Shown here: positions 1-64,000 of the stretch, one piece after another
Layout of the letters: each line of letters begins with the position of its first letter
How positions within the stretch are numbered: the stretch's first letter is position 1
Assembly (NCBI GenBank): GCA_021846275.1
Contig: JAJZBZ010000004.1
Span: 1-64,000 of the forward strand
Direction: 5' to 3'
From: Acidobacteriota bacterium
GTDB taxonomy: Bacteria > Acidobacteriota > Terriglobia > Terriglobales > Acidobacteriaceae
Length of the DNA: 64,000 nucleotides
The notes under the pieces: generated by a model
The model's input: only the letters and a program-made list of their open reading frames with translations
What the model was told of the DNA's origin: nothing
The model's database searches: none
Program-made: the position numbers and the translations under genes

Positions 1-110
1 TGAGATTTCCCTGAAGGGCCCAGGAAGACCACCTGGTTGATAGGCTGGATGTGGAAGCGCAGCAATGTGTGTAGCTTACCAGTACTAATCGCCCGTTCGG
101 CTTGTCCATA
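1..110 (+). rRNA. rrl: 23S ribosomal RNA, 3' end (truncated by window start)
   Basis: Typical 23S 3' terminus: GGTTGATAGGCTGGATGTGGAAGCGCAGCAATGTGTG...AGCTTACCAGTACTAATCG. Confidence 0.93.
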
Positions 111-296
111 GAATTAACTCTGCGCAGAATTCTTGAGAATCTCCGCACGCTTTTACAGCCTTGTATTCTCCGAATCATCTCGATATGTGGCGCCAGTTTG
201 CTGTTAAGACTGGCTTTCAGACGGAAGAAACAATCCGTAACTGGAGGCTGGAGTCTTGTTGCTGCGGAAAAACATCCGCCAGGCGTCATCAAGTTT

Positions 297-411
<115 letters not shown>

Positions 412-423
412 ATAATCATAAGT

Positions 424-460
424 AAAAGGCCAGTCCTCGTGACTGGCCTTTTGCATTTTT
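424..460 (+). terminator. Rho-independent terminator of the rRNA operon
   Basis: AAAAGGCCAGTC-CTCGT-GACTGGCCTTTT hairpin followed by a T-rich run. Confidence 0.85.
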
Positions 461-517
461 GCAGCTTGATTTGCCGAGCTATTATTTCGATCTCTGTTTT
501 CTGATCCCTGGTTTGAC

Positions 518-1279
518 CTATGATTCGGAGTGGCGGCTGTTGATTTCGCGCGGAACGGCGCGGCGCTCGATGGGGCGTTCCATGCCCTGCGCGGCCTGGG
601 CCATTCGCAGATGCTGCTCCATGAGCGAGCGCGCCTCGTCGGGCTTGCGACCGCGGACGGCGCGGTAGATTTCCCGGTGCATGGCGGCTGACTCCCGCAG
701 GTCGATGGCGCGTTCGACGGTTTTGCGGCGCTTGTCGTACATGGTGGAGGTGACGGTTTCCATGATGGCGGCGAGGATTGGGTTTCCGGAGGCCTGGGCA
801 ATGATGCGGTGGAACAGGACGTCGTGAATGAGGTATTCGACGGGCGCATCGACGGCGGCGAACATTTCAGCGACCTCTTCGGCGAGCGCTGCGTGGTGCT
901 CGTCCTTGCCGCGTTCGGCGGCGAGCGCGGCGAGGCTGGATTCAAGGATGATGCGGGCCTCGAACATCTGCCAGGACTGAAAGCCGTGGAGCGCGCCCAT
1001 GAAGCTGAGCGAGGCTTTGCCGAGGTCGGGGGGGCCGTCGGCGACAAAGGTGCCGACGCCGTGGCGGATCTTCATGACGCCCATTGCGGCGAGGTAACCA
1101 ATGCCGGTGCGGAGGCTGGCTCGGCTGACGTTGAGGGTGCGTGCCAGTTCGCGTTCGGGTGGGAGTTTGTCACCGGGCTGGAGTGTGCCTTTTTCGATGA
1201 GAGACCGAACATGGTTGACCACTTGCATGGTTCGGTGTGATTCCGGAGGTATGGTTGGATTCTGTGGCATAGTTGGCAC
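518..1279 (-). CDS. GntR family (FadR subfamily) transcriptional regulator
   Basis: N-terminal wHTH 'GDKLPPERELARTLNVSRASLRTGIGYLAAMGVMKIRHGVGTFV' plus FadR-type FCD C-terminal domain; divergent from the hexuronate operon. Confidence 0.88.
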   Translation of the reverse strand: MPTMPQNPTIPPESHRTMQVVNHVRSLIEKGTLQPGDKLPPERELARTLNVSRASLRTGIGYLAAMGVMKIRHGVGTFVADGPPDLGKASLSFMGALHGFQSWQMFEARIILESSLAALAAERGKDEHHAALAEEVAEMFAAVDAPVEYLIHDVLFHRIIAQASGNPILAAIMETVTSTMYDKRRKTVERAIDLRESAAMHREIYRAVRGRKPDEARSLMEQHLRMAQAAQGMERPIERRAVPREINSRHSES

Positions 1280-1401
1280 ACGTTTAAGCCGCGAGTTTTC
1301 TCAAGCGAGCGGAACAGAGAAAGTGTAGCATCGACAGGCTGTTTCACAGGAAGCAAATTCTTTTTTCTATGAGACAAATGCGCTGTGCGATGTGTATACT
1401 T

Positions 1402-1431
1402 GTGGTCTGACCTCATTAATGGTCAGACCAC
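1402..1431. promoter_or_regulatory. Candidate tandem FadR/GntR-type operators upstream of uxaC
   Basis: GTGGTCTGACC-TCATTAAT-GGTCAGACCAC, 11-bp perfect inverted repeat; contains TGGTCTGACCt and the perfect palindrome TGGTCAGACCA. Confidence 0.7.
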
Positions 1432-1488
1432 GATTGAATTTTTGTTTGTTACGCACTGCATCCGATAAAACTGACGGGAAGGTGAGTA

Positions 1489-2886
1489 TTGGCCATGGTG
1501 CTTCATGAGGACCGGTTGTTTCCTGCTGAGTCGGCGGTTCGCTGCATTGCTCGTTCGCTATACGCTTCGGTGCGAGATTTGCCGATTGTGAGTCCGCATG
1601 GGCACACGCAGGCGGCGTGGTTTGCGCGGAACGAGCCGTTTCCGAATCCGGCGATGCTGTTTGTGCAGCCGGATCACTATGTCTATCGGATGCTTTACAG
1701 CCAGGGCGTTTCGATGGAGGAGTTGGAGATTGGACAGGCGGAGATGAAGAATCCGCGCGCGGTGTGGCGGCTGTTTGCGAAGCATTATTTTCTGTTTCGC
1801 GGGACGCCGACGCGGATGTGGCTGGATTATGCGTTTCAGGAGCTTTTCGGACTGGAGGAGCGGCTGAGCGAGCGCAACGCGGATGTCTATTACGACCGCA
1901 TTGCGGAGATGCTGGCGACGGACGGGTTTCGTCCGCGGGCGCTGTACGAGCGGTTTGGGCTGGAGGTGCTGGCGACGACGGATTCGCCGCTGGATTCGCT
2001 GGAGCATCATGCGGCGCTGCGGGAGTCGGGGTGGCGCGGGCGGATTGTGCCGACGTTTCGTCCGGACCCGGTGGTGGACCCGGAGTTTGTAGGATTTGCG
2101 GAGCGGGTTCGCGCGCTGGGCGAGCAGACGGGCGAGGATGTGGGGAACTGGGCGGGGTATCTGGCGGCGCTGCGACAGGCGCGTGCGCGGTTTCGCAGGC
2201 TGGGCTGCACGGCGACCGATCACGGGCATCCGACGGCACAGACGGCGGACCTGAGCGAGGCGGAGGCGGCGCGACTCTACGCGGCGATTGTGAGCGGGCA
2301 GGCCGACGCGGCCGAGCAGGAGCTTTTCCGCGCGCAGATGCTGACGGAGATGGCGAAGATGAGCCTGGAGGATGGCCTGGTGATGCAGATTCATCCGGGC
2401 AGCGTGAGGAATCACAATCGACAGGTGTTCGAGCGATTTGGGCGGGATGCGGGGGCGGATATTCCGCGCGCGACGAATTATGTGGACGCGTTGCGGCCGC
2501 TGCTGGATCGCATGGGCAACGAGCCGGGACTGACGATCATACTGTTTACGCTGGATGAGTCGACGTATAGCCGCGAGCTGGCACCGCTGGCCGGGCACTA
2601 TCCGTGTCTGCGGCTGGGACCGCCGTGGTGGTTTCATGACAGTCCGGAAGGGATGATGCGTTTTCGCGAGCAGGCAACGGAGACGGCGGGGTTCTACAAT
2701 ACGGTTGGGTTCAACGATGATACACGCGCGTTTCTTTCGATTCCGGCGCGGCATGACGTGGCGCGGCGCGTGGATTGCAGTTTTCTGGCGCGGCTGGTGG
2801 TGGAGCATCGGCTGGACGAGGATGAGGCGTTTGAACTGGCGCGCGAGCTGACGAACGGGTTGGTGAAGAAGGCGTATCGGTTGTGA
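1489..2886 (+). CDS. uxaC: Glucuronate/galacturonate isomerase
   Basis: 465 aa; 'LPIVSPHGHTQAAWFARN', 'TDSPLDSLEHH', 'VPTFRPDPVVDPEF', 'MQIHPGSVRNHN' typical of UxaC. Confidence 0.92.
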   Translation: MAMVLHEDRLFPAESAVRCIARSLYASVRDLPIVSPHGHTQAAWFARNEPFPNPAMLFVQPDHYVYRMLYSQGVSMEELEIGQAEMKNPRAVWRLFAKHYFLFRGTPTRMWLDYAFQELFGLEERLSERNADVYYDRIAEMLATDGFRPRALYERFGLEVLATTDSPLDSLEHHAALRESGWRGRIVPTFRPDPVVDPEFVGFAERVRALGEQTGEDVGNWAGYLAALRQARARFRRLGCTATDHGHPTAQTADLSEAEAARLYAAIVSGQADAAEQELFRAQMLTEMAKMSLEDGLVMQIHPGSVRNHNRQVFERFGRDAGADIPRATNYVDALRPLLDRMGNEPGLTIILFTLDESTYSRELAPLAGHYPCLRLGPPWWFHDSPEGMMRFREQATETAGFYNTVGFNDDTRAFLSIPARHDVARRVDCSFLARLVVEHRLDEDEAFELARELTNGLVKKAYRL

Positions 2887-4196
2887 GGAGCGTGGGCGTG
2901 GGCGGCGACGAACAGCAGGAGGGCGCGGAAGAAATGGCGCCGTCGCGGATGGGGCGCGTGCGATGGACGATCTGCGCGATGCTGTTTGCCGCGACCTCGA
3001 TCAACTACATGGACCGGCAGGTGATCTCGATTCTGAAGCCGACGCTGATGCACAGCATCGGCATGACGGAGATTGGCTACGGGTACATTGTGGATGCGTT
3101 TCAGATTGCGTACGCGATTGGCTTGCTGGCGGCGGGGCGATTTGTGGACAAGGTGGGCACGCGCGTCGGGTACATGGTGATCATGGCCGTGTGGAGCTTG
3201 TCGGCGATGGGTCATGCGCTGGCGAACACGGTGCTGGAATTCGGCATTGCGCGGTTTTCGCTGGGGCTGGGCGAGTCGGGGAATTTTCCTGCTGCGATCA
3301 AGACGGTGGCGGAGTGGTTTCCGCAGCATGAGCGATCGCTGGCGACGGGGATATTCAATTCGGGCGCGAACCTGGGCGCGGTGCTTGCTCCGCTGATTGT
3401 GCCGTGGGTGACGATTCACTATGGGTGGCATGCGGCGTTTCTGGTGACGGGATGCTTCAGCGCGCTGTGGATTCTGTGGTGGTTTCGGAACTATCGCAAG
3501 CCGACGGATCATCCGACGCTGACGGGTGTGGAGCTGCGGCATATCTATCGCGAAGCTGCGGCGCAGATGGGTCCGTCGGTGCCGTGGACGCGGCTGCTGG
3601 GCTATAGACAGACTTGGGGCTATTCGCTGGCGAAGTTTCTGACGGACCCGATCTGGTGGTTTTATCTGTTCTGGCTGCCGTCGTATTTCAGCGCGAAGTT
3701 TCACCTGGATCTTTCGCATCTGGGGCTGCCGCTGATTCTGGTCTACAACGCGTCGGCGGTGGGGAGCATTTGCGGAGGGTGGCTGCCGCAGCCGTTTCAG
3801 CGGATGGGTTTGCGGGCGGCGCATGCGCGGCTGGGGGCGATGCTGCTGTGTGCGTGCGCGGTGTTGCCGGTGTTGGCGATGAGCCGCGTCGGGTCAGAGT
3901 GGGTGGCGATTGCGCTGCTGAGCGTGGGCGCGGCGGCGCATCAGGGATGGTCAGCGAATCTGTATACGACGGCGTCGGATATGTTTCCGCGCAGCGCGGT
4001 GGGATCAATGACGGGGATTGGCGGAATGGCGGGCGCGGCTGGCGGCGCGCTGCTGGCGTACTACGCGGGGCACATTTTGCAGCGGACGCATAGCTATTCG
4101 AGTTTGTTTTTCATTGCTGGCGGCGCGTATCTGGCGGCGTGGGTGGTGTTGCAGATTTTTGCGCCGGGACTGCGGGAAGTGGAGAGCCTGGGATGA
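2883..4196 (+). CDS. MFS transporter, hexuronate (ExuT)-type
   Basis: 'ATSINYMDRQVISILKPTLMHSIGMTEIGYGYIVDAFQIAYAIG', 'GLGESGNFPAAIKTVAEWFPQHERSLATGIFNSG'; GTGA overlap with uxaC. Confidence 0.87.
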   Translation: MRSVGVGGDEQQEGAEEMAPSRMGRVRWTICAMLFAATSINYMDRQVISILKPTLMHSIGMTEIGYGYIVDAFQIAYAIGLLAAGRFVDKVGTRVGYMVIMAVWSLSAMGHALANTVLEFGIARFSLGLGESGNFPAAIKTVAEWFPQHERSLATGIFNSGANLGAVLAPLIVPWVTIHYGWHAAFLVTGCFSALWILWWFRNYRKPTDHPTLTGVELRHIYREAAAQMGPSVPWTRLLGYRQTWGYSLAKFLTDPIWWFYLFWLPSYFSAKFHLDLSHLGLPLILVYNASAVGSICGGWLPQPFQRMGLRAAHARLGAMLLCACAVLPVLAMSRVGSEWVAIALLSVGAAAHQGWSANLYTTASDMFPRSAVGSMTGIGGMAGAAGGALLAYYAGHILQRTHSYSSLFFIAGGAYLAAWVVLQIFAPGLREVESLG

Positions 4197-5473
4197 GCTT
4201 GTATTGCGCGCATGGTGGAGTGGATGTCGACCTGGGTAGCGATGCGTTGCAGGCGCTGCTGGTGGGCGCGCTGGAGCGACTGGGCGAGCGACGGCGCGTG
4301 CTGCTGGTGCCGCCGGACCAGACGCGGGCGCACTCGCGCGCCGGGGAGCTGACGCGGATTGCGTGGCAGCACTACGGGGAGCGCGTGGAGGCTGTGATGC
4401 CGGCGCTGGGCACGCATGTGGCGATGAGCGAGCAGCAGATTCGGCACATGTACGGCGAGATGCCGGTGGGGCTGTTTCGCGCGCATGACTGGCGGAATGA
4501 TATTGAAACGCTGGGCGAGGTGCCGAGGGAGTTTGTGCTGGAGCAGTCGGAGGGGTTGGTCGATTACGCGTGGCCGGCTCAGGTGAATCGGCTGCTGTCG
4601 CAGGGCGGGCATGATCTGATTCTGTCGATTGGCCAGGTGGTGCCGCATGAGGTGATCGGGATGGCCAACTACAACAAGAATATTCTGGTGGGCACGGGCG
4701 GTCGCGAGGGGATCAATCGGAGTCACTATCTGGGCGCGGTGTATGGGATGGAGCGCATCATGGGCCGCGCGGTGAATCCGGTGCGGAATGTGCTGAACTA
4801 CGCTTCGGATCGCTTTCTGAAGCATCTGCCGATTGTGTATGTGCTGACGGTGGTGAGCAGGCGCGCGACGGGCGGGCTGGCGGTGCGCGGGCTGTTCATT
4901 GGCGACGATGTGGAGTGTTTTCATCGGGCGGCGGAGCTGAGCCTGAAGGTGAATTTCGAACTGGTGGCGGAGCCGATCCGAAAGGCGGTGGTGTATCTGG
5001 AGCCGGAGGAGTTTCACAGCACATGGCTGGGGAACAAGGCGGTGTATCGCACGCGGATGGCGCTGGCCGACGATGCGGAGCTGGTGATTCTGGCACCGGG
5101 CGTGAAGGAGTTTGGCGAGGACCGGACGATTGATCGGCTGATTCGGAAGTATGGCTACTTTGGCACGCCGGCGACGCTGAAGGCGGTGGCGGAGAATGCA
5201 GAGCTGGCGGCGGACCTGAGCGCGGCGGCGCATCTGATTCACGGCTCGTCGGAAGGGCGATTTCGGATTACGTGGTGTCCGGGAGAGCTGACGCGCGAGG
5301 AAGTGGAAGGCGTTGGGTTTGGGTATGGCGAGTTGAAGCGGATGATGGCGATCTATCCTCCGGAAAAGATGAATGCGGGCTATAACCGCGTGGCGGGGGA
5401 AGACGTATTTTTTATTGCAAATCCAGGTCTTGGACTCTGGGCGCACCGAAGCAGATTGGGAGAGGGGAATTAG
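4193..5473 (+). CDS. LarA/DUF2088-family nickel-dependent hydroxyacid racemase/epimerase homologue
   Basis: 'MPALGTHVAMSEQQIRHMYG', 'GQVVPHEVIGMANYNKNILVGTGGREGINRSHYLG' carry candidate LarA catalytic His and NPN-Lys/Ni-His positions; ATGA overlap with the MFS gene. Confidence 0.82.
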   Translation: MSLYCAHGGVDVDLGSDALQALLVGALERLGERRRVLLVPPDQTRAHSRAGELTRIAWQHYGERVEAVMPALGTHVAMSEQQIRHMYGEMPVGLFRAHDWRNDIETLGEVPREFVLEQSEGLVDYAWPAQVNRLLSQGGHDLILSIGQVVPHEVIGMANYNKNILVGTGGREGINRSHYLGAVYGMERIMGRAVNPVRNVLNYASDRFLKHLPIVYVLTVVSRRATGGLAVRGLFIGDDVECFHRAAELSLKVNFELVAEPIRKAVVYLEPEEFHSTWLGNKAVYRTRMALADDAELVILAPGVKEFGEDRTIDRLIRKYGYFGTPATLKAVAENAELAADLSAAAHLIHGSSEGRFRITWCPGELTREEVEGVGFGYGELKRMMAIYPPEKMNAGYNRVAGEDVFFIANPGLGLWAHRSRLGEGN

Positions 5474-5480
5474 GGTGAAG

Positions 5481-6737
5481 ATGCAGCTTGGAAGATTTTC
5501 GATTGGCACGGGCGATCGTTTTGCGCATCAGGCGAAGGCGCAGTTGCGGGCTTGCATGCTGGCGGCGGAGGCGGGAGTGAGCGTGACGCCGGTTTGGAAC
5601 AAGTCCAACCGCGAGCACCTGATTATCGGCTCGGAGCCAGAGTCGGTGAGGCGGGCGGCGGATGCCGCGGTGAAGTCGCTGGGGTGGACGGGTGAGTATT
5701 TCTGCGATGCGGATCACATCACGCTGCAGACGGTGGATCGTTTCTTGCCGGTGTGCGATTTTTACACGATTGACGTGGCGGAAGCGATTGGCAAGCCCGC
5801 GGCGGCGGACGATGTGAATGCGTTTGTGGCGCGGCACACGAAACTCGTCGGCGAGATTGCGCTGATGGGCACGCAGGAAAAATTTTCCATCACGGAAGCG
5901 ACGGTGCGCGCGACGGCGGAGAAATATCTGGCGGCGGTGCAGCAGGCGGGCAGAGTGTATCGGCATATTCTGGCGGCGAAGGGCGCGGGGAATTTTCTGC
6001 CCGAGGTTTCGATGGACGAGACCGACAGCGCGCAGACGCCGGTGGAGTTGCTGCTGATTCTGGCGGCGATTGCCGACGAAGGGATTCCGGTGCGGACGAT
6101 TGCGCCGAAGTTCAGCGGACGCTTCAACAAGGGCGTGGATTACGTGGGCGATGTGGCAGGGTTTGAGCGCGAGTTCGGGCTGGATGTTGCGGCGATTGCC
6201 TATGCGGTGGAGCAGTTCGGGCTGCCGGGGGATTTGAAGCTGAGCGTGCATTCGGGCAGCGACAAGTTTTCGATCTATGCGGCGATTCATCGCACGACCG
6301 CGCGGCTCGATGCAGGCGTTCACCTGAAGACGGCTGGAACGACGTGGCTGGAAGAGCTGATCGGGCTGGCCGAAGCAGGCGGCGACGCGCTGGCGCTGGC
6401 GAAGGAGATGTACGCCGAGGCGTATGCGCACAAGGAGGAACTGTGCGCGCCGTATGCGACGGTGATCGATATTGACGAGCGAAAGCTGCCGAAGCCGGGC
6501 GAGGTGGCGAAGTGGAGCAGCAGGGAGTATGTGGCTGCGCTGCGCCATGTTCCCGGAGCGGCGGGCTACAACAGCAGCCTGCGGCAGTTGCTGCATGTGG
6601 GGTTCAAGATTGCGGCGAAGATGGGCGGGCGCTATCTGGAACTGCTGGAGGCGAATGAGGCGATCATTGCGCGGAATGTGACGGAGAATTTGTTTGATCG
6701 GCATATTGCGCCGGTGTTTCTGGGGCGCGCGCGATGA
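5481..6737 (+). CDS. uxaE: Tagaturonate epimerase family protein
   Basis: 'RFSIGTGDRFAHQAKAQL', 'VTPVWNKSNREHLIIGSEP', 'YFCDADHITLQTVDRFLPVCDFYTIDVAEAIG' resemble UxaE; adjacent to uxaC. GTG at 5475 is an alternative start. Confidence 0.82.
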   Translation: MQLGRFSIGTGDRFAHQAKAQLRACMLAAEAGVSVTPVWNKSNREHLIIGSEPESVRRAADAAVKSLGWTGEYFCDADHITLQTVDRFLPVCDFYTIDVAEAIGKPAAADDVNAFVARHTKLVGEIALMGTQEKFSITEATVRATAEKYLAAVQQAGRVYRHILAAKGAGNFLPEVSMDETDSAQTPVELLLILAAIADEGIPVRTIAPKFSGRFNKGVDYVGDVAGFEREFGLDVAAIAYAVEQFGLPGDLKLSVHSGSDKFSIYAAIHRTTARLDAGVHLKTAGTTWLEELIGLAEAGGDALALAKEMYAEAYAHKEELCAPYATVIDIDERKLPKPGEVAKWSSREYVAALRHVPGAAGYNSSLRQLLHVGFKIAAKMGGRYLELLEANEAIIARNVTENLFDRHIAPVFLGRAR

Positions 6738-7246
6738 TTCTGGTGCTGATGGGCGTGAGCGGGATCGGCAAGACGACGATCGGCAAAATGCTGGCCGAGC
6801 GAACGGGCTGGGTCTTCGAGGACGCGGATGATTATCACTCGGAGGCGAACCGGCGAAAGATGGCCAGTGGCGTGCCGCTGACGGATGAGGATCGACTGCC
6901 GTGGCTGCGCGCGCTGCATGACCGTATGGCGGAGCATCTGGCGGCGCGGGAGTCGGCGGTGCTGGCGTGCTCTGCGCTGCGGGCGATGGCGCGCGAGGAA
7001 CTCTCGCGCGGGCTCGCGCCGGAGCAGATGCGTTTTGTGCTGCTGCATGCGCCGGCGGAGCTGATTGCCGAGCGCATCCGCGCGCGGCAGCACCAGTACA
7101 TGAATCCGAATCTGTTGCCGAGCCAGTTGGCGACGCTCGAAGAGCCGGAGGATGCGTGGCGCGTGAGCGTGGAAGGCACACCGGAGCAGACGGTGGAAGA
7201 GATTTTGCAAAAGCTGTGCGCGACGGGCGCGCTGGAAACGAAGTAG
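6734..7246 (+). CDS. gntK: Gluconokinase
   Basis: P-loop 'MGVSGIGKTTIGKMLAERTGWVFEDADDYHSEANRRKMASGVPLTDEDRLPWL' and 'LACSALRAMAREEL'; ATGA overlap with uxaE. Confidence 0.92.
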   Translation: MILVLMGVSGIGKTTIGKMLAERTGWVFEDADDYHSEANRRKMASGVPLTDEDRLPWLRALHDRMAEHLAARESAVLACSALRAMAREELSRGLAPEQMRFVLLHAPAELIAERIRARQHQYMNPNLLPSQLATLEEPEDAWRVSVEGTPEQTVEEILQKLCATGALETK

Positions 7247-7356
7247 AGCGTGTTTCATCTATGCCTTTGTGACTTCGGCGAAGTTCGTCAGCCCCGCTTC
7301 GGTGGCGGGTCTGATCCGGGCTTCTTTAAGTGAACGGTTATTGATGAAACACGCTC
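7246..7356. repeat. Short element bounded by a 14-bp perfect inverted repeat
   Basis: GAGCGTGTTTCATC (7246-7259) and GATGAAACACGCTC (7343-7356). Confidence 0.8.
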
Positions 7357-7375
7357 GAGCAGAGAAGGAGTCGAG

Positions 7376-8146
7376 ATGCAGAGCATGAGTTTGCATGGGA
7401 AGGTTGCCGTGGTGACGGGCGGAACGTCGGGGATTGGGCTGGCGATGAGCCTGGGACTGGCGGATGCCGGCGCGGATGTGATTGCGACGGCGCGTCGCGA
7501 GCAGCAGGTGGAGGACGCAGCGGCGGCGATTGAGGCGCGTGGGCGGCGCACGCTGCGGCAGACGTCGGATGTGTGTGATCGTGCGTCGCTGGAGCGGCTG
7601 CTGAAGGCGGCGGTCGATGCTTTCGGCAAGGTCGATGTGCTGATCAACTGCGCGGGCAAGATCAAGCGGACGCCGACGCTGACGCAGGCGGAGGCGGAGT
7701 GGGAGGACATTCTGAATACGAATCTCACGGGCACGCTGCGGGCCTGCCAGGTCTTTGGCGCGCACATGCTGGAGCGCGGCGAAGGACGGATTATCAACAT
7801 CGCTTCGTTGAACAGTTTTGTGGCGCTGAAGGAAGTGGCGGCGTATGCGGCGAGCAAGGCGGCGGTTGCGTCGCTGACGCGCTCGCTGGCGGTGGAGTGG
7901 TCGCGGATGGGCGTGACGGTGAATGCGATTGCGCCGGGAGTGTTTCGCACGGAGCTGAATGCGGCGCTGCTGGATAGTACGCCGCGCGGGCAGGAACTGC
8001 TGATGCGGACGCCGATGGGGCGATTTGGACGGACGGAAGAACTGGTGGGCGCGGCGGTGTATCTGGCGTCGGATGCGGCTTCGTTTGTGACGGGGCAGAC
8101 GCTGGTGGTGGATGGTGGATTCCTGGCGAGCGGCGTGAACCAGTAG
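7376..8146 (+). CDS. SDR family oxidoreductase (candidate fructuronate/mannonate or 2-deoxy-gluconate-type dehydrogenase)
   Basis: TGGTSGIG Rossmann motif, NCAG, YAASKAAV, C-terminal 'SDAASFVTGQTLVVDGGF'; next to hexuronate genes. Confidence 0.85.
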   Translation: MQSMSLHGKVAVVTGGTSGIGLAMSLGLADAGADVIATARREQQVEDAAAAIEARGRRTLRQTSDVCDRASLERLLKAAVDAFGKVDVLINCAGKIKRTPTLTQAEAEWEDILNTNLTGTLRACQVFGAHMLERGEGRIINIASLNSFVALKEVAAYAASKAAVASLTRSLAVEWSRMGVTVNAIAPGVFRTELNAALLDSTPRGQELLMRTPMGRFGRTEELVGAAVYLASDAASFVTGQTLVVDGGFLASGVNQ

Positions 8147-8160
8147 CAGAGATGGAGACG

Positions 8161-8191
8161 CAGAAAAGCCGCGCTGCGCATGGCTTTTCTG
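8161..8191. terminator. Bidirectional terminator between convergent SDR and GH28 genes
   Basis: CAGAAAAGCC-GCGCTGCGCAT-GGCTTTTCTG, 10-bp perfect stem. Confidence 0.75.
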
Positions 8192-8213
8192 CTGGTCGGA
8201 TGATGACTCCGAA

Positions 8214-9509
8214 TCAGTGGATGGAGAGTTTTGCGCCGGTGGTTTGCGTTATGCCCATGCCGTCCTGCGCGACGACGTGGAAGTTTTTTCCGCTGACCTG
8301 GGCGTAGCCAATGACCATGCCTTTCTGCGCGCTGATGGAGACGTTGTTCAGCGTGATGCCGGGCATGGGAACCTCCGGCAGGCCGACAATGGCTCCGGCA
8401 ATCTTTGCGTTGGTGATGGTCACGTTCTCGACGGTGATGTCGTGGAAGTGCGGCGTGAGTCGACCGAGAGGCTGCGGTTTTTCGCCGGGTTGCGGGAAGA
8501 CCTTCGGGTAGTATTCGCTGATGATGAGGCCGTATTTGACGTTCTTGATCTGCATGTCGCGGAAGGTGATGTTGGAGACATCGTTGCCGCGATCGCGATT
8601 GGCTTTGACGCGGATGCCGTTGTCGGTGCCGTCCATCTGGACGTGTTCGACGAGAATGTTCTGCGCGCCGCCGGCCAGTTCGCTGCCGACGGAGACGCCG
8701 TGGCCGTGAAGGAAGACGCAGTTGCGGATGGTGATGTTTTTGCTGGGTGAGTCGGGGCCGGGTGAGTTGATCATGCCGGATTTGATGGCGATGTCGTCGT
8801 CGCCAACGTCGGCGACGACGTGATCGATGGTGACGTTGGTGCTGGAGAATGGATCGATGGCGTCGGTGTTGGGCGCGTGGGGCGGCGCGAGGACGCGGAT
8901 GTTGCGGATGGTGACATCGTCGGAGTAGTAGGGAACGATCTGCCACATGGGTGAGTTCTGGAAGGTGACGCCTTCGAGCAGGACGTGTTTGCAGTGTTCG
9001 AGCACGACGAGGCGCGGGCGCGTGTGATCGGAGCCGAGGATGCCGGTGTCCTTGATGGCGCGCGCCATGGCCCACCAAGAGGAGCCGTTGCCATCGACGG
9101 TGCCCTGGCCGGTGATAGCGATGTTGGTTGCGCCGTGGGCGCTGATGAGGGATTGCTGGCCGGGAGCGTGGAACTCGGTGCGCGCGGGATAGTCGGCGTG
9201 GTCGGGCGAGCCGAGCAGCGTGGCGCCTTTGTCGAGGTGAAGCGTGACGTTGCTCTTGAGGACGATCGGTGCGCTGAGATACGTTCCGGCAGCGAGCGTG
9301 ACCGTGCCGCCGCCCTGAGCGGAGCAGGTGTCGATGGCTTTCTGGATGGCTGCGGTGTCCTTGGTCGCGCCGTCGGCTTTTGCGCCGTAGGTGTGCGGGT
9401 CGCAGGTGGTCGAGGCAGACGCGGCGAGAGTGAGTGAGGCGATGGCGAGTGAGGCGAACGCGGCGCGAGCGAATGCGCGGCGGTGGTTGGCTGGCGGAGA
9501 AAGCTTCAC
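8214..9509 (-). CDS. Secreted glycoside hydrolase family 28 (polygalacturonase-like)
   Basis: Signal peptide; 'NTDAIDPFSSTNVTIDHVVADVGDDDIAIKSG', 'GHGVSVGSELAGG', 'GIRVKANRDRGN' GH28 catalytic motifs. Confidence 0.92.
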   Translation of the reverse strand: MKLSPPANHRRAFARAAFASLAIASLTLAASASTTCDPHTYGAKADGATKDTAAIQKAIDTCSAQGGGTVTLAAGTYLSAPIVLKSNVTLHLDKGATLLGSPDHADYPARTEFHAPGQQSLISAHGATNIAITGQGTVDGNGSSWWAMARAIKDTGILGSDHTRPRLVVLEHCKHVLLEGVTFQNSPMWQIVPYYSDDVTIRNIRVLAPPHAPNTDAIDPFSSTNVTIDHVVADVGDDDIAIKSGMINSPGPDSPSKNITIRNCVFLHGHGVSVGSELAGGAQNILVEHVQMDGTDNGIRVKANRDRGNDVSNITFRDMQIKNVKYGLIISEYYPKVFPQPGEKPQPLGRLTPHFHDITVENVTITNAKIAGAIVGLPEVPMPGITLNNVSISAQKGMVIGYAQVSGKNFHVVAQDGMGITQTTGAKLSIH

Positions 9510-9570
9510 GGTGGAACCTCGTGGAAGTGCGAATGGAACTGCGGAATTATCATACGCGGAAGATGGCTAA

Positions 9571-9583
9571 GTGGTCCAACCAC
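9571..9583. promoter_or_regulatory. Candidate GntR/FadR-type operator upstream of GH28
   Basis: GTGGTCCAACCAC, perfect palindrome around a 3-bp centre; resembles sites upstream of uxaC. Confidence 0.55.
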
Positions 9584-9716
9584 ATGGCGGATTATTTTGG
9601 ATGAAGCGATTTGAGCCGATTGTGTCTGGATCCGCGATGCAGGCGAGGCGAAGATGCAGGATGCTGCGAATGCCGAGTAAAAATGAGCGGAATGGACCAT
9701 TCCTCCCGCATTTTGC

Positions 9717-9746
9717 TTGACGGGAGGGTTTGTAGGCGGCTATACA
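9717..9746 (+). promoter_or_regulatory. Candidate sigma70-like promoter of the GH28-CE8 gene
   Basis: TTGACG - 18 nt - TATACA, preceded by palindrome GGAATGGACCATTCC (9689-9703). Confidence 0.5.
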
Positions 9747-9862
9747 GGAGGTGCGTCAGAGGTCCGTCCACTATTCGCATGTTGGCGATCGGAGACGGAC
9801 CGCAAAGAGAGGTGCGTCGAAAGCTCCGGGACAGAGAGACGACGAAGGAATCGGGAGGGTGT

Positions 9863-12256
9863 ATGCGTGGCTGGCGGCTTGCAGTGGTGGTTGCGGGATG
9901 GAGTGTTGCGGCGTGCGGGCAGGATACGCGAACGGTGACGGAGCCGCGCCTGCCTGCGGCTTGCGTTGTGTTGCGCGCGCAACTGCATGCCGAGCATGGG
10001 CGGCTGACGGATGGCGATGAGCAGCGGCTGGATACGGAGCGGATTCAGCAGGCGATGGATCATTGTGCTGCGGGGCATGCGGTGGAGTTGCGGGCGTATG
10101 GGGCGAATCAGGTTTTTCTGACCGGGCCGCTGGAGCTGCGCAGCGGCGTGACGCTGGTGGTGGATGCGAATACGGTGCTCGTTGGTTCGCGCGATCCGCG
10201 CGTCTACGATCTCGCGCCGGGAAGCTGTGGCGTGGTGAACAAAAAGGGGCATGGATGCAGGCCGCTGATTCTGGCTGATCATGCGACGGGCAGCGGCGTG
10301 ATGGGCGAGGGATCGATTGACGGGCGCGGCGGGGCGCAGTTGATGGGGCAGAAGCAGACGTGGTGGGATCTGGCGCACGAGGCGAAGCTGCGCGACCTGA
10401 ACCAGAGCGTGCCGTGGATGATGATTCTGCGGCATGCGGATGATTTCACGCTGTATGGGATTACGCTGCGGAACTCGCCGGGATTTCACGTTGCGGTGAA
10501 CAACACGAACGGATTCACGGCGTGGGGCGTGAAGATTATGACGCCGAAGACGGCGCGGAATACGGACGGGATTGATCCGATCTCTTCCGAGAATGTGACG
10601 ATCACGCATTGCTGGATTCACGCCGGCGACGACGATGTGGCGGTGAAGGCGAATGGGAGCGGGCCGATGTCGCATATCTCGGTGGTGCACAATCATTTTT
10701 TTACCGGGCACGGAATGTCGATTGGCAGCGAGACGAATGGCGGCGTGAATCACTTGCTGGTGAGCGATTTGACGATTGATGGGGCGGACAACGGGATACG
10801 GATCAAGAGCGATCGCAGCAGGGGCGGGCTGGTTGAGGATATTCGCTACGAGGATGTGTGCATGCGCGATGTGGCGCATCCGCTGGTGTTCAGCCCGATG
10901 TACACGACGCGCGCGGGGAATTTGTTGCCGGAGTATCGCGGGATCGTGATGAGCGATGTGACGATGGAGGGCAGCGGGCGATACACAATCGACGGGCTGG
11001 ATGCGCAGCACAGGCTGGAACTGACGCTGGATAACGTCTTCGCGCTCGACCAGCAGCACAGCCGATGGGAAGCGTCGCATGCGGCGATTACCGTGGGGCC
11101 GAGGCGCGGGAATCTGGAGATTGCTGGCGAGGATGTTTCGACGGCGGAGATGGCGGGCGCGCGAGCGGGCAAGGCGCTGAACTGCGAGGGACGGTTTGTG
11201 AAATTTCCGGAGCTGACGAGCGCGCCGGAGATGGCGGGCGATGCGCCTGTTGCGGATAAGACGCTGTATGTGGCGGCGGATGGGAGCGGGGATTATTTTT
11301 CGATTCAGCAGGCGCTGGATGCCGCTCCGGACCAGGGTGCCGTGGTGCAGGTGGGGCCAGGGACGTATCGCGAAGTGATTACCGTGCTGAAGCCGAATGT
11401 GACGCTGCGCGGGAGTGGCGAGGCGACGGTGGTGGTGAATGATCGCAGCGCGGGCACGAGCGGAGGGACGACGCACTCGGCGACGGTGAATATTCTGGCG
11501 GATAATTTTCTGGCGGAAAATATCACGTTTGCGAATGATTTCAATCGGACGCATGCGCAGCAGACGGAGGGTTCGCAGGCGGTGGCGCTGCTGGTGAAGG
11601 GGGATCGCGCGATCTTTCACAATGTGCGCGTGCTGGGCAACCAGGACACGCTGTATGCGGGGAGCCGGGACTGCAATCCAGACGGTGCAAGCTGCGCGTC
11701 GGCGCGGCAGTATTTTTCCGACTGCTACATCGAGGGCAATGTGGATTTCATCTTCGGCGATGGCAAGGCTGTATTTGACCACTGCGAGATTCACAGCACG
11801 CCGCATCGCGGAGGCTTTGTGACGGCGCAGTCGAAGCATTATCCCGACGAGGATTCGGGCTATGTGCTGAAAAATTGTCGGCTGACGGGAGATCGCGCGG
11901 AGACGGGCGATGTGTATCTGGGGCGACCGTGGCGGCCGTATTCGACGGTGATCTATCTGAATACGTGGATGGGCGGGCAGATTGATCCGGCGGGCTGGCG
12001 CGAGTGGTCGCCGGGCAAGACGCATTCACTCGATACGGCGTACTACGCCGAGTATGATTCGAGCGGGCCGGGCGGCGGGATGAAGTTGCGGGATCCGCAT
12101 GCGCATTGGCTGACGGCGGCAGAGGCGGCGCGGTATGAGCCGATGCGCTGGCTGGCGGGTACGGATGGGTGGAATCCGCGAGCGGAGCTGGCGGTGCGGG
12201 ATGAGGCTGAGAGCAGCGCGGGGCGCTCGGATTCACGCGGCGTGGGTTCGCGCTGA
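9863..12256 (+). CDS. Bifunctional secreted pectinase: GH28 polygalacturonase fused to CE8 pectinesterase
   Basis: N-terminal half 'NTDGIDPISSENVTITHCWIHAGDDDVAVKANG', 'GHGMSIGSETNGG'; C-terminal half 'VAADGSGDYFSIQQALDAAP', 'GNQDTLYA', 'CYIEGNVDFIFGDGKAVFDHCEI', 'YLGRPWRPYSTVIY'. Confidence 0.9.
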   Translation: MRGWRLAVVVAGWSVAACGQDTRTVTEPRLPAACVVLRAQLHAEHGRLTDGDEQRLDTERIQQAMDHCAAGHAVELRAYGANQVFLTGPLELRSGVTLVVDANTVLVGSRDPRVYDLAPGSCGVVNKKGHGCRPLILADHATGSGVMGEGSIDGRGGAQLMGQKQTWWDLAHEAKLRDLNQSVPWMMILRHADDFTLYGITLRNSPGFHVAVNNTNGFTAWGVKIMTPKTARNTDGIDPISSENVTITHCWIHAGDDDVAVKANGSGPMSHISVVHNHFFTGHGMSIGSETNGGVNHLLVSDLTIDGADNGIRIKSDRSRGGLVEDIRYEDVCMRDVAHPLVFSPMYTTRAGNLLPEYRGIVMSDVTMEGSGRYTIDGLDAQHRLELTLDNVFALDQQHSRWEASHAAITVGPRRGNLEIAGEDVSTAEMAGARAGKALNCEGRFVKFPELTSAPEMAGDAPVADKTLYVAADGSGDYFSIQQALDAAPDQGAVVQVGPGTYREVITVLKPNVTLRGSGEATVVVNDRSAGTSGGTTHSATVNILADNFLAENITFANDFNRTHAQQTEGSQAVALLVKGDRAIFHNVRVLGNQDTLYAGSRDCNPDGASCASARQYFSDCYIEGNVDFIFGDGKAVFDHCEIHSTPHRGGFVTAQSKHYPDEDSGYVLKNCRLTGDRAETGDVYLGRPWRPYSTVIYLNTWMGGQIDPAGWREWSPGKTHSLDTAYYAEYDSSGPGGGMKLRDPHAHWLTAAEAARYEPMRWLAGTDGWNPRAELAVRDEAESSAGRSDSRGVGSR

Positions 12257-12279
12257 GTGAGTTTGCGCGGCGAAATTTT

Positions 12280-13484
<1,205 letters not shown>

Positions 13485-13485
<1 letters not shown>

Positions 13486-14093
13486 TATTCGTCCGCTTCA
13501 AACTCTTTCCATTGACCCTGAGTGAACAGGTGATAAACGGTTTTGGTGTCGATCACGCTGTCGGCTACGGAGTCGTGATCGGGTGTCGTGGGCGGCGCAT
13601 CCTGCGATGCGAAGGCATCGCGAAACTGAGCGGGCGTGGCGGCGTCGATGCCCCAGTTGAAGCCCAGAACGCCGGTGGGATCGTGCTTCTGAAGCCGCGA
13701 AATCTCCTGCCAGCGAGCCAGTTCCATGGGCTGCGTCTCGACGGGCTGTGAGGTGGACGCATCTGCGAAGAAAACGAGCAGAGTGGTTACGCCGCCGACC
13801 GAGCAGAGGACAGCCCAGTCCTCAGAGCCGCGACGCTGGAAACTGCCGTGGATGACGTTCTCCGGGCGATGCGCCTGCCAGGTTTGCGGAATCATGCAGC
13901 CGCGCCGGGTGAGCGTAGCCGCGATGGGCGAGGGAATTTGTGGAAACGAGCTGATGGGCAGGCGCCGAAACTGATAGCTGCGAGTGAGGCCGTTGACGCG
14001 CAGCGAACCGCTGACGACGGACTCGGTCTGAGCGTGCGCCAGCGACGTGGTGGCCAGCAAGAGTAGAAACAGGATGTAAGTTCGCAATCGCAT
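13485..14093 (-). CDS. Secreted hypothetical protein between fadA and fadB
   Basis: 202-aa ORF with signal peptide 'MRLRTYILFLLLLATTSLAHAQ', same strand as flanking fad genes. Confidence 0.7.
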
Positions 14094-14112
14094 CAGAGTT
14101 TTGTACCGATCT

Positions 14113-16560
14113 TCAGTTTCGCAGCGGTTTGCCTGTCTTCAGAGTATGTGCAATGCGTTCCTGCGTCTTGCGCTCTCCGCAGAGCGAGAGAAACGCCTCG
14201 CGTTCGAGATCAAGCAGATGCTGTTCGCTGACGAGCGTGCCCGGTGTGACGTGTCCGCCGCAGAGAACGTGGGCCACTTTGCGCGCTATTTTTTGATCGT
14301 GTTCGCTGGCGAAGCCCGCCTCGCCCATGAGGAAGATTCCCGTCTCCAGCGTGGCCAGCACGGAGGCTCCGGCAACTGCGATGGCCGCACGCGGCTGCGG
14401 AGCGACATAGCCGGTTTCGGCCAGCAGTTGTGCCTGCGCCCTGGCGTCGAGCAGGAGCCGCTCGCGGTGCATGGTGATGCGATCCTGCGGACGCAGCAAT
14501 CCAAGATCGCGCGCCTCCGCAGCGGATGTGGAGACCTTGGCCATCGCAATGGTTTCGAGCGAGCGTTTGAGCGCGACGGCATACTCGGCGGATTGCGCGA
14601 ATTTTGCCGGAGGGTCGCGCGGTTCGGGCGGCGCGAAGGATGCGGCTGCATCGAGCGCGCGCAGAGCCATCTCCTTGGTGCCGCCGCCGCCGGGAATGAG
14701 GCCGACGCCGACCTCGACGAGGCCCATGTAGAGTTCAGCGTGGGGCTGGCGGAGCGCAGCGTGGAGAGCCATCTCCGCGCCGCCACCGAGGCAGAGCGCG
14801 TAGGGCGCAACGACGACCGGACGCGGGCAGAATTTGATGGCTGCGGTCATCGACTGGAAGGCGCGAATGGCGAGATGGACTTCGTCCCAGTCACCCTCCT
14901 GAGCGGCGAGCAAAAGCTGCATGAGATTGGCGCCCACGGAGAAGTTTTCCGCGTCGCTGGTGAGCACGAACGAGGAGAAATTTCGCACCGCTTCGCTGTC
15001 AGCGGCGAGGACCGAGGTGATGAGCGAGACGACATCGCCGCCGATGGCGGATTTCTGCGAGTGCAGCTCGATGCAGCCGATGCCGTCGCCGAGATCGACA
15101 AGCGATGCGCCGGGATTGCCGCGCACGATGCGCTTTGCGTCTGCGCGGAAGCTGGCGACCATGGCGTGGCCGGAGATGGGTTCTATTGGCTCGAAACGCT
15201 GCGTTGCGGGCTGATAAAAGCTGTTGCCTGCGTACCAGCGCGTGATACCTGCGGCGAGCATCGCTTCCACGCGCGCGCTCACGGGCAGGCCGAGAGCCTT
15301 CATGCGCGCGACGGACTCCGCGACGCCGACCGCGTCCCACATGGCAAACGGGCCAAGCTGCCAGTTGAAGCCGGCGCAGATGGCGCGGTCAATGGCCTCG
15401 CCGCTGTCGGCCACTTCGCCGATGCGGTCGGCGGAGTAGTTCCAGACGTTGGCCAGCAGTGGCCAGAGAAACGCCGCGGCTTTGTCCTTTGCAGGATCAG
15501 CGGCGAGCAGTGCGCGCAGGCGCTCCGGCAGGCTGGCGATGTTTTTCGCCATATCGAGCGAGGACAGTTTCGCTTTTTGCAAAGGGCGATATTCCAGCGT
15601 CTTCAGGTCGAGTGCCAGGCGCTCTTCGCTGCCGTCGGGAAGGCGATTTTTGCGATAGAAACCCTGCTTGGTTTTGTCGCCCAGCCAGCGACGCTCGGTG
15701 AGCGTTTGTACGAGGCTGAGCGCAGGGTTGTCTTCGGTGGATTCGCGGAAGTTCGAGGCAACGTGGGCCAGAACGTCGATGCCCACCATGTCGGCCAGGC
15801 GAAAGGTTCCGGTGCGCGGCCAACCGAGCACGCTGCCGGTGAGCGCGTCGACCTCCTCGACGGTGAGATTCTGCTCCAGCACGAGACGCGAGGCACAGAA
15901 CATATTGGCGACGCCGATGCGGTTGGCGATGAAGTTCGGCGTATCGTGCGCCTCGACGACCTGCTTGCCGAGGATGCGATCGGCGAAGCGGGCAAAGCTC
16001 GCCATCCGGCTGCGATCCGTGGCTGCGGTGGGAATGATTTCGAGCAGGCGCATGTAGCGCGGAGGATTGAAAAAGTGAGTGCCGAACCAACGGCTGCGCA
16101 GGTCAGCGGGCATGGCTGCGGCCTCGGCGATTTTTTCGACGGGCAGGCCGGAGGTGTTGGTTGTGAGCAACGCCGACGGCGACAGGTGAGGCAGCACACG
16201 CTGGAGCAGAGCGGCCTTGATGGCGAGGTCTTCGGTGACGGCTTCGATGATCCAGTCGCACTCGCGCAGTCGCGGCAGGTCGTCGTCGAAGTTGCCCGGC
16301 GTGACGAGCGCCGCGCAGGCAGGGGTGAAAAACGCCGCCGGGCGTGTCTTGAGCAGCGCGTCCAGCGCGCCGTTGGCGAGCTTGCTGCGATCACGTGCGG
16401 ATGCGCCTTCCTGCGTCATGTCGAGCAGCAGGCAGGGCAGGCCGGCGTTGGCGAAGTGAGCGGCGATGCGCGCGCCCATGGTGCCGGCACCGAGCACGGC
16501 GACGCGGCGAATCAGGAGGGTTTGTCGGGACGGGGATGGTGAATCGGGAGAGATGCTCAT
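14113..16560 (-). CDS. fadB: 3-hydroxyacyl-CoA dehydrogenase / enoyl-CoA hydratase fusion
   Basis: 'RRVAVLGAGTMGARIAAHFANAGLPCLLLDM', 'SNTSGLPV'-like region, 'HFFNPPRYMRLLEIIP', C-terminal crotonase-like 'PYALCLGGGAEMAL'. Confidence 0.9.
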   Translation of the reverse strand: MSISPDSPSPSRQTLLIRRVAVLGAGTMGARIAAHFANAGLPCLLLDMTQEGASARDRSKLANGALDALLKTRPAAFFTPACAALVTPGNFDDDLPRLRECDWIIEAVTEDLAIKAALLQRVLPHLSPSALLTTNTSGLPVEKIAEAAAMPADLRSRWFGTHFFNPPRYMRLLEIIPTAATDRSRMASFARFADRILGKQVVEAHDTPNFIANRIGVANMFCASRLVLEQNLTVEEVDALTGSVLGWPRTGTFRLADMVGIDVLAHVASNFRESTEDNPALSLVQTLTERRWLGDKTKQGFYRKNRLPDGSEERLALDLKTLEYRPLQKAKLSSLDMAKNIASLPERLRALLAADPAKDKAAAFLWPLLANVWNYSADRIGEVADSGEAIDRAICAGFNWQLGPFAMWDAVGVAESVARMKALGLPVSARVEAMLAAGITRWYAGNSFYQPATQRFEPIEPISGHAMVASFRADAKRIVRGNPGASLVDLGDGIGCIELHSQKSAIGGDVVSLITSVLAADSEAVRNFSSFVLTSDAENFSVGANLMQLLLAAQEGDWDEVHLAIRAFQSMTAAIKFCPRPVVVAPYALCLGGGAEMALHAALRQPHAELYMGLVEVGVGLIPGGGGTKEMALRALDAAASFAPPEPRDPPAKFAQSAEYAVALKRSLETIAMAKVSTSAAEARDLGLLRPQDRITMHRERLLLDARAQAQLLAETGYVAPQPRAAIAVAGASVLATLETGIFLMGEAGFASEHDQKIARKVAHVLCGGHVTPGTLVSEQHLLDLEREAFLSLCGERKTQERIAHTLKTGKPLRN

Positions 16561-16755
16561 GCACGTAACTCCTGTCTGGCATGCATCGCCGCGAAGGCGC
16601 GACGCAAGTGGACCGAACCACTGGAGGATACGGCGACGCGAGCGGCGAGGTCAAACGCCGCTGTTGGGTCTGTGGAGCCGGAAGCGCGAGGGGCGAATTG
16701 CTGATTGACTCAACGGGCGCGTCAGCTTAGCTTCAGACAAGGAGCAAGTCCGGAT

Positions 16756-17481
16756 ATGTCATTGGTTCATCCAATCCTGAACGATGCGGTCGAGCATGCG
16801 CGTACGATCGCGCGGCTCGAAGCCGAGGGCGCGATTCTGCTGCGTCCGGAAACGAGTGTTTTTTCGCCAGCCTCGCAGATTGGCGCTGGCACGGTGATCG
16901 AGCCGGGTGTGCAACTGCTGGGCACGACGCGCATCGGTGTCGGATGCCTGATTCGCAGCGGGTGCGTTCTGGAGAATGCGGAGCTGGGCGATCGCGTCGT
17001 GCTGCGCAACCACTGCGTGGTGACAGACTCCTCGATTGCCTCGGAGGCGACGATAGGTCCGTTCGCGCATCTGCGCCCGGGCAGCCATGTCGCGGAGCAG
17101 GCGCATGTGGGAAATTTTGTGGAGATGAAGAATGCGCGGCTGGGCAAGGGTGCGAAGGCCGGTCATCTGAGCTACCTGGGCGATGCGGCAGTGGGCGCGG
17201 GAGCAAATATCGGAGCCGGAGTAATAACGTGCAACTACGATGGGCAGCGCAAGCATCTGACGGAGATTGGAGCCGGTGCGTTTGTGGGCAGCGACTCGAC
17301 GCTGGTGGCGCCTCTGACAGTGGGTGACGGCGCGTATATCGGCGCCGGATCGTGCATTACGCATGAGGTGCCGTCGAATGCGCTGGCTGTTGGGCGCAGC
17401 CGCCAGATCGTGAAGCCGGAGTGGGCCACCAGGCGCAGAAAAAAGCAGGGAGAGATCAGCGGCAGTTCGCATTCGAGTTGA
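16756..17481 (+). CDS. Stand-alone left-handed beta-helix acyltransferase resembling the GlmU C-terminal domain
   Basis: '[98 protein letters not shown]'. Confidence 0.87.
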
Positions 17482-17637
17482 TTTGCAATGGACTGATTCC
17501 AACGCTTGATGCGGTCGATAGAAGACTCAGTTGCTTTGGCGTTGTCAAAGAGGCTTGCGCATGGAGGTCTGTGCGAACGACGACAAACAGGCGCATACTA
17601 ATCTGTAGCCCAGGATGGGCGCGGGACGGGGACAGAG

Positions 17638-18744
17638 ATGCAGTCACGGATTCTGATTGTGGACGACGAGGAGCAGTTGCGATCAATGGTCGCGGCCACG
17701 TTGGCGCGTCAGAACTACGAGGTGATTCTGGCAACTGGTGCGAAAGAGGCTCTCGATTGGCTTGATCGCGAACAGTTTGACCTGGTTCTCAGCGATCTTA
17801 TCCTGCACGATGGCTATGGCACGGATCTTCTGGATCGCCTGCGTGCGACGCAGCCGCAGACGCCGCTGGTTGTGGTGACGGCTGTGCAGGATATTGGAAC
17901 TGCGATCAGTTCGATGCGTCGCGGTGCCTACGATTACCTGATGAAGCCGTTTGAGCGCGACCAGTTGCTGACGACGGTGACGCGAGCGCTGGAGCATCGA
18001 CACTCCGTGAATGTGACGCTCACATATCGCGAGAACCTGGAGGAGATTGTCCGCGCGCGCACAAAGCAACTGCGCCAGGCGATCACCGATATCGAGCGGT
18101 CGTATGACATTACGCTGGAGGCGCTGGGCGACGCGCTGGACCTGAAGGATTCGGAGACGGAAGGCCACTCACGGCGCGTCACGGCGTATACGATTGCGCT
18201 GGCGCGGGCGATGAACGTGGATATGGACCGCGTGAAGGTGATTGCGCGCGGCGCGTTTCTGCACGATATCGGCAAGATGGCGATTCCGGATTCGATCCTG
18301 CGTAAGCCTGGAAAACTGACACCGAGCGAGCAGGTGGTGATGCGCGAACACTGCGAGCGGGGATATGAGATTCTGCGCAAGATTCCCTACCTGAAGGAAG
18401 TGGCCGAGATCGTTCACTCCCACCAGGAGCACTACGACGGGACGGGCTATCCGCGCGGGCTGGTGGGCGACAGGATTCCGCTGGGTGCCCGCATCTTTGC
18501 AGTGGCAGATACGCTGGACGCGATTACCAGCGACCGCCCGTATCGCAATGCGCAGACATTCGACGTGGCTCGGCAGGAGATTCTGCGCTGCTCCGGCTCG
18601 CAGTTTGATCCCACCGTGGTCGAGGTCTTCGTCAAGGTTCCCAGCAGCCTCTGGGTCGATCTCCGGCGCGAGATTGAAAGCAAACCGCGACAACTGGCTG
18701 AGATCGACGAGGAAGTCCAGAAGTACGTCATCTCCCAGGTATGA
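17638..18744 (+). CDS. Response regulator with HD-GYP output domain
   Basis: N-terminal receiver 'ILIVDDEEQLRSMVA'; C-terminal 'HDIGKMAIPDSILRKPGKLTPSE', 'HQEHYDGTGYPRGL'. Confidence 0.92.
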   Translation: MQSRILIVDDEEQLRSMVAATLARQNYEVILATGAKEALDWLDREQFDLVLSDLILHDGYGTDLLDRLRATQPQTPLVVVTAVQDIGTAISSMRRGAYDYLMKPFERDQLLTTVTRALEHRHSVNVTLTYRENLEEIVRARTKQLRQAITDIERSYDITLEALGDALDLKDSETEGHSRRVTAYTIALARAMNVDMDRVKVIARGAFLHDIGKMAIPDSILRKPGKLTPSEQVVMREHCERGYEILRKIPYLKEVAEIVHSHQEHYDGTGYPRGLVGDRIPLGARIFAVADTLDAITSDRPYRNAQTFDVARQEILRCSGSQFDPTVVEVFVKVPSSLWVDLRREIESKPRQLAEIDEEVQKYVISQV

Positions 18745-18765
18745 TGCCTGATCAGGAGGATTTCC

Positions 18766-19050
18766 ATGCCATTGCTGAATTCCGATCAGTTGAACCAAGC
18801 CGCACGAAATCTGCCGATGTGGACCGTGGACGCGGGTGCGTTGCAGCGGAGCTTTGAGTTCAGGGATTTTGTCGCGGCAATGCAGTTTGTAAATGCGGTA
18901 GCCGCTCTGGCAGAGCAGCACGGGCACCATCCCGACATCGATATCCGCTACAACCAGGTGCTGATTCGTACCTGGAGCCATGACTCCGGCGGCGTGACCG
19001 AGCGGGATTTTCGCCTGGCGCAAGCCGTCGATTCCACCGTTTCACAATAG
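18766..19050 (+). CDS. phhB: 4a-hydroxytetrahydrobiopterin dehydratase
   Basis: 'FVNAVAALAEQHGHHPDIDIRYNQVLIRTWSHDSGGVTERDFRLA' PCD motif. Confidence 0.9.
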   Translation: MPLLNSDQLNQAARNLPMWTVDAGALQRSFEFRDFVAAMQFVNAVAALAEQHGHHPDIDIRYNQVLIRTWSHDSGGVTERDFRLAQAVDSTVSQ

Positions 19051-19436
19051 TTCGGGCCGTCTTTCCGCGCATCCGATGGGCGCGGATGAGCACAATTTCA
19101 TCGATTGAATTTCAATACAAAAAAGCATATTTTGTGCGGGTCTATGTTTTTGCGTAGCCGCGTGAACGCCGATTGGTCGATAGCCTGAGAGCAGTTCGAC
19201 TGACAGACGTAATGCGGATCGGATGAATACGAATATGTCCGCCTCCTCTGTCTGAATATCAAATCGATTGTTTTCATTTACTTATAGAAACTCTAGCAGG
19301 GTTCTTGTATTTCGGAGTTCGGGTAGGTTGGTGTAATCCGCTCGATTTACCGTCTGAGAGCGTTCTCGTGGAGATTTCAGAAATTTACAAATATTTTGAT
19401 TTTGGTATTTATTTTTCAGAAAATCTATTGTAAGCT

Positions 19437-19545
19437 GTAGATGTTGTGGTCGAGGTGGTACTGAGTCTCCCACCTCTGATCGCACAAGAAGTAAGTTGCG
19501 TCACTGGCCTCCCGGCACGAACTCTCGTTCGTGCCGTCTTTTTTT
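19437..19545 (+). ncRNA. Candidate small RNA or leader with internal hairpin and intrinsic terminator
   Basis: GAGGTGG-TACTGAGTCTC-CCACCTC hairpin followed by CGGCACGAACTCTCGTTCGTGCCG + T-run; in an AT-richer noncoding gap. Confidence 0.5.
19513..19545 (+). terminator. Rho-independent terminator
   Basis: CGGCACGAA-CTCTCG-TTCGTGCCG-TCTTTTTTT. Confidence 0.85.
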
Positions 19546-19655
19546 GCTGGATCGCTTATCGGTGTCCGATGAGTCAAGACGGACGAGTGGGTCGGCGCAG
19601 GAGCGCTCAACTGCTGTAGTATCGAGATGAGATTTTCCTGCGAGAGGGTGCGGAG

Positions 19656-20108
19656 ATGAAGCGGATGGTGATGGTGCGATGGGTGGCTGCGATTGCGATG
19701 TCAATTCTCACGGTGGGGAGTTATGCGCAATGGATGAATCCGGCCTTTGACGTGCCGGCCTACCACCCGTCCGCGCCGCTGAAGGTGAGCGCGCTGCCGC
19801 CGATCCTGAGCGGAAAGCAGTTGACGGGGCCGAACTTCCGCTACCCGTGGCAGGTGCATGTTTACGAGAAGGCGGCGCGGGTTTCGAGCGTGCTGTATCA
19901 GTTGCCGTGCTACTGCCGGTGCGACCGCGAGCTGGGCCACACGAGCCTGCGAAGCTGCTTCGAGGGACTGCATGGGTCCGAGTGCTCGACCTGCGCCAAG
20001 GAAGGCGCTTACGCGTATGAGCAGACGAAGCTGGGCAAGACTCCGGCGCAGATTCGCGCGGCCATTGAGCGCGGCGAATTCCAGAAGGTGAATCTGGAGA
20101 ACGAGTAA
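19656..20108 (+). CDS. Secreted CYCXC (PCYCGC-like) family protein
   Basis: Signal peptide; 'YQLPCYCRCDRELGHTSLRSCFEGLHGSECSTCAKEG'. Confidence 0.75.
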   Translation: MKRMVMVRWVAAIAMSILTVGSYAQWMNPAFDVPAYHPSAPLKVSALPPILSGKQLTGPNFRYPWQVHVYEKAARVSSVLYQLPCYCRCDRELGHTSLRSCFEGLHGSECSTCAKEGAYAYEQTKLGKTPAQIRAAIERGEFQKVNLENE

Positions 20109-20253
20109 TTTCTGCGCGCAGGACTCGCGCCGGACAGGCTGGCGCGGGACTGGACGGTGCGCGCATACTCTGGCGCGAATTCGGTTTTGCGACGCATTCC
20201 GGGTACAATGGAGGTGCTGTACCTGACCAGATCGGGTTCGCGATGCACCAAAT

Positions 20254-20603
20254 GGGGGCGTCACGGTTTCGACGGGATCGGTAGCGGCAGAGAGGCATGC
20301 CGGGGTGTGGGCACCCGTAATCGCTTACAAAACAACAATTGCCAACAACAATCTGGCACTTGCTGCTTAATTAAGTAAGCAGCCGTCTTCCTCGGCTTCG
20401 CCTGTGGGCTGAGAGCGGACGTCGCACAGCAGGCTGGCTGGAGCCGCTCGGTCCGTGTGGCTTCGGCAAGATCATCGGACTAGTGTCGTCGGTTTCTTGT
20501 CTGTTCTGAGCCGAAGGCGCGAATCCTCTGAATAGACTGAGCATGGAGTCTCTCGGCTGACATTGATTTCGGACGCGGGTTCAACTCCCGCCGCCTCCAC
20601 CAA
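20254..20603 (+). ncRNA. ssrA: Transfer-messenger RNA (tmRNA)
   Basis: 5' GGGGGCG pairs with 3' CGCCTCC-ACCA; TTCGACGGG near the 5' end; T-loop GGTTCAACTCC; tag ORF GCTTAC...GCTGCTTAA at 20323-20370 encodes AYKTTIANNNLALAA*. Confidence 0.93.
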
Positions 20604-20658
20604 CTCTCGTTCCACCTCTGTTCTTCCAAATTACGCCTGACTGCCCGGTGCGGCTCGG

Positions 20659-22743
20659 TCAGCGCATGGCAATGCTCGTTTCCAGGGGCAGGTCGGCGGA
20701 AGAATCTCCGGCTTTGATGGTGTAGCTGCCGGGTTGGAGTTGCCAGGCGTGGCTGGCAACCGACCAGTACAGAAAGGACTGCGCGTCGAGCGACAGTGTT
20801 ATCCGCTTTGACTCGCCCGGATTCAAAGTGATCTTGCGAAACGCCGCCAACCGGAGCGGCGGTTCATCTCCCTCTGGAATGGGCGGAAAGCCAACGTAAA
20901 CCTGGGCTACTTCGGCTCCGGCGCGATGGCCGGTGTTGGTAACTGTGAGCTGCACATCAACCGTGTGCTGCTTTCCGACGACCGGAGTTGCCTTCATGTC
21001 TGAGATGGAGAACGTGGTGTAGGAAAGGCCGAAACCAAAGGGAAAAAGCGGCGTGAGCTGATGGGATTGATACCATCGGTAGCCGACGTCCAGCTTCTCG
21101 TCATAGTGAACCTCCTGGCCGTTGCCGGGATACCATTTCGGATTCTGAGCAAGCGTCTGGTCGATGCTGGCAGGGAAGGTCATGGGAAGTTTTCCCGAGG
21201 GATTGACGACGCCGAAAAGAACGTCAGCCACGGCGTTGCCGTCTTCCTCGCCCGGATACCAGGCTTCGAGTACCGCAGCCACCGAGTCGATCCACGGCAT
21301 GAGCAGCGCCGAGCCGCTTTTGAGCACGACGATGGTCTTTGGGTTTGCGGCAGCAACAGCGGAGATCAGATTGTTCATCGCAGCCGACAACTCGATCGGA
21401 TGATCGCGTCCCTCGCTCTCGCTGTCGCCAATCATGAGGATCGCCATATCAACACGCTTGGCCGCGTGAACTGCGGCCTGAAGGTCCGATCCATCCAGCA
21501 GTTCTACATGTTTTTGCAGCGGCATGTGCGCCTCGATGCCATCGATGGGCGCGATGCTATAAAGCGGGATGACGTGAGAGCTGCCGCCGCCACCTGTCTT
21601 TGCCTGTAGAGCGTCGGGGCCAATCACGGCGATGGAGCGCAGGCTGGATGTATCGATGGGCAGAATGTGATTCTGGTTTTTCAGAAGCACCATGCCCTGT
21701 TCGGCGATCACGCGCGAGGCTCTGCCGTCGTCCAGAACCGGAATGGAGCGCAACTGTTTCGGTTTCGCGCCGAAGAGTCCAAAACGCATCATGGTTGCGA
21801 AGCGCCGCACCAGCATTTCGTTAATCGTGGCGATGGGAACCTGTCCCTGGTTGATCGCGGTCTTCAGGGCATCGCCGAAATAAATCCCGGTCGGCATTTC
21901 CAGATCAAGTCCATTCAGTGCGCTTGGCACCGTGCTGTGTACGGCACCCCAGTCGGAGAGCACAAAGCCGCGAAACTTCCATTCGTCCTCGAGCACGGAG
22001 AGCAGCGGCTTATTCTCGCAGTCGAAGGTGCCGTTGACCTTCGGGTAGGCGCACATGACCGAGGCTACGTTACCCTGGACGACCGCGGCGTGAAAGCCAG
22101 GCATGTAGATTTCACGCAGAGCACGTTCGTCAACGGTTTCGTCAATGCGGAAGCGGTTGCTTTCCTGGTTGTTGGCGATGTAGTGCTTCACATTCGCGAG
22201 CACGCCAACGCTCTGGATGCCCTGAATGGTTGCCACCGCGATCTGGCCGTCGAGATACGGATCCTCGCTGTAGCTCTCGAACGTGCGTCCGTTCTGCGGC
22301 ACGCGGATGATGTTGATGTCCGGCGCTTCGAGCAGATCAGACTGGAGGTCGCGCGTCTCCTCGCCGGCGGTCTTCCCGTACAGGCGCGCGAGTCCCGGAT
22401 CCCAGGAAGCGGCCAGCGCGATGGGAGCTGGCAGCGCAGTGGCACGGAGCTGCGGGCTTGCGCCTCCCGGACCCACTCCGGCGGGGCCGTTCGTCATGGG
22501 GAATGCGGGAATGCCAAGGCGGGGAATGCCCGGGACGTAACGGTAGTGTTCGGCGGTGCGGATGCCGTGCAATTCGGTGATTTTTTCATCGAGCGTCATC
22601 TTTGCGACGATTGCCCGCGCACGAGCGTAGTCGTCGTCGATGGTAGCGGACTTCGATTGTGGCATGGCAATCTGACAGCCAAGAACCAACAGGAAACAAG
22701 CCAGGATTCCAGAACCACGTTTCTTCATTGTTTTATGCTCCAT
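20659..22743 (-). CDS. Glycoside hydrolase family 3 beta-glucosidase-like, secreted
   Basis: 'GFVLSDWGAVHST' catalytic region, 'IAVIGPDALQAKTGGGGSSHV', C-terminal fibronectin-III-like 'VQLTVTNTGHRAGAEVAQVYV'. Confidence 0.9.
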   Translation of the reverse strand: MEHKTMKKRGSGILACFLLVLGCQIAMPQSKSATIDDDYARARAIVAKMTLDEKITELHGIRTAEHYRYVPGIPRLGIPAFPMTNGPAGVGPGGASPQLRATALPAPIALAASWDPGLARLYGKTAGEETRDLQSDLLEAPDINIIRVPQNGRTFESYSEDPYLDGQIAVATIQGIQSVGVLANVKHYIANNQESNRFRIDETVDERALREIYMPGFHAAVVQGNVASVMCAYPKVNGTFDCENKPLLSVLEDEWKFRGFVLSDWGAVHSTVPSALNGLDLEMPTGIYFGDALKTAINQGQVPIATINEMLVRRFATMMRFGLFGAKPKQLRSIPVLDDGRASRVIAEQGMVLLKNQNHILPIDTSSLRSIAVIGPDALQAKTGGGGSSHVIPLYSIAPIDGIEAHMPLQKHVELLDGSDLQAAVHAAKRVDMAILMIGDSESEGRDHPIELSAAMNNLISAVAAANPKTIVVLKSGSALLMPWIDSVAAVLEAWYPGEEDGNAVADVLFGVVNPSGKLPMTFPASIDQTLAQNPKWYPGNGQEVHYDEKLDVGYRWYQSHQLTPLFPFGFGLSYTTFSISDMKATPVVGKQHTVDVQLTVTNTGHRAGAEVAQVYVGFPPIPEGDEPPLRLAAFRKITLNPGESKRITLSLDAQSFLYWSVASHAWQLQPGSYTIKAGDSSADLPLETSIAMR

Positions 22744-23017
22744 CAGCGTCCGAATTAAAAAGACAGCCCAGTATAGTCCACCAATGCGAAGTGCCTGACC
22801 ACTCGACTATTGCGGATGTGTTCATCCCGATTTACCTCACTCCCGCAGGCACAGTAGCAGCGCGCTCGGCTACGGAACAATGTCGTTGTGCCGTCAGCGG
22901 ATATTGCGATTGACCGCTCCGATCACCTTCTGAAGACATGCGATACACTGAACCCCGAAACAGTGGAATTGCAGATGCTCCGCCGACATTCATGAGAAAT
23001 CAGTTGAGAGTTGCGTC

Positions 23018-23785
23018 ATGAAAATCAGACTCGAAGTTTGCGTGGATTCGGTGGAGTCTGCACTGGCAGCCAGCAGCGGCGGCGCGGATCGCATCGAGTT
23101 GTGCAGCGCGCTGCATGCGGGCGGCATTACGCCGAGCTTCGGGCTGATAGGGCAGGTGCGCAGGCTCACTGCGGTGGAGTTGTGCGTGCTGGTGCGTCCG
23201 CGCGAAGGAGATTTTTTTTACAGTGACTGCGAGTTCGCCGTGATGGTGGAGGATGTGAAGCGCGCGCGCGACCTGGGCTGCGAGGCCGTCGTGATCGGCG
23301 TGCTGACGCGCGACCGACAGGTGGACTGCGAGCGGACAGCGAGGCTAATTGATGCGGCTCGTCCGATGAAGGTTACGTTCAACCGCGCGTTTGATGTATC
23401 GCGCGATCTGGAACGCTCGCTTGCAGACGTACTTTCCGTTGGTGCGGACCGCATTCTCACCTCGGGCGGCGAGCGCTTCGCGATCGATGGAGCGGATCGA
23501 ATTGCGCGACTGGTGAAGGCTGCCGGGGAACGGATTGTGATTCTTGGCGGCGGTGGTCTGCGCCCGTCCAATGTGGCCGAGTTCGTGCGGCGCAGCGGTG
23601 TTACCGAAGTCCATACGTCGCTGCGATCCGAAAACGTCGTGGCGGCGCATCAGCAGGCCGCCGATGCGATTCTGGGCGTGGAGCCGGAGGCGCGGGCTGT
23701 GATTCGCGTAAGCGAAGTGCAGAAAATGCGCAGCGCGCTGGATGCTGTGCAGGCAAGTGGCGCCGCGCGTTCATCGACCGAGTGA
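23018..23785 (+). CDS. cutC: Copper homeostasis protein CutC
   Basis: 'KIRLEVCVDSVESALAASSGGADRIELCSALHAGGITPSFGLI', 'RPREGDFFYS', 'VTFNRAFD'. Confidence 0.92.
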   Translation: MKIRLEVCVDSVESALAASSGGADRIELCSALHAGGITPSFGLIGQVRRLTAVELCVLVRPREGDFFYSDCEFAVMVEDVKRARDLGCEAVVIGVLTRDRQVDCERTARLIDAARPMKVTFNRAFDVSRDLERSLADVLSVGADRILTSGGERFAIDGADRIARLVKAAGERIVILGGGGLRPSNVAEFVRRSGVTEVHTSLRSENVVAAHQQAADAILGVEPEARAVIRVSEVQKMRSALDAVQASGAARSSTE

Positions 23786-23905
23786 GCGCTGGTCTGTGGC
23801 CGCGAAGACGCTGCTGCCGACGGTGCGGTAGCTTGACTGCTGATCCCCGACGATGGAGTAACCGACGGACTGATCACGCGACTCGAATCGCAGGTGGATA
23901 CTGAC

Positions 23906-24313
23906 TCAGCAGGTGCAGGCGCAGGGTGATGGCGCGGCGAGCAGAGCGGGCAATTTCTGAGGGGCGCGGCAGGCGCGGCGAAAGCGGTTGAGGTCAGCCT
24001 GCATAAGGCGGTCGTCGGCCAGGGCGGCGAGCGTTTCGCGCAGAATGTTGTCTGCGCCTTCGTTCGGCGGTGTGACGATTCGGTAATGCATCCACTTGCC
24101 TTCGCGTCGCGCGGCGACGATGCCGGCGCGGCGCAGATAGGCAAGATGGCGCGAGACCTTGGGCTGGCTCTGGCCCAGCACTTCGACAAAGTAGCAGACG
24201 CAGACCTCCCTGCCCTGCATGAGATTGAGCAGGCGCAGACGTGTGCGATCAGCCAGCGCGGAGAAGAGCAGGGCCAGATCGAAGTGCTTCGGGATGCGCG
24301 CACGGGAGGGCAT
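23906..24313 (-). CDS. arsR: ArsR family metalloregulator
   Basis: 'LFSALADRTRLRLLNLMQGREVCVCYFVEVLGQSQPKVSRHLAYLRRAGIV'; divergent from arsC. Confidence 0.9.
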   Translation of the reverse strand: MPSRARIPKHFDLALLFSALADRTRLRLLNLMQGREVCVCYFVEVLGQSQPKVSRHLAYLRRAGIVAARREGKWMHYRIVTPPNEGADNILRETLAALADDRLMQADLNRFRRACRAPQKLPALLAAPSPCACTC

Positions 24314-24334
24314 AGGGAGAGTATATGTGAATTT

Positions 24335-24363
24335 GCAGATGTGTTCCTTGTCAATACATCTGC
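24335..24363. promoter_or_regulatory. Candidate ArsR operator
   Basis: GCAGATGT-N13-ACATCTGC, 8-bp perfect inverted repeat in the arsR/arsC intergenic region. Confidence 0.55.
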
Positions 24364-24425
24364 TTACGCATATATAATTGAAGAAATCCTCCGAGACTGA
24401 AGAATGCACGTAACGAGGGGTGAGA

Positions 24426-24917
24426 ATGGCGGAGCATTACAGCGTGTTGTTTCTGTGTACGGGGAATTCTGCGCGGTCGATCATGGCCGAGGCGATTCTC
24501 AACCACAAGGGACGGGGGCGGTTTACGGCTTACAGCGCGGGCAGTCATCCCTCGGGCGAGCCGCGCAGGGAAGCGCTGGCGCAGATTGCGTCAGTGGGCA
24601 TGGCGACGACGGGGCTGCGCAGCAAATCGTGGAACGAGTTTTCGCGGCCCGACGCGCCGGGGATGGATTTTGTCTTCACCGTCTGCGACAGCGCGGCGCG
24701 GGAGACGTGTCCGCTGTGGCCAGGGCAGCCGATGACGGCGCACTGGGGCATTCCCGATCCGGCTGCGGTGAAGGGCAGCGACGAGGAGATTGCGCGCGCG
24801 TTTCGCGATGCGTTCACGGTGCTGGACAGGCGGATCGGGCTGTTTCTGAGCCTGCCGCTGGCAACGCTGGAGGAGATGGCGATCCGGCGCGAGATCGACC
24901 GGATCGGGAGGTCGTGA
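24426..24917 (+). CDS. arsC: Arsenate reductase, LMW-PTP type
   Basis: 'VLFLCTGNSARSIMAEAIL' P-loop; 'VCDSAARETCPLWPGQPMTAHWGIPDPA'. Confidence 0.9.
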   Translation: MAEHYSVLFLCTGNSARSIMAEAILNHKGRGRFTAYSAGSHPSGEPRREALAQIASVGMATTGLRSKSWNEFSRPDAPGMDFVFTVCDSAARETCPLWPGQPMTAHWGIPDPAAVKGSDEEIARAFRDAFTVLDRRIGLFLSLPLATLEEMAIRREIDRIGRS

Positions 24918-24920
24918 GCG

Positions 24921-26003
24921 ATGGCGAAGAGCCGGTTGTCGTTTCTGGACCGCTATCTTACTGGCTGGATTTTTGCGGCGATGGCTGCCGGGCTTGCGCT
25001 CGGATGGCTGGCTCCGGGCGTGACGCCGCTGCTGAGTCGGCTGAGCGTGGGCACGGTCTCGCTGCCGATTGCCGCCGGGCTGATCCTGATGATGTATCCG
25101 CCGTTTACGCGCGTGCGCTTCGAGGCGCTGCATGAGGTCTTTCGCAATGGGCGCGTACTGGGGTTGTCCTTGCTGCAGAACTGGGTGATCGGGCCGGTGC
25201 TGATGTTTGCGCTGGCGGTGATTTTTTTGCGTGGGTATCCAGAGTATATGGCCGGGCTGATTCTGATTGGCCTCGCGCGGTGCATTGCGATGGTGATCGT
25301 GTGGAACGAGCTGGCGAAGGGCGATACGCAGTATGCCGCCGGTCTGGTCGCGTTCAATTCACTGTTTCAGGTGCTGTTTTATTCAGCGTATGCGTGGGTG
25401 TTTCTCACCGTGATTCCGCAATGGCTGGGGCTGCGTGGCGCGGTGGTGCATATTCGGATGAGCGAGATTGCGCGCAGCGTGGCGATCTATCTGGGCATAC
25501 CGTTTGTGGCGGGGTTTGCGACGCGCGTACTGCTGCGACGGGCAGGCCGCAGCGAGTGGTACGACGGAAAGTTTGTGCCGCGCCTGGCACCGCTGACGCT
25601 GGTGGCGCTGCTGTTCACGATTGTAGCGATGTTTTCGCTGAAGGCGGATGCAATTGTGCGGCTGCCGCTGGATGTGCTGCGCATTGCCGTGCCGCTGTTG
25701 CTGTATTTCGTCGCGATGTTTCTGGTTTCGTTCTGGATGGGCAGGCGAGTGGGCGCGGATTATTCGCGGACGACGACGCTTGCGTTTACGGCGGCTTCGA
25801 ACAACTTTGAGCTGGCGATTGCCGTGGCGGTTTCGGTCTTTGGCATCCACTCGGGCGAAGCGTTTGCCGCGGTGATTGGGCCGCTGGTCGAGGTGCCGGT
25901 GATGATTGCGCTGGTGAATCTGGCGCTGCGCTTTCAGCGGCAGTTTTTTCCCGATGCGGAGGCTGCGGCGATGGACAGTGTTTGCGAGACGCGACGCTGC
26001 TGA
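24921..26003 (+). CDS. acr3: ACR3 family arsenite efflux transporter
   Basis: '[28 protein letters not shown]', '[19 protein letters not shown]', '[21 protein letters not shown]'. Confidence 0.93.
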
Positions 26004-26048
26004 GGCGCGTGCTGTCAGAGTCTGTTTTGTTCGTATTACCCCGGCGAC

Positions 26049-26213
26049 TTACTCCTGCGGCTTTCCGGTTTTGCGCTGCGCTTCGATGAGCGCCGAGGCG
26101 AGGGAAAACTTCGACTCAAGCGCGTCATATTCGACGACAAATTCTGGATCGTTCTTCCATTTGCGGAAGGATTCTTCCGCAGGGATCATTTGGCGTTGCA
26201 TTGAATCTCCCAT
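26049..26213 (-). pseudogene. Remnant of a HigA/XRE-type antitoxin gene (54 aa, interrupted by in-frame stop)
   Basis: Manual translation: MGDSMQRQMIPAEESFRKWKNDPEFVVEYDALESKFSLASALIEAQRKTGKPQE*VAGVIRTKQTLTAR; resembles HigA-like antitoxin N-terminus, HTH helix continues past the stop. Confidence 0.6.
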
Positions 26214-26262
26214 TGCATTGCTCCATACGAGTTCTCTGAGATTTCAGCATGGCACTGTGCGA

Positions 26263-28014
26263 CTACTGCGTTGGCGGTAACTGCGCGGGTGGTGTTTGCA
26301 CGGGTGGTTCCTGGGGGATGGCGGCACCGTCGGAGCGGGGGTCGCCGGCGGCGAAGTTGACCTCGCGGCTTGCATCGCGGACGACGGCTGCGCCTTCGCC
26401 GACGGTGAAGGAGAACGGTTCGAGGAGCTTGATCTGGTGGCCGCGCGCGGTGAGTCCGGCGCGGATGTCGGCGGGGACGGTCTCTTCCATCATCACGTCG
26501 CAGCCGTCGAAGGTTTCCTTGGTGAAGCGCGGCTGTTCGAGTGCGGACTGGACGTTCATGTGGAAGTCGACGATGTTGGAGACGAACTGTGCGTGTGCCT
26601 GGGCCTGGTTCCAGCCGCCCATGATGCCGAATCCGATGTGGATGTCGCCCTTCTGCATGAAGGCGGGAATGATGGTGTGGAGCGGGCGTTTGTGGCCGTC
26701 GAGGGAGTTGGGCAGGCCGGGCGTGAGCTGGAAGCCTGCGCCGCGATTCTGGAAGGAGAAGCCGAGGCCGGGAGCGACGAAGCCGGTGCCGTAGCCGGCG
26801 TAGTTGCTCTGGATGAGCGAGACGATGTTGCCGTCCTTGTCGATGGTGGAGAGATAGATGGTCGAGTTGCCGTGCTTGTCGAGTTCGGTTTCGATCTGCG
26901 AGGGGACGACCTGGCAGGCGGCGTGCTGCATGTCGATGAGTTTGGCGCGCTGGTCGGCGAGGGATTTGCTGATGAGCTGCTGGACGGGGATGGGCGTGAA
27001 GCGCGGGTCGCCGACGTAGCGGTACATGTCGGCGTAGGCGAGTTTCTTGGCCTCGATCATGACGTGGAGCGCGGCGACGGAGTTGTGGCCGTAGTCGCTG
27101 AGGGGGAAGTGTTCCATGATGTTGAGCATGGAGAGCGCGGCGATGCCCTGGCCGTTGGGCGGCAGCTCGTAGATGGTCCAGCCGTGGTAGGTGGTGGAGA
27201 CGGGTTCGACCCACTCGGGCTGGAAGTCGCGGAAGTCTTCAAGGGTGTGGAAGCCGCCGTGGGCGCGCAGGAAGTCCACCATGACCTGGGTCATGGGTCC
27301 GTTGTAGTAGGCGTCGCGGCCGTGAGCGGCGATCTGGCGCAGAGAGTTGGCGAGGTCGGGGTTGCGGAAGAGATCGCCGGGCTGCGGCGGGTGAGACCAG
27401 ATGTCGTAGGTCTGCTTGTAGCCGGGCTGGTTGAGCAGGCGCGGGGCGATCCAGTAGCGTGCGTTGCGCTCGGCGAGCGGGAATCCGTTTTGCGCGTAGT
27501 AGATGGCCGGGGCGAGCAGTTGGCTGAAGGGCAGAGTGCCGAAGCGGGAGCGCATGGCGTCCCAGCCGGCGACGGCTCCGGGCACGTCGATGGTGTTGAC
27601 GCCGGTGTAGTCGAGGGTGGTGATGCCCTTGGCCTTGAGGGCGTCGATGGTGAGCGCTTTGGGCGACCATCCGCTGGAGTTGAGGCCGTAGAGTTTGCCG
27701 GTTCTGGCGTCGTAGTAAAGCATGAAGAGGTCGCCACCGATGCCGTTGACATAGGGCTGGACGACGCCCATGACGGCGTTGGCTGCGATGGCGGCATCGA
27801 TGGCGTTGCCGCCCTGCTCCAGGATGTGCGCGCCGGCCTGAGAGGCGAGAAACTGCGGCGTGGAGACGATGCCGAATTTGGAGACGACCATGGAGCGCGC
27901 CTGGCCGGGGACGGTCTGGAACTGCTGGGAGAACGTCTGGGCGCGGGCTGCGAGGGCAAGGGCGGAAACGAGCAGGCTGGCAACGGCGAATTTGCTGGAA
28001 AACAGGCGCTTCAT
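26263..28014 (-). CDS. ggt: Gamma-glutamyltranspeptidase, secreted
   Basis: 'ILEQGGNAIDAAIAANAVMGVVQPYVNGIGGDLFMLYYDARTGKLYGLNSSG', 'GNSTIYLSTIDKDGNIVSLIQSNYAGYGTGF'. Confidence 0.92.
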   Translation of the reverse strand: MKRLFSSKFAVASLLVSALALAARAQTFSQQFQTVPGQARSMVVSKFGIVSTPQFLASQAGAHILEQGGNAIDAAIAANAVMGVVQPYVNGIGGDLFMLYYDARTGKLYGLNSSGWSPKALTIDALKAKGITTLDYTGVNTIDVPGAVAGWDAMRSRFGTLPFSQLLAPAIYYAQNGFPLAERNARYWIAPRLLNQPGYKQTYDIWSHPPQPGDLFRNPDLANSLRQIAAHGRDAYYNGPMTQVMVDFLRAHGGFHTLEDFRDFQPEWVEPVSTTYHGWTIYELPPNGQGIAALSMLNIMEHFPLSDYGHNSVAALHVMIEAKKLAYADMYRYVGDPRFTPIPVQQLISKSLADQRAKLIDMQHAACQVVPSQIETELDKHGNSTIYLSTIDKDGNIVSLIQSNYAGYGTGFVAPGLGFSFQNRGAGFQLTPGLPNSLDGHKRPLHTIIPAFMQKGDIHIGFGIMGGWNQAQAHAQFVSNIVDFHMNVQSALEQPRFTKETFDGCDVMMEETVPADIRAGLTARGHQIKLLEPFSFTVGEGAAVVRDASREVNFAAGDPRSDGAAIPQEPPVQTPPAQLPPTQ

Positions 28015-28356
28015 GCGACCTCCGACTGGAAAATCCGCAGGCGCGGGGTGGAAGCGTCGCGCCGGGAAAAGGGTTGTGCGCAAGGATAGCACGGCGAGAA
28101 GCCGGCAGGCGCGGAATCGGATGGAAACCGGATTAAAGCTATTGGATAGAGAGGCTTGTCGTTGTTTTTCATGGTTTACCTGTTTGCTATTAACCCGGTT
28201 ACCCCCCCCAGGGGGGTGGTATTTATTTTCTTGCCAACGAAAAATTGGCGAAATGTTGACTGATTTGCCATCTCTGGCGCTGATCCGGCTGCCGGGATCC
28301 GGGCACAGCACGGGTCAGTTGAGATCACTATCGCACAAATGGAAATAATTGCCTGC

Positions 28357-28485
28357 CATTGAATGCGGCGGCCGCGCGCGTTCGCGCGCCACGGACAGTT
28401 GTTGCCGCCCCCGGTGGTCGCGGCCCTGCGCTTGCTGAGGACGACAGGAAAAACAAAAGCATATTCCTTTCGGGGGTGACAACTG
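28357..28485 (+). repeat. Mosaic palindromic repeat, copy A (diverged)
   Basis: CATTGAATGCGGCGGCCGCGCGCG-TT-CGCGCGCCACGGACAGTTG...TGGTCGCGG...AAAACAAAAGCATATTCCTTTCGGGGGTGACAACTGG. Confidence 0.7.
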
Positions 28486-28787
28486 GAGAGGTAGCGGCAC
28501 GACGACGGCAGTTGAGATTGGCGCTTCGCGGTTCTCCTATCACAGAAGTGAGGGTTGGGACGCGCGGTAGAAATAGGGGTTGGAATTGGGGGACGCTGAT
28601 GTATAGTAACGTCAAACGCAGGTAAAAGTGGTGACAAAAGTTTGCGAAAAGGTGACCGAAGTGTTGCCTTTGCGGATTCGGTGTCGGCACTGGTCTGACC
28701 GGAGCGGTGAGTGAGACGAAATGAAGGCCCAGTGACGGGTCTTCCTTGCAGGCGGGTGACCGCTGATTTTTTCTGGAGAGAGCGAGG

Positions 28788-31700
28788 ATGCGGGTGATGG
28801 TGCGATTGAGGATGCGTGCGGTGCGAGTGTGGGCGGTGCTGGCGGTGTTGTCGCTGGGTGTGGGCCGGGTGGCGTTGGCGCAGTCGACGGGCACGCTGCA
28901 GGGCGTGGTGACGGATGCGTCGGGCGCGGTGGTGGCCGGGGCGCAGGTGGTGGCGACGGAGACGGAGACGGGCGTGAGCCGTACGGTGGTGAGCGATAGC
29001 GCGGGCGGGTATGCGCTGCCGTCGCTGGCTCCGGGGACGTATCGGCTGGTGGTTTCGGCGCAGGGGATGGCACCGCAGACGCTGGGCGGGGTGGTGCTGG
29101 GCGTGGATTCGACGGAGCGCGTGGATGTGAAGCTGGGCGTGGCCTCGACGGCGGAGACGGTGGAGGTGACGGGCGCGGCGGAGCAGATGAATACGTCGGA
29201 TATGACAGTGGGTCAGGTGATCGGGCAGCGGACGGTGCAGCAGATTCCTCTGAACGGGCGTCACTTTCTGGATATGGGGGTGCTGATTCCGGGATCGGTG
29301 ACGGCACCGCAGAATGGGTTTTTGACGGCTCCGCTGCAGGGGCTGGGCGCGGAGTCGTTCGATACAGCGGGCAATCGTGAAGACACGGTGAACTTCATGA
29401 TCAACGGGATCAACCTGAACGACATGGTGCAGAATCAGATTACGTTTCAGCCGACGATTGCGACGGTGAGCGAGTTCAAGGTGGACAACTCGAGCCTGAG
29501 CGCGGAGTATGGGCGGGATTCTGGCGCGGTGGTGAACGTGGCGACGCGTTCGGGAACGAACGATTTTCACGGCGAGGGGTTTGATTACATCCGCAACAAC
29601 GATGTGGACGCGCGGAACTACTTCAACCCGCATCCGATTCCGATGTCGACGTTCAAGCGGAACAATCCGGGCGCGGATGTGGGCGGTCCGGTGGTGATTC
29701 CGCACATTTATGACGGACGGAACCGGACATTTTTCTTTGTGAGCTATGAGGGGCTGTTGCAGAGCCAGGGGCTGACGATCAACAGCGGCGTGCCGACGAA
29801 TGCGGAGCGCGCGACGGTGACGGACCCGATTGTCGAGAAGCTGCTGACGCTGATTCCGCAGGCGAATGACCCGACGGGATCGCGGTTTCTGGGTTCGGCG
29901 AGTTCGCCGGTGACGGTGGAGCAGTTTACGGGCGACCTGCTGCACAATATCAGCGCGACGGATCAGTTGCACGCGTACTATGCGTGGCAGCAGGACAAGA
30001 GGAACGAGCCGACGCTGCCTGGGGAGACGATTCCGAACTTTGGCGACCACAGGACGGCGCACCGGCAGATTGGGACGCTGGTGGAGACGCATGAGTTCAG
30101 CTCGAACGTGGTGAATGAGGCAAGGCTTGGCTTCAACCGGATTGCGATCAGCTTTGCGCCGAACTTTGTGGCGGACCCGGTGAGCTATGGAATCGACAAC
30201 GGAGTGACGACGGATATCGGGTTGCCGCAGGTTGAGGTGAGCAGCATTGGTCTGAACTTTGGCGGTCCGGCCGGGGAGCCGCAGGGACGGTTTGACACGA
30301 CGCTGGTCTTCTCAGACAACGTGAGCTGGCTGAAGGGCAAGCATACGATCGACATGGGCGGGGAGTTCCGGCGGTTTGTGAATGACAACTATAACCAGGA
30401 CACGAGCACGTTTGACTTCAGCACGGTGAACAGCTTTCTGGCGGATCAGGCGATTGAGTTTGTGGTGACGCCGCAGGATGTGGTGAGCCGGATATTTGAG
30501 AACTCGCTGGGCGCGTATGCGCAGGATGTGTATCGGGTGAATGCGCGGCTGTCATTGCAGTTTGGGCTGCGGTTTGACTGGGACGGGACGCCGACGGAGG
30601 GTGAGAACCGATTCGTGGGCTTCAACGCGGCGACGGAGCAGTTGCAGCGGGTGGGGACGCAGGGGTTCAGCAGCGTCTTCAACCAGAACTACAACTGGAA
30701 CCCGAGGGCTGGATTCATCTGGGACGTGACGGGAGCGGGGCGGACAGTCCTGCGCGGTGGATTTACGATGCAGAACGACGAGCCGGTGACGAACCTGGTG
30801 AGTGGCCTCGCGAGCAATCCTCCGTTTGCTACGCCGGTGCTGTTTACATCGAATGCGAAGACGCCGTATGTGACGTTTGCCAATGCCTACTCGGCGGCGA
30901 ACGGGCTGCCGACGCTGTCTCCGACGAATGTGGCGCGGAACTTCAGCGATTCGTATGTGGAGTCGTATAACTTGAATTTGCAGCAGCAGTTGCCGTGGGG
31001 ACTGGTGTCTCAGATTGCGTATGTGGGATCGCATGGGGTGCACCTGCGGCTGGCGCTGAACGAGAACCAGCCGATCAACGGGGCGCGTCCGTATGCGGCG
31101 CTGTCGGCGCAGAGTCCGTATGATCCGTCGAAGGGATTGGGCAATATCACGGAGTACGACAGCATCGGCAGCTCGCACTACAACGCGCTGTGGGCAACCC
31201 TGACGCGCCGGTTTGCCAATGGGCTGGACTTCAACACGTCGTATACGTGGTCGAAATCGATGGACCTGAACTCGCTGAGCACGCAGGGCATCATACTGCA
31301 GAACAGCTACGACCCGGCGAATAACTATGGTCTGTCAGACTTTGACGCGCGGAATCGGTGGGTGTTCAGCAGCGTGTATGCGCTGCCGTTTGGACGGAAC
31401 CGGCTGACGCATGGATGGGAGCTTTCGGCGATTGCGCAAATGCAGAGCGGCAATCCGCTGACGGTGGAGACGACCTCGTCGCTGAACGGGACGGTGGGCA
31501 CGGTAAGGCCGAATATACTCAGCGCGGTGAAGACGGAGATGACGCAACTGTCAAGCGGGGCGATCCAGTATCTGCCGCAGTCGCTGTGCTACACGGCGAC
31601 GCCGGGCTGCATCTTTTCGAGCAATGGGCAGCAGTTTGGCAACGAGCAGAGGAACTCGATCATCGGGCCGGGATTTGAGGACGTGGACTTCGCAGTGCAG

Positions 31701-31919
31701 AAGGATACGACGCTCTATAAAGGCGTGACGCTGGAGATTCGCGCCGATGCGTTCAATATCCTGAACCATCCGAACTTCGGACAGCCGCTGGCGACGATGT
31801 CGATTGGCAAGGGAACGATCACCGCGGGGAACTTCGGACAGATTGTGAATACGCGGTTCCCGGTGGGCGATGTGGGATCGTCGAGGCAGATGCAGTTGGC
31901 GGGGAGGATTTTCTTCTAA
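28788..31919 (+). CDS. TonB-dependent receptor, OAR-like, with N-terminal carboxypeptidase-regulatory-like domain
   Basis: 'GTLQGVVTDASGAVVAGAQVVATETETGVSRTVVSDSAGGYALPSLAPGTYRLVVSAQG', plug 'IPLNGRHFLDMGVLIPG', C-terminal beta-barrel. Confidence 0.9.
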   Translation: MRVMVRLRMRAVRVWAVLAVLSLGVGRVALAQSTGTLQGVVTDASGAVVAGAQVVATETETGVSRTVVSDSAGGYALPSLAPGTYRLVVSAQGMAPQTLGGVVLGVDSTERVDVKLGVASTAETVEVTGAAEQMNTSDMTVGQVIGQRTVQQIPLNGRHFLDMGVLIPGSVTAPQNGFLTAPLQGLGAESFDTAGNREDTVNFMINGINLNDMVQNQITFQPTIATVSEFKVDNSSLSAEYGRDSGAVVNVATRSGTNDFHGEGFDYIRNNDVDARNYFNPHPIPMSTFKRNNPGADVGGPVVIPHIYDGRNRTFFFVSYEGLLQSQGLTINSGVPTNAERATVTDPIVEKLLTLIPQANDPTGSRFLGSASSPVTVEQFTGDLLHNISATDQLHAYYAWQQDKRNEPTLPGETIPNFGDHRTAHRQIGTLVETHEFSSNVVNEARLGFNRIAISFAPNFVADPVSYGIDNGVTTDIGLPQVEVSSIGLNFGGPAGEPQGRFDTTLVFSDNVSWLKGKHTIDMGGEFRRFVNDNYNQDTSTFDFSTVNSFLADQAIEFVVTPQDVVSRIFENSLGAYAQDVYRVNARLSLQFGLRFDWDGTPTEGENRFVGFNAATEQLQRVGTQGFSSVFNQNYNWNPRAGFIWDVTGAGRTVLRGGFTMQNDEPVTNLVSGLASNPPFATPVLFTSNAKTPYVTFANAYSAANGLPTLSPTNVARNFSDSYVESYNLNLQQQLPWGLVSQIAYVGSHGVHLRLALNENQPINGARPYAALSAQSPYDPSKGLGNITEYDSIGSSHYNALWATLTRRFANGLDFNTSYTWSKSMDLNSLSTQGIILQNSYDPANNYGLSDFDARNRWVFSSVYALPFGRNRLTHGWELSAIAQMQSGNPLTVETTSSLNGTVGTVRPNILSAVKTEMTQLSSGAIQYLPQSLCYTATPGCIFSSNGQQFGNEQRNSIIGPGFEDVDFAVQKDTTLYKGVTLEIRADAFNILNHPNFGQPLATMSIGKGTITAGNFGQIVNTRFPVGDVGSSRQMQLAGRIFF

Positions 31920-31928
31920 GCACGCTGG

Positions 31929-32060
31929 CATTGCATGCAGCAGCCGCGACCTTCGGTCGCCACGGACGATTGTGGCGCTTCCGTTGGTCGCGGTTTTGTT
32001 TGGACGGGAGACTTCGGAAAAAGCGAAAGCAGATTCCCTTCGGGAATGACAACCAAAAAA
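31929..32060 (+). repeat. Mosaic palindromic repeat, copy B
   Basis: CATTGCATGCAGCAGCCGCGACCTTCGGTCGCCACGGACGATTGTGGCGCTTCCGTTGGTCGCGG...GCAGATTCCCTTCGGGAATGACAACCAAAAAAGCAA. Confidence 0.85.
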
Positions 32061-32156
32061 GCAAGGGCAACGGCAGAAACCACGACCGAGGCGGAAGCAG
32101 CGCCATAAGCAGATGCACGAGCCAAGCGGGTTCGCTTTGGCCTTCCTCGATGGAGT

Positions 32157-33227
32157 TCAGGTGGTGAGGAGTGAGGTGAGGATGGTGGCGGCGCGCTGGC
32201 AGTCGGAGTGGTCTGCGTCGTGGTGGGTGACGAGGCGGACGGCCTGGGGACCGATGGCGCTGGCGAGGACGCCGTGCTGGCGCAGGGCGGCGACGAGCGA
32301 GGCTGGAGTGTGGCGCGCGGCGGCGGGGTCGAGCGCGAAGATGACGATGTTGGTCTGGACGCGGGCGACATCGAGCTGGACGCCGGGAAGCGTCGCGATG
32401 GATTCGGCGAGCAGGCGTGCGTTCGCGTGGTCTTCGGCGAGGCGGGTGGTCATCTGAGTGAGCGCGATGAGTCCGGCGGCGGCGAGGACGCCGGCCTGAC
32501 GCATGCCGCCGCCGAGGGCCTTGCGATAGATGCGGGCTTCGGCCATGGCTTCGCGCGAGCCGACGAGCATGGAGCCGACGGGCGCGCCGAGTCCCTTGGA
32601 CAGGCAGAACATGACGGTGTCGAATCCGGCGGTGAGAGTGCGGACGTCGAGGCCGAGGTGGGTGGCGGCGTTGAAGACGCGGGCGCCGTCGAGGTGGGTG
32701 CGGAGGTTGCGTTTGCGCGCTTCATGCCAGATTTCTTCCAGAATGGGAAGCGGGGTGCAGACGCCGCCGCCCATGTTGTGGGTGTTTTCGATGGTGATGA
32801 GCGCGGTGTCGGCGCGGAAGCCGCCGCGTGTGAAGATGAGTGGCGCGAGGTGGCTCCAGGTGAGGATGGCGTCGGGAGTGGGGATGGGGCGAAGCTGGCA
32901 GCCGGAGAACGCGGCGGCGGTGGCCATCTCCCAGTCGAGGACGTGGGCGCGGGATTCGCAGAGGGCTTCCTGACCGGGGCGCGTGTGGAGGCGGATGGCG
33001 ATCTGGTTGCCCATGGTGCCGGTGGGCACGAAGAGCGCGGCTTCGCGAGCGAAGATTTCCGCCGCGCGGCGCTCCAGCGCGTTGACGGTGGGGTCTTCGC
33101 CGTAAACATCGTCGCCGACCTCGGCCGTGCGCATGGCCTCGCGCATGGCCGCGGTGGGCCGGGTGACGGTGTCGCTGCGGAGGTCAATGAGGGCGGCGGA
33201 GTCGGCTGCTTCGGCGGGCGTGTACAC
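32157..33227 (-). CDS. ltaE: Low-specificity L-threonine aldolase family protein
   Basis: 'IDLRSDTVTRPTAAMREAMRTAEVGDDVYGEDPTVNALE', 'LRTHLDGARVFNA', 'CLSKGLGAPVGSMLVGS'; GTG start inferred. Confidence 0.9.
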   Translation of the reverse strand: MYTPAEAADSAALIDLRSDTVTRPTAAMREAMRTAEVGDDVYGEDPTVNALERRAAEIFAREAALFVPTGTMGNQIAIRLHTRPGQEALCESRAHVLDWEMATAAAFSGCQLRPIPTPDAILTWSHLAPLIFTRGGFRADTALITIENTHNMGGGVCTPLPILEEIWHEARKRNLRTHLDGARVFNAATHLGLDVRTLTAGFDTVMFCLSKGLGAPVGSMLVGSREAMAEARIYRKALGGGMRQAGVLAAAGLIALTQMTTRLAEDHANARLLAESIATLPGVQLDVARVQTNIVIFALDPAAARHTPASLVAALRQHGVLASAIGPQAVRLVTHHDADHSDCQRAATILTSLLTT

Positions 33228-33292
33228 GAATGAATTGGTCCTCTTGAGGGAGATTATACGAATCTGGCGCGGGCGCAGTGCATGCGCAGCCG

Positions 33293-34618
33293 TCAGTCGG
33301 CGAGGAACTCGGCGAAGACTTCGTTGGAGATCAGGCGTCCGCGCGGCGTGAGCGTGAAGCGCTCGCCGGATTCGCATGCGAGCAGGCCGCGCTCGACGAG
33401 ATGACGCGCGACGCGCAGGGACGACTCGATGACCGCGGCGCTGAAGCGTTGTTCGAGCGCAGCGACGGAGACGCCGGAGGTGCGGCGCAGGCCGAGGAAC
33501 CAGGTCTCTTCGATCTGTCGCGCGGTGCTGAGCCAGGCCTGTTCGCTGAGAGGCGGATGCTGGTTTGCGGGCACATCAGGCGCGAGATAGTGCGCGAGGT
33601 CGGCGGTGGTGGTGAATCGAAGCGCGGCGGGTGGGTCCACATCGTCGGCGGGATGCGAATGGTTTTGCGCGGCGGCGAAGAGCATGGAGGCGGCATTGAG
33701 GCCGAAGCCGAGATAGGGCTGGCGCGACCAGTAGCGGAGATTGTGGCGCGAGGCGTGGCCGGGGCGCGCGAAGTTGGAGATTTCGTACTGCGCGAGACCG
33801 GCGGCGGCGAGTGTTTCGATGGCGGTCTCGTACATGGTGGCAATCGCGTCGTCGCCGGGCACGAGATCGGCGTGGTAGCGCGCGCCGCCGTCGAGCAGCT
33901 CGCGGCCAAGGCGGGAATCTTCGTCGATTTCGAGCATGTAGATGCTGGCGTGGGGGACGGCGGTTTCGAGGAGCACATTGAGCGATTCGCGCCAGCTCGC
34001 GAGCGTCTGTCCGGCGAGTCCGGCGAGCAGGTCGAGGTTGAGATTGTGGATGCCAGACTCGCGCAGGCGAGCGATGTCGGCGAGGACATCGGGGCGGCGA
34101 TGGAGCCTGCCGCTGACGGCGCACTCGCGATCGAGGAAGCTCTGGACGCCGAGGCTGAAGCGGTTGGCACCGCAATCGACGAGCGCGGCGAGGGTTGCGT
34201 CCGGCAACTGGGCGGGCGCGCACTCGATGGTGATCTCGGCATCGGAGGCGAGCGCGAACTCGCTGCGCAGGGCGGCGAAGATGGCCTGAAAATTTTGGGG
34301 CGAAAGCAGGACGGGCGTGCCGCCGCCGAAGTAGACGGAGTCGACCAGTTCGGGCAGATGGAGGCCGAGCCGGGCGGCGCGGGCGCGCGCGGCGCGAAGG
34401 TCGGACACGAGACGCTCGACGTAGCGATCATGCTGGCTGGCCGGGTAGACGCCGGAGGCGAAGTTGCAATAGGTGCATTTGGAGCGGCAGAACGGCACGG
34501 AAAAATAGAGGCCGAGCGTGGGCGCGGCTGGCGCGGGCACGGCTGGCGTGGGCACGGCAGAGGCTGACGGACCGGGATCGAGCGCTGCGGCTTGGGCGAT
34601 GGCGGAGCCAGTGGGCAT
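33293..34618 (-). CDS. hemW: Radical SAM coproporphyrinogen III oxidase-like protein HemW
   Basis: 'LYFSVPFCRSKCTYCNFASG' CxxxCxxC radical SAM motif; 'VYFGGGTPVLLSPQNF'. Confidence 0.92.
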   Translation of the reverse strand: MPTGSAIAQAAALDPGPSASAVPTPAVPAPAAPTLGLYFSVPFCRSKCTYCNFASGVYPASQHDRYVERLVSDLRAARARAARLGLHLPELVDSVYFGGGTPVLLSPQNFQAIFAALRSEFALASDAEITIECAPAQLPDATLAALVDCGANRFSLGVQSFLDRECAVSGRLHRRPDVLADIARLRESGIHNLNLDLLAGLAGQTLASWRESLNVLLETAVPHASIYMLEIDEDSRLGRELLDGGARYHADLVPGDDAIATMYETAIETLAAAGLAQYEISNFARPGHASRHNLRYWSRQPYLGFGLNAASMLFAAAQNHSHPADDVDPPAALRFTTTADLAHYLAPDVPANQHPPLSEQAWLSTARQIEETWFLGLRRTSGVSVAALEQRFSAAVIESSLRVARHLVERGLLACESGERFTLTPRGRLISNEVFAEFLAD

Positions 34619-34744
34619 TGCAGTTTCAGTTTCTCACTTCGGTGCGCGGAAAGATTGCAGCCGTTGAGCGGAAACCGGCAAAGAAAACGGCTGCGCGGGG
34701 CGCAGCCTTGGGTAGGTTTGGCGCGAGGTGGCGAGCCGACGGCT

Positions 34745-35332
34745 TCAGACCTGCATGATCTCGGCTTCCTTCTTTTTGGCCAGATCCTCCATGCGGCGGA
34801 TTTCGTCGTTGAGCATGGTCTGGACCTCATCCTGAGCGCGCTTCTCGTCGTCCTCGCTGACCTTCTTGTCTTTGGCGAGTTTTTTGAGGGACTCGTTGCC
34901 GTCGCGTCGGACGTTGCGCAGAGCGGTGCGATGATCCTCCAGCGCCTTGTTGAGCTGCTTGACGACTTCGCGGCGACGCTCCTCCGTCATGGGCGGAATG
35001 GGCACGCGGACCTGTTTGCCGTCGCTCTGCGGATTGAAGCCGTGCTCGGGCGCGCGCAGGGCTTTTTCAATCTCCTTGACGAGGCTCGCGTCCCAGGGCG
35101 CTACGAGGATCATGTTCGGCTCCGGCGCGCTGACCTGGGCAACCTGGTTGAGCGGGGTGGGCGTGCCGTAGTAATCGACGCGGACATTCTCCAGCAGCGC
35201 GGCCGTTGCGCGGCCCGTGCGCAGCCCAACCAGATGATGCTGGAAGTCCGCGACCGCCTTGTCCATGCGTCGCTTCAGGTCCGCATGAATCTCCTTCATC
35301 GCGGGGTTCGATGCCATAAACGATGGAGCCAT
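34745..35332 (-). CDS. frr: Ribosome recycling factor
   Basis: 'MKEIHADLKRRMDKAVADFQHHLVGLRTGRATAALLENVRVDYYGTPTPLNQVAQVS', 'RVPIPPMTEERRREVVKQL'. Confidence 0.95.
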   Translation of the reverse strand: MAPSFMASNPAMKEIHADLKRRMDKAVADFQHHLVGLRTGRATAALLENVRVDYYGTPTPLNQVAQVSAPEPNMILVAPWDASLVKEIEKALRAPEHGFNPQSDGKQVRVPIPPMTEERRREVVKQLNKALEDHRTALRNVRRDGNESLKKLAKDKKVSEDDEKRAQDEVQTMLNDEIRRMEDLAKKKEAEIMQV

Positions 35333-35382
35333 TGTCTCGTCCTCTTTTCTGCGAAAAACCATCTTCATTTTAACAACTGCAT

Positions 35383-35880
35383 GGCATGGCATGCAGCAGC
35401 CGCGCGCTGTGCGCGTCACGGACGGTTGTTACCGCTCCCTCTGGTCGCGGGTGGAATTGGCTGAGGATGAAGCAAAAAGCAAAAAGCAGATTCCCTTCGG
35501 GAATGACAACAAAAAAGCATTGCATGCAGCGGACGCGCGCTTTGCGCGCCACCACCATTTGCGGCGCTTCCGATGGTCGCGGGTGGGTGTGGCTGAGGAT
35601 GACGGGAAAACAAAAGCAAAGACAGAAGCAGATTCCCTTCGGGAATGACAACAAAAAGGCATTGCATGCAGCGGATGCGACCTTCGGTCGCCACGATGAG
35701 TTGTGACCACTTCCGTTGGTCGCGGGTGGGTGTGGCTGAGGCTGACGGGCAAACAAAGGCAAAGACAGAAGCAGATTCCCTTCGGGAATGACAACAAAAA
35801 GGCATTGCATGAAGCGGATGCGACCTTCGGTCGCCACAATGAGTTGTGACCACTTCCGTTGGGCGCGGGTGGGCATTGGT
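35383..35880 (+). repeat. Tandem array of four mosaic palindromic repeat units (C1-C4, ~136-143 bp each, last truncated)
   Basis: Units at about 35383, 35519, 35659 and 35802; each with ATGCAGCRG.C-GCGCGC/GCGACC hairpin head, first three with ATTCCCTTCGGGAATGACAACAAAAA tail. Confidence 0.9.
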
Positions 35881-35919
35881 TGGGAACGCGGAAGAACAGC
35901 AGATTTCGTTGCTGCCATG

Positions 35920-36279
35920 CTAGAGTTCGGCGAGGGCGGCGGTCTGGTCGGGGTAGAGGTGGGCGTATTTGGTGATGCCGACCATGGCGAAGACTTTCTG
36001 GAAGTGGGCTGAGAGGCCGAAGACGTGGACTTTCTGTCCTGCGCCGGAGGCTTCGATCATGACCTGGATGACGAGGGCGATGCCGCTGGAGTTGATGTAG
36101 TCGACTTTAGTGAAGTCGAGCAGGATGATGCGGACTTTTTCTTTGGAGAGGCTTTGATAGGTTGCGACGACGGCATCGCGCGAGGTGCTGGAGATGTCTC
36201 CTTCGAAGCGGAGGACGGAGACCGGATGGCCGGCGGGCGAGGTGAGCTGGTCGATGCGGGAACGGGTTTCGGTCTGCAC
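35920..36279 (-). CDS. STAS domain anti-sigma factor antagonist
   Basis: 'VSVLRFEGDISSTSRDAVVATYQSLSKEKVRIILLDFTKVDYINSSGIALVIQVMIEA'; GTG start inferred. Confidence 0.88.
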   Translation of the reverse strand: MQTETRSRIDQLTSPAGHPVSVLRFEGDISSTSRDAVVATYQSLSKEKVRIILLDFTKVDYINSSGIALVIQVMIEASGAGQKVHVFGLSAHFQKVFAMVGITKYAHLYPDQTAALAEL

Positions 36280-36362
36280 GTTCTGTCTTCTCCCTTGATC
36301 GGAATGCTGCTCGGAAAGCGTGAATCGAAGCTGCCGCGCGTCGTGGCGAGGCAGAAAAAATA

Positions 36363-36821
36363 TCAGTGTTTGTGAAGGCGTATGACAAGGCGGACGTAGC
36401 TGCTGCCGCGCTGATCGGCGACCCACTCGACCTCGTCGACGAGCGCCTGGATGAGGAACATGCCCATGCCGCGCGGGTCTTCTTCGCCGTGCATTTTGCG
36501 GTCGATGTCCGGGCGCGGGGGTTGTTTGCGGAGGCCGCGGCCGTCGTCGATGACCTTGACTTCGAGCGCGTCTTTGCCGGCGGAGAGCACGACGCCGACG
36601 GTGAGGTTCTCGTTCATGCGGTTGCCGTGTTCGATGGCGTTGATGCAGGCCTCGGCGATGGCGGTTTTGAGGTCTTCGATGCGTTCCGGGTCAAAGCCCA
36701 TGAGCTGGGCGACGGAGGCGGCAGTGCTCATGGCGACTTTTTCAAAGCCGAGTCGCGAGGGCAGGCGAACCTCGACGGTGCTGGCGGCGCTGCTGCGTGG
36801 GGTGGTGGCGGTGGATTCCAT
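36363..36821 (-). CDS. Anti-sigma regulatory factor (RsbW/SpoIIAB-like serine kinase)
   Basis: 'DLKTAIAEACINAIEHGNRMN', 'VKVIDDGRGLR', 'RGMGMFLIQALVDEVEW' GHKL ATPase motifs. Confidence 0.88.
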   Translation of the reverse strand: MESTATTPRSSAASTVEVRLPSRLGFEKVAMSTAASVAQLMGFDPERIEDLKTAIAEACINAIEHGNRMNENLTVGVVLSAGKDALEVKVIDDGRGLRKQPPRPDIDRKMHGEEDPRGMGMFLIQALVDEVEWVADQRGSSYVRLVIRLHKH

Positions 36822-36896
36822 GCGAATTCTGCTGCGCGACCTCACACGGGTTCCGGACGGAGCCGGGATTGCGGACGGGGGCGTGTTTTCAATCCG

Positions 36897-38078
36897 TTAC
36901 GGCTGCGGCAGATGGATGATGGCCAGAGCCGTCATGTCATCGCCCTGAGGAGAGCCAGCGGCAAACTGTTGCAGGCTCGCCCACAGTGTATCGAGCATAC
37001 CACTGGAGTTATCGGCCTGGCTTGAAGAAAATTCATGCAGGAGTCTCTCTTCGCCAAACTCCTCTTCGCCGCGAAAGACCTCGGTGAGGCCGTCGGTGTA
37101 GAGCAGGAGTCGGCTGCCGGGCGGAAACGGCAGGGTCTGGCTCTCGTATGTCATGCCGGGCAGCATGCCGAGCGGCGTGCCGGAGGCGGAGATTTCGATG
37201 GTCTGGCCGTCGGGCCGGAGCAGGAAGCCGGGATTGTGGCCGGCGTTGAGAATCTCCAGCGTGGCCGCAGCGGGGTTTGCCGGGTCCAGAACGAGCCGCG
37301 CGACGATGGCCGTGACGTAGCGGCGGCGCGCCTCTTCGCCCTCCTGCCAGTGATGCTGGTTGGCCTGGCGGGCGAGGGCGTGGAGGGGAATGCCGCTGGC
37401 GGCCATGGCGCGAAAGGCGGAGCGAAAGCTGGAAGCCATGAGCGCGGAGGCCAGTCCCTTGCCGGCGACATCGGCGACGGCGAGCAGGATTTCGCCGCTG
37501 GGCTGGGCGAGCACATCGACGTAGTCGCCGCCGACCTCGTAGCAGGTCTCCGAGCGGACGGCGAGCGAGAAACCGGCGAGATCGGGCAGGTCGCGCGGGA
37601 TGAGCGAGCGCTGGATGTCGCGCGCGGCGTCGAGATCCTTCTGTACGCGCGCCCACTGGAGGTTGCGCTCGAAGTTGCGCGCGTTTTCCAGCGCGACGGC
37701 TGCCTGGAGTGTCAGCCCCTGAAGAAAATCCAATTCGTAGAAGCTGAGCGCGCGCTGCCCTGGCGGGAAGACGATGAGCGTCGTGAGCGGATGGCCGTCG
37801 TGGTCGCAGAGCGGGAACGCATCGGACGCGGAGTCGGGAATCGGGTGGGGAACGTCGCCGAAGATCATCGGCTCGGCATCGTGCGCGACAAACGCGGCTC
37901 CGGCCATCTCCAGCTCAAGGACGGCGATGCGCAGCACGGCGCGCAGCACCTCCGGCTCGCTGGTCGTCGCATGGACCTGGCGCGAAACCTCCAGCAGAGC
38001 CTGAAGCCGCGCGACCTGCTGCTGGAGGTCGATGGTGGCTTCGTCGTTGTCGGTCAGTGGAGAAAAATCAGCGGTCAT
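36897..38078 (-). CDS. PP2C-like (SpoIIE/RsbU) phosphatase with N-terminal GAF-like domain
   Basis: 'DLDAARDIQRSLIPRDLPDLAGFSLAVRSETCYEVGGDYVDVL', 'AVADVAGKGLASALMASSFRSAFR', 'LLLYTDGLTEVF'. Confidence 0.9.
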   Translation of the reverse strand: MTADFSPLTDNDEATIDLQQQVARLQALLEVSRQVHATTSEPEVLRAVLRIAVLELEMAGAAFVAHDAEPMIFGDVPHPIPDSASDAFPLCDHDGHPLTTLIVFPPGQRALSFYELDFLQGLTLQAAVALENARNFERNLQWARVQKDLDAARDIQRSLIPRDLPDLAGFSLAVRSETCYEVGGDYVDVLAQPSGEILLAVADVAGKGLASALMASSFRSAFRAMAASGIPLHALARQANQHHWQEGEEARRRYVTAIVARLVLDPANPAAATLEILNAGHNPGFLLRPDGQTIEISASGTPLGMLPGMTYESQTLPFPPGSRLLLYTDGLTEVFRGEEEFGEERLLHEFSSSQADNSSGMLDTLWASLQQFAAGSPQGDDMTALAIIHLPQP

Positions 38079-38153
38079 GGGCGGCAGTGGTTGGCTCCGT
38101 CGGGAGATGGAACAGATGCTGCATGCGGCTTGAAGTAAAACCGTCGTCGCGAT

Positions 38154-39401
38154 TCAGCCGGAAATCGTGCGGCGTGGCCGCGATCCAATCAGCCCGTACC
38201 AGGCGATGAACAGATAACAGAACGCCGGAATGACGAACGAATGCTGAATGCCGCCGTGATCGGCCACCCAGCCGATGAGCGGCGGAATCACCGCTCCGCC
38301 CACCACCGCAGTCATAATCAGTCCCGAGCCTTTGCTCGTCAGCGGCCCCAGGCCGACAATCCCCAGCGCGAAGATATTCGGGAACATGATCGAGTTGAAG
38401 AACCCGCAGAGCACGAGCGAGCCAATGGCGATGTGGCCCGTCGTAAACATTGAGACCAGCACCATCCCTGTGCCCAGAATGCCAAACAGCCCGAGCAGAC
38501 GCCCGGACTGAAAGCGCGTGAGCAGCCAGGAGCCAAGCAGTCGGCCAATCAGCGCGCCAAACCAGTAGAGCGAAACCAGAAACGAGGCCGTGTGTTCGCT
38601 GGGAACGCCTTGCTGATGGAAGTAGTTGACGGCAATCGACGCGAGGCCCACCTCGACGCCGACGTAAAGAAAAATGCCCACCGCGCCGAGCACCGTGTGG
38701 CGATAGCTCCAGATGCTGCGCGAGAGGATTGGATCCCCCTCCCTGGCCGGACGAAACGCCTGCGTCTGCTGCACTGCGGGCAGGTGCATGAACATCACGG
38801 CAAAGCCAAGAATCAGCAGCCCGCCGGCAATCGCAAGGTACGGCCCGCGAACTGTATTGGCAATCGCGGCGGGCGTGGCCATCTTCGAGGGATCGGTCAG
38901 GATGTATGCGCCGGCGATGAGCGGGGCGATGCTGCCGCCGAGCGAGTTCAGCGCCTGCGCCAGAGTGAGCCGCGCCGGCGCGCTGCGCTCCGGGCCAAGA
39001 ATGGCAACGTAGGGATTGGCCGAGGTCTGCAACGCCGTTACGCCGGCGCCGACGACAAAGACGGCGACGAGAAACAACGGGAAGCTGACGAGGCGCGCGG
39101 CGGGAACGAAGAGCAGGCAGCCAACCACCTGTATGAAGAGCGAAACGACCATCGTGCGCTTGTAGCCGATGGACTCGATGAGCCGCGCCGTGGGCGTGGA
39201 GAATACGAAATAGGCGAGGAAAAACGCCGACTCGGCGAGCATCGCCAACACATAGGGCAGGCTGAAGATGGAGCGCAGATGCGGCACCAGAGCCATGTTG
39301 AGGTTGGTGATGAAGCCAAAGATAAAATACAGCGCGGTCACCGTGATGAACGGGCCAAGATAGCTGGGCTGCGCCGAGGGCGCCTCATGCGAAGTAGACA
39401 T
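38154..39401 (-). CDS. Sugar MFS transporter (FucP/GlcP-like)
   Basis: 'YFIFGFITNLNMALVPHLRSIFSLPYVLAMLAESAFFLAYFVFSTP', 'ALQTSANPYVAILGPERSAPARLTLAQALNSLGG'. Confidence 0.88.
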   Translation of the reverse strand: MSTSHEAPSAQPSYLGPFITVTALYFIFGFITNLNMALVPHLRSIFSLPYVLAMLAESAFFLAYFVFSTPTARLIESIGYKRTMVVSLFIQVVGCLLFVPAARLVSFPLFLVAVFVVGAGVTALQTSANPYVAILGPERSAPARLTLAQALNSLGGSIAPLIAGAYILTDPSKMATPAAIANTVRGPYLAIAGGLLILGFAVMFMHLPAVQQTQAFRPAREGDPILSRSIWSYRHTVLGAVGIFLYVGVEVGLASIAVNYFHQQGVPSEHTASFLVSLYWFGALIGRLLGSWLLTRFQSGRLLGLFGILGTGMVLVSMFTTGHIAIGSLVLCGFFNSIMFPNIFALGIVGLGPLTSKGSGLIMTAVVGGAVIPPLIGWVADHGGIQHSFVIPAFCYLFIAWYGLIGSRPRRTISG

Positions 39402-40014
39402 CGGGTGCGAGTGCTTCCCTTCTGAATCGAATTCCAGACAAAACCGTCCGGAGAAAAACAGCCCCGGCTTGCGCTCCATCGTACATGCACCGGCTCGCCT
39501 GTGGCGACAGCAAATCGGGCGGAAGGAAACGCATATTCACTATACGCGGCATTGCATCAGGCAGCGGCGCGCGGTTCAGCGGTTGTGAGGCTGGTGTCGG
39601 TAGTGGTCGGTGGTGATGAGGGCAGTTTTCGCCCGCAGGCGGTTCTTTTGGACTCCTGAAGCCCACCTCGCAACTCGTTGGGTCGTTCCGGCTGAAAGCG
39701 CTTGTCGGCTGATCGACGACGGTCCTTGTTGCGGACCAGACGCTGACGCGGCAGCGCCCGATGGATCGCGCCCGGCGATTTTTCGGCGCTTTCGCGCTCC
39801 GTCGAGCAGAGATAAAATGGGAAGACAATGCAATCCATGCCGTGCGTTTCAACCGATAAACTCGGAAATATCGGATATGGTCCTGCTCGTTCGGAATCAT
39901 TTGTGAATATGGCCTCTGTGGGATGTGGAGATTTGAAGCTAACTTCTAGCACAATTTCGCCGACAGATGGACTTTGCCGATTTCGACAGACCCCATGCCA
40001 TGGGGAGACGAGAC

Positions 40015-41721
40015 ATGCCTGAAAAGGATAGGAACGGCGGCATTCTGGCTGTGATCGTTCTGTACAAGACAGCGCCTGTCGAATCCGCCGCGTTTCAGAC
40101 GCTGAGTTCAGCAATCGCCTGCCTGAAAGAACAGCGACCAGGCATCCATATCCTGCTCTATGACAATGCGCCAGATGGAAAGATCCAGGATATGTTGCCG
40201 CCCGGCGTGCATTATAAAGGCGCATCACGGAACGATGGTCTGGCGGGAGCTTATAACTTCGCGCTCGGCCAGGCGCAGCAGGATGGCTGCGACTGGATGT
40301 TGACGCTGGACCAGGACACGCGGCTGCCTGCTGACTTTCTTTTGCGCTTGCAACCGATAGTCGCGCGCCTGCATGCGGTTGAGTCAGTGGCCGCAATTGT
40401 TCCACATCTGGAGCAGGCAGGCAGGCAGCTTTCACCAGTCAGGATTCGGCCATGGGGAGTCCAGTACCTGTCGAGAGAGAGCAGCGGATTTGTCAGAGGA
40501 GAGATTCATGCCCTTAACTCGGCATCGCTTTTTCGAGTGAGCGCGCTCAAGCAAATTGGGGGATTCGATCCGTACTTTTGGCTGGACTATCAGGATGCCT
40601 ATGTTTTCCGGAAATTCCATCAATGTGGAAGAAGAATATATGTTACCGAAGATATACGGGTGGAGCATGATCTTTCTCTTCTTTCAAAAAGTGGAGGAAT
40701 GGGAGCTGGACGCTTCCGAAACTTTTTGCAGGCCGAGTCGGCCTTCAGTGACTTATACCGGGGACGCATAAGCCGGGCCTTTCTGACGCTTCGCCTGATG
40801 GCCCGCTTATTGCTTCAGCGGAAAAAAGCTGTCGACCCCGCGATTCGTGGACTTACCCTTGAGGCGCTGCGACGACGGATATTTCATTCGCGAGAGCAGC
40901 GAATCCGGGAATGGCGCAAGGAGATGGAGCGGCGCGCGGCGGATGCGGCGCGGGGCGTGGAAAGTGCCGAATTCTCCGGGATGCGGCCTTCCATCTCCGT
41001 ATGCATGGCGGCGTACAACGGCGAACAATATATCATCCCGCAACTTCAGTCGATCCTGAGTCAACTGAGCGATGAGGACGAGGTTATCGTTGTGGATGAT
41101 GCCTCACGGGATCATACATGCGAGAAAGTACGTTCTCTCAAAGATGTTAGAGTCAGGCTGATTCAACATGAAGCCAATCAAGGAATATCGCGCACGTTTG
41201 AAGATGCAATCAGGGCGGCATCGGGCCGGATTCTTTTTCTGAGTGATCAGGACGATCTGTGGGATCCGCGCAAGGTTTCGATGATGATGGAGGCTTTCAA
41301 GTCCAATCCCGAAGTTACTTTGATTGCGACGGACAATGCGCTGATTGATGAGAATGGAGCGCTGATTTCCAGTTCGTACTTCACCGGGCGCGGCGGGTTT
41401 CAGGCAGGGCTTTGGGCAAACCTGGTTCGCAGCCGATTCGGAGGTTGCACGATGGCGTTTCGAGCGGAAGTGATCGGCGATTTTCTTCCCTTGCCACATG
41501 CATACGCGGTGCTGCACGATCTTTGGATTGGCGTGAGAAACTCACTTGCCGGCCATAAGGCGCTGTACATCCCCGAGTCACTGGTGCTTAGCAGGCGTCA
41601 TTCAGCCACGGCGACGGGTCGAAAGCCCCTCTCGCTCCGGACCAGGCTGCGCAACCGTGTTCATTTGCTGCTGGCACTTATGGAGTTTAGAATCCGTAGG
41701 ACGGCGTATCGGATATGGTGA
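40015..41721 (+). CDS. Tandem-domain GT2 glycosyltransferase
   Basis: First GT-A domain 'ILLYDNAPDG...DWMLTLDQDTRLP' and second 'ISVCMAAYNGEQYIIPQLQSILSQLSDEDEVIVVDDASRDHTCEKV...LSDQDDLWDP'. Confidence 0.87.
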   Translation: MPEKDRNGGILAVIVLYKTAPVESAAFQTLSSAIACLKEQRPGIHILLYDNAPDGKIQDMLPPGVHYKGASRNDGLAGAYNFALGQAQQDGCDWMLTLDQDTRLPADFLLRLQPIVARLHAVESVAAIVPHLEQAGRQLSPVRIRPWGVQYLSRESSGFVRGEIHALNSASLFRVSALKQIGGFDPYFWLDYQDAYVFRKFHQCGRRIYVTEDIRVEHDLSLLSKSGGMGAGRFRNFLQAESAFSDLYRGRISRAFLTLRLMARLLLQRKKAVDPAIRGLTLEALRRRIFHSREQRIREWRKEMERRAADAARGVESAEFSGMRPSISVCMAAYNGEQYIIPQLQSILSQLSDEDEVIVVDDASRDHTCEKVRSLKDVRVRLIQHEANQGISRTFEDAIRAASGRILFLSDQDDLWDPRKVSMMMEAFKSNPEVTLIATDNALIDENGALISSSYFTGRGGFQAGLWANLVRSRFGGCTMAFRAEVIGDFLPLPHAYAVLHDLWIGVRNSLAGHKALYIPESLVLSRRHSATATGRKPLSLRTRLRNRVHLLLALMEFRIRRTAYRIW

Positions 41722-41741
41722 ATCTGGGGAAGGCATCGCGA

Positions 41742-42938
41742 ATGAAAAAAATCCTGGTTGTGGCGAACGATTTTCCATACCCGCCGGCCCATGGCGCAGC
41801 GGTGGACATGTGGAATCGGATACGAATTCTGGTTGAGATGGGATACCGTGTCGATCTGTTGGCGAGCGTGAAAGAGACACCGGCGCAGGAATCCATCGAT
41901 GAAGTGAAGAGATACGTCGGCAATCTGTGGATTGTTTCGCGCAGCCAAAGCCTGGGAAGTTTTCTGTCCTGGATTCCATTTCAGGTGCGGAGCAGAGCGG
42001 CGCTGGCGAAAATCAAGCTCGACGGGGACTTTGATGCCGTTATTCTGGAAGCGGACTATGTTGCCGAGGTTCTTAAGAATCCCGGAGTTCGTGGCTCGAA
42101 GCTGATTCTACGCATCCACAATGAACAGGTGCTGTATTTTCGCGAGCTGGCACAGGGATCGAAGAACTGGCTCAGGAAGGCGTACTTTCTGTCGGAATCT
42201 TTCAAGTTCCGGCTCTTTTCGCCGGTTGTATTGCGGAAATGCAACTTGCTCTGGTTTATCTCCGACAGCGAGCGCGCCGAACATGTGAGAAAGAAACGCG
42301 AAGACGAAAGCAAATCATATTTCCTGCCAACCCATGTAAGTCCGGAAAATCTTCGCCCATTTGTTTCCGGAGAGCCGACAGCACTCTTTATCGGTTCACT
42401 TACGATTTCGCATAACACCGATTCGGTGGTGTGGTATCTGGAGAATGTACACTCCCGGCTGCTGGATATTGAAGGTTATTCGTTTCAGGTGGCGGGAAGG
42501 ACTGCGGGTCAATCAATCACATGGCTGAAAGAGATGGTCCAGCGCAACAGGAAGGCCGCGCTGGAAGCGGATCCGGCCGTGCTGGATGATCTTTACCGGA
42601 AGGCTTCGGTGTTTGTGAATCCGGTGATTGTCGGCGCGGGAATCAAGATCAAGGTTGTGCAGGCTCTGGAAGCCGGCGTGCCTGTGGTGAGCACGACGAT
42701 GGGCATTGAGGGCACAGGTTTCAAAGACGGAGTGCATGTGCTTGTGGCGGACACGCCGGCTGCATTTACGGAATGCGTGCGCAGAATTCTTACCGAAAAA
42801 GGGCTGGGGGAATTTCTGGTGGGCAATGCGCAGAGCTATCTGCGCGACAGGTATGACATGAAAGTCAACATGGACAGAACCCTGTCTCAACTGCTCGCGG
42901 CGAATGAGGAAGTGAAGGTTGTTCGGGATGCGAGATAG
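41742..42938 (+). CDS. Glycosyltransferase (GT4-like, GT-B fold)
   Basis: 'ILVVANDFPYPPAHGAAVDMWNRIRILVEMGYRVDLL', 'ALFIGSLTISHNTDSVVWYLENV', 'VFVNPVIVGAGIKIKVVQALEAGVPVVST'. Confidence 0.87.
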   Translation: MKKILVVANDFPYPPAHGAAVDMWNRIRILVEMGYRVDLLASVKETPAQESIDEVKRYVGNLWIVSRSQSLGSFLSWIPFQVRSRAALAKIKLDGDFDAVILEADYVAEVLKNPGVRGSKLILRIHNEQVLYFRELAQGSKNWLRKAYFLSESFKFRLFSPVVLRKCNLLWFISDSERAEHVRKKREDESKSYFLPTHVSPENLRPFVSGEPTALFIGSLTISHNTDSVVWYLENVHSRLLDIEGYSFQVAGRTAGQSITWLKEMVQRNRKAALEADPAVLDDLYRKASVFVNPVIVGAGIKIKVVQALEAGVPVVSTTMGIEGTGFKDGVHVLVADTPAAFTECVRRILTEKGLGEFLVGNAQSYLRDRYDMKVNMDRTLSQLLAANEEVKVVRDAR

Positions 42939-42974
42939 GGTTGTTGTCTGGAATCGAATGGAGGCCAAACAGGG

Positions 42975-43964
42975 ATGAGCAAGATACTGGTTACGGGTGC
43001 GGCAGGGTTTGTCGGGCGGCATGTGGTGAAACGTCTTCTGGACCGTGGAGACGAGGTGCATGCGGTGGATTCCCTGGCGGAGTTCACCGGCGGCATTGAT
43101 CCGGATAAGGGCTGGCCGTTGTTTGATCCTCGCGAGTATGCGAACTTTCACTTCTACAAGGAGGACTGCCGCACCTGGTTTTCGCGATCCGTTGAAACGG
43201 ATTTCGATTACGTGTTTCACCTTGCGGCCATGGTGGGCGGCCGCCTGATGATCGAAAACAATCCTTTGGCGGTTGCCGATGATCTGTCCATCGATGCGAG
43301 CTACTGGAAATGGGCCAAGGAAGCGCGCCCAAAAAAGACAGCGTGTTTCAGTTCCAGCGCCGCTTACCCGGTCAAGCTGCAGAGGGCGGATGGATTCGTA
43401 TTGCTGAGGGAGGACATGATCTCTTTTGGCGATGACATCGGCATGCCGGACATGAGTTATGGCTGGGCAAAACTGACCTGTGAGTATCTGGCCCAGCTTG
43501 CATACGAAAAGCATGGGTTGAAATCGATATGTTATCGGCCATTTTCAGGGTATGGGGAAGACCAGGACGACGCCTATCCGTTTCCCAGCATCTGCAAGCG
43601 GGTGATCGATCACAAGGGTTCGGATGTCCTGCATGTGTGGGGAAGCGGAACTCAGATGCGGGACTTCATACACATTGAAGATTGCGTTGACGGAGTGATG
43701 GCGACCATTGACCGGATTGACGATGGCGGCGCGGTGAATCTATCCACGGGAATACTGACGAGCTTTATCGAGTTTGCGCGGATGGCGGCAAATGTCGCAG
43801 GGTACAACCCGGAAGTGAAGGGGATGTCGGACAAGCCGGCTGGAGTCCATGCGCGTGGCGGCGACACGGCCAAACAGGCGGAACTTGGGTTTCGATACAA
43901 GGTTGATTTTCGGACGGGCATCGAGCGCGCCCTGAATTACTACTCGCGCCTGAAAATCTCCTGA
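42975..43964 (+). CDS. NAD-dependent epimerase/dehydratase
   Basis: 'ILVTGAAGFVGRHVVKRLLDRGDEVHAVDSLAEFTGG', 'MSYGWAKLTCEYLA', 'RDFIHIEDCVDGVM'. Confidence 0.9.
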   Translation: MSKILVTGAAGFVGRHVVKRLLDRGDEVHAVDSLAEFTGGIDPDKGWPLFDPREYANFHFYKEDCRTWFSRSVETDFDYVFHLAAMVGGRLMIENNPLAVADDLSIDASYWKWAKEARPKKTACFSSSAAYPVKLQRADGFVLLREDMISFGDDIGMPDMSYGWAKLTCEYLAQLAYEKHGLKSICYRPFSGYGEDQDDAYPFPSICKRVIDHKGSDVLHVWGSGTQMRDFIHIEDCVDGVMATIDRIDDGGAVNLSTGILTSFIEFARMAANVAGYNPEVKGMSDKPAGVHARGGDTAKQAELGFRYKVDFRTGIERALNYYSRLKIS

Positions 43965-44055
43965 AGGCGCGCTTCGTTTGTGCCGCCAGGCGTGAATCTG
44001 GTTCGTCACGCTGGCTTTAGCGGATGATCTGGCCGCAGTAGCTGGTCGCGCAGGA

Positions 44056-44814
44056 TCAAGGGTGGGCGGCGGAGGATGTGGCGGGGTTGTAGCGGCCGCG
44101 GAGGGTGTTCCAGCGGATGAGGGCGATTTCTGCCAGCATCTGGAGGCCGTCGCGGAGGTAGCTGATGCGGCTGCGCTCGTCGTGGCCCCAGGTGACGGGG
44201 ACTTCGATGATGCGCAGGCGGCGTCGCAGGGCGATGAAGAGGATCTCCGGGTCGAAGCCCCAGCGCTCGATGGTCTGAAGCGGCAGAACGAGCTGGGCGG
44301 CGTCGCGACGGAAGGCTTTGAAGCCGCACTGGGTGTCAGCAAAGGGAAGGCCCATGACGGTGCGCGTGACGAGGTTGAAGCAGCGGCCGAAGAGCTGGCG
44401 GTAGAGCGGCTGGCGGTCGGTCTGTCGGCTACGCTCCAGCCAGCGGGAGCCGATGGCGATGTCGGCGCCGGCGGCGATGGCGTCAAAGAGCAGGCCGGCC
44501 TCGCAGATGGGCGCGGAGAGATCGGCGTCGGTGAACATGACGACCTGGCCGCTGGCGTGGAGCAGGCCGTTGCGGACGCTGTAGCCTTTGCCGCGGTTGC
44601 CGGGATTGGGCAGCAGCGTGACCTCGGGGTGTTCGGCGGCAAAGCGAGCGACGAGGTCGGCTGTGCCGTCGGTGGAGCCGTCGTCGACGACGATCAGTTC
44701 GGCGTTCCAGCCCTGTGTTCGGATGCAGGTGAGAACTTCCTGCATGGCGCGTCCAATGCGGGCGCTTTCGTTGTAGGCTGGTATGACGATGCTGTATTGG
44801 GGCTGACTGCTCAA
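44056..44814 (-). CDS. GT2 glycosyltransferase, dolichol-phosphate mannosyltransferase-like
   Basis: 'YSIVIPAYNESARIGRAMQEVLTCIRTQGWNAELIVVDDGSTDGTADLV', 'MFTDADLSAPI', 'DTQCGFKAFRRDAA'. Confidence 0.9.
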   Translation of the reverse strand: MSSQPQYSIVIPAYNESARIGRAMQEVLTCIRTQGWNAELIVVDDGSTDGTADLVARFAAEHPEVTLLPNPGNRGKGYSVRNGLLHASGQVVMFTDADLSAPICEAGLLFDAIAAGADIAIGSRWLERSRQTDRQPLYRQLFGRCFNLVTRTVMGLPFADTQCGFKAFRRDAAQLVLPLQTIERWGFDPEILFIALRRRLRIIEVPVTWGHDERSRISYLRDGLQMLAEIALIRWNTLRGRYNPATSSAAHP

Positions 44815-44985
44815 TTCCCGATATCCTTGGCGTGGAGATGAGTCCGCTGCGGAGGAGATGCTCAGGTCATGATACCGGAGACGGGCAGGAGTGGGAAAAG
44901 CCGCGGAGTGGGAGCGAAAGTTTTACTGCGCCGGGCGCGGAGTTTTGTTGATCCGGTTTATTCTTGAGTGCGGAGGCTGAAAGGG

Positions 44986-45270
44986 ATGACGAAAGCGGAT
45001 CTGGTGGAGCAGGTGACGGCGCTGGGCGATTTGACCCGCAAGGACAGCGAAGTGATTGTGGAGACGATCTTCGACTCGGTGATCGGCGCGTTGCAGTCGG
45101 GCGACAAGATTGAGATTCGCGGCTTCGGCTCGTTTCGCATACGGCAGCGGAATGCGCGGATCGGGCGCAACCCCAAGACGGGCGCGAAGGTGGAGGTTCC
45201 GGCCAAGCGCGTGCCCTACTTCAAGCCGTCGAAGGAACTGAGGCAACTGATCAATCCGCACGAGGCGTGA
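44986..45270 (+). CDS. HU/IHF family DNA-binding protein
   Basis: 'MTKADLVEQVTALGDLTRKDSEVIVETIFDSVIGALQSGDKIEIRGFGSFRIRQRNARIGRNPKTGAKVEVPAKRVPYFKPSKELR'. Confidence 0.95.
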   Translation: MTKADLVEQVTALGDLTRKDSEVIVETIFDSVIGALQSGDKIEIRGFGSFRIRQRNARIGRNPKTGAKVEVPAKRVPYFKPSKELRQLINPHEA

Positions 45271-45280
45271 CGGTCAGTCG

Positions 45281-46861
45281 TCAGTGCGCGGCCTGTTCGC
45301 GGAGTTCAAGCGCGTGGAGGACGGTGCGCAGCATCTCGGCTTCGGGAGCGGGTTTTCCGGTCCAGAGTTCAAACTGGCGCGCGCCCTGCTGGACGAACAT
45401 TTCGACACCCTGAATGACGGTGCATCCGCGCTCGCGCGCCGTGCGCAGGAGCGGGGTTTCGAGCGGATTGTAGACGAGATCGAAGACGATGCGGGCATTC
45501 CACTCTTCTGGTGACAGGGGCATGGACTGGGGATGGCCGACCATGCCGCAGGGCGTGGCATTGACGAGGACATCGAAGCCGCGGTCGGGCACGAGCGAGC
45601 GGGGGATGGCGGTGGCGCCGGCTTCGTTGGCGAGTTTAGCGGCGGCGTCGGGGTTGCGTCCGCAGAGGTAGACGCGCGCGCCTTTCTCGACGAGGCCGAA
45701 GACGGCTGCGCGGGCGGCTCCGCCGGCTCCGAGAACGAGGACGCTGGCTCCGCGCAGGGGCAGACGACGTTCAAGCGGGCGAACGACGCCGGCGACGTCG
45801 GTGTTGAAGCCGTAGAGGCGGCGGTCGGCGCCGAGGCGGACGGTGTTGCAGGCGCCGAGACGGGCGCTGAGCGGGTCAAGATTGGCCAGGTGGGGCATGA
45901 TCTGCTGCTTGAAGGGCATGGTGATGCTGAGGCCGCTCAGAGGCAGCTCGCGGACGGCTTCGAGCAGGTCGTCCATGGAGTGAATGAGCAGGGGCAGGTA
46001 GACGGCCTCGAAGCGCTCGCGATGGAAGGCGGCGTTCTGCATGAGCGGCGAGAGGGAGTGGGCGACGGGATTGCCGACGACTCCGTAGACGCGGGTGGCG
46101 CGGTCGATCTCCTCGACGCGGAAGCTGTCACGCATGGCGGGCGCGGTGAACTGGCCGGGCGCGGTGGTTGCTCCGGAGGACGGCGCGGCGAAGGTGAAGG
46201 CCGCGCCGGAGCGCAGGCTGAGGATGCGGCTGAGCGCGCCCTCCTCGCCCATGGCGAAGGAGACGATCTCTGCGCTTGCGGTCTGCTTTTCCATCCAGCG
46301 CAGAAGGCGGACGTTGTCCATGAGGGAGTGAGCGGTGGGGATGATTTTGAGCAAATCGGGCTGAAAGGCGAGCATGCGGTCCATGACTGTGGCCGGATCG
46401 ACGAACTGGGCAAAGTCATGGAAGCTGAGCAGGAGCGCGGCACCGGACTGGCGCAGGGTTTGCCGCAGAGTCTGGAACTGGGCGGAGTTGGCCTGCTCGG
46501 CGGACTCGATTTCGAGATCGACGATGGAGCAGCCGACGGAGGCTGCCTGAGCGAGGATGTCGAGTTCGTCCCGGAGCGAGCCGCGGAAGTGGCCGCCGTG
46601 AGCTTTGCGTCGGCAGGTGGCGATGGCGAGCAGGTCGGGGTGTTCCAGGCGCGCTTTGGCGAGGAAACGGCGCAGCGGGGCGATGGCGGCGGCGGGTTTG
46701 GGGAGCGCGTCGAGGCGGAATTCGAGGAGATGGCCGTCGGCGAGGGCTTTTTCGGCGAGTTGGAAGAGTTCGACGGGCTGGCGCGCCTGGAGCGCGATGG
46801 CGACGCGACCGGTGCGCGAGCGGAAGGATGGGACGTTCGGAATGAGGGAAAGATGTTGCAT
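45281..46861 (-). CDS. aroDE: Bifunctional type I 3-dehydroquinate dehydratase / shikimate dehydrogenase
   Basis: AroD part 'LLSFHDF..FQPDLLKIIPTAHS'; AroE part 'YGVVGNPVAHSLSPLMQNAAF', 'LSITMPFKQQI', 'LVLGAGGAARAAVFGL'. Confidence 0.9.
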   Translation of the reverse strand: MQHLSLIPNVPSFRSRTGRVAIALQARQPVELFQLAEKALADGHLLEFRLDALPKPAAAIAPLRRFLAKARLEHPDLLAIATCRRKAHGGHFRGSLRDELDILAQAASVGCSIVDLEIESAEQANSAQFQTLRQTLRQSGAALLLSFHDFAQFVDPATVMDRMLAFQPDLLKIIPTAHSLMDNVRLLRWMEKQTASAEIVSFAMGEEGALSRILSLRSGAAFTFAAPSSGATTAPGQFTAPAMRDSFRVEEIDRATRVYGVVGNPVAHSLSPLMQNAAFHRERFEAVYLPLLIHSMDDLLEAVRELPLSGLSITMPFKQQIMPHLANLDPLSARLGACNTVRLGADRRLYGFNTDVAGVVRPLERRLPLRGASVLVLGAGGAARAAVFGLVEKGARVYLCGRNPDAAAKLANEAGATAIPRSLVPDRGFDVLVNATPCGMVGHPQSMPLSPEEWNARIVFDLVYNPLETPLLRTARERGCTVIQGVEMFVQQGARQFELWTGKPAPEAEMLRTVLHALELREQAAH

Positions 46862-47400
46862 GGCTGCAATTGCGGCATCTTAAAGGGCGCAGGGGCGCAA
46901 TGCAAGGGCGGCGCGGGGCGAAAATAGTTAAGTAATTGAAATAGAATATATTTATGGTCGTACATTTGTGTTGGGTCTGGTGTGATTTCGTTGCAAATGG
47001 GAAGCGAGCCGGGGATAGACACCGGGAACGGGCGGGTGCGATGGCGGGCATGGTAGGCGGCGGGAACTGAGGGGAATTGCGGTGGATGGCCTGGGTGGAA
47101 ATGGCTGGGGCGAGAGATTATCGGACGCCTTCACCATCGAATGACACAACCGGATGGAAAAAATCGCGTCCTATTTCAGGAGTACACTGACGCGGTTGTC
47201 GAGGTTCGCAAATGGGATTCAGTCGACAGGAGTTTTAGGGAAAAACCGTCCAGCGAAGCCGAAGGATGGCAAGATGGAGTGAGATTGCCGAGGAATTACT
47301 TCGGGTCGGGTTTTGAGAGAAAAAGGCAGGGTGAATTTCCAGAAATCTTCATGCTGCCTCTCATTTTCCGCAACTCGTCAAAAACAACAGTGTTAGAATT

Positions 47401-48327
47401 GTGGAGACACACAATTCTCACCATCAACGGGCAGTGCGATCGATGCCATTCAGGAGTCTTTTGTTGGGCGCGACCGAACCAAATTACCGTGATCCGCTCG
47501 TGTCTGTATCGTCTCTGGACAGTCGGCGCATCTTCGATGCACCCATCGTGGAGAAGCGGATGTTTCTGTTCCAGAGTGCATCGCATGTGAGGCGGCGGCA
47601 ACTGAGTTCGTGGTGCATCTCGTGGCGGAAGCGGGCGTTTGATGTTTTCTGCGTGTTGATGGCGCTGCCCGTGCTGATTCCAATGTTTGTGATCCTGGGC
47701 GGGATTGTGAGGCTGACTTCGCGCGGGCCGGTGTTTTTTCTGCAGAAGCGGGTGGGCCGGTTTGGGCGTTCGTTTACGATCTTCAAATTTCGCACGCTGA
47801 CGCATCAGAAGGAAAAAGGCCACAACGCGGTGACGACGGCGACGAACCAGCAGTTTACGCCGGTGGGGAAGTTTCTGCGGCGCTGGAAGCTGGATGAGCT
47901 GCCGCAACTGATCAATGTGCTGCTGGGAACGATGAGCCTGGTGGGTCCGAGGCCGAAGCTGCCGAGCCATCAGGTGGCGCGGATGGCATGTCGGCCGGGA
48001 ATCACGGGCGCGGCGACGATTGCCTTTGCCAGGGAAGAAGCGCTACTGGCACCGATTCCGAAGGAGACGCTGAATCAGTACTACCAGTCGGTGGTGTTGC
48101 CGGCCAAGCACTGGCTGGATGTGCGCTACGCATCCCATGCCACCTTTGCCTCGGACTTCAAGCTGATTGTGTTCAGCGTGCTGCGGCAGTGGGATTCGTC
48201 GGAGATCGAGAAGCTGATTTTTGGCGAAGAGATTGTGGCGAGCGTGAGGCAGTTTGACAGGGAAGTCGCAACGGACAACCACCTGTCGACACTGCTGGAG
48301 AGTTTTGCGGAACTGAAGCGCAACTGA
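47401..48327 (+). CDS. Bacterial sugar transferase (undecaprenyl-phosphate sugar phosphotransferase type)
   Basis: '[56 protein letters not shown]', '[25 protein letters not shown]'; start uncertain. Confidence 0.87.
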
Positions 48328-48668
48328 GCCGACGCGCGGGCCGACAGGCAACCAGAAGAAAAACGAGATTGCTGAAGCTGTGCGCGGATGGCCGATGTCG
48401 CGCGCGTCGGCTGGCGCGCGCGAAGGCGGATCCGGATGAGGGTCGCGTCCTGTGGATCGAACGCGACCCGGCTGGAGTGGAAGCTGAGCGGGCGCGTGAG
48501 AGCCTGAATCCTTCGGGTTGAATTTTCAGCGAAACAATTTACGGGTTCCGTGGCCGGAAAGAATTTCCCGGCAGGCGGGTGTGCGTCGATTGGATTTGGC
48601 AGACTGGAGAGAGTGGGTCGGCGCGGGATGGAGCGCGGACTGACGAGGCTGAGCGGGAGGGAGATGGG

Positions 48669-50654
48669 ATGGCGACGCAGGTTGCGAGCGGTGTGGACAG
48701 GTGGCATGGATGGCTGGGTGAGCCGGGTGGGTTGACGGCTGAGGGGTTCAGGCGCTGGGTGAGCGAGCGGCTGGGTGAGGCTGAGGCGGCGATTGCGGCG
48801 CTGGTGGCGGTCGAGGGTGGGCGGACGCTGGGGAATACGCTGGCGCTGTATGACAGCGCGGTGGAGATGCTGGCGCTGGCGGGGTCGCAGGCTGGGGTGC
48901 TGAACTCGGTGGCGGCGGATCGGGCGGTACGCGACCAGGCGCAGGCCGAGGCGCAGCGCGTGGCGCAGGCGGCGACGGCGCTGAGCCTGAATCGGGCGGT
49001 GTATGACGCGCTGTGTGCGCTGGACGCCGACGAGATGGCGGCGGCGAGCGAGGCGACGCGGCACTATGTGAGGCGGACGCTGCTGGGGTATCGGCTGGCG
49101 GGCGTGGACCGGGATGAGCCGACGAGGCGGCGGCTGGCGGAGTTGCAGGAGCGTGCGACGCGACTTGGGCTTGAGTTCAGCCGGAATATCCAGGAGGGTG
49201 GACGGACGGTGGTGGCGGAGAATGCCGGCGAGCTGGACGGGCTGCCGGAGGATTTTCTGGCGCGGCATACGCCGGACTGTGATGGTCGGTTCACGCTGAC
49301 GACGGACCAGCCGGAGATGCAGCCGGTGATGACGTTTGCGCACTCGCATGGGCTGCGGGAGCGGATGTTTCTGGCGTATAACACGCGGTGCTATCCGGAG
49401 AATCGGCGGGTGCTGCTGGAGGTGCTGGAGACGCGGCAGGAGATTGCGCGGTTGCTGGGATTCAGGAGCTGGGCGGACCTGGCGACGGCGGATCAGATGA
49501 TGGGTTCGGCGGGGAATGTGCGGGAGTTTCTGGCGCGTCTGGAAGAGGCGAGTCGCGAGGGCGCGGAGCGGGAGTTTGCGCTGGTGAGGGAGTTTGCTCT
49601 CAGCCGTGACGCGAATGCGAAGCTGGACGCGGCGAGCCGCGGCTACTGGTACGAGCAGTATCGGCGGTCGGCGTATGCGTTCGATTCGCAGTCGGTGAGG
49701 CCGTATTTTCCGTATGCGCAGGTGGAGCGCGGCGTGTTGGCGACGGCGGAGAAGCTGTTTCAGGTGGAGTTTCGGCGGGCCGGGGCGACGGGCTGGCATG
49801 AGGATGTATCGGTGTGGGAGGTGTGGGACGGCGAGCGGGCGATGGGACGGTTTTATCTGGACATGCATCCGCGCGAGGGCAAGGACAAGTGGTTTTCGGC
49901 GGCTCCGGTGGTGGTGGGCGTGGGTGGGCGCGTGTTGCCGGAGGCGGCGCTGATCTGCAATTTTCCGGGCGGCGCGGCGGGCGACGCGGGGCTGATGCAG
50001 TACTCGGATGTGGTGACGTACTTCCACGAGTTTGGACACCTGATGCATGCGATTCTGGGTGGGCACACGGAGTGGGCGGGATTGTCGGGATTTGCGACGG
50101 AGGGGGATTTTATCGAGGTGCCGTCGCAGATGCTGGAGGAGTTTTTCCGCGACGTGACGCTGTTGCAGAGCTTTGCGCGGCACTATGAGACGGGCGAGGT
50201 GCTGGCGGCGGAGACGATTGAGGCGATGAAGCGCGCGGGGGCGTTTGGGCGGGCGGATTGGGTGAGGACGCAGCTTTATTACACGATGCTTTCGCTGGAT
50301 CTGCATGACGCGGACGCCGAGAAGATTGACCTGGACGAGATGACGCGGCGGCTCTACGAGGGATTGCTGCCGTGGCGGTGGATCGACGGGAACCGGATGT
50401 ATGCCAGCTTCGGGCATCTGATGGGGTACTCTTCGAACTACTACACGTATGCGCTGGACAAGGTGATTGCGCTGGATTTCTTTGCGCAGTTTGATGCGGC
50501 GGACCTGCTGGGGTGCGCGGCGGCGGAGCGATACAAGCGAAGCGTGATCGAGCAGGGCGGATCGAGGCCGGGGCGCGAGATGGTGAGGGATTTTCTGGGG
50601 CGCGATGAGGATTTTGAGGCTTTCCGGGAGTGGCTGAACGAGGAGTTTGCCTGA
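48669..50654 (+). CDS. M3 family zinc metallopeptidase (oligopeptidase)
   Basis: 'YFHEFGHLMHAILGGHTEWAGLSGFATEGDFIEVPSQMLEEF' HEFGH motif and M3 context. Confidence 0.92.
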   Translation: MATQVASGVDRWHGWLGEPGGLTAEGFRRWVSERLGEAEAAIAALVAVEGGRTLGNTLALYDSAVEMLALAGSQAGVLNSVAADRAVRDQAQAEAQRVAQAATALSLNRAVYDALCALDADEMAAASEATRHYVRRTLLGYRLAGVDRDEPTRRRLAELQERATRLGLEFSRNIQEGGRTVVAENAGELDGLPEDFLARHTPDCDGRFTLTTDQPEMQPVMTFAHSHGLRERMFLAYNTRCYPENRRVLLEVLETRQEIARLLGFRSWADLATADQMMGSAGNVREFLARLEEASREGAEREFALVREFALSRDANAKLDAASRGYWYEQYRRSAYAFDSQSVRPYFPYAQVERGVLATAEKLFQVEFRRAGATGWHEDVSVWEVWDGERAMGRFYLDMHPREGKDKWFSAAPVVVGVGGRVLPEAALICNFPGGAAGDAGLMQYSDVVTYFHEFGHLMHAILGGHTEWAGLSGFATEGDFIEVPSQMLEEFFRDVTLLQSFARHYETGEVLAAETIEAMKRAGAFGRADWVRTQLYYTMLSLDLHDADAEKIDLDEMTRRLYEGLLPWRWIDGNRMYASFGHLMGYSSNYYTYALDKVIALDFFAQFDAADLLGCAAAERYKRSVIEQGGSRPGREMVRDFLGRDEDFEAFREWLNEEFA

Positions 50655-50698
50655 AGGCGGGGTGAACGCGCGCGGACAGAACGAAAGGAGCGAGCAGG

Positions 50699-51478
50699 AT
50701 GGCGGCGGAGTTTGCGGGCAGGTGGGCGGTGGTGACGGGCGCGAGCGCGGGGATTGGGGCGGCGCTGGCGCGGGAGCTGGCGCGCGAGGGCGCGAAGCTG
50801 ATCCTGACGGCGCGCAGGGCGGACCGGCTGGAGGCGCTGGCGACGGAGCTGCGCGCGCAGGGGACGGAGGTTCGCGTGGTGGTGGCGGACCTGAACGAGC
50901 GCGGCGGGCCGCAGGCGATTTTCGAGGCGACGGCGGGGGTGGTGGTCGATGTGCTGGTGAACAATGCCGGGCTGGGGCAGTATGGGGCGTTTGTGAGCAG
51001 CGGCATCGAGCAGGAACTGAGCCAGGTGAGGGTGAACTGCGAGGCGATGGTGCATCTGACGCGGCTGTTTGCGCCGGGGATGGCGGAGCGGCGGCGCGGG
51101 TGGATTCTGGTGGTGGCCTCGACGGCGAGCTTTCAGCCGGTGCCGTATCTGACGACGTATGCGGCGACGAAGGCGTTTGATCGATTCTTTGCCGAGGCGC
51201 TGGCGGCGGAGATGGCGTCGAGCGGAGTGAGGGTGACGGCACTGTGTCCGGGACCGACGGAGAGTGAGTTTTTCGAGGTTGCCGGAGCGGCGAAGTTTCG
51301 CGGGCGCGGCGTGCAGCGCGTGGAGGTGGTGGCGCGGCGCGCGGTGAGGGCGCTTGGGCGCGGGCAAAGGGTGATTATTCCGTATGCGAGTGGACGGCTG
51401 ACGGCGCTGGCGGTGCGGTTGCTGCCGACGCGGTGGATTACGGCGGTGGTGGAGCGGGCGGCGCGACCGGCGCGGTAG
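50699..51478 (+). CDS. SDR family oxidoreductase
   Basis: 'AVVTGASAGIGAALARELAREGAKLILTARR', 'VNNAGLGQYG', 'YAATKAFDRFFAEAL'. Confidence 0.88.
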   Translation: MAAEFAGRWAVVTGASAGIGAALARELAREGAKLILTARRADRLEALATELRAQGTEVRVVVADLNERGGPQAIFEATAGVVVDVLVNNAGLGQYGAFVSSGIEQELSQVRVNCEAMVHLTRLFAPGMAERRRGWILVVASTASFQPVPYLTTYAATKAFDRFFAEALAAEMASSGVRVTALCPGPTESEFFEVAGAAKFRGRGVQRVEVVARRAVRALGRGQRVIIPYASGRLTALAVRLLPTRWITAVVERAARPAR

Positions 51479-51550
51479 CGGGAATGCAAAAAAATCCTTT
51501 GGAGACTGGGAGTGGTGCTCGTGGAATTGTGGTCACGCGCGCGTGTGGCT

Positions 51551-52192
51551 TCAGTGGCCCGCAGCGGAGGTTTTGGGCTGGACGATTTTGAAGGACTGGA
51601 AGAAGTGAGTGATGTCGGCCTCGTTGCGGTCCTCGGCTGAGGGGTAGGTGGCGATGAGCATGTAAAGGCGCGGCGCGGCCCAGATGAAGCGGGCGTCGAG
51701 GTAGCCGCCGTTTGCGTTTTTGGCGACGAACTGGCGCGCGGGATAGCCCTGGTCGGTGTTGTTCTGCTCGGAGAGCTGCGAGGTGTAGGTGGCGTCGATG
51801 GCCTGGGTGCGTGCGGCGTCAAAGATGGCCTCGACGCGGTCGCCATGGACGCGGGCGACGGGTGGATTGTCCTCCCAGGCGACAGCGAAGGTGGAGTTGG
51901 CGTCGGGGTGGGCGATCATCATCCGGACCGGCTCATGACCGCCGCGCTCGTTGGTGGCCTGGGTGGTGGTTTCGACGGGATTGGAGGGAACGGCGGCCAT
52001 GAAGCCGTTGGCGGATTCGTCGGCGTTCTGCCAGGTGAGGGTGGACGGCTTGTGCTGGAGAACGGCTGGAACCTGTGTGGAGCTGACGATGGTGAAGCTG
52101 TTGCGCTGCCAGGAGTCCCAGTGCTCGTAGACGTAGTAACCGGCGGCGGCGAGGACGACAACCACGATGTAGATGTAGGTTCGCTTCTTCAT
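51551..52192 (-). CDS. Membrane-anchored hypothetical protein
   Basis: N-terminal TM 'MKKRTYIYIVVVVLAAAGYYVYEHWDSW'; codes on to 'DITHFFQSFKIVQPKTSAAGH'. Confidence 0.7.
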   Translation of the reverse strand: MKKRTYIYIVVVVLAAAGYYVYEHWDSWQRNSFTIVSSTQVPAVLQHKPSTLTWQNADESANGFMAAVPSNPVETTTQATNERGGHEPVRMMIAHPDANSTFAVAWEDNPPVARVHGDRVEAIFDAARTQAIDATYTSQLSEQNNTDQGYPARQFVAKNANGGYLDARFIWAAPRLYMLIATYPSAEDRNEADITHFFQSFKIVQPKTSAAGH

Positions 52193-52554
52193 GCGGCACG
52201 GAGACCTGTCCGGAGTTTTGCCGGGAACCGTGGGTTCCGTGGGCAGCGGAGCGGCGGATGGAGTTGGGTATCCGACTGATCCGGCGGGGGATGCCGGTGA
52301 GCAGAGGGAGGACCAGCCGTCGCTTGCCAGACCAGAATACCCTGCCGGGGATTGGGCGCGGAGGGTGGATTTTGCGCTGGTGAAGAAATTGTGCCGTCTG
52401 GGACAACTTTTCTGTGAGGCAGGCATCTGAGTTAACAGCAAGCAGAGGCACCACAGCAGTAAGTCCTTCCTGAATGATCTACCACGTTGTTCGTCCCGCT
52501 TGGGACTCCCTTCCAAATATCCTCTGAAAATCCAACCTGAATTGCCTCTCGAGG

Positions 52555-52576
52555 GGGTTCGCCGGAAGGCGAACCC
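52555..52576. other. Perfect hairpin with GGAA loop
   Basis: GGGTTCGCC-GGAA-GGCGAACCC, 9-bp stem upstream of pgeF. Confidence 0.75.
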
Positions 52577-52658
52577 GTCGCTCGTGTTTGCGCGAGTGAT
52601 TTTGCATGCACGAGGAACGATAGGCGTGCCTGCATCGGCGACCTACAATCGGAGGAGC

Positions 52659-53516
52659 ATGACGACGGGGACGAGCACGAATTCGTGGCTGCGCGGGGAT
52701 TCGCTGTTGCGCGTGGCGGAGTGGGAGCGCGAGCTGCCGTGGCTTTGGCACGGGTTCAGCACGAGGGTGGGCGGAGTGAGCGTGGCGTATGGCGCTGGTG
52801 GTGACGATAAAGGCGAGACTTGCGGCGATCTGAATCTGGGCTTTACGGCGGAGGACGAGCCGGAGCGCGTGCGCGAGAACAGGCGGCGACTGGTGGAGCT
52901 GGCCACGGGCTGCGCGGAGACGCAGCTTGCCCTGATTCGGCAGATTCACTCCGGGGCGTCGGTGGTGCTGCGCGCGGGCGAGCCGGTGTGGAGCGAAGCG
53001 CCGCAGGCCGACGGGGTGATGAGCGACCAGACGGGTGTGCTGCTGGCGGTGCAGACGGCGGATTGCATTCCGGTGCTGGTGGCGGACGCGGAGCGGCGCG
53101 TGGTGGCGGCGTTTCACGCCGGGTGGCGCGGGACGGTGCAGCGGATTGTGGAGCGGGGAGTGGCGCGGCTATGCGAGGAGTTTGGCTGCGCGCCGGAGCG
53201 GCTGGTGGCGGCGATCGGGCCGGGGATTGGCGGGTGCTGCTATGCGGTGGGCGAAGAGCTACGGACGCGGTTTGGCGCGGAGTTTGCGTATGCGGACGCG
53301 CTGTTTCGACGCGCTGACGATGGAGTGCTTCCGAGTGGACTTTTTCTGGACCTGACGGAGGCCAATCGGCGGCAACTGCTGGATGCGGGCGTGTGCGGAG
53401 AGCGGATTGCGCGGGTGGGTGGTTGCACGGCCTGCCAGACGAAGCGGTTTTTCTCCTATCGCGCGCAGCGGGGACGGACGGGCCGGATGATGAGCGTGAT
53501 CGGGATTGCGCCGTGA
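52659..53516 (+). CDS. pgeF: Laccase-domain (YfiH) protein / peptidoglycan editing factor PgeF
   Basis: 'WLWHGFSTRVGGVS', 'QIHSGASVVL', 'QTADCIPVLVADAERRVVAAFHAGWRGTVQRIVE', 'AAIGPGIGGCCYAVGEEL'. Confidence 0.92.
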   Translation: MTTGTSTNSWLRGDSLLRVAEWERELPWLWHGFSTRVGGVSVAYGAGGDDKGETCGDLNLGFTAEDEPERVRENRRRLVELATGCAETQLALIRQIHSGASVVLRAGEPVWSEAPQADGVMSDQTGVLLAVQTADCIPVLVADAERRVVAAFHAGWRGTVQRIVERGVARLCEEFGCAPERLVAAIGPGIGGCCYAVGEELRTRFGAEFAYADALFRRADDGVLPSGLFLDLTEANRRQLLDAGVCGERIARVGGCTACQTKRFFSYRAQRGRTGRMMSVIGIAP

Positions 53517-53627
53517 CGAATGGGCCGAGCGAGCATCGGCTGCGCTGAACTGGCGCGGCGGCGGTGAGTTTTCTGCTGCCGGGCTGAGGCGCTCGATATA
53601 GTATGGGGAAAAGGTTGATGAGGGTCG

Positions 53628-54851
53628 ATGGCAATGCATGATTCGTGGGAGGGTTCGCGCGCGGAGATGAGTCCGCGGCAGGATGCGCGGGCAGATGCTC
53701 GACCGGACGCGCGTGGCGACGGACGCGTGCCGCAGATGCCGCCGCAGCGCGGGCAGGAATCGCGCGTTGAGCCGCGCTCTGAACCGCGCATTCAGGAGGC
53801 GCGGATGTATCCGTCCGTGGGCGAGTTGCGCGGCTATCCGCAGCGCGGATATGAGGGAACCGCGGCGCAGGCGGGTGTACGCGGCGCGGATGCTTACCAT
53901 CCGGCGGCATACAATTCAGGCGCTCGCAATTCGGAATCGTATCCGGCTGAGCCGCGCCCTGCTGAGCGGCGTCCGTTCGAACCGCAGCAGGCTGAGCCGC
54001 GCGTGGCCGAAACCCGCCCGGCGCAGCCGTATCGGAGCGACGCGCGGATGCAGGAGCTGGGGCAGCGCGTGCAGGCTTTTGGAGCGCCCGCGCCGCAGGG
54101 GGATTATCGAGGCGCGCCGCTGCCGGTGGGTCAGCCGCAGGCGGGACAGGCAGGGCCAACGCAGGCGAGTGGTTATGAACGGGGGTATCCGGCTCGCGGA
54201 CAGGCTGGGCCGCAGGGCGTGCATGGGGGTGGGTATGCGGAGGATGGGTATCCGCATGGCATTCCGCCGAGCGCGCCGGAGCCTGCGATGGCTGAGGCGT
54301 CGAGCGACGCGGGCAATGCCGGGGCAAGTGTTGGCAAGGGCGGCGACGCGGCAGCGCAGGAGCGTCCGCAGCTTCCTGCTCCGGCGGATGGCGACGGAGC
54401 GGCGCTGAAGGGTGGTTTCCAGCGGGTGGCGCAGGCGGTGCGGGCGGCGATTCCGCTGGTGCAGAAGCTGCTGCCGCTGCTGGACGGGAATCTGGCGACG
54501 ACGGTGAGCGCGCTGCTGGCTCCGCAGACGGCGCATCCGCCTGCTCCGCCGCAGGTGCATGTGGACCTGGAGCCGGTGGAGCGCGGGATGACGGAGCTGC
54601 GCGTGAGCCATCGCGAGCTGAAGACGCAGGTGGCCGAGCAGGGAACGACGCTGAAGCGCGTGGAGGACCATCTGGAACGCGTGCGCGAGGCGACGGACCG
54701 GAATACGCTGGAGCAGCAGGAACTGGTGGAGGACGTGAGAGCGGTGGGCGCGCGGGTGAGCCGGTTCATCGTGATCGGGGTACTGCTGCTGGCGCTTTCG
54801 GTGGGACTGAATGTCTATCTGCTGATTCAGTTGCAGCATATTTTCCGCTAA
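53628..54851 (+). CDS. Hypothetical protein: low-complexity R/P/Q/E-rich N-terminus, coiled coil and C-terminal TM helix
   Basis: Disordered N-terminal ~200 aa; C-terminal 'QVHVDLEPVERGMTELRVSHRELKTQVAEQGTTLKRVEDHLERV' then 'FIVIGVLLLALSVGLNVYLLIQ'. Confidence 0.7.
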   Translation: MAMHDSWEGSRAEMSPRQDARADARPDARGDGRVPQMPPQRGQESRVEPRSEPRIQEARMYPSVGELRGYPQRGYEGTAAQAGVRGADAYHPAAYNSGARNSESYPAEPRPAERRPFEPQQAEPRVAETRPAQPYRSDARMQELGQRVQAFGAPAPQGDYRGAPLPVGQPQAGQAGPTQASGYERGYPARGQAGPQGVHGGGYAEDGYPHGIPPSAPEPAMAEASSDAGNAGASVGKGGDAAAQERPQLPAPADGDGAALKGGFQRVAQAVRAAIPLVQKLLPLLDGNLATTVSALLAPQTAHPPAPPQVHVDLEPVERGMTELRVSHRELKTQVAEQGTTLKRVEDHLERVREATDRNTLEQQELVEDVRAVGARVSRFIVIGVLLLALSVGLNVYLLIQLQHIFR

Positions 54852-55172
54852 ACGACTGGTCGGGTCGGGGTTTGCGGTGCGTTTGCACTGTGGGTGGGGC
54901 AGGCGCGCGTTTGCCTGAATGTTGATCCAGAGAAAATCCTTATCCATAAAATGAAAGCCACTTGTCGGTTTTCTGCTCGCTTTTTCCGATTTCGAGATGC
55001 GAGACGTTGCCAGTCGTATTTTCGAGGGACTACTATGCGCCTAGTCCTGAACGAAAGTCGGCTCAGAGGCTCGCGTTCGAGGGGACGAGAACCTGGCAGA
55101 ACGGTTTCCCGGGGCATGGGAGCCGGATAAAAAAATGGCGCGCTTGTGACGCCATCGCGGGGAGTGTCAGAT

Positions 55173-55955
55173 ATGGCATGGTATGCCTATTGTGTCAGTG
55201 AAAAGCAGTCTTTCCCGGAGTTAGCCCGCCATCGTAAACCAGTACCGCTTGAGTCCGTGACCGGCATCGGTGGCGGCCAGGTATTTCTGTATCCGGCCAG
55301 CGACCTGGCGATTGTGGTCAGCGAGTACGCCGGTTCCGAAGCGCTGAACCAGCGCGCGGGAGTGGACCATGCGCGGGTGATCTCGGAGTGCTTCCATAAA
55401 TCGACGGTGCTGCCGTTTCGGTTTGGCACGGTTTTTCAGGACGATGAAAGCCTGCGGAAGTCGATCCGGTCGAATCAGCGGCAGTTCCAGGGGAATCTGG
55501 AGCGGCTGCTGGGCAAGACGGAGATGCACCTGAAGGTGACGGTCGAGGATTGCTGCAAGGAGCTGGGCGTGGTGCCGAGCATCGAGACCGTGGGACGCGG
55601 CTACCTGAGCAATCTGCGGGAGACGGCGTCGCGACAGCGCGAGCGGCAGACGCGGGCGCGAGCGGTGGCGTTTCAGTTGCACCGGATGTTTGCACCGCTG
55701 GATGAGGAAGTGACCTGTCGCGTGCTGGAGAACGGGAAGATGCTGCTGGATATTGCGCATCTGATCGACCGGCGCTGCGTGGAACGCTACCAGAACAAAT
55801 ATGCCGCGACGGTGCAGATGATGAAGGAGTGCCAGTTGCAGCTCTCCGGTCCGTGGCCGCCGTATCATTTTGTGCATCGCCTGACGCGGGCGGCGCAAAC
55901 GACGGTGGCTCCAGCCGAGCGCGCGGTGGCAGCTTCTCAGCTTGCCGCTGTCTGA
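55173..55955 (+). CDS. GvpL/GvpF family gas vesicle protein homologue (orphan)
   Basis: 'YAYCVSE', 'VLPFRFGTVFQDDESLRKSI', 'LERLLGKTEMHLKVTV', C-terminal 'LQLSGPWPPYHFV'. Confidence 0.82.
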   Translation: MAWYAYCVSEKQSFPELARHRKPVPLESVTGIGGGQVFLYPASDLAIVVSEYAGSEALNQRAGVDHARVISECFHKSTVLPFRFGTVFQDDESLRKSIRSNQRQFQGNLERLLGKTEMHLKVTVEDCCKELGVVPSIETVGRGYLSNLRETASRQRERQTRARAVAFQLHRMFAPLDEEVTCRVLENGKMLLDIAHLIDRRCVERYQNKYAATVQMMKECQLQLSGPWPPYHFVHRLTRAAQTTVAPAERAVAASQLAAV

Positions 55956-55956
55956 G

Positions 55957-56586
55957 CATTGCATTGCATGCAGCGGCTGCGCGCTTTCGCGCGCCACGGC
56001 CATCTGTGGCCGTTTCCGTTGGTCGCGGGTGGGCTGTGGGCGACGGCGATGGGAAAGCAAAAGCAGAAGCAGATTCCCTGCGGGAATGACAACAAAAAAG
56101 CAAAGGCAACTGCAACGGCAAAAAGCAGAAGCAGATTCCCTGCGGGAATGACAACAAAAAAGCAAAGGCAACTGCAACGGCAAAAAGCAGAAGCAGATTC
56201 CCTGCGGGAATGACAACAAAAAAGCAAAGGCAACGGAAACCGCGGAAGCTCCGCTCCTGTGCAAACTGCGTATGCGTTCTTGCTGACGACTGACGGCTGA
56301 CGGCTGACGACTCAGGAGCAGATTCCCTGCGGGAATGACAACAAAAAAGCAAAGGCAACGGAAACCGCGGAAGCTCCGGCTCCTGTGCAAACTGCGTATG
56401 CGTTCTTGCTGACGACTGACGGCTGACGGCTGACGACTCAGAAGCAGATTCCCTGCGGGAATGACAACAAAAAAGCAAAGGCAAGGACAACGCCTGGATG
56501 GTGACCGCCGACGTTGCCTGTTTGTGTCTGCACGCGACCAGCGGGAGCGGCAACTGCGCGAACGCGCGGCTGCTGCATGCAATGCC
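55957..56586. repeat. Mosaic palindromic repeat element D: forward head, five tail modules, inverted head
   Basis: GCATTGCATGCAGCGGCTGCGCGCTTTCGCGCGCC at left and GCGCGAACGCGCGGCTGCTGCATGCAATGC at right; ATTCCCTGCGGGAATGACAACAAAAAAGCAAA at 56073, 56135, 56197, 56322, 56448. Confidence 0.9.
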
Positions 56587-56591
56587 TGGGG

Positions 56592-57239
56592 TCAGGAGCG
56601 GGAGGTGGAACTGCGGCGGTGGCGGATGAGGACGCTGCCGGCGCGTGTGGCCTGTGCGGCGCGGTCGATTTTTTTCCAGAAGCCGAGGAAGTAATCGATG
56701 GCGGAGATGGTGGAGACGAGCGCGGCGAAGTAGATGGCGGCGATGGCGATGGAGGCGACGGGCATGATGAATGGCCCGAAGTGCCAGGAGTCCCAGCGGT
56801 GAGCGAGGATCGACGAGGTGACGGCGACGATCTGGATGACGGTTTTGAGTTTGCCGAGGTCGCTGGCCTGGATGGTGAATCCTTCGGAGGCGGCGATGGA
56901 GCGCAGGCCGGAGATGAGGAATTCGCGGCCGATGATGAGGACGGCGATCCAGACCTTGACGACGGCGGGATTGAAGGCGACGAGCGCGACGAAGGCGGAG
57001 GTGACGAGGATTTTGTCGGCGAGCGGGTCGAGGAGGATGCCCATGGTGGTGATCTGGCCGCGCTTGCGGGCGAGGTAGCCGTCGACGCCGTCGGTGACGG
57101 AGGCGAGGACGAATAGCAGAGACGCGGCGATCTCCTGCGCGCCCCAGCCGGTGTGCCAGGGGAAGTGCGAAGAGAGCATCCAGAGCAGAAGCGGGATCAT
57201 GAGGATGCGGCTCAGCGTGATGGAGTTGGGCAGATTCAC
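56592..57239 (-). CDS. pgsA: CDP-diacylglycerol--glycerol-3-phosphate 3-phosphatidyltransferase
   Basis: 'NLPNSITLSRILMIPLLL', 'DGVDGYLARKRGQITTMGILLDPLADKIL' CDP-alcohol phosphotransferase motif. Confidence 0.92.
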   Translation of the reverse strand: MNLPNSITLSRILMIPLLLWMLSSHFPWHTGWGAQEIAASLLFVLASVTDGVDGYLARKRGQITTMGILLDPLADKILVTSAFVALVAFNPAVVKVWIAVLIIGREFLISGLRSIAASEGFTIQASDLGKLKTVIQIVAVTSSILAHRWDSWHFGPFIMPVASIAIAAIYFAALVSTISAIDYFLGFWKKIDRAAQATRAGSVLIRHRRSSTSRS

Positions 57240-57451
57240 GGGCGATGGTCTCGGTTCGCGTTACGGTTCTGGGATTCGCGTTGCGGGCTGGCTTGCATCC
57301 GTGCGACGGGCGAGCGCGATGGCTGCGATGCGCGTGCGGGATAGTGGCATTATATGCGGGATCGGGGTGGCGTGGTGGGAATTGCTGCGGGGGCGACGGA
57401 CTGGTGAGTGCCGACTGGCTGCGGCTGCGCGGGTAGAATACCTGCCAGTGG

Positions 57452-58189
57452 TTGCTGTTGGCGCGGTTGAGTGCATGGAGGTGGGGTTTGAAGCGGATTC
57501 TGGTGGTGGATGACGAGGCGCAGATTACGCGGGTGCTGGGGACGGCGCTGCGCGCGGCGGGGTATGAGGTGTCGACGGCGGCCAATGGGCTGGAGGCGTG
57601 GACGGCGATTGAGGCGCGGATGCCGGATATGGTGATTACCGACCTGGCGATGCCGCAGATGAATGGGCTGGAGCTGACGCAGGCGGTGAGGCGCGTGGCG
57701 CGGACTCCGATTCTGGTGCTGAGCGTGAGGGACGCGGAGGCGACGAAGGTGAAGGCGCTGGACGCGGGCGCGGATGATTATCTGACGAAGCCGTTCGGGG
57801 TGTCGGAGCTGCTGGCGCGGGTGAGAGCGCATTTGCGGCGGAATGAGGCGGACGACGCGGAGCAGGAGCATCTGGTGGTGGGCGTGTTTGTGCTGGATGC
57901 GCCGCGGCATGAGATCACGCTCGGCGGTGAGGCGCTGAGCCTGACGCCGAAGGAGTATGACCTGATGGCACTGCTGCTGCGGAATGCGGATCGTGTGATG
58001 CGGCACAGGCAGTTGCTGCGCGCGCTGTGGGGTCCGCAGGGCGAGGATCAGCCGCAGCATCTGCGCGTTCTGGTGGGGCAGTTGCGGAAGAAGCTGGATC
58101 GCGGGGATGGGGTGGGGTATATTGCGAGCGAGCCGTGGGTGGGGTATCGGCTGCATGCGGAGGGTTTTGCGGCAGCGGGAGACGAGTGA
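57452..58189 (+). CDS. OmpR/KdpE-family response regulator
   Basis: 'RILVVDDEAQITRVLGTALRAAGYEVSTAANG', 'TPILVLSVRDAEATKVKALDAGADDYLTKPFGVSELLARVRAHLRR', wHTH 'GGEALSLTPKEYDLMALLLRNADRVMRHRQLL'; TTG at 57488 is an alternative start. Confidence 0.9.
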   Translation: MLLARLSAWRWGLKRILVVDDEAQITRVLGTALRAAGYEVSTAANGLEAWTAIEARMPDMVITDLAMPQMNGLELTQAVRRVARTPILVLSVRDAEATKVKALDAGADDYLTKPFGVSELLARVRAHLRRNEADDAEQEHLVVGVFVLDAPRHEITLGGEALSLTPKEYDLMALLLRNADRVMRHRQLLRALWGPQGEDQPQHLRVLVGQLRKKLDRGDGVGYIASEPWVGYRLHAEGFAAAGDE

Positions 58190-58277
58190 GCGAAGCAGTT
58201 CCGCGCGCGTGGGCTTTATGGATTCTTTAGGGTTCGCATAGGGACTTTCTACGGCTGGGTGGCGTGGAATCGAGAGC

Positions 58278-59837
58278 ATGAAGACTCTCGTGCAGGTTCT
58301 CTCAATCGGTCTGGCGGTACAGATATTTCTCAGTGTGGGGATGGCTGCGGCGCAGGGCAGCGCGGATGGCTCGGCTGCGGTTGTGGCTGTTGCGAATGGG
58401 GCTGCGAATGGGGCCGCGAGCGCGGCTGTGATTGGCGCTGTGAATGCGGTTGCGACGGATAACGCTCCGCAGAAGTCGCAGGCAGCCGCGAAGAAGGCGC
58501 ATTGCTCGGCGACGACGGGCGATGTGTGGCAGCGGCTGGCGGAGGCGTATACGGCGGACTGGACGCCGGCCTGCGCGGAGAACGCACCGGCACCGAAGTG
58601 GCGCGGGTATCCGGCGCCGCTCGATTCGATTCCGTTTCCGAGTTCGTACTATTCGATTGGCGGGACGGCGGTAATTGGCGCGCCGGATACGCAGACGTAT
58701 CCGCTGATGACGGCGATCAACGGGGCGACGAGCCGGGTGAAGGTGTACGGGTGGCTGAATGGCGGGTTTGACGTGAGCACGTCGAACCGGGGCGACGGGG
58801 CGAATGCTCCGGCGGCGTATTACTTCAACCCGAATCGCGTGATTCCGGATCAGGAGGTGCTGTATATCGAGCGGCTGCCGGATACGGTGCAGACGGGGCA
58901 TTTTGACTGGGGATTCCGGCTGGCGCAGCTCTATGGGCAGGACTATCGGTTCACGACGTCGAAGGGGATTTTTTCGCAGCAGTTGCTGCTGGAGAATCGC
59001 GAGTATGGCTATGACCCGGTGATGTTTTATCTGGACCTGTACTTTCCGCATGTGGCCGAGGGGATGAATGTGCGGGTTGGGCGGTATATCTCGCTGCCGG
59101 ATATTGAGGCGCAGCTTGCGCCGAACAACTATACGTATTCGCACTCGATTCTCTACACGATTGATCCGTATACGCAGACGGGGATTGTGGGAAGCGTGAA
59201 GCTGAGCGACCACTGGCTGGTGCAGCTTGGGTTGTCGGGCGGCAACGACGTGGCTCCGTGGACGCCGGATGCGCAACTGACGGGGACGGCGTGCGCGCAG
59301 TATACGTGGGCGATGGGCGGCGATGTTTTGTATACGTGCGTGAACTCGCTGAACAAGGGCAATTATGCGTACAACAATGTGCAGAGTTTTTATGAGACGT
59401 TCTATCACCGGATCAATCGAAGCTGGCACACGGATACGGAGGCCTGGTACATGTATGAGCGGAATGTGCCGAATATCGCGGGGAATGTGGCGAATCCGAT
59501 CACGCCGGAGACGGGCGCGAATGGGGCGTTCTGCGCGGCGGGCGAGCTGCGGTGTTTTGCGCCGGAGTATGCGGTGGTGAATTATCTGGAAAAGGAAGTG
59601 AACCTGCACAGCTATATCTCGATCCGCAACGAGTATGTGGACGATATCAAGGGGCAGCGGACGGGGTATGCGACGAAGTACAGCGAGCACCTGATCGGAT
59701 ATGCGTGGTGGATTGGGTCGACGGTGCTGTTTCGACCGGAGCTGCGGCTGGAACACTCCTATGACCTGCCGGCGTATGACCTGGGAAAGAAGACGACGCA
59801 GTTTATTGTGGCCGGGGATGTGACGTATCACTTCTGA
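58278..59837 (+). CDS. Outer-membrane beta-barrel (porin-like) protein
   Basis: Signal peptide; aromatic-rich strands; C-terminal 'KKTTQFIVAGDVTYHF' ending in Phe. Confidence 0.8.
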   Translation: MKTLVQVLSIGLAVQIFLSVGMAAAQGSADGSAAVVAVANGAANGAASAAVIGAVNAVATDNAPQKSQAAAKKAHCSATTGDVWQRLAEAYTADWTPACAENAPAPKWRGYPAPLDSIPFPSSYYSIGGTAVIGAPDTQTYPLMTAINGATSRVKVYGWLNGGFDVSTSNRGDGANAPAAYYFNPNRVIPDQEVLYIERLPDTVQTGHFDWGFRLAQLYGQDYRFTTSKGIFSQQLLLENREYGYDPVMFYLDLYFPHVAEGMNVRVGRYISLPDIEAQLAPNNYTYSHSILYTIDPYTQTGIVGSVKLSDHWLVQLGLSGGNDVAPWTPDAQLTGTACAQYTWAMGGDVLYTCVNSLNKGNYAYNNVQSFYETFYHRINRSWHTDTEAWYMYERNVPNIAGNVANPITPETGANGAFCAAGELRCFAPEYAVVNYLEKEVNLHSYISIRNEYVDDIKGQRTGYATKYSEHLIGYAWWIGSTVLFRPELRLEHSYDLPAYDLGKKTTQFIVAGDVTYHF

Positions 59838-60172
59838 AGAAGCCGGGCGGCGATGGATCGGTCGCGGGTCATGCGTTCCAGGTGGTAACTGATGGACTCC
59901 TCGATGGTGACAAACATTTTGCCGCGCTTGAAGGTTTCCTCATAACGAGCCTTTCGCGCTTCGGCTACGATCTGGTCGAAGGTAAGCGGTTTGTCTGCCG
60001 CCAGCAGGATGTCGGCGAGGATGGAGCGCTGGTCCTTGGGCTGCGATTTGAGTTGGGCAGTTTTTGAGTAGACAAAGTACATGCTTCGCATGGCGCAATC
60101 AGCGTAAATCAGGGCAGGGGGATTCGAGCGGGTATTTTTGGCGGATTTTGGAGTGGTCTCCCGCATTGGCAA
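59828..60172 (-). CDS. Hypothetical protein
   Basis: 114-aa ORF, conserved-looking 'YADCAMRSMYFVYSKTAQLKSQPKDQRSILADILLAADKPLTFDQIVAEARKARYEETFKRGKMFVTIEESISYHLERM'. Confidence 0.65.
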   Translation of the reverse strand: MPMRETTPKSAKNTRSNPPALIYADCAMRSMYFVYSKTAQLKSQPKDQRSILADILLAADKPLTFDQIVAEARKARYEETFKRGKMFVTIEESISYHLERMTRDRSIAARLLQK

Positions 60173-60521
60173 GGTTGGGGTGGTCCAGGAATGAACGGAG
60201 CGGATTTGTTGATTTTCGTGGAACTGTGATATAAAAAAGGGTTGACCGGAAGTCAGCTTAGGTATACAGTCAGATTGCCATCCAGAACGATGCGTTCGGC
60301 AGACTGGAAGCGGAACGCCTCCGACTCAAGCGTATTTTGCAAACTGTGAGCCGTGACTCGATGGAGTTTGGCGCGCGAAATCTGCGTGAAAGCTGTGTTA
60401 TCCCCGGTACGTGAAGATGTTTGCCGATGGCCAGGCGAGACAACGTGCGGAGCGGTTTTCCGCATCGCAAGTATGTTGTGAAAATTGTTGCGGAATGATC
60501 TGCATCGATTTTGCGTGAAGC

Positions 60522-60590
60522 GCGTCCAAAGGAAGTTGCCGCCAAAAGAGGGCAACGGGGGACGCAAACCTGACCGGGGAACCGGACAGA
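60522..60590 (+). ncRNA. Candidate structured 5' leader upstream of rpoZ
   Basis: Nested stems GCGTCC/GGACGC and GTTGCC/GGCAAC, possible crossing AGG/CCT pairing, then CCGG-GGAA-CCGG hairpin. Confidence 0.45.
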
Positions 60591-60618
60591 TCATAACTTT
60601 CTCAAGGAGAGAATTTTT

Positions 60619-60843
60619 ATGCGCTCGGAACTGATTTTTGGAGCACTGACCCACGTCACGAACCGTTATCAGCTTTGCCAGCTTGCCAGCAAGGCAACGC
60701 GGAAGCTGCACAAGCCGAATACGCGGCTGCAGGACACGACCAATGAGGTTCTGGTACGTTTTCGTGGTTCGAATCCGGGGATGCCGCTGAAGCCGGTGTC
60801 CCATGCCGAGGCCGAGCTTGCGGAGCAGCGTCGCGCCGCCTGA
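60619..60843 (+). CDS. rpoZ: DNA-directed RNA polymerase omega subunit
   Basis: 'ALTHVTNRYQLCQLASKATRKLHKPNTRLQDTTNEVL', short omega-like protein. Confidence 0.75.
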   Translation: MRSELIFGALTHVTNRYQLCQLASKATRKLHKPNTRLQDTTNEVLVRFRGSNPGMPLKPVSHAEAELAEQRRAA

Positions 60844-61070
60844 GCGCGCGCTGCACTTCCGTTTTCTGCTCCGTGGCCGCATCAAAGATGAACGCGGCGA
60901 TTTCCAGAGGCTTCCCTGGGCTAAGTCTGTTAGCCTGAGGTCAGAAAACCAGAAACCACATCACTCCCATCCATCCTCCATCCCAATCCCCTCCGTACAA
61001 GTCTGAATCTGCAACAAACTCCTTCCTGATTTCCACACCATTTCAAAATCCCACCTCATCACAGGACTCC

Positions 61071-62321
61071 ATGACAATTGCTGAACTGAAAGAGAAGAAC
61101 ATCACCGAGCTGAGCCGCATTGCGCGCTCGCTGGATATACCCGGAGCGAGCGGGCTTCGGAAACAAGACCTGATCTTCAAAATCCTGCAGGCGCAGAGCG
61201 AAAAAGAGGGCCACATCTTTGCCGACGGCGTGCTGGAGATTCTGCCGGACGGGTATGGATTTTTGCGCTCACCGGATTACAACTATCTGCCGGGTCCGGA
61301 TGATATTTACGTTTCGCCGTCGCAGATTCGCAAGTTCGATCTGAAGACGGGCGACTCGATCAGCGGCAACGTGAGGCCGCCGCACGAGGGCGAGAAGTAT
61401 TTTGCACTGGTGAAGATTGAGGCGATCAACTTTGAGTCTCCGGAAGAGACGCGGAACAAGATTCTGTTTGACAACCTGACGCCGCTGTATCCGCAGGAGC
61501 GGATCAAGATGGAGACGACGCGCGAGGCGACGAGCGGTCGCGTGATGGACCTGCTGACGCCGATTGGCAAGGGACAGCGCGGGCTGATCGTGGCACCGCC
61601 GCGGACGGGCAAGACGATGCTGCTGCAGGCGATTGCCAACTCGATTACGACGAATCATCCGGAGGTGACGCTGATTGTGCTGCTGATCGATGAGCGCCCG
61701 GAAGAGGTGACGGATATGCAGCGGTCAGTGAAGGGCGAGGTGATCAGCTCGACCTTTGACGAGCCGGCGGCACGGCATGTGCAGGTGGCCGAAATGGTGA
61801 TTGAAAAGGCCAAGCGGCTGGTGGAGCACAAGCGCGACGTGGTGATCCTGCTGGATTCGATTACGCGACTGGCGCGGGCGTACAACACGATTGTTCCGCC
61901 GTCGGGGAAGGTGCTGTCGGGCGGCGTGGACTCGAATGCGCTGCAGCGGCCGAAGCGGTTCTTTGGCGCGGCGCGCAACATTGAAGAAGGCGGCTCGCTG
62001 ACGATCATTGCGACGGCGCTGGTGGATACCGGATCGCGCATGGACGAGGTGATCTTCGAGGAGTTCAAGGGCACGGGCAATATGGAAGTGATTCTGGATC
62101 GGAAGCTGGTGGACAAGCGCGTCTTTCCGGCGATCGATATTCAGCGCTCGGGCACGCGCAAGGAAGAGCTGCTGATTCCGAAGGAGGATTTGCAGCGGAT
62201 ATGGGTGCTGCGCAAGGTGCTGAATCCGCTGTCGCCGGTGGAGGCGATGGAACTGCTGGTGAGTCGGCTGGAAAAAGTGCGCAACAATGCGGAGTTCCTG
62301 CAGAATATGAATCACCTGTAA
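61071..62321 (+). CDS. rho: Transcription termination factor Rho
   Basis: '[22 protein letters not shown]', '[31 protein letters not shown]', '[26 protein letters not shown]'. Confidence 0.97.
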
Positions 62322-62391
62322 GGACGCGGGTGGCAGCCTGTTGGCGCGAGGCCGATGGGCTGCTACACTGGAAGTGTTCTTCCCTGATTGT

Positions 62392-62467
62392 GGGGCTGTA
62401 GCTCAGCTGGGAGAGCGCCTCGTTCGCAACGAGGAGGCCAGCGGTTCGATCCCGCTCAGCTCCACCA
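62392..62467 (+). tRNA. tRNA-Ala(CGC)
   Basis: GGGGCTGTAGCTCAGCTGGGAGAGCGCCTCGTTCGCAACGAGG...GGTTCGATCCCGCTCAGCTCCACCA; G3:U70 pair; anticodon CGC; encoded CCA. Confidence 0.96.
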
Positions 62468-62857
62468 AAATAGCGATTGCATGATTGGCTGGATTTCGGC
62501 CCCAGAGATTGGCTCTTCATGCGGAACACGCCTGCCATGCCGAACTAAAGACGCATTGAGAAAAGCGGCATCGGAACACATGATGGAGATCAAAAGAACC
62601 CGGAGAGAATCAAATCCTTCTTCAAAGACCCAATCATCGCCCATGCCGGATGACGGTAGGGCCGGATCAATAGTGCGCCATCTGCCAATGAATATCCAAA
62701 TGCAGATTCGCTTTACGTTCACACACGTGCAGGCCGAATGAGGCAATTCACTTGTCCAGGGCTGCGTTCTTCGGATATGATCGCCGTTATCGGAACGTGT
62801 TGATGTTCGCTGACAAGTTACATCCGTAACGATCGGACTCCTATTCCTACGGGGGCT

Positions 62858-63604
62858 ATGCCTATGTTTTCGCACTTGAAGAGGACCGCAAAGAGGGCGT
62901 TGAGAGGCGCGGTACGGGTAGCTGTTGAATCCATGCACAGCCAAATGCGATTTCCAACGTATCCCGCTTCCGTACGCGATAATCTTAGAGATATTGAGGA
63001 TAATACGCGTTATGCGACCCTGGCCCTTGCACTTGCTCGTCTGGAATTAGACGGGATGGGCGGAGCCATCGCGGAACTCGGTGTATATAAGGGATTTACG
63101 GCAAAGTTCATTCATCAGCAGTTGCCTGATAGAACCTTGTATCTCTTCGACACATTCAAAGGGTTTCCACGAGAGGCTTTGGAGGGGGTTCACGATCAGC
63201 GATTTCAGGATACTTCGATTCAGGAGGTGAAACGTTGCATCGGCGATCTGAGAAACATCGAGTTCCGTGTCGGATACTTTCCTGATTCAGCGAAGGGACT
63301 AGAGGACGAGAAGTTCGCGCTGGTAATGCTCGATTTTGATCTCTACCGATCAGCAATGGACGCCTTAGATTTTTTCTATCCCCGCTTGAATCCTGGGGGG
63401 TACTTTTTTTTGCATGACTTTAACAACCCCGAATCAAATTTCGCGATATCACGCGCTGCAAATGAATTCCTTCGGGACAAGCCAGAGTTCTTATTGGAAA
63501 TTCCTGATGAGTGGGGAACTGCGGTCTTTCGAAAAACGAAAATTGGGTTTGATGAAAATGCTGGCTTGGAGCTAACCGGGAACTCAATGCGCGCAAGTAT
63601 CTGA
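62858..63604 (+). CDS. TylF/MycF-type macrocin O-methyltransferase-like SAM-dependent enzyme
   Basis: 'IAELGVYKGFTAKFIHQQLPDRTLYLFDTFKGFP', 'FALVMLDFDLYRSAMDALDFFYPRLNPGGYFFLHDFN'. Confidence 0.82.
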   Translation: MPMFSHLKRTAKRALRGAVRVAVESMHSQMRFPTYPASVRDNLRDIEDNTRYATLALALARLELDGMGGAIAELGVYKGFTAKFIHQQLPDRTLYLFDTFKGFPREALEGVHDQRFQDTSIQEVKRCIGDLRNIEFRVGYFPDSAKGLEDEKFALVMLDFDLYRSAMDALDFFYPRLNPGGYFFLHDFNNPESNFAISRAANEFLRDKPEFLLEIPDEWGTAVFRKTKIGFDENAGLELTGNSMRASI

Positions 63605-63723
63605 TAGAAGATAGAACGGTTATGCGGATTCTTTGCCCGCGCAACAATCGTGAGGTGCAGGTTATCGCAAGGGAACGCTGCGTGAAAATACAGTCTTCTG
63701 GGTATGGCTGCGGTGGGACTGCT

Positions 63724-64000
63724 TTACGCGAGTGGGACGAGGCGGGATTGGCGGATGCGCTTGTCGTGGGTGAGCAGGCGCAGGCCTTCGACGATGGCCG
63801 TGGCTCCGAGGATGCGGTCCTGCGGGTCGCTGGGGTAGGTGGCGGGAAATGCGACGGCGCGGGCGGCGATCTGGGGCGTGATGGGCAGAAGCTGGATGTA
63901 GGATGCGCACTTCTGCACGAACGACGCCGTGCTGAGATCGGTGGCGATGCGGCGGTTTTCGACCAGCCAGGCGATCTCCCAGAGGCTGATGGTGGAAAGA
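63724..64000 (-). CDS. PIN-domain (VapC-like) protein, N-terminus outside window
   Basis: Reading upstream of the listed ORF: LSTISLWEIAWLVENRRIATDLSTASFVQKCASYIQLLPITPQIAARAVAFPATYPSDPQDRILGATAIVEGLRLLTHDKRIRQSRLVPLA*. Confidence 0.82.
   Translation of the reverse strand, partial: LSTISLWEIAWLVENRRIATDLSTASFVQKCASYIQLLPITPQIAARAVAFPATYPSDPQDRILGATAIVEGLRLLTHDKRIRQSRLVPLA

Follow-up and report, generated by a model that had tools for sequence, protein, structure and literature searches.

The interval between a gvpF/gvpL-type gas vesicle protein gene and a pgsA-type gene, in a window of 64,000 nucleotides (positions 1 to 64,000 of contig JAJZBZ010000004.1 of an Acidobacteriota bacterium), is probably best understood as two REP-like repeats, independent of each other, one at the 3′ end of each gene of a convergent pair. 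The element common to both sides is called the head here, and heads in this genus tend to begin, in sense orientation, at or just past the stop codon that ends the upstream gene. The inverted look of the locus arises because this stop rule acts on both genes of a convergent pair. Opposed repeats between convergent genes can pass for terminal inverted repeats; the preliminary description of this DNA had read the interval as a mobile unit with such repeats at its ends.

The interval and the two genes that border it comprise the following parts:

55173..55955, plus strand: gvpF/gvpL-type gas vesicle protein gene, stop TGA at 55953-55955 (Pfam GvpL_GvpF, 1.5e-53)
55956..55960, plus strand: GCATT, seen in the sequence as a further, incomplete copy of the head start, lying between gvpF/L stop and head
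55961..56025, plus strand: forward head of the long subtype, 65 nt, which folds into a closing stem and two hairpins
56064..56187, plus strand: two 62-bp tail units, each the tail hairpin GATTCCCTGCGGGAATGAC with an AAC/GCAA-rich run, 100% alike
56188..56493, plus strand: tail, TGACGACTGACGGCTGACG microrepeat spacer, tail, the same spacer, tail; 126-bp period, 98% alike
56494..56530, no strand assigned: single-copy segment of about 37 nt that separates the last tail from the reverse head, without a match elsewhere in a search of the organism's own genome
56535..56585, minus strand: reverse head of the short subtype, 51 nt, which has no tail; its nearest relative is at L128:2189, on another contig
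56592..57239, minus strand: pgsA-type CDP-alcohol phosphatidyltransferase gene, stop TGA at 56592-56594 (Pfam CDP-OH_P_transf, 1.2e-38)

Much of the anatomy first described holds: a forward head begins at 55961 and a reverse-complement head lies at 56572-56585, with inverted arms of 30 nt that are 83% complementary; five tails (56070, 56132, 56194, 56319 and 56445) follow at spacings of 62, 62, 125 and 126, where shuffled sequence yields a mean of 0; the microrepeats sit in both long tail intervals; and the element fills the gap between the stops of the two genes, which point toward each other. GCATT and the forward head come directly (0 nt) after the gvpF/L stop; after the pgsA stop come CCCCAG (6 nt) and then the reverse head. 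Partial head-start copies like GCATT also precede heads at other arrays. The single-copy stretch at 56494..56530 is probably a remnant of the old intergenic spacer.

One way to account for this arrangement is a single mobile unit, with the heads as its ends and the tails as an expanding interior, moved by single-strand transposition. Opposed heads do stand at both borders, and the element is missing from the orthologous sites of congeners; even so, the idea is largely refuted and highly improbable. The two heads are of different subtypes with different nearest relatives: ranked by similarity, each finds its partner only 70th or 65th of 78, and each is far closer to heads elsewhere, the forward head (65 nt) to one on contig 8 (L117) and the reverse head (51 nt) to one on contig 11 (L128). 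Opposed good heads are unique to this locus among 58 arrays, in which no second such pair lies within 1.5 kb; paired heads, of which further copies had been anticipated, are thus not a family trait. The tail-microrepeat-tail interior also occurs at C5:166278 without a reverse head, and the genome has no Y1_Tnp gene. Judged as a MITE-like element, the locus lacks ends that are inverted copies of one sequence (the subtypes differ), and no other paired-end copy was found, the case at L111 being a degenerate head of a convergent gene. The congener site is empty, with flanks too diverged to reveal a target-site duplication. Since two copies of separate subtype each sit behind the stop of their own gene, the locus is best read as two separate family copies, one behind each stop, and not as one mobile unit.

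That the element is a multicopy composite repeat is borne out by a dispersed head family in the genome. The head 14-mer GCATTGCATGCAGC is present in 82 exact copies (55 + 27), and in 120 at ≤1 mismatch, within 3.34 Mb; the reversed control gives 0-1 (exact: 0). The motif search that picks up both heads of the locus gives 8 matches at ≤3 mismatches (shuffled mean 1.6; none of 100 shuffles as high). The window has two further arrays:

31928..32053, plus strand: head and tail array, 8 nt past the stop of a TonB-like outer-membrane receptor gene
35384..35874, plus strand: four heads with interposed tails in tandem, period about 143 bp, 91% alike

The second of these mixes the stem versions GCGCGC and GCGACC. 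Heads measure 51-67 nt, with constant ends around a hairpin whose stem varies. Arrays were read from 40 stretches around head matches and from the window (n = 58), and many follow one plan: head, tail, then optional microrepeat-tail units. A single orientation per array is kept throughout, except at the gvp-pgsA locus and for one degenerate head in L111. Lone heads also occur in tandem at a 63-64 nt period, and head-start pieces (GCATTG, GCATTGCATG) are duplicated ahead of heads. At L113:10465, L123:2024, L101:1981 and other places, an extra recurring module like CCCACCCAAGCGGAGCCTGGATGGGGCACCC lies between head and microrepeat.

Eight further species of the genus carry heads (G003, G005, G007, G008, G009, G012, G013 and G014), most of them with small genomes; six congeners with larger genomes have none, and matches outside the genus are single and weak or stray. 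A covariance model of the head, whose RNAalifold pairing included a doubtful outer helix, was run on 120 genomes of the family and gave matches in this genome and three single weak ones. Rfam returned 0 matches at gathering score in 30 kb that include all three window arrays, and no account of such a repeat in Acidobacteria was found in the open-access literature. High copy number, intergenic position and imperfect palindromes place the heads in a REP-like family in the wide sense.

The family also shows a regularity of position. The head starts at -1 to +1 nt of a same-strand stop in 10 of the 58 arrays here and in 11 of 39 arrays in relatives, and within 20 nt of one in 18/58 and 17/39; the opposite-strand control gives 0 and 0 (0/97 arrays). 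Distance was taken from the first head of an array, with short duplicated start pieces removed. Random positions meet the -1 to +1 nt window in 0.08% of cases, and uniform intergenic placement would yield 0.4% (binomial P 1e-13 here, 2e-17 in relatives). In four arrays head and stop codon overlap by one base, the final letter of the codon serving as the head's opening G. About 70% of arrays here lie more than 20 nt from any called same-strand stop, a figure to be read with the weakness of gene calling by codon use, which is unreliable for strand. That caller lost pgsA; therefore, upstream genes were confirmed by Pfam: UvrB, Tricorn protease, S10 peptidase, DoxX, Rieske, TonB-like receptors, M20 peptidase, TldD, LpxB, GH39, ZIP, enoyl-CoA hydratase and others. 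A second convergent case is L111: there a minus-strand outer-membrane receptor gene, which faces a forward array, has a degenerate reverse head at 0 nt past its TAA. No insertion motif emerges beside the head: there is no consensus except a G at -1, and a surplus of TAG, TAA and CTAG that stop codons account for.

Neutral repeats might be thought to produce such a distribution: insertion would occur anywhere, copies would survive only in non-coding DNA, and deletions would trim the spacer down to the stop. Most arrays are indeed intergenic, and head-bearing genomes are small (about 3 Mb) in comparison with those of head-free congeners. Neutrality predicts neither the sense-only preference nor exactness to one base, however, and tails on their own show no exactness at stops. 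As a full account it is unlikely.

The structure of the head offers a second line of evidence. The first stem exists in versions that keep its pairing: GCGCGC/GCGCGC, GCGACC/GGTCGC, GCGGCC/GGCCGC and GCGGGC/GCCCGC, and further GCGCGGC/GCCGCGC, GCGCAGC/GCTGCGC, GCGCGTC/GACGCGC and GCGCTCC/GGAGCGC. Covariation was counted on hand-named stems, because the RNAalifold pairing had a doubtful outer helix. In two gap-free alignments, 8 and 13 cells have changed on both sides with pairing kept, a count reached by none of 500 shuffles; few positions covary, two pairs in each stem class, and the changes are partly inherited and not all independent. Shuffled sequence folds as well as the short reverse head does. 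The covariation is evidence for a function or process that senses the folded strand, be it RNA or DNA.

Movement by a Y1/RAYT transposase finds no footing in these data. No gene in this 98.6% complete genome (G000) matches the Pfam profile Y1_Tnp, so that the TnpA_REP-like protein whose binding had been suggested as an experiment is absent. Y1_Tnp is missing also from the head-bearing G003, G005 and G013; for the Y1_Tnp genes of G007, G008, G012 and G014, the surrounding stretches of 2-4.3 kb contain no head. Absent here and not flanked by heads in these relatives, Y1_Tnp was rejected as the mobiliser.

The same observations bear on whether the heads are REPs strictly defined, palindromes with a GTAG tag that a RAYT (TnpA_REP) mobilises; an opposed pair would then be a REPIN or BIME. 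High copy number, intergenic position and a hairpin fit, as do sites both shared and unshared between species, and many relatives have RAYT-type genes. But an alignment of 62 heads has no GT[AG]G tetranucleotide at the hairpin foot, that is, neither GTAG nor GTGG; arrays run head-to-tail rather than alternating; four head-bearing genomes, this one included, have no Y1_Tnp, and the Y1_Tnp genes of the four relatives named above have no head in the stretches around them. Strict membership is accordingly quite improbable.

Known systems resemble the heads in part. PMC12306157 and PMC6006769 describe E. coli REP/BIME as high-copy intergenic hairpins, many ≤15 nt downstream of stops and clustered with other motifs. 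Heads are likewise high-copy intergenic hairpins near stops (in a third to two fifths of arrays), clustered with other repeat motifs. They differ in being 51-67 nt long with two or three helices and a stem that varies between copies, in lacking the GTAG foot, in their same-orientation arrays, in an edge often exact to the stop and in the absence of TnpA_REP from the genome. Like the REPINs with RAYT of Pseudomonas and others, heads are dispersed in non-coding DNA, multiply within genomes and differ between related species, but no GTAG tag, alternating-pair unit or head-flanked RAYT gene was found in the head family. CGTC-tagged palindromes (PMC3733652) are, like heads, palindromic repeats without a dedicated transposase; the head, which is larger and composite, has no CGTC foot. 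Acidobacteria are not among the phyla listed for the CGTC repeats (PMC3733652).

The tail has a history of its own. It was found in every one of the 15 searched genomes of the genus, also in head-less species, where it stands alone between genes and is not exact at stops. It is a separate genus-wide repeat, amplified locally in tandem into copies 98-100% identical. At the gvp-pgsA locus, TRF reports 62 bp × 2.8 at 100% matches and 126 bp × 2.4 at 98% matches. Expansion of the interior by slippage, as had been proposed, fits the tandem copy number, but the 126-bp tail-microrepeat-tail unit was not born here: a version with 83% identity also stands at C5:166278-166603. Among themselves the copies here reach 98%, as against 83% to the C5 copy; therefore, the unit was imported first and then tandem-duplicated. 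On contig C1 of G004, between 182797 and 1037140, the exact tail copies listed, about 50 across 850 kb, all share one orientation. Tail orientation may follow the direction of replication or of genes.

Comparison of orthologous sites, proposed earlier as a search for empty sites, found them empty in congeners. Orthologues of gvpF/L exist in 14/14 congeners. Across about 30 convergent gvp-pgsA pairs of congeners and more distant relatives, none has a complete head, tail or microrepeat; one head-like word with 2 mismatches turned up in this survey, in the 2.6-kb gap of L183. Many Acidobacteriaceae have the two genes as convergent neighbors, usually separated by a two-way terminator; in several close congeners the space holds neither a terminator nor a repeat. 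The more distant relatives mostly have an ordinary two-way intrinsic terminator at the junction; G008, G013 and G014 have 47-69 nt only, with neither terminator nor element. On the simplest reading, the repeats would have been gained at gvp-pgsA after the split from the nearest sampled species.

The survey raises the thought that the head takes the place of the upstream gene's intrinsic terminator and itself ends transcription. This gap contains a terminator in relatives but not in this genome, and the array holds 11 terminator-like matches as against 1.5 in shuffles. Most of those matches, though, are the tail on the minus strand; head hairpins have no proper T run; and the three species with the short junction do without either device. 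A terminator role is therefore unlikely.

Elsewhere, head sites are common to species: L113/L220, L123/L209, and uvrB in G000 and G008, with differing numbers of heads (4 vs 3). Between species, heads at a shared site resemble each other less than copies inside one genome do. Either homogenisation operates within genomes, or the same gene ends have been hit repeatedly. The latter option can be elaborated into a targeted process that senses gene 3′ ends and places or re-copies heads at stops, for instance via the mRNA or the translated strand and without a Y1 transposase, the same ends being hit again and again in different species. This is possible but decidedly unlikely.

The two-repeat account can be put in steps. 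The family unit is polar: a head, a tail hairpin, then optional microrepeat-tail units. On the gvpF/L side stands a forward head with its tail array, on the pgsA side a head of the other subtype without a tail, and a short non-repeated stretch separates the two. Arrays grow by local tandem duplication. The data thus establish where the repeats lie, their polarity, their structure and their tandem copy number; beyond that, copies would be spread or homogenised by an agent other than a Y1/RAYT of this genome. Directly behind the stop, a head in the mRNA would present a strong structure that could affect ribosome release, translation yield or 3′-end decay; such action, or insertion tolerated only behind stops, would keep it in place. 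The model is the E. coli REP: those ≤15 nt from a stop codon stall ribosomes and lower translation, according to PMC12306157, which cites earlier work. By analogy, the head most likely acts at the same place on the mRNA, or is at least tolerated only there, and the repeats most likely constitute a new REP/BIME-like family acting at mRNA 3′ ends, its function judged from that of the E. coli REPs.

REP-like repeats are common, and many sit directly behind stops. The often exact, sense-only stop placement in this clade, the covarying stems and the species-specific versions at shared sites make the reason for this testable by comparison, with targeted insertion, selection at the mRNA 3′ end and gene conversion as candidates.

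Among other hairpins at such positions, the attC sites of integron cassettes have variable stems and lie directly past stops in sense orientation; their likeness to heads is a lead only. Unlike attC, the head shows no GTTRRRY/RYYYAAC core boxes, and its neighbors are ordinary chromosomal genes rather than cassettes. A smaller observation concerns lpxB. In G003 (L214:2950) the gene ends and the head follows directly; in this genome (L114:9906, on C7) the frame seems to run through an apparent decayed head into a longer C-terminus.
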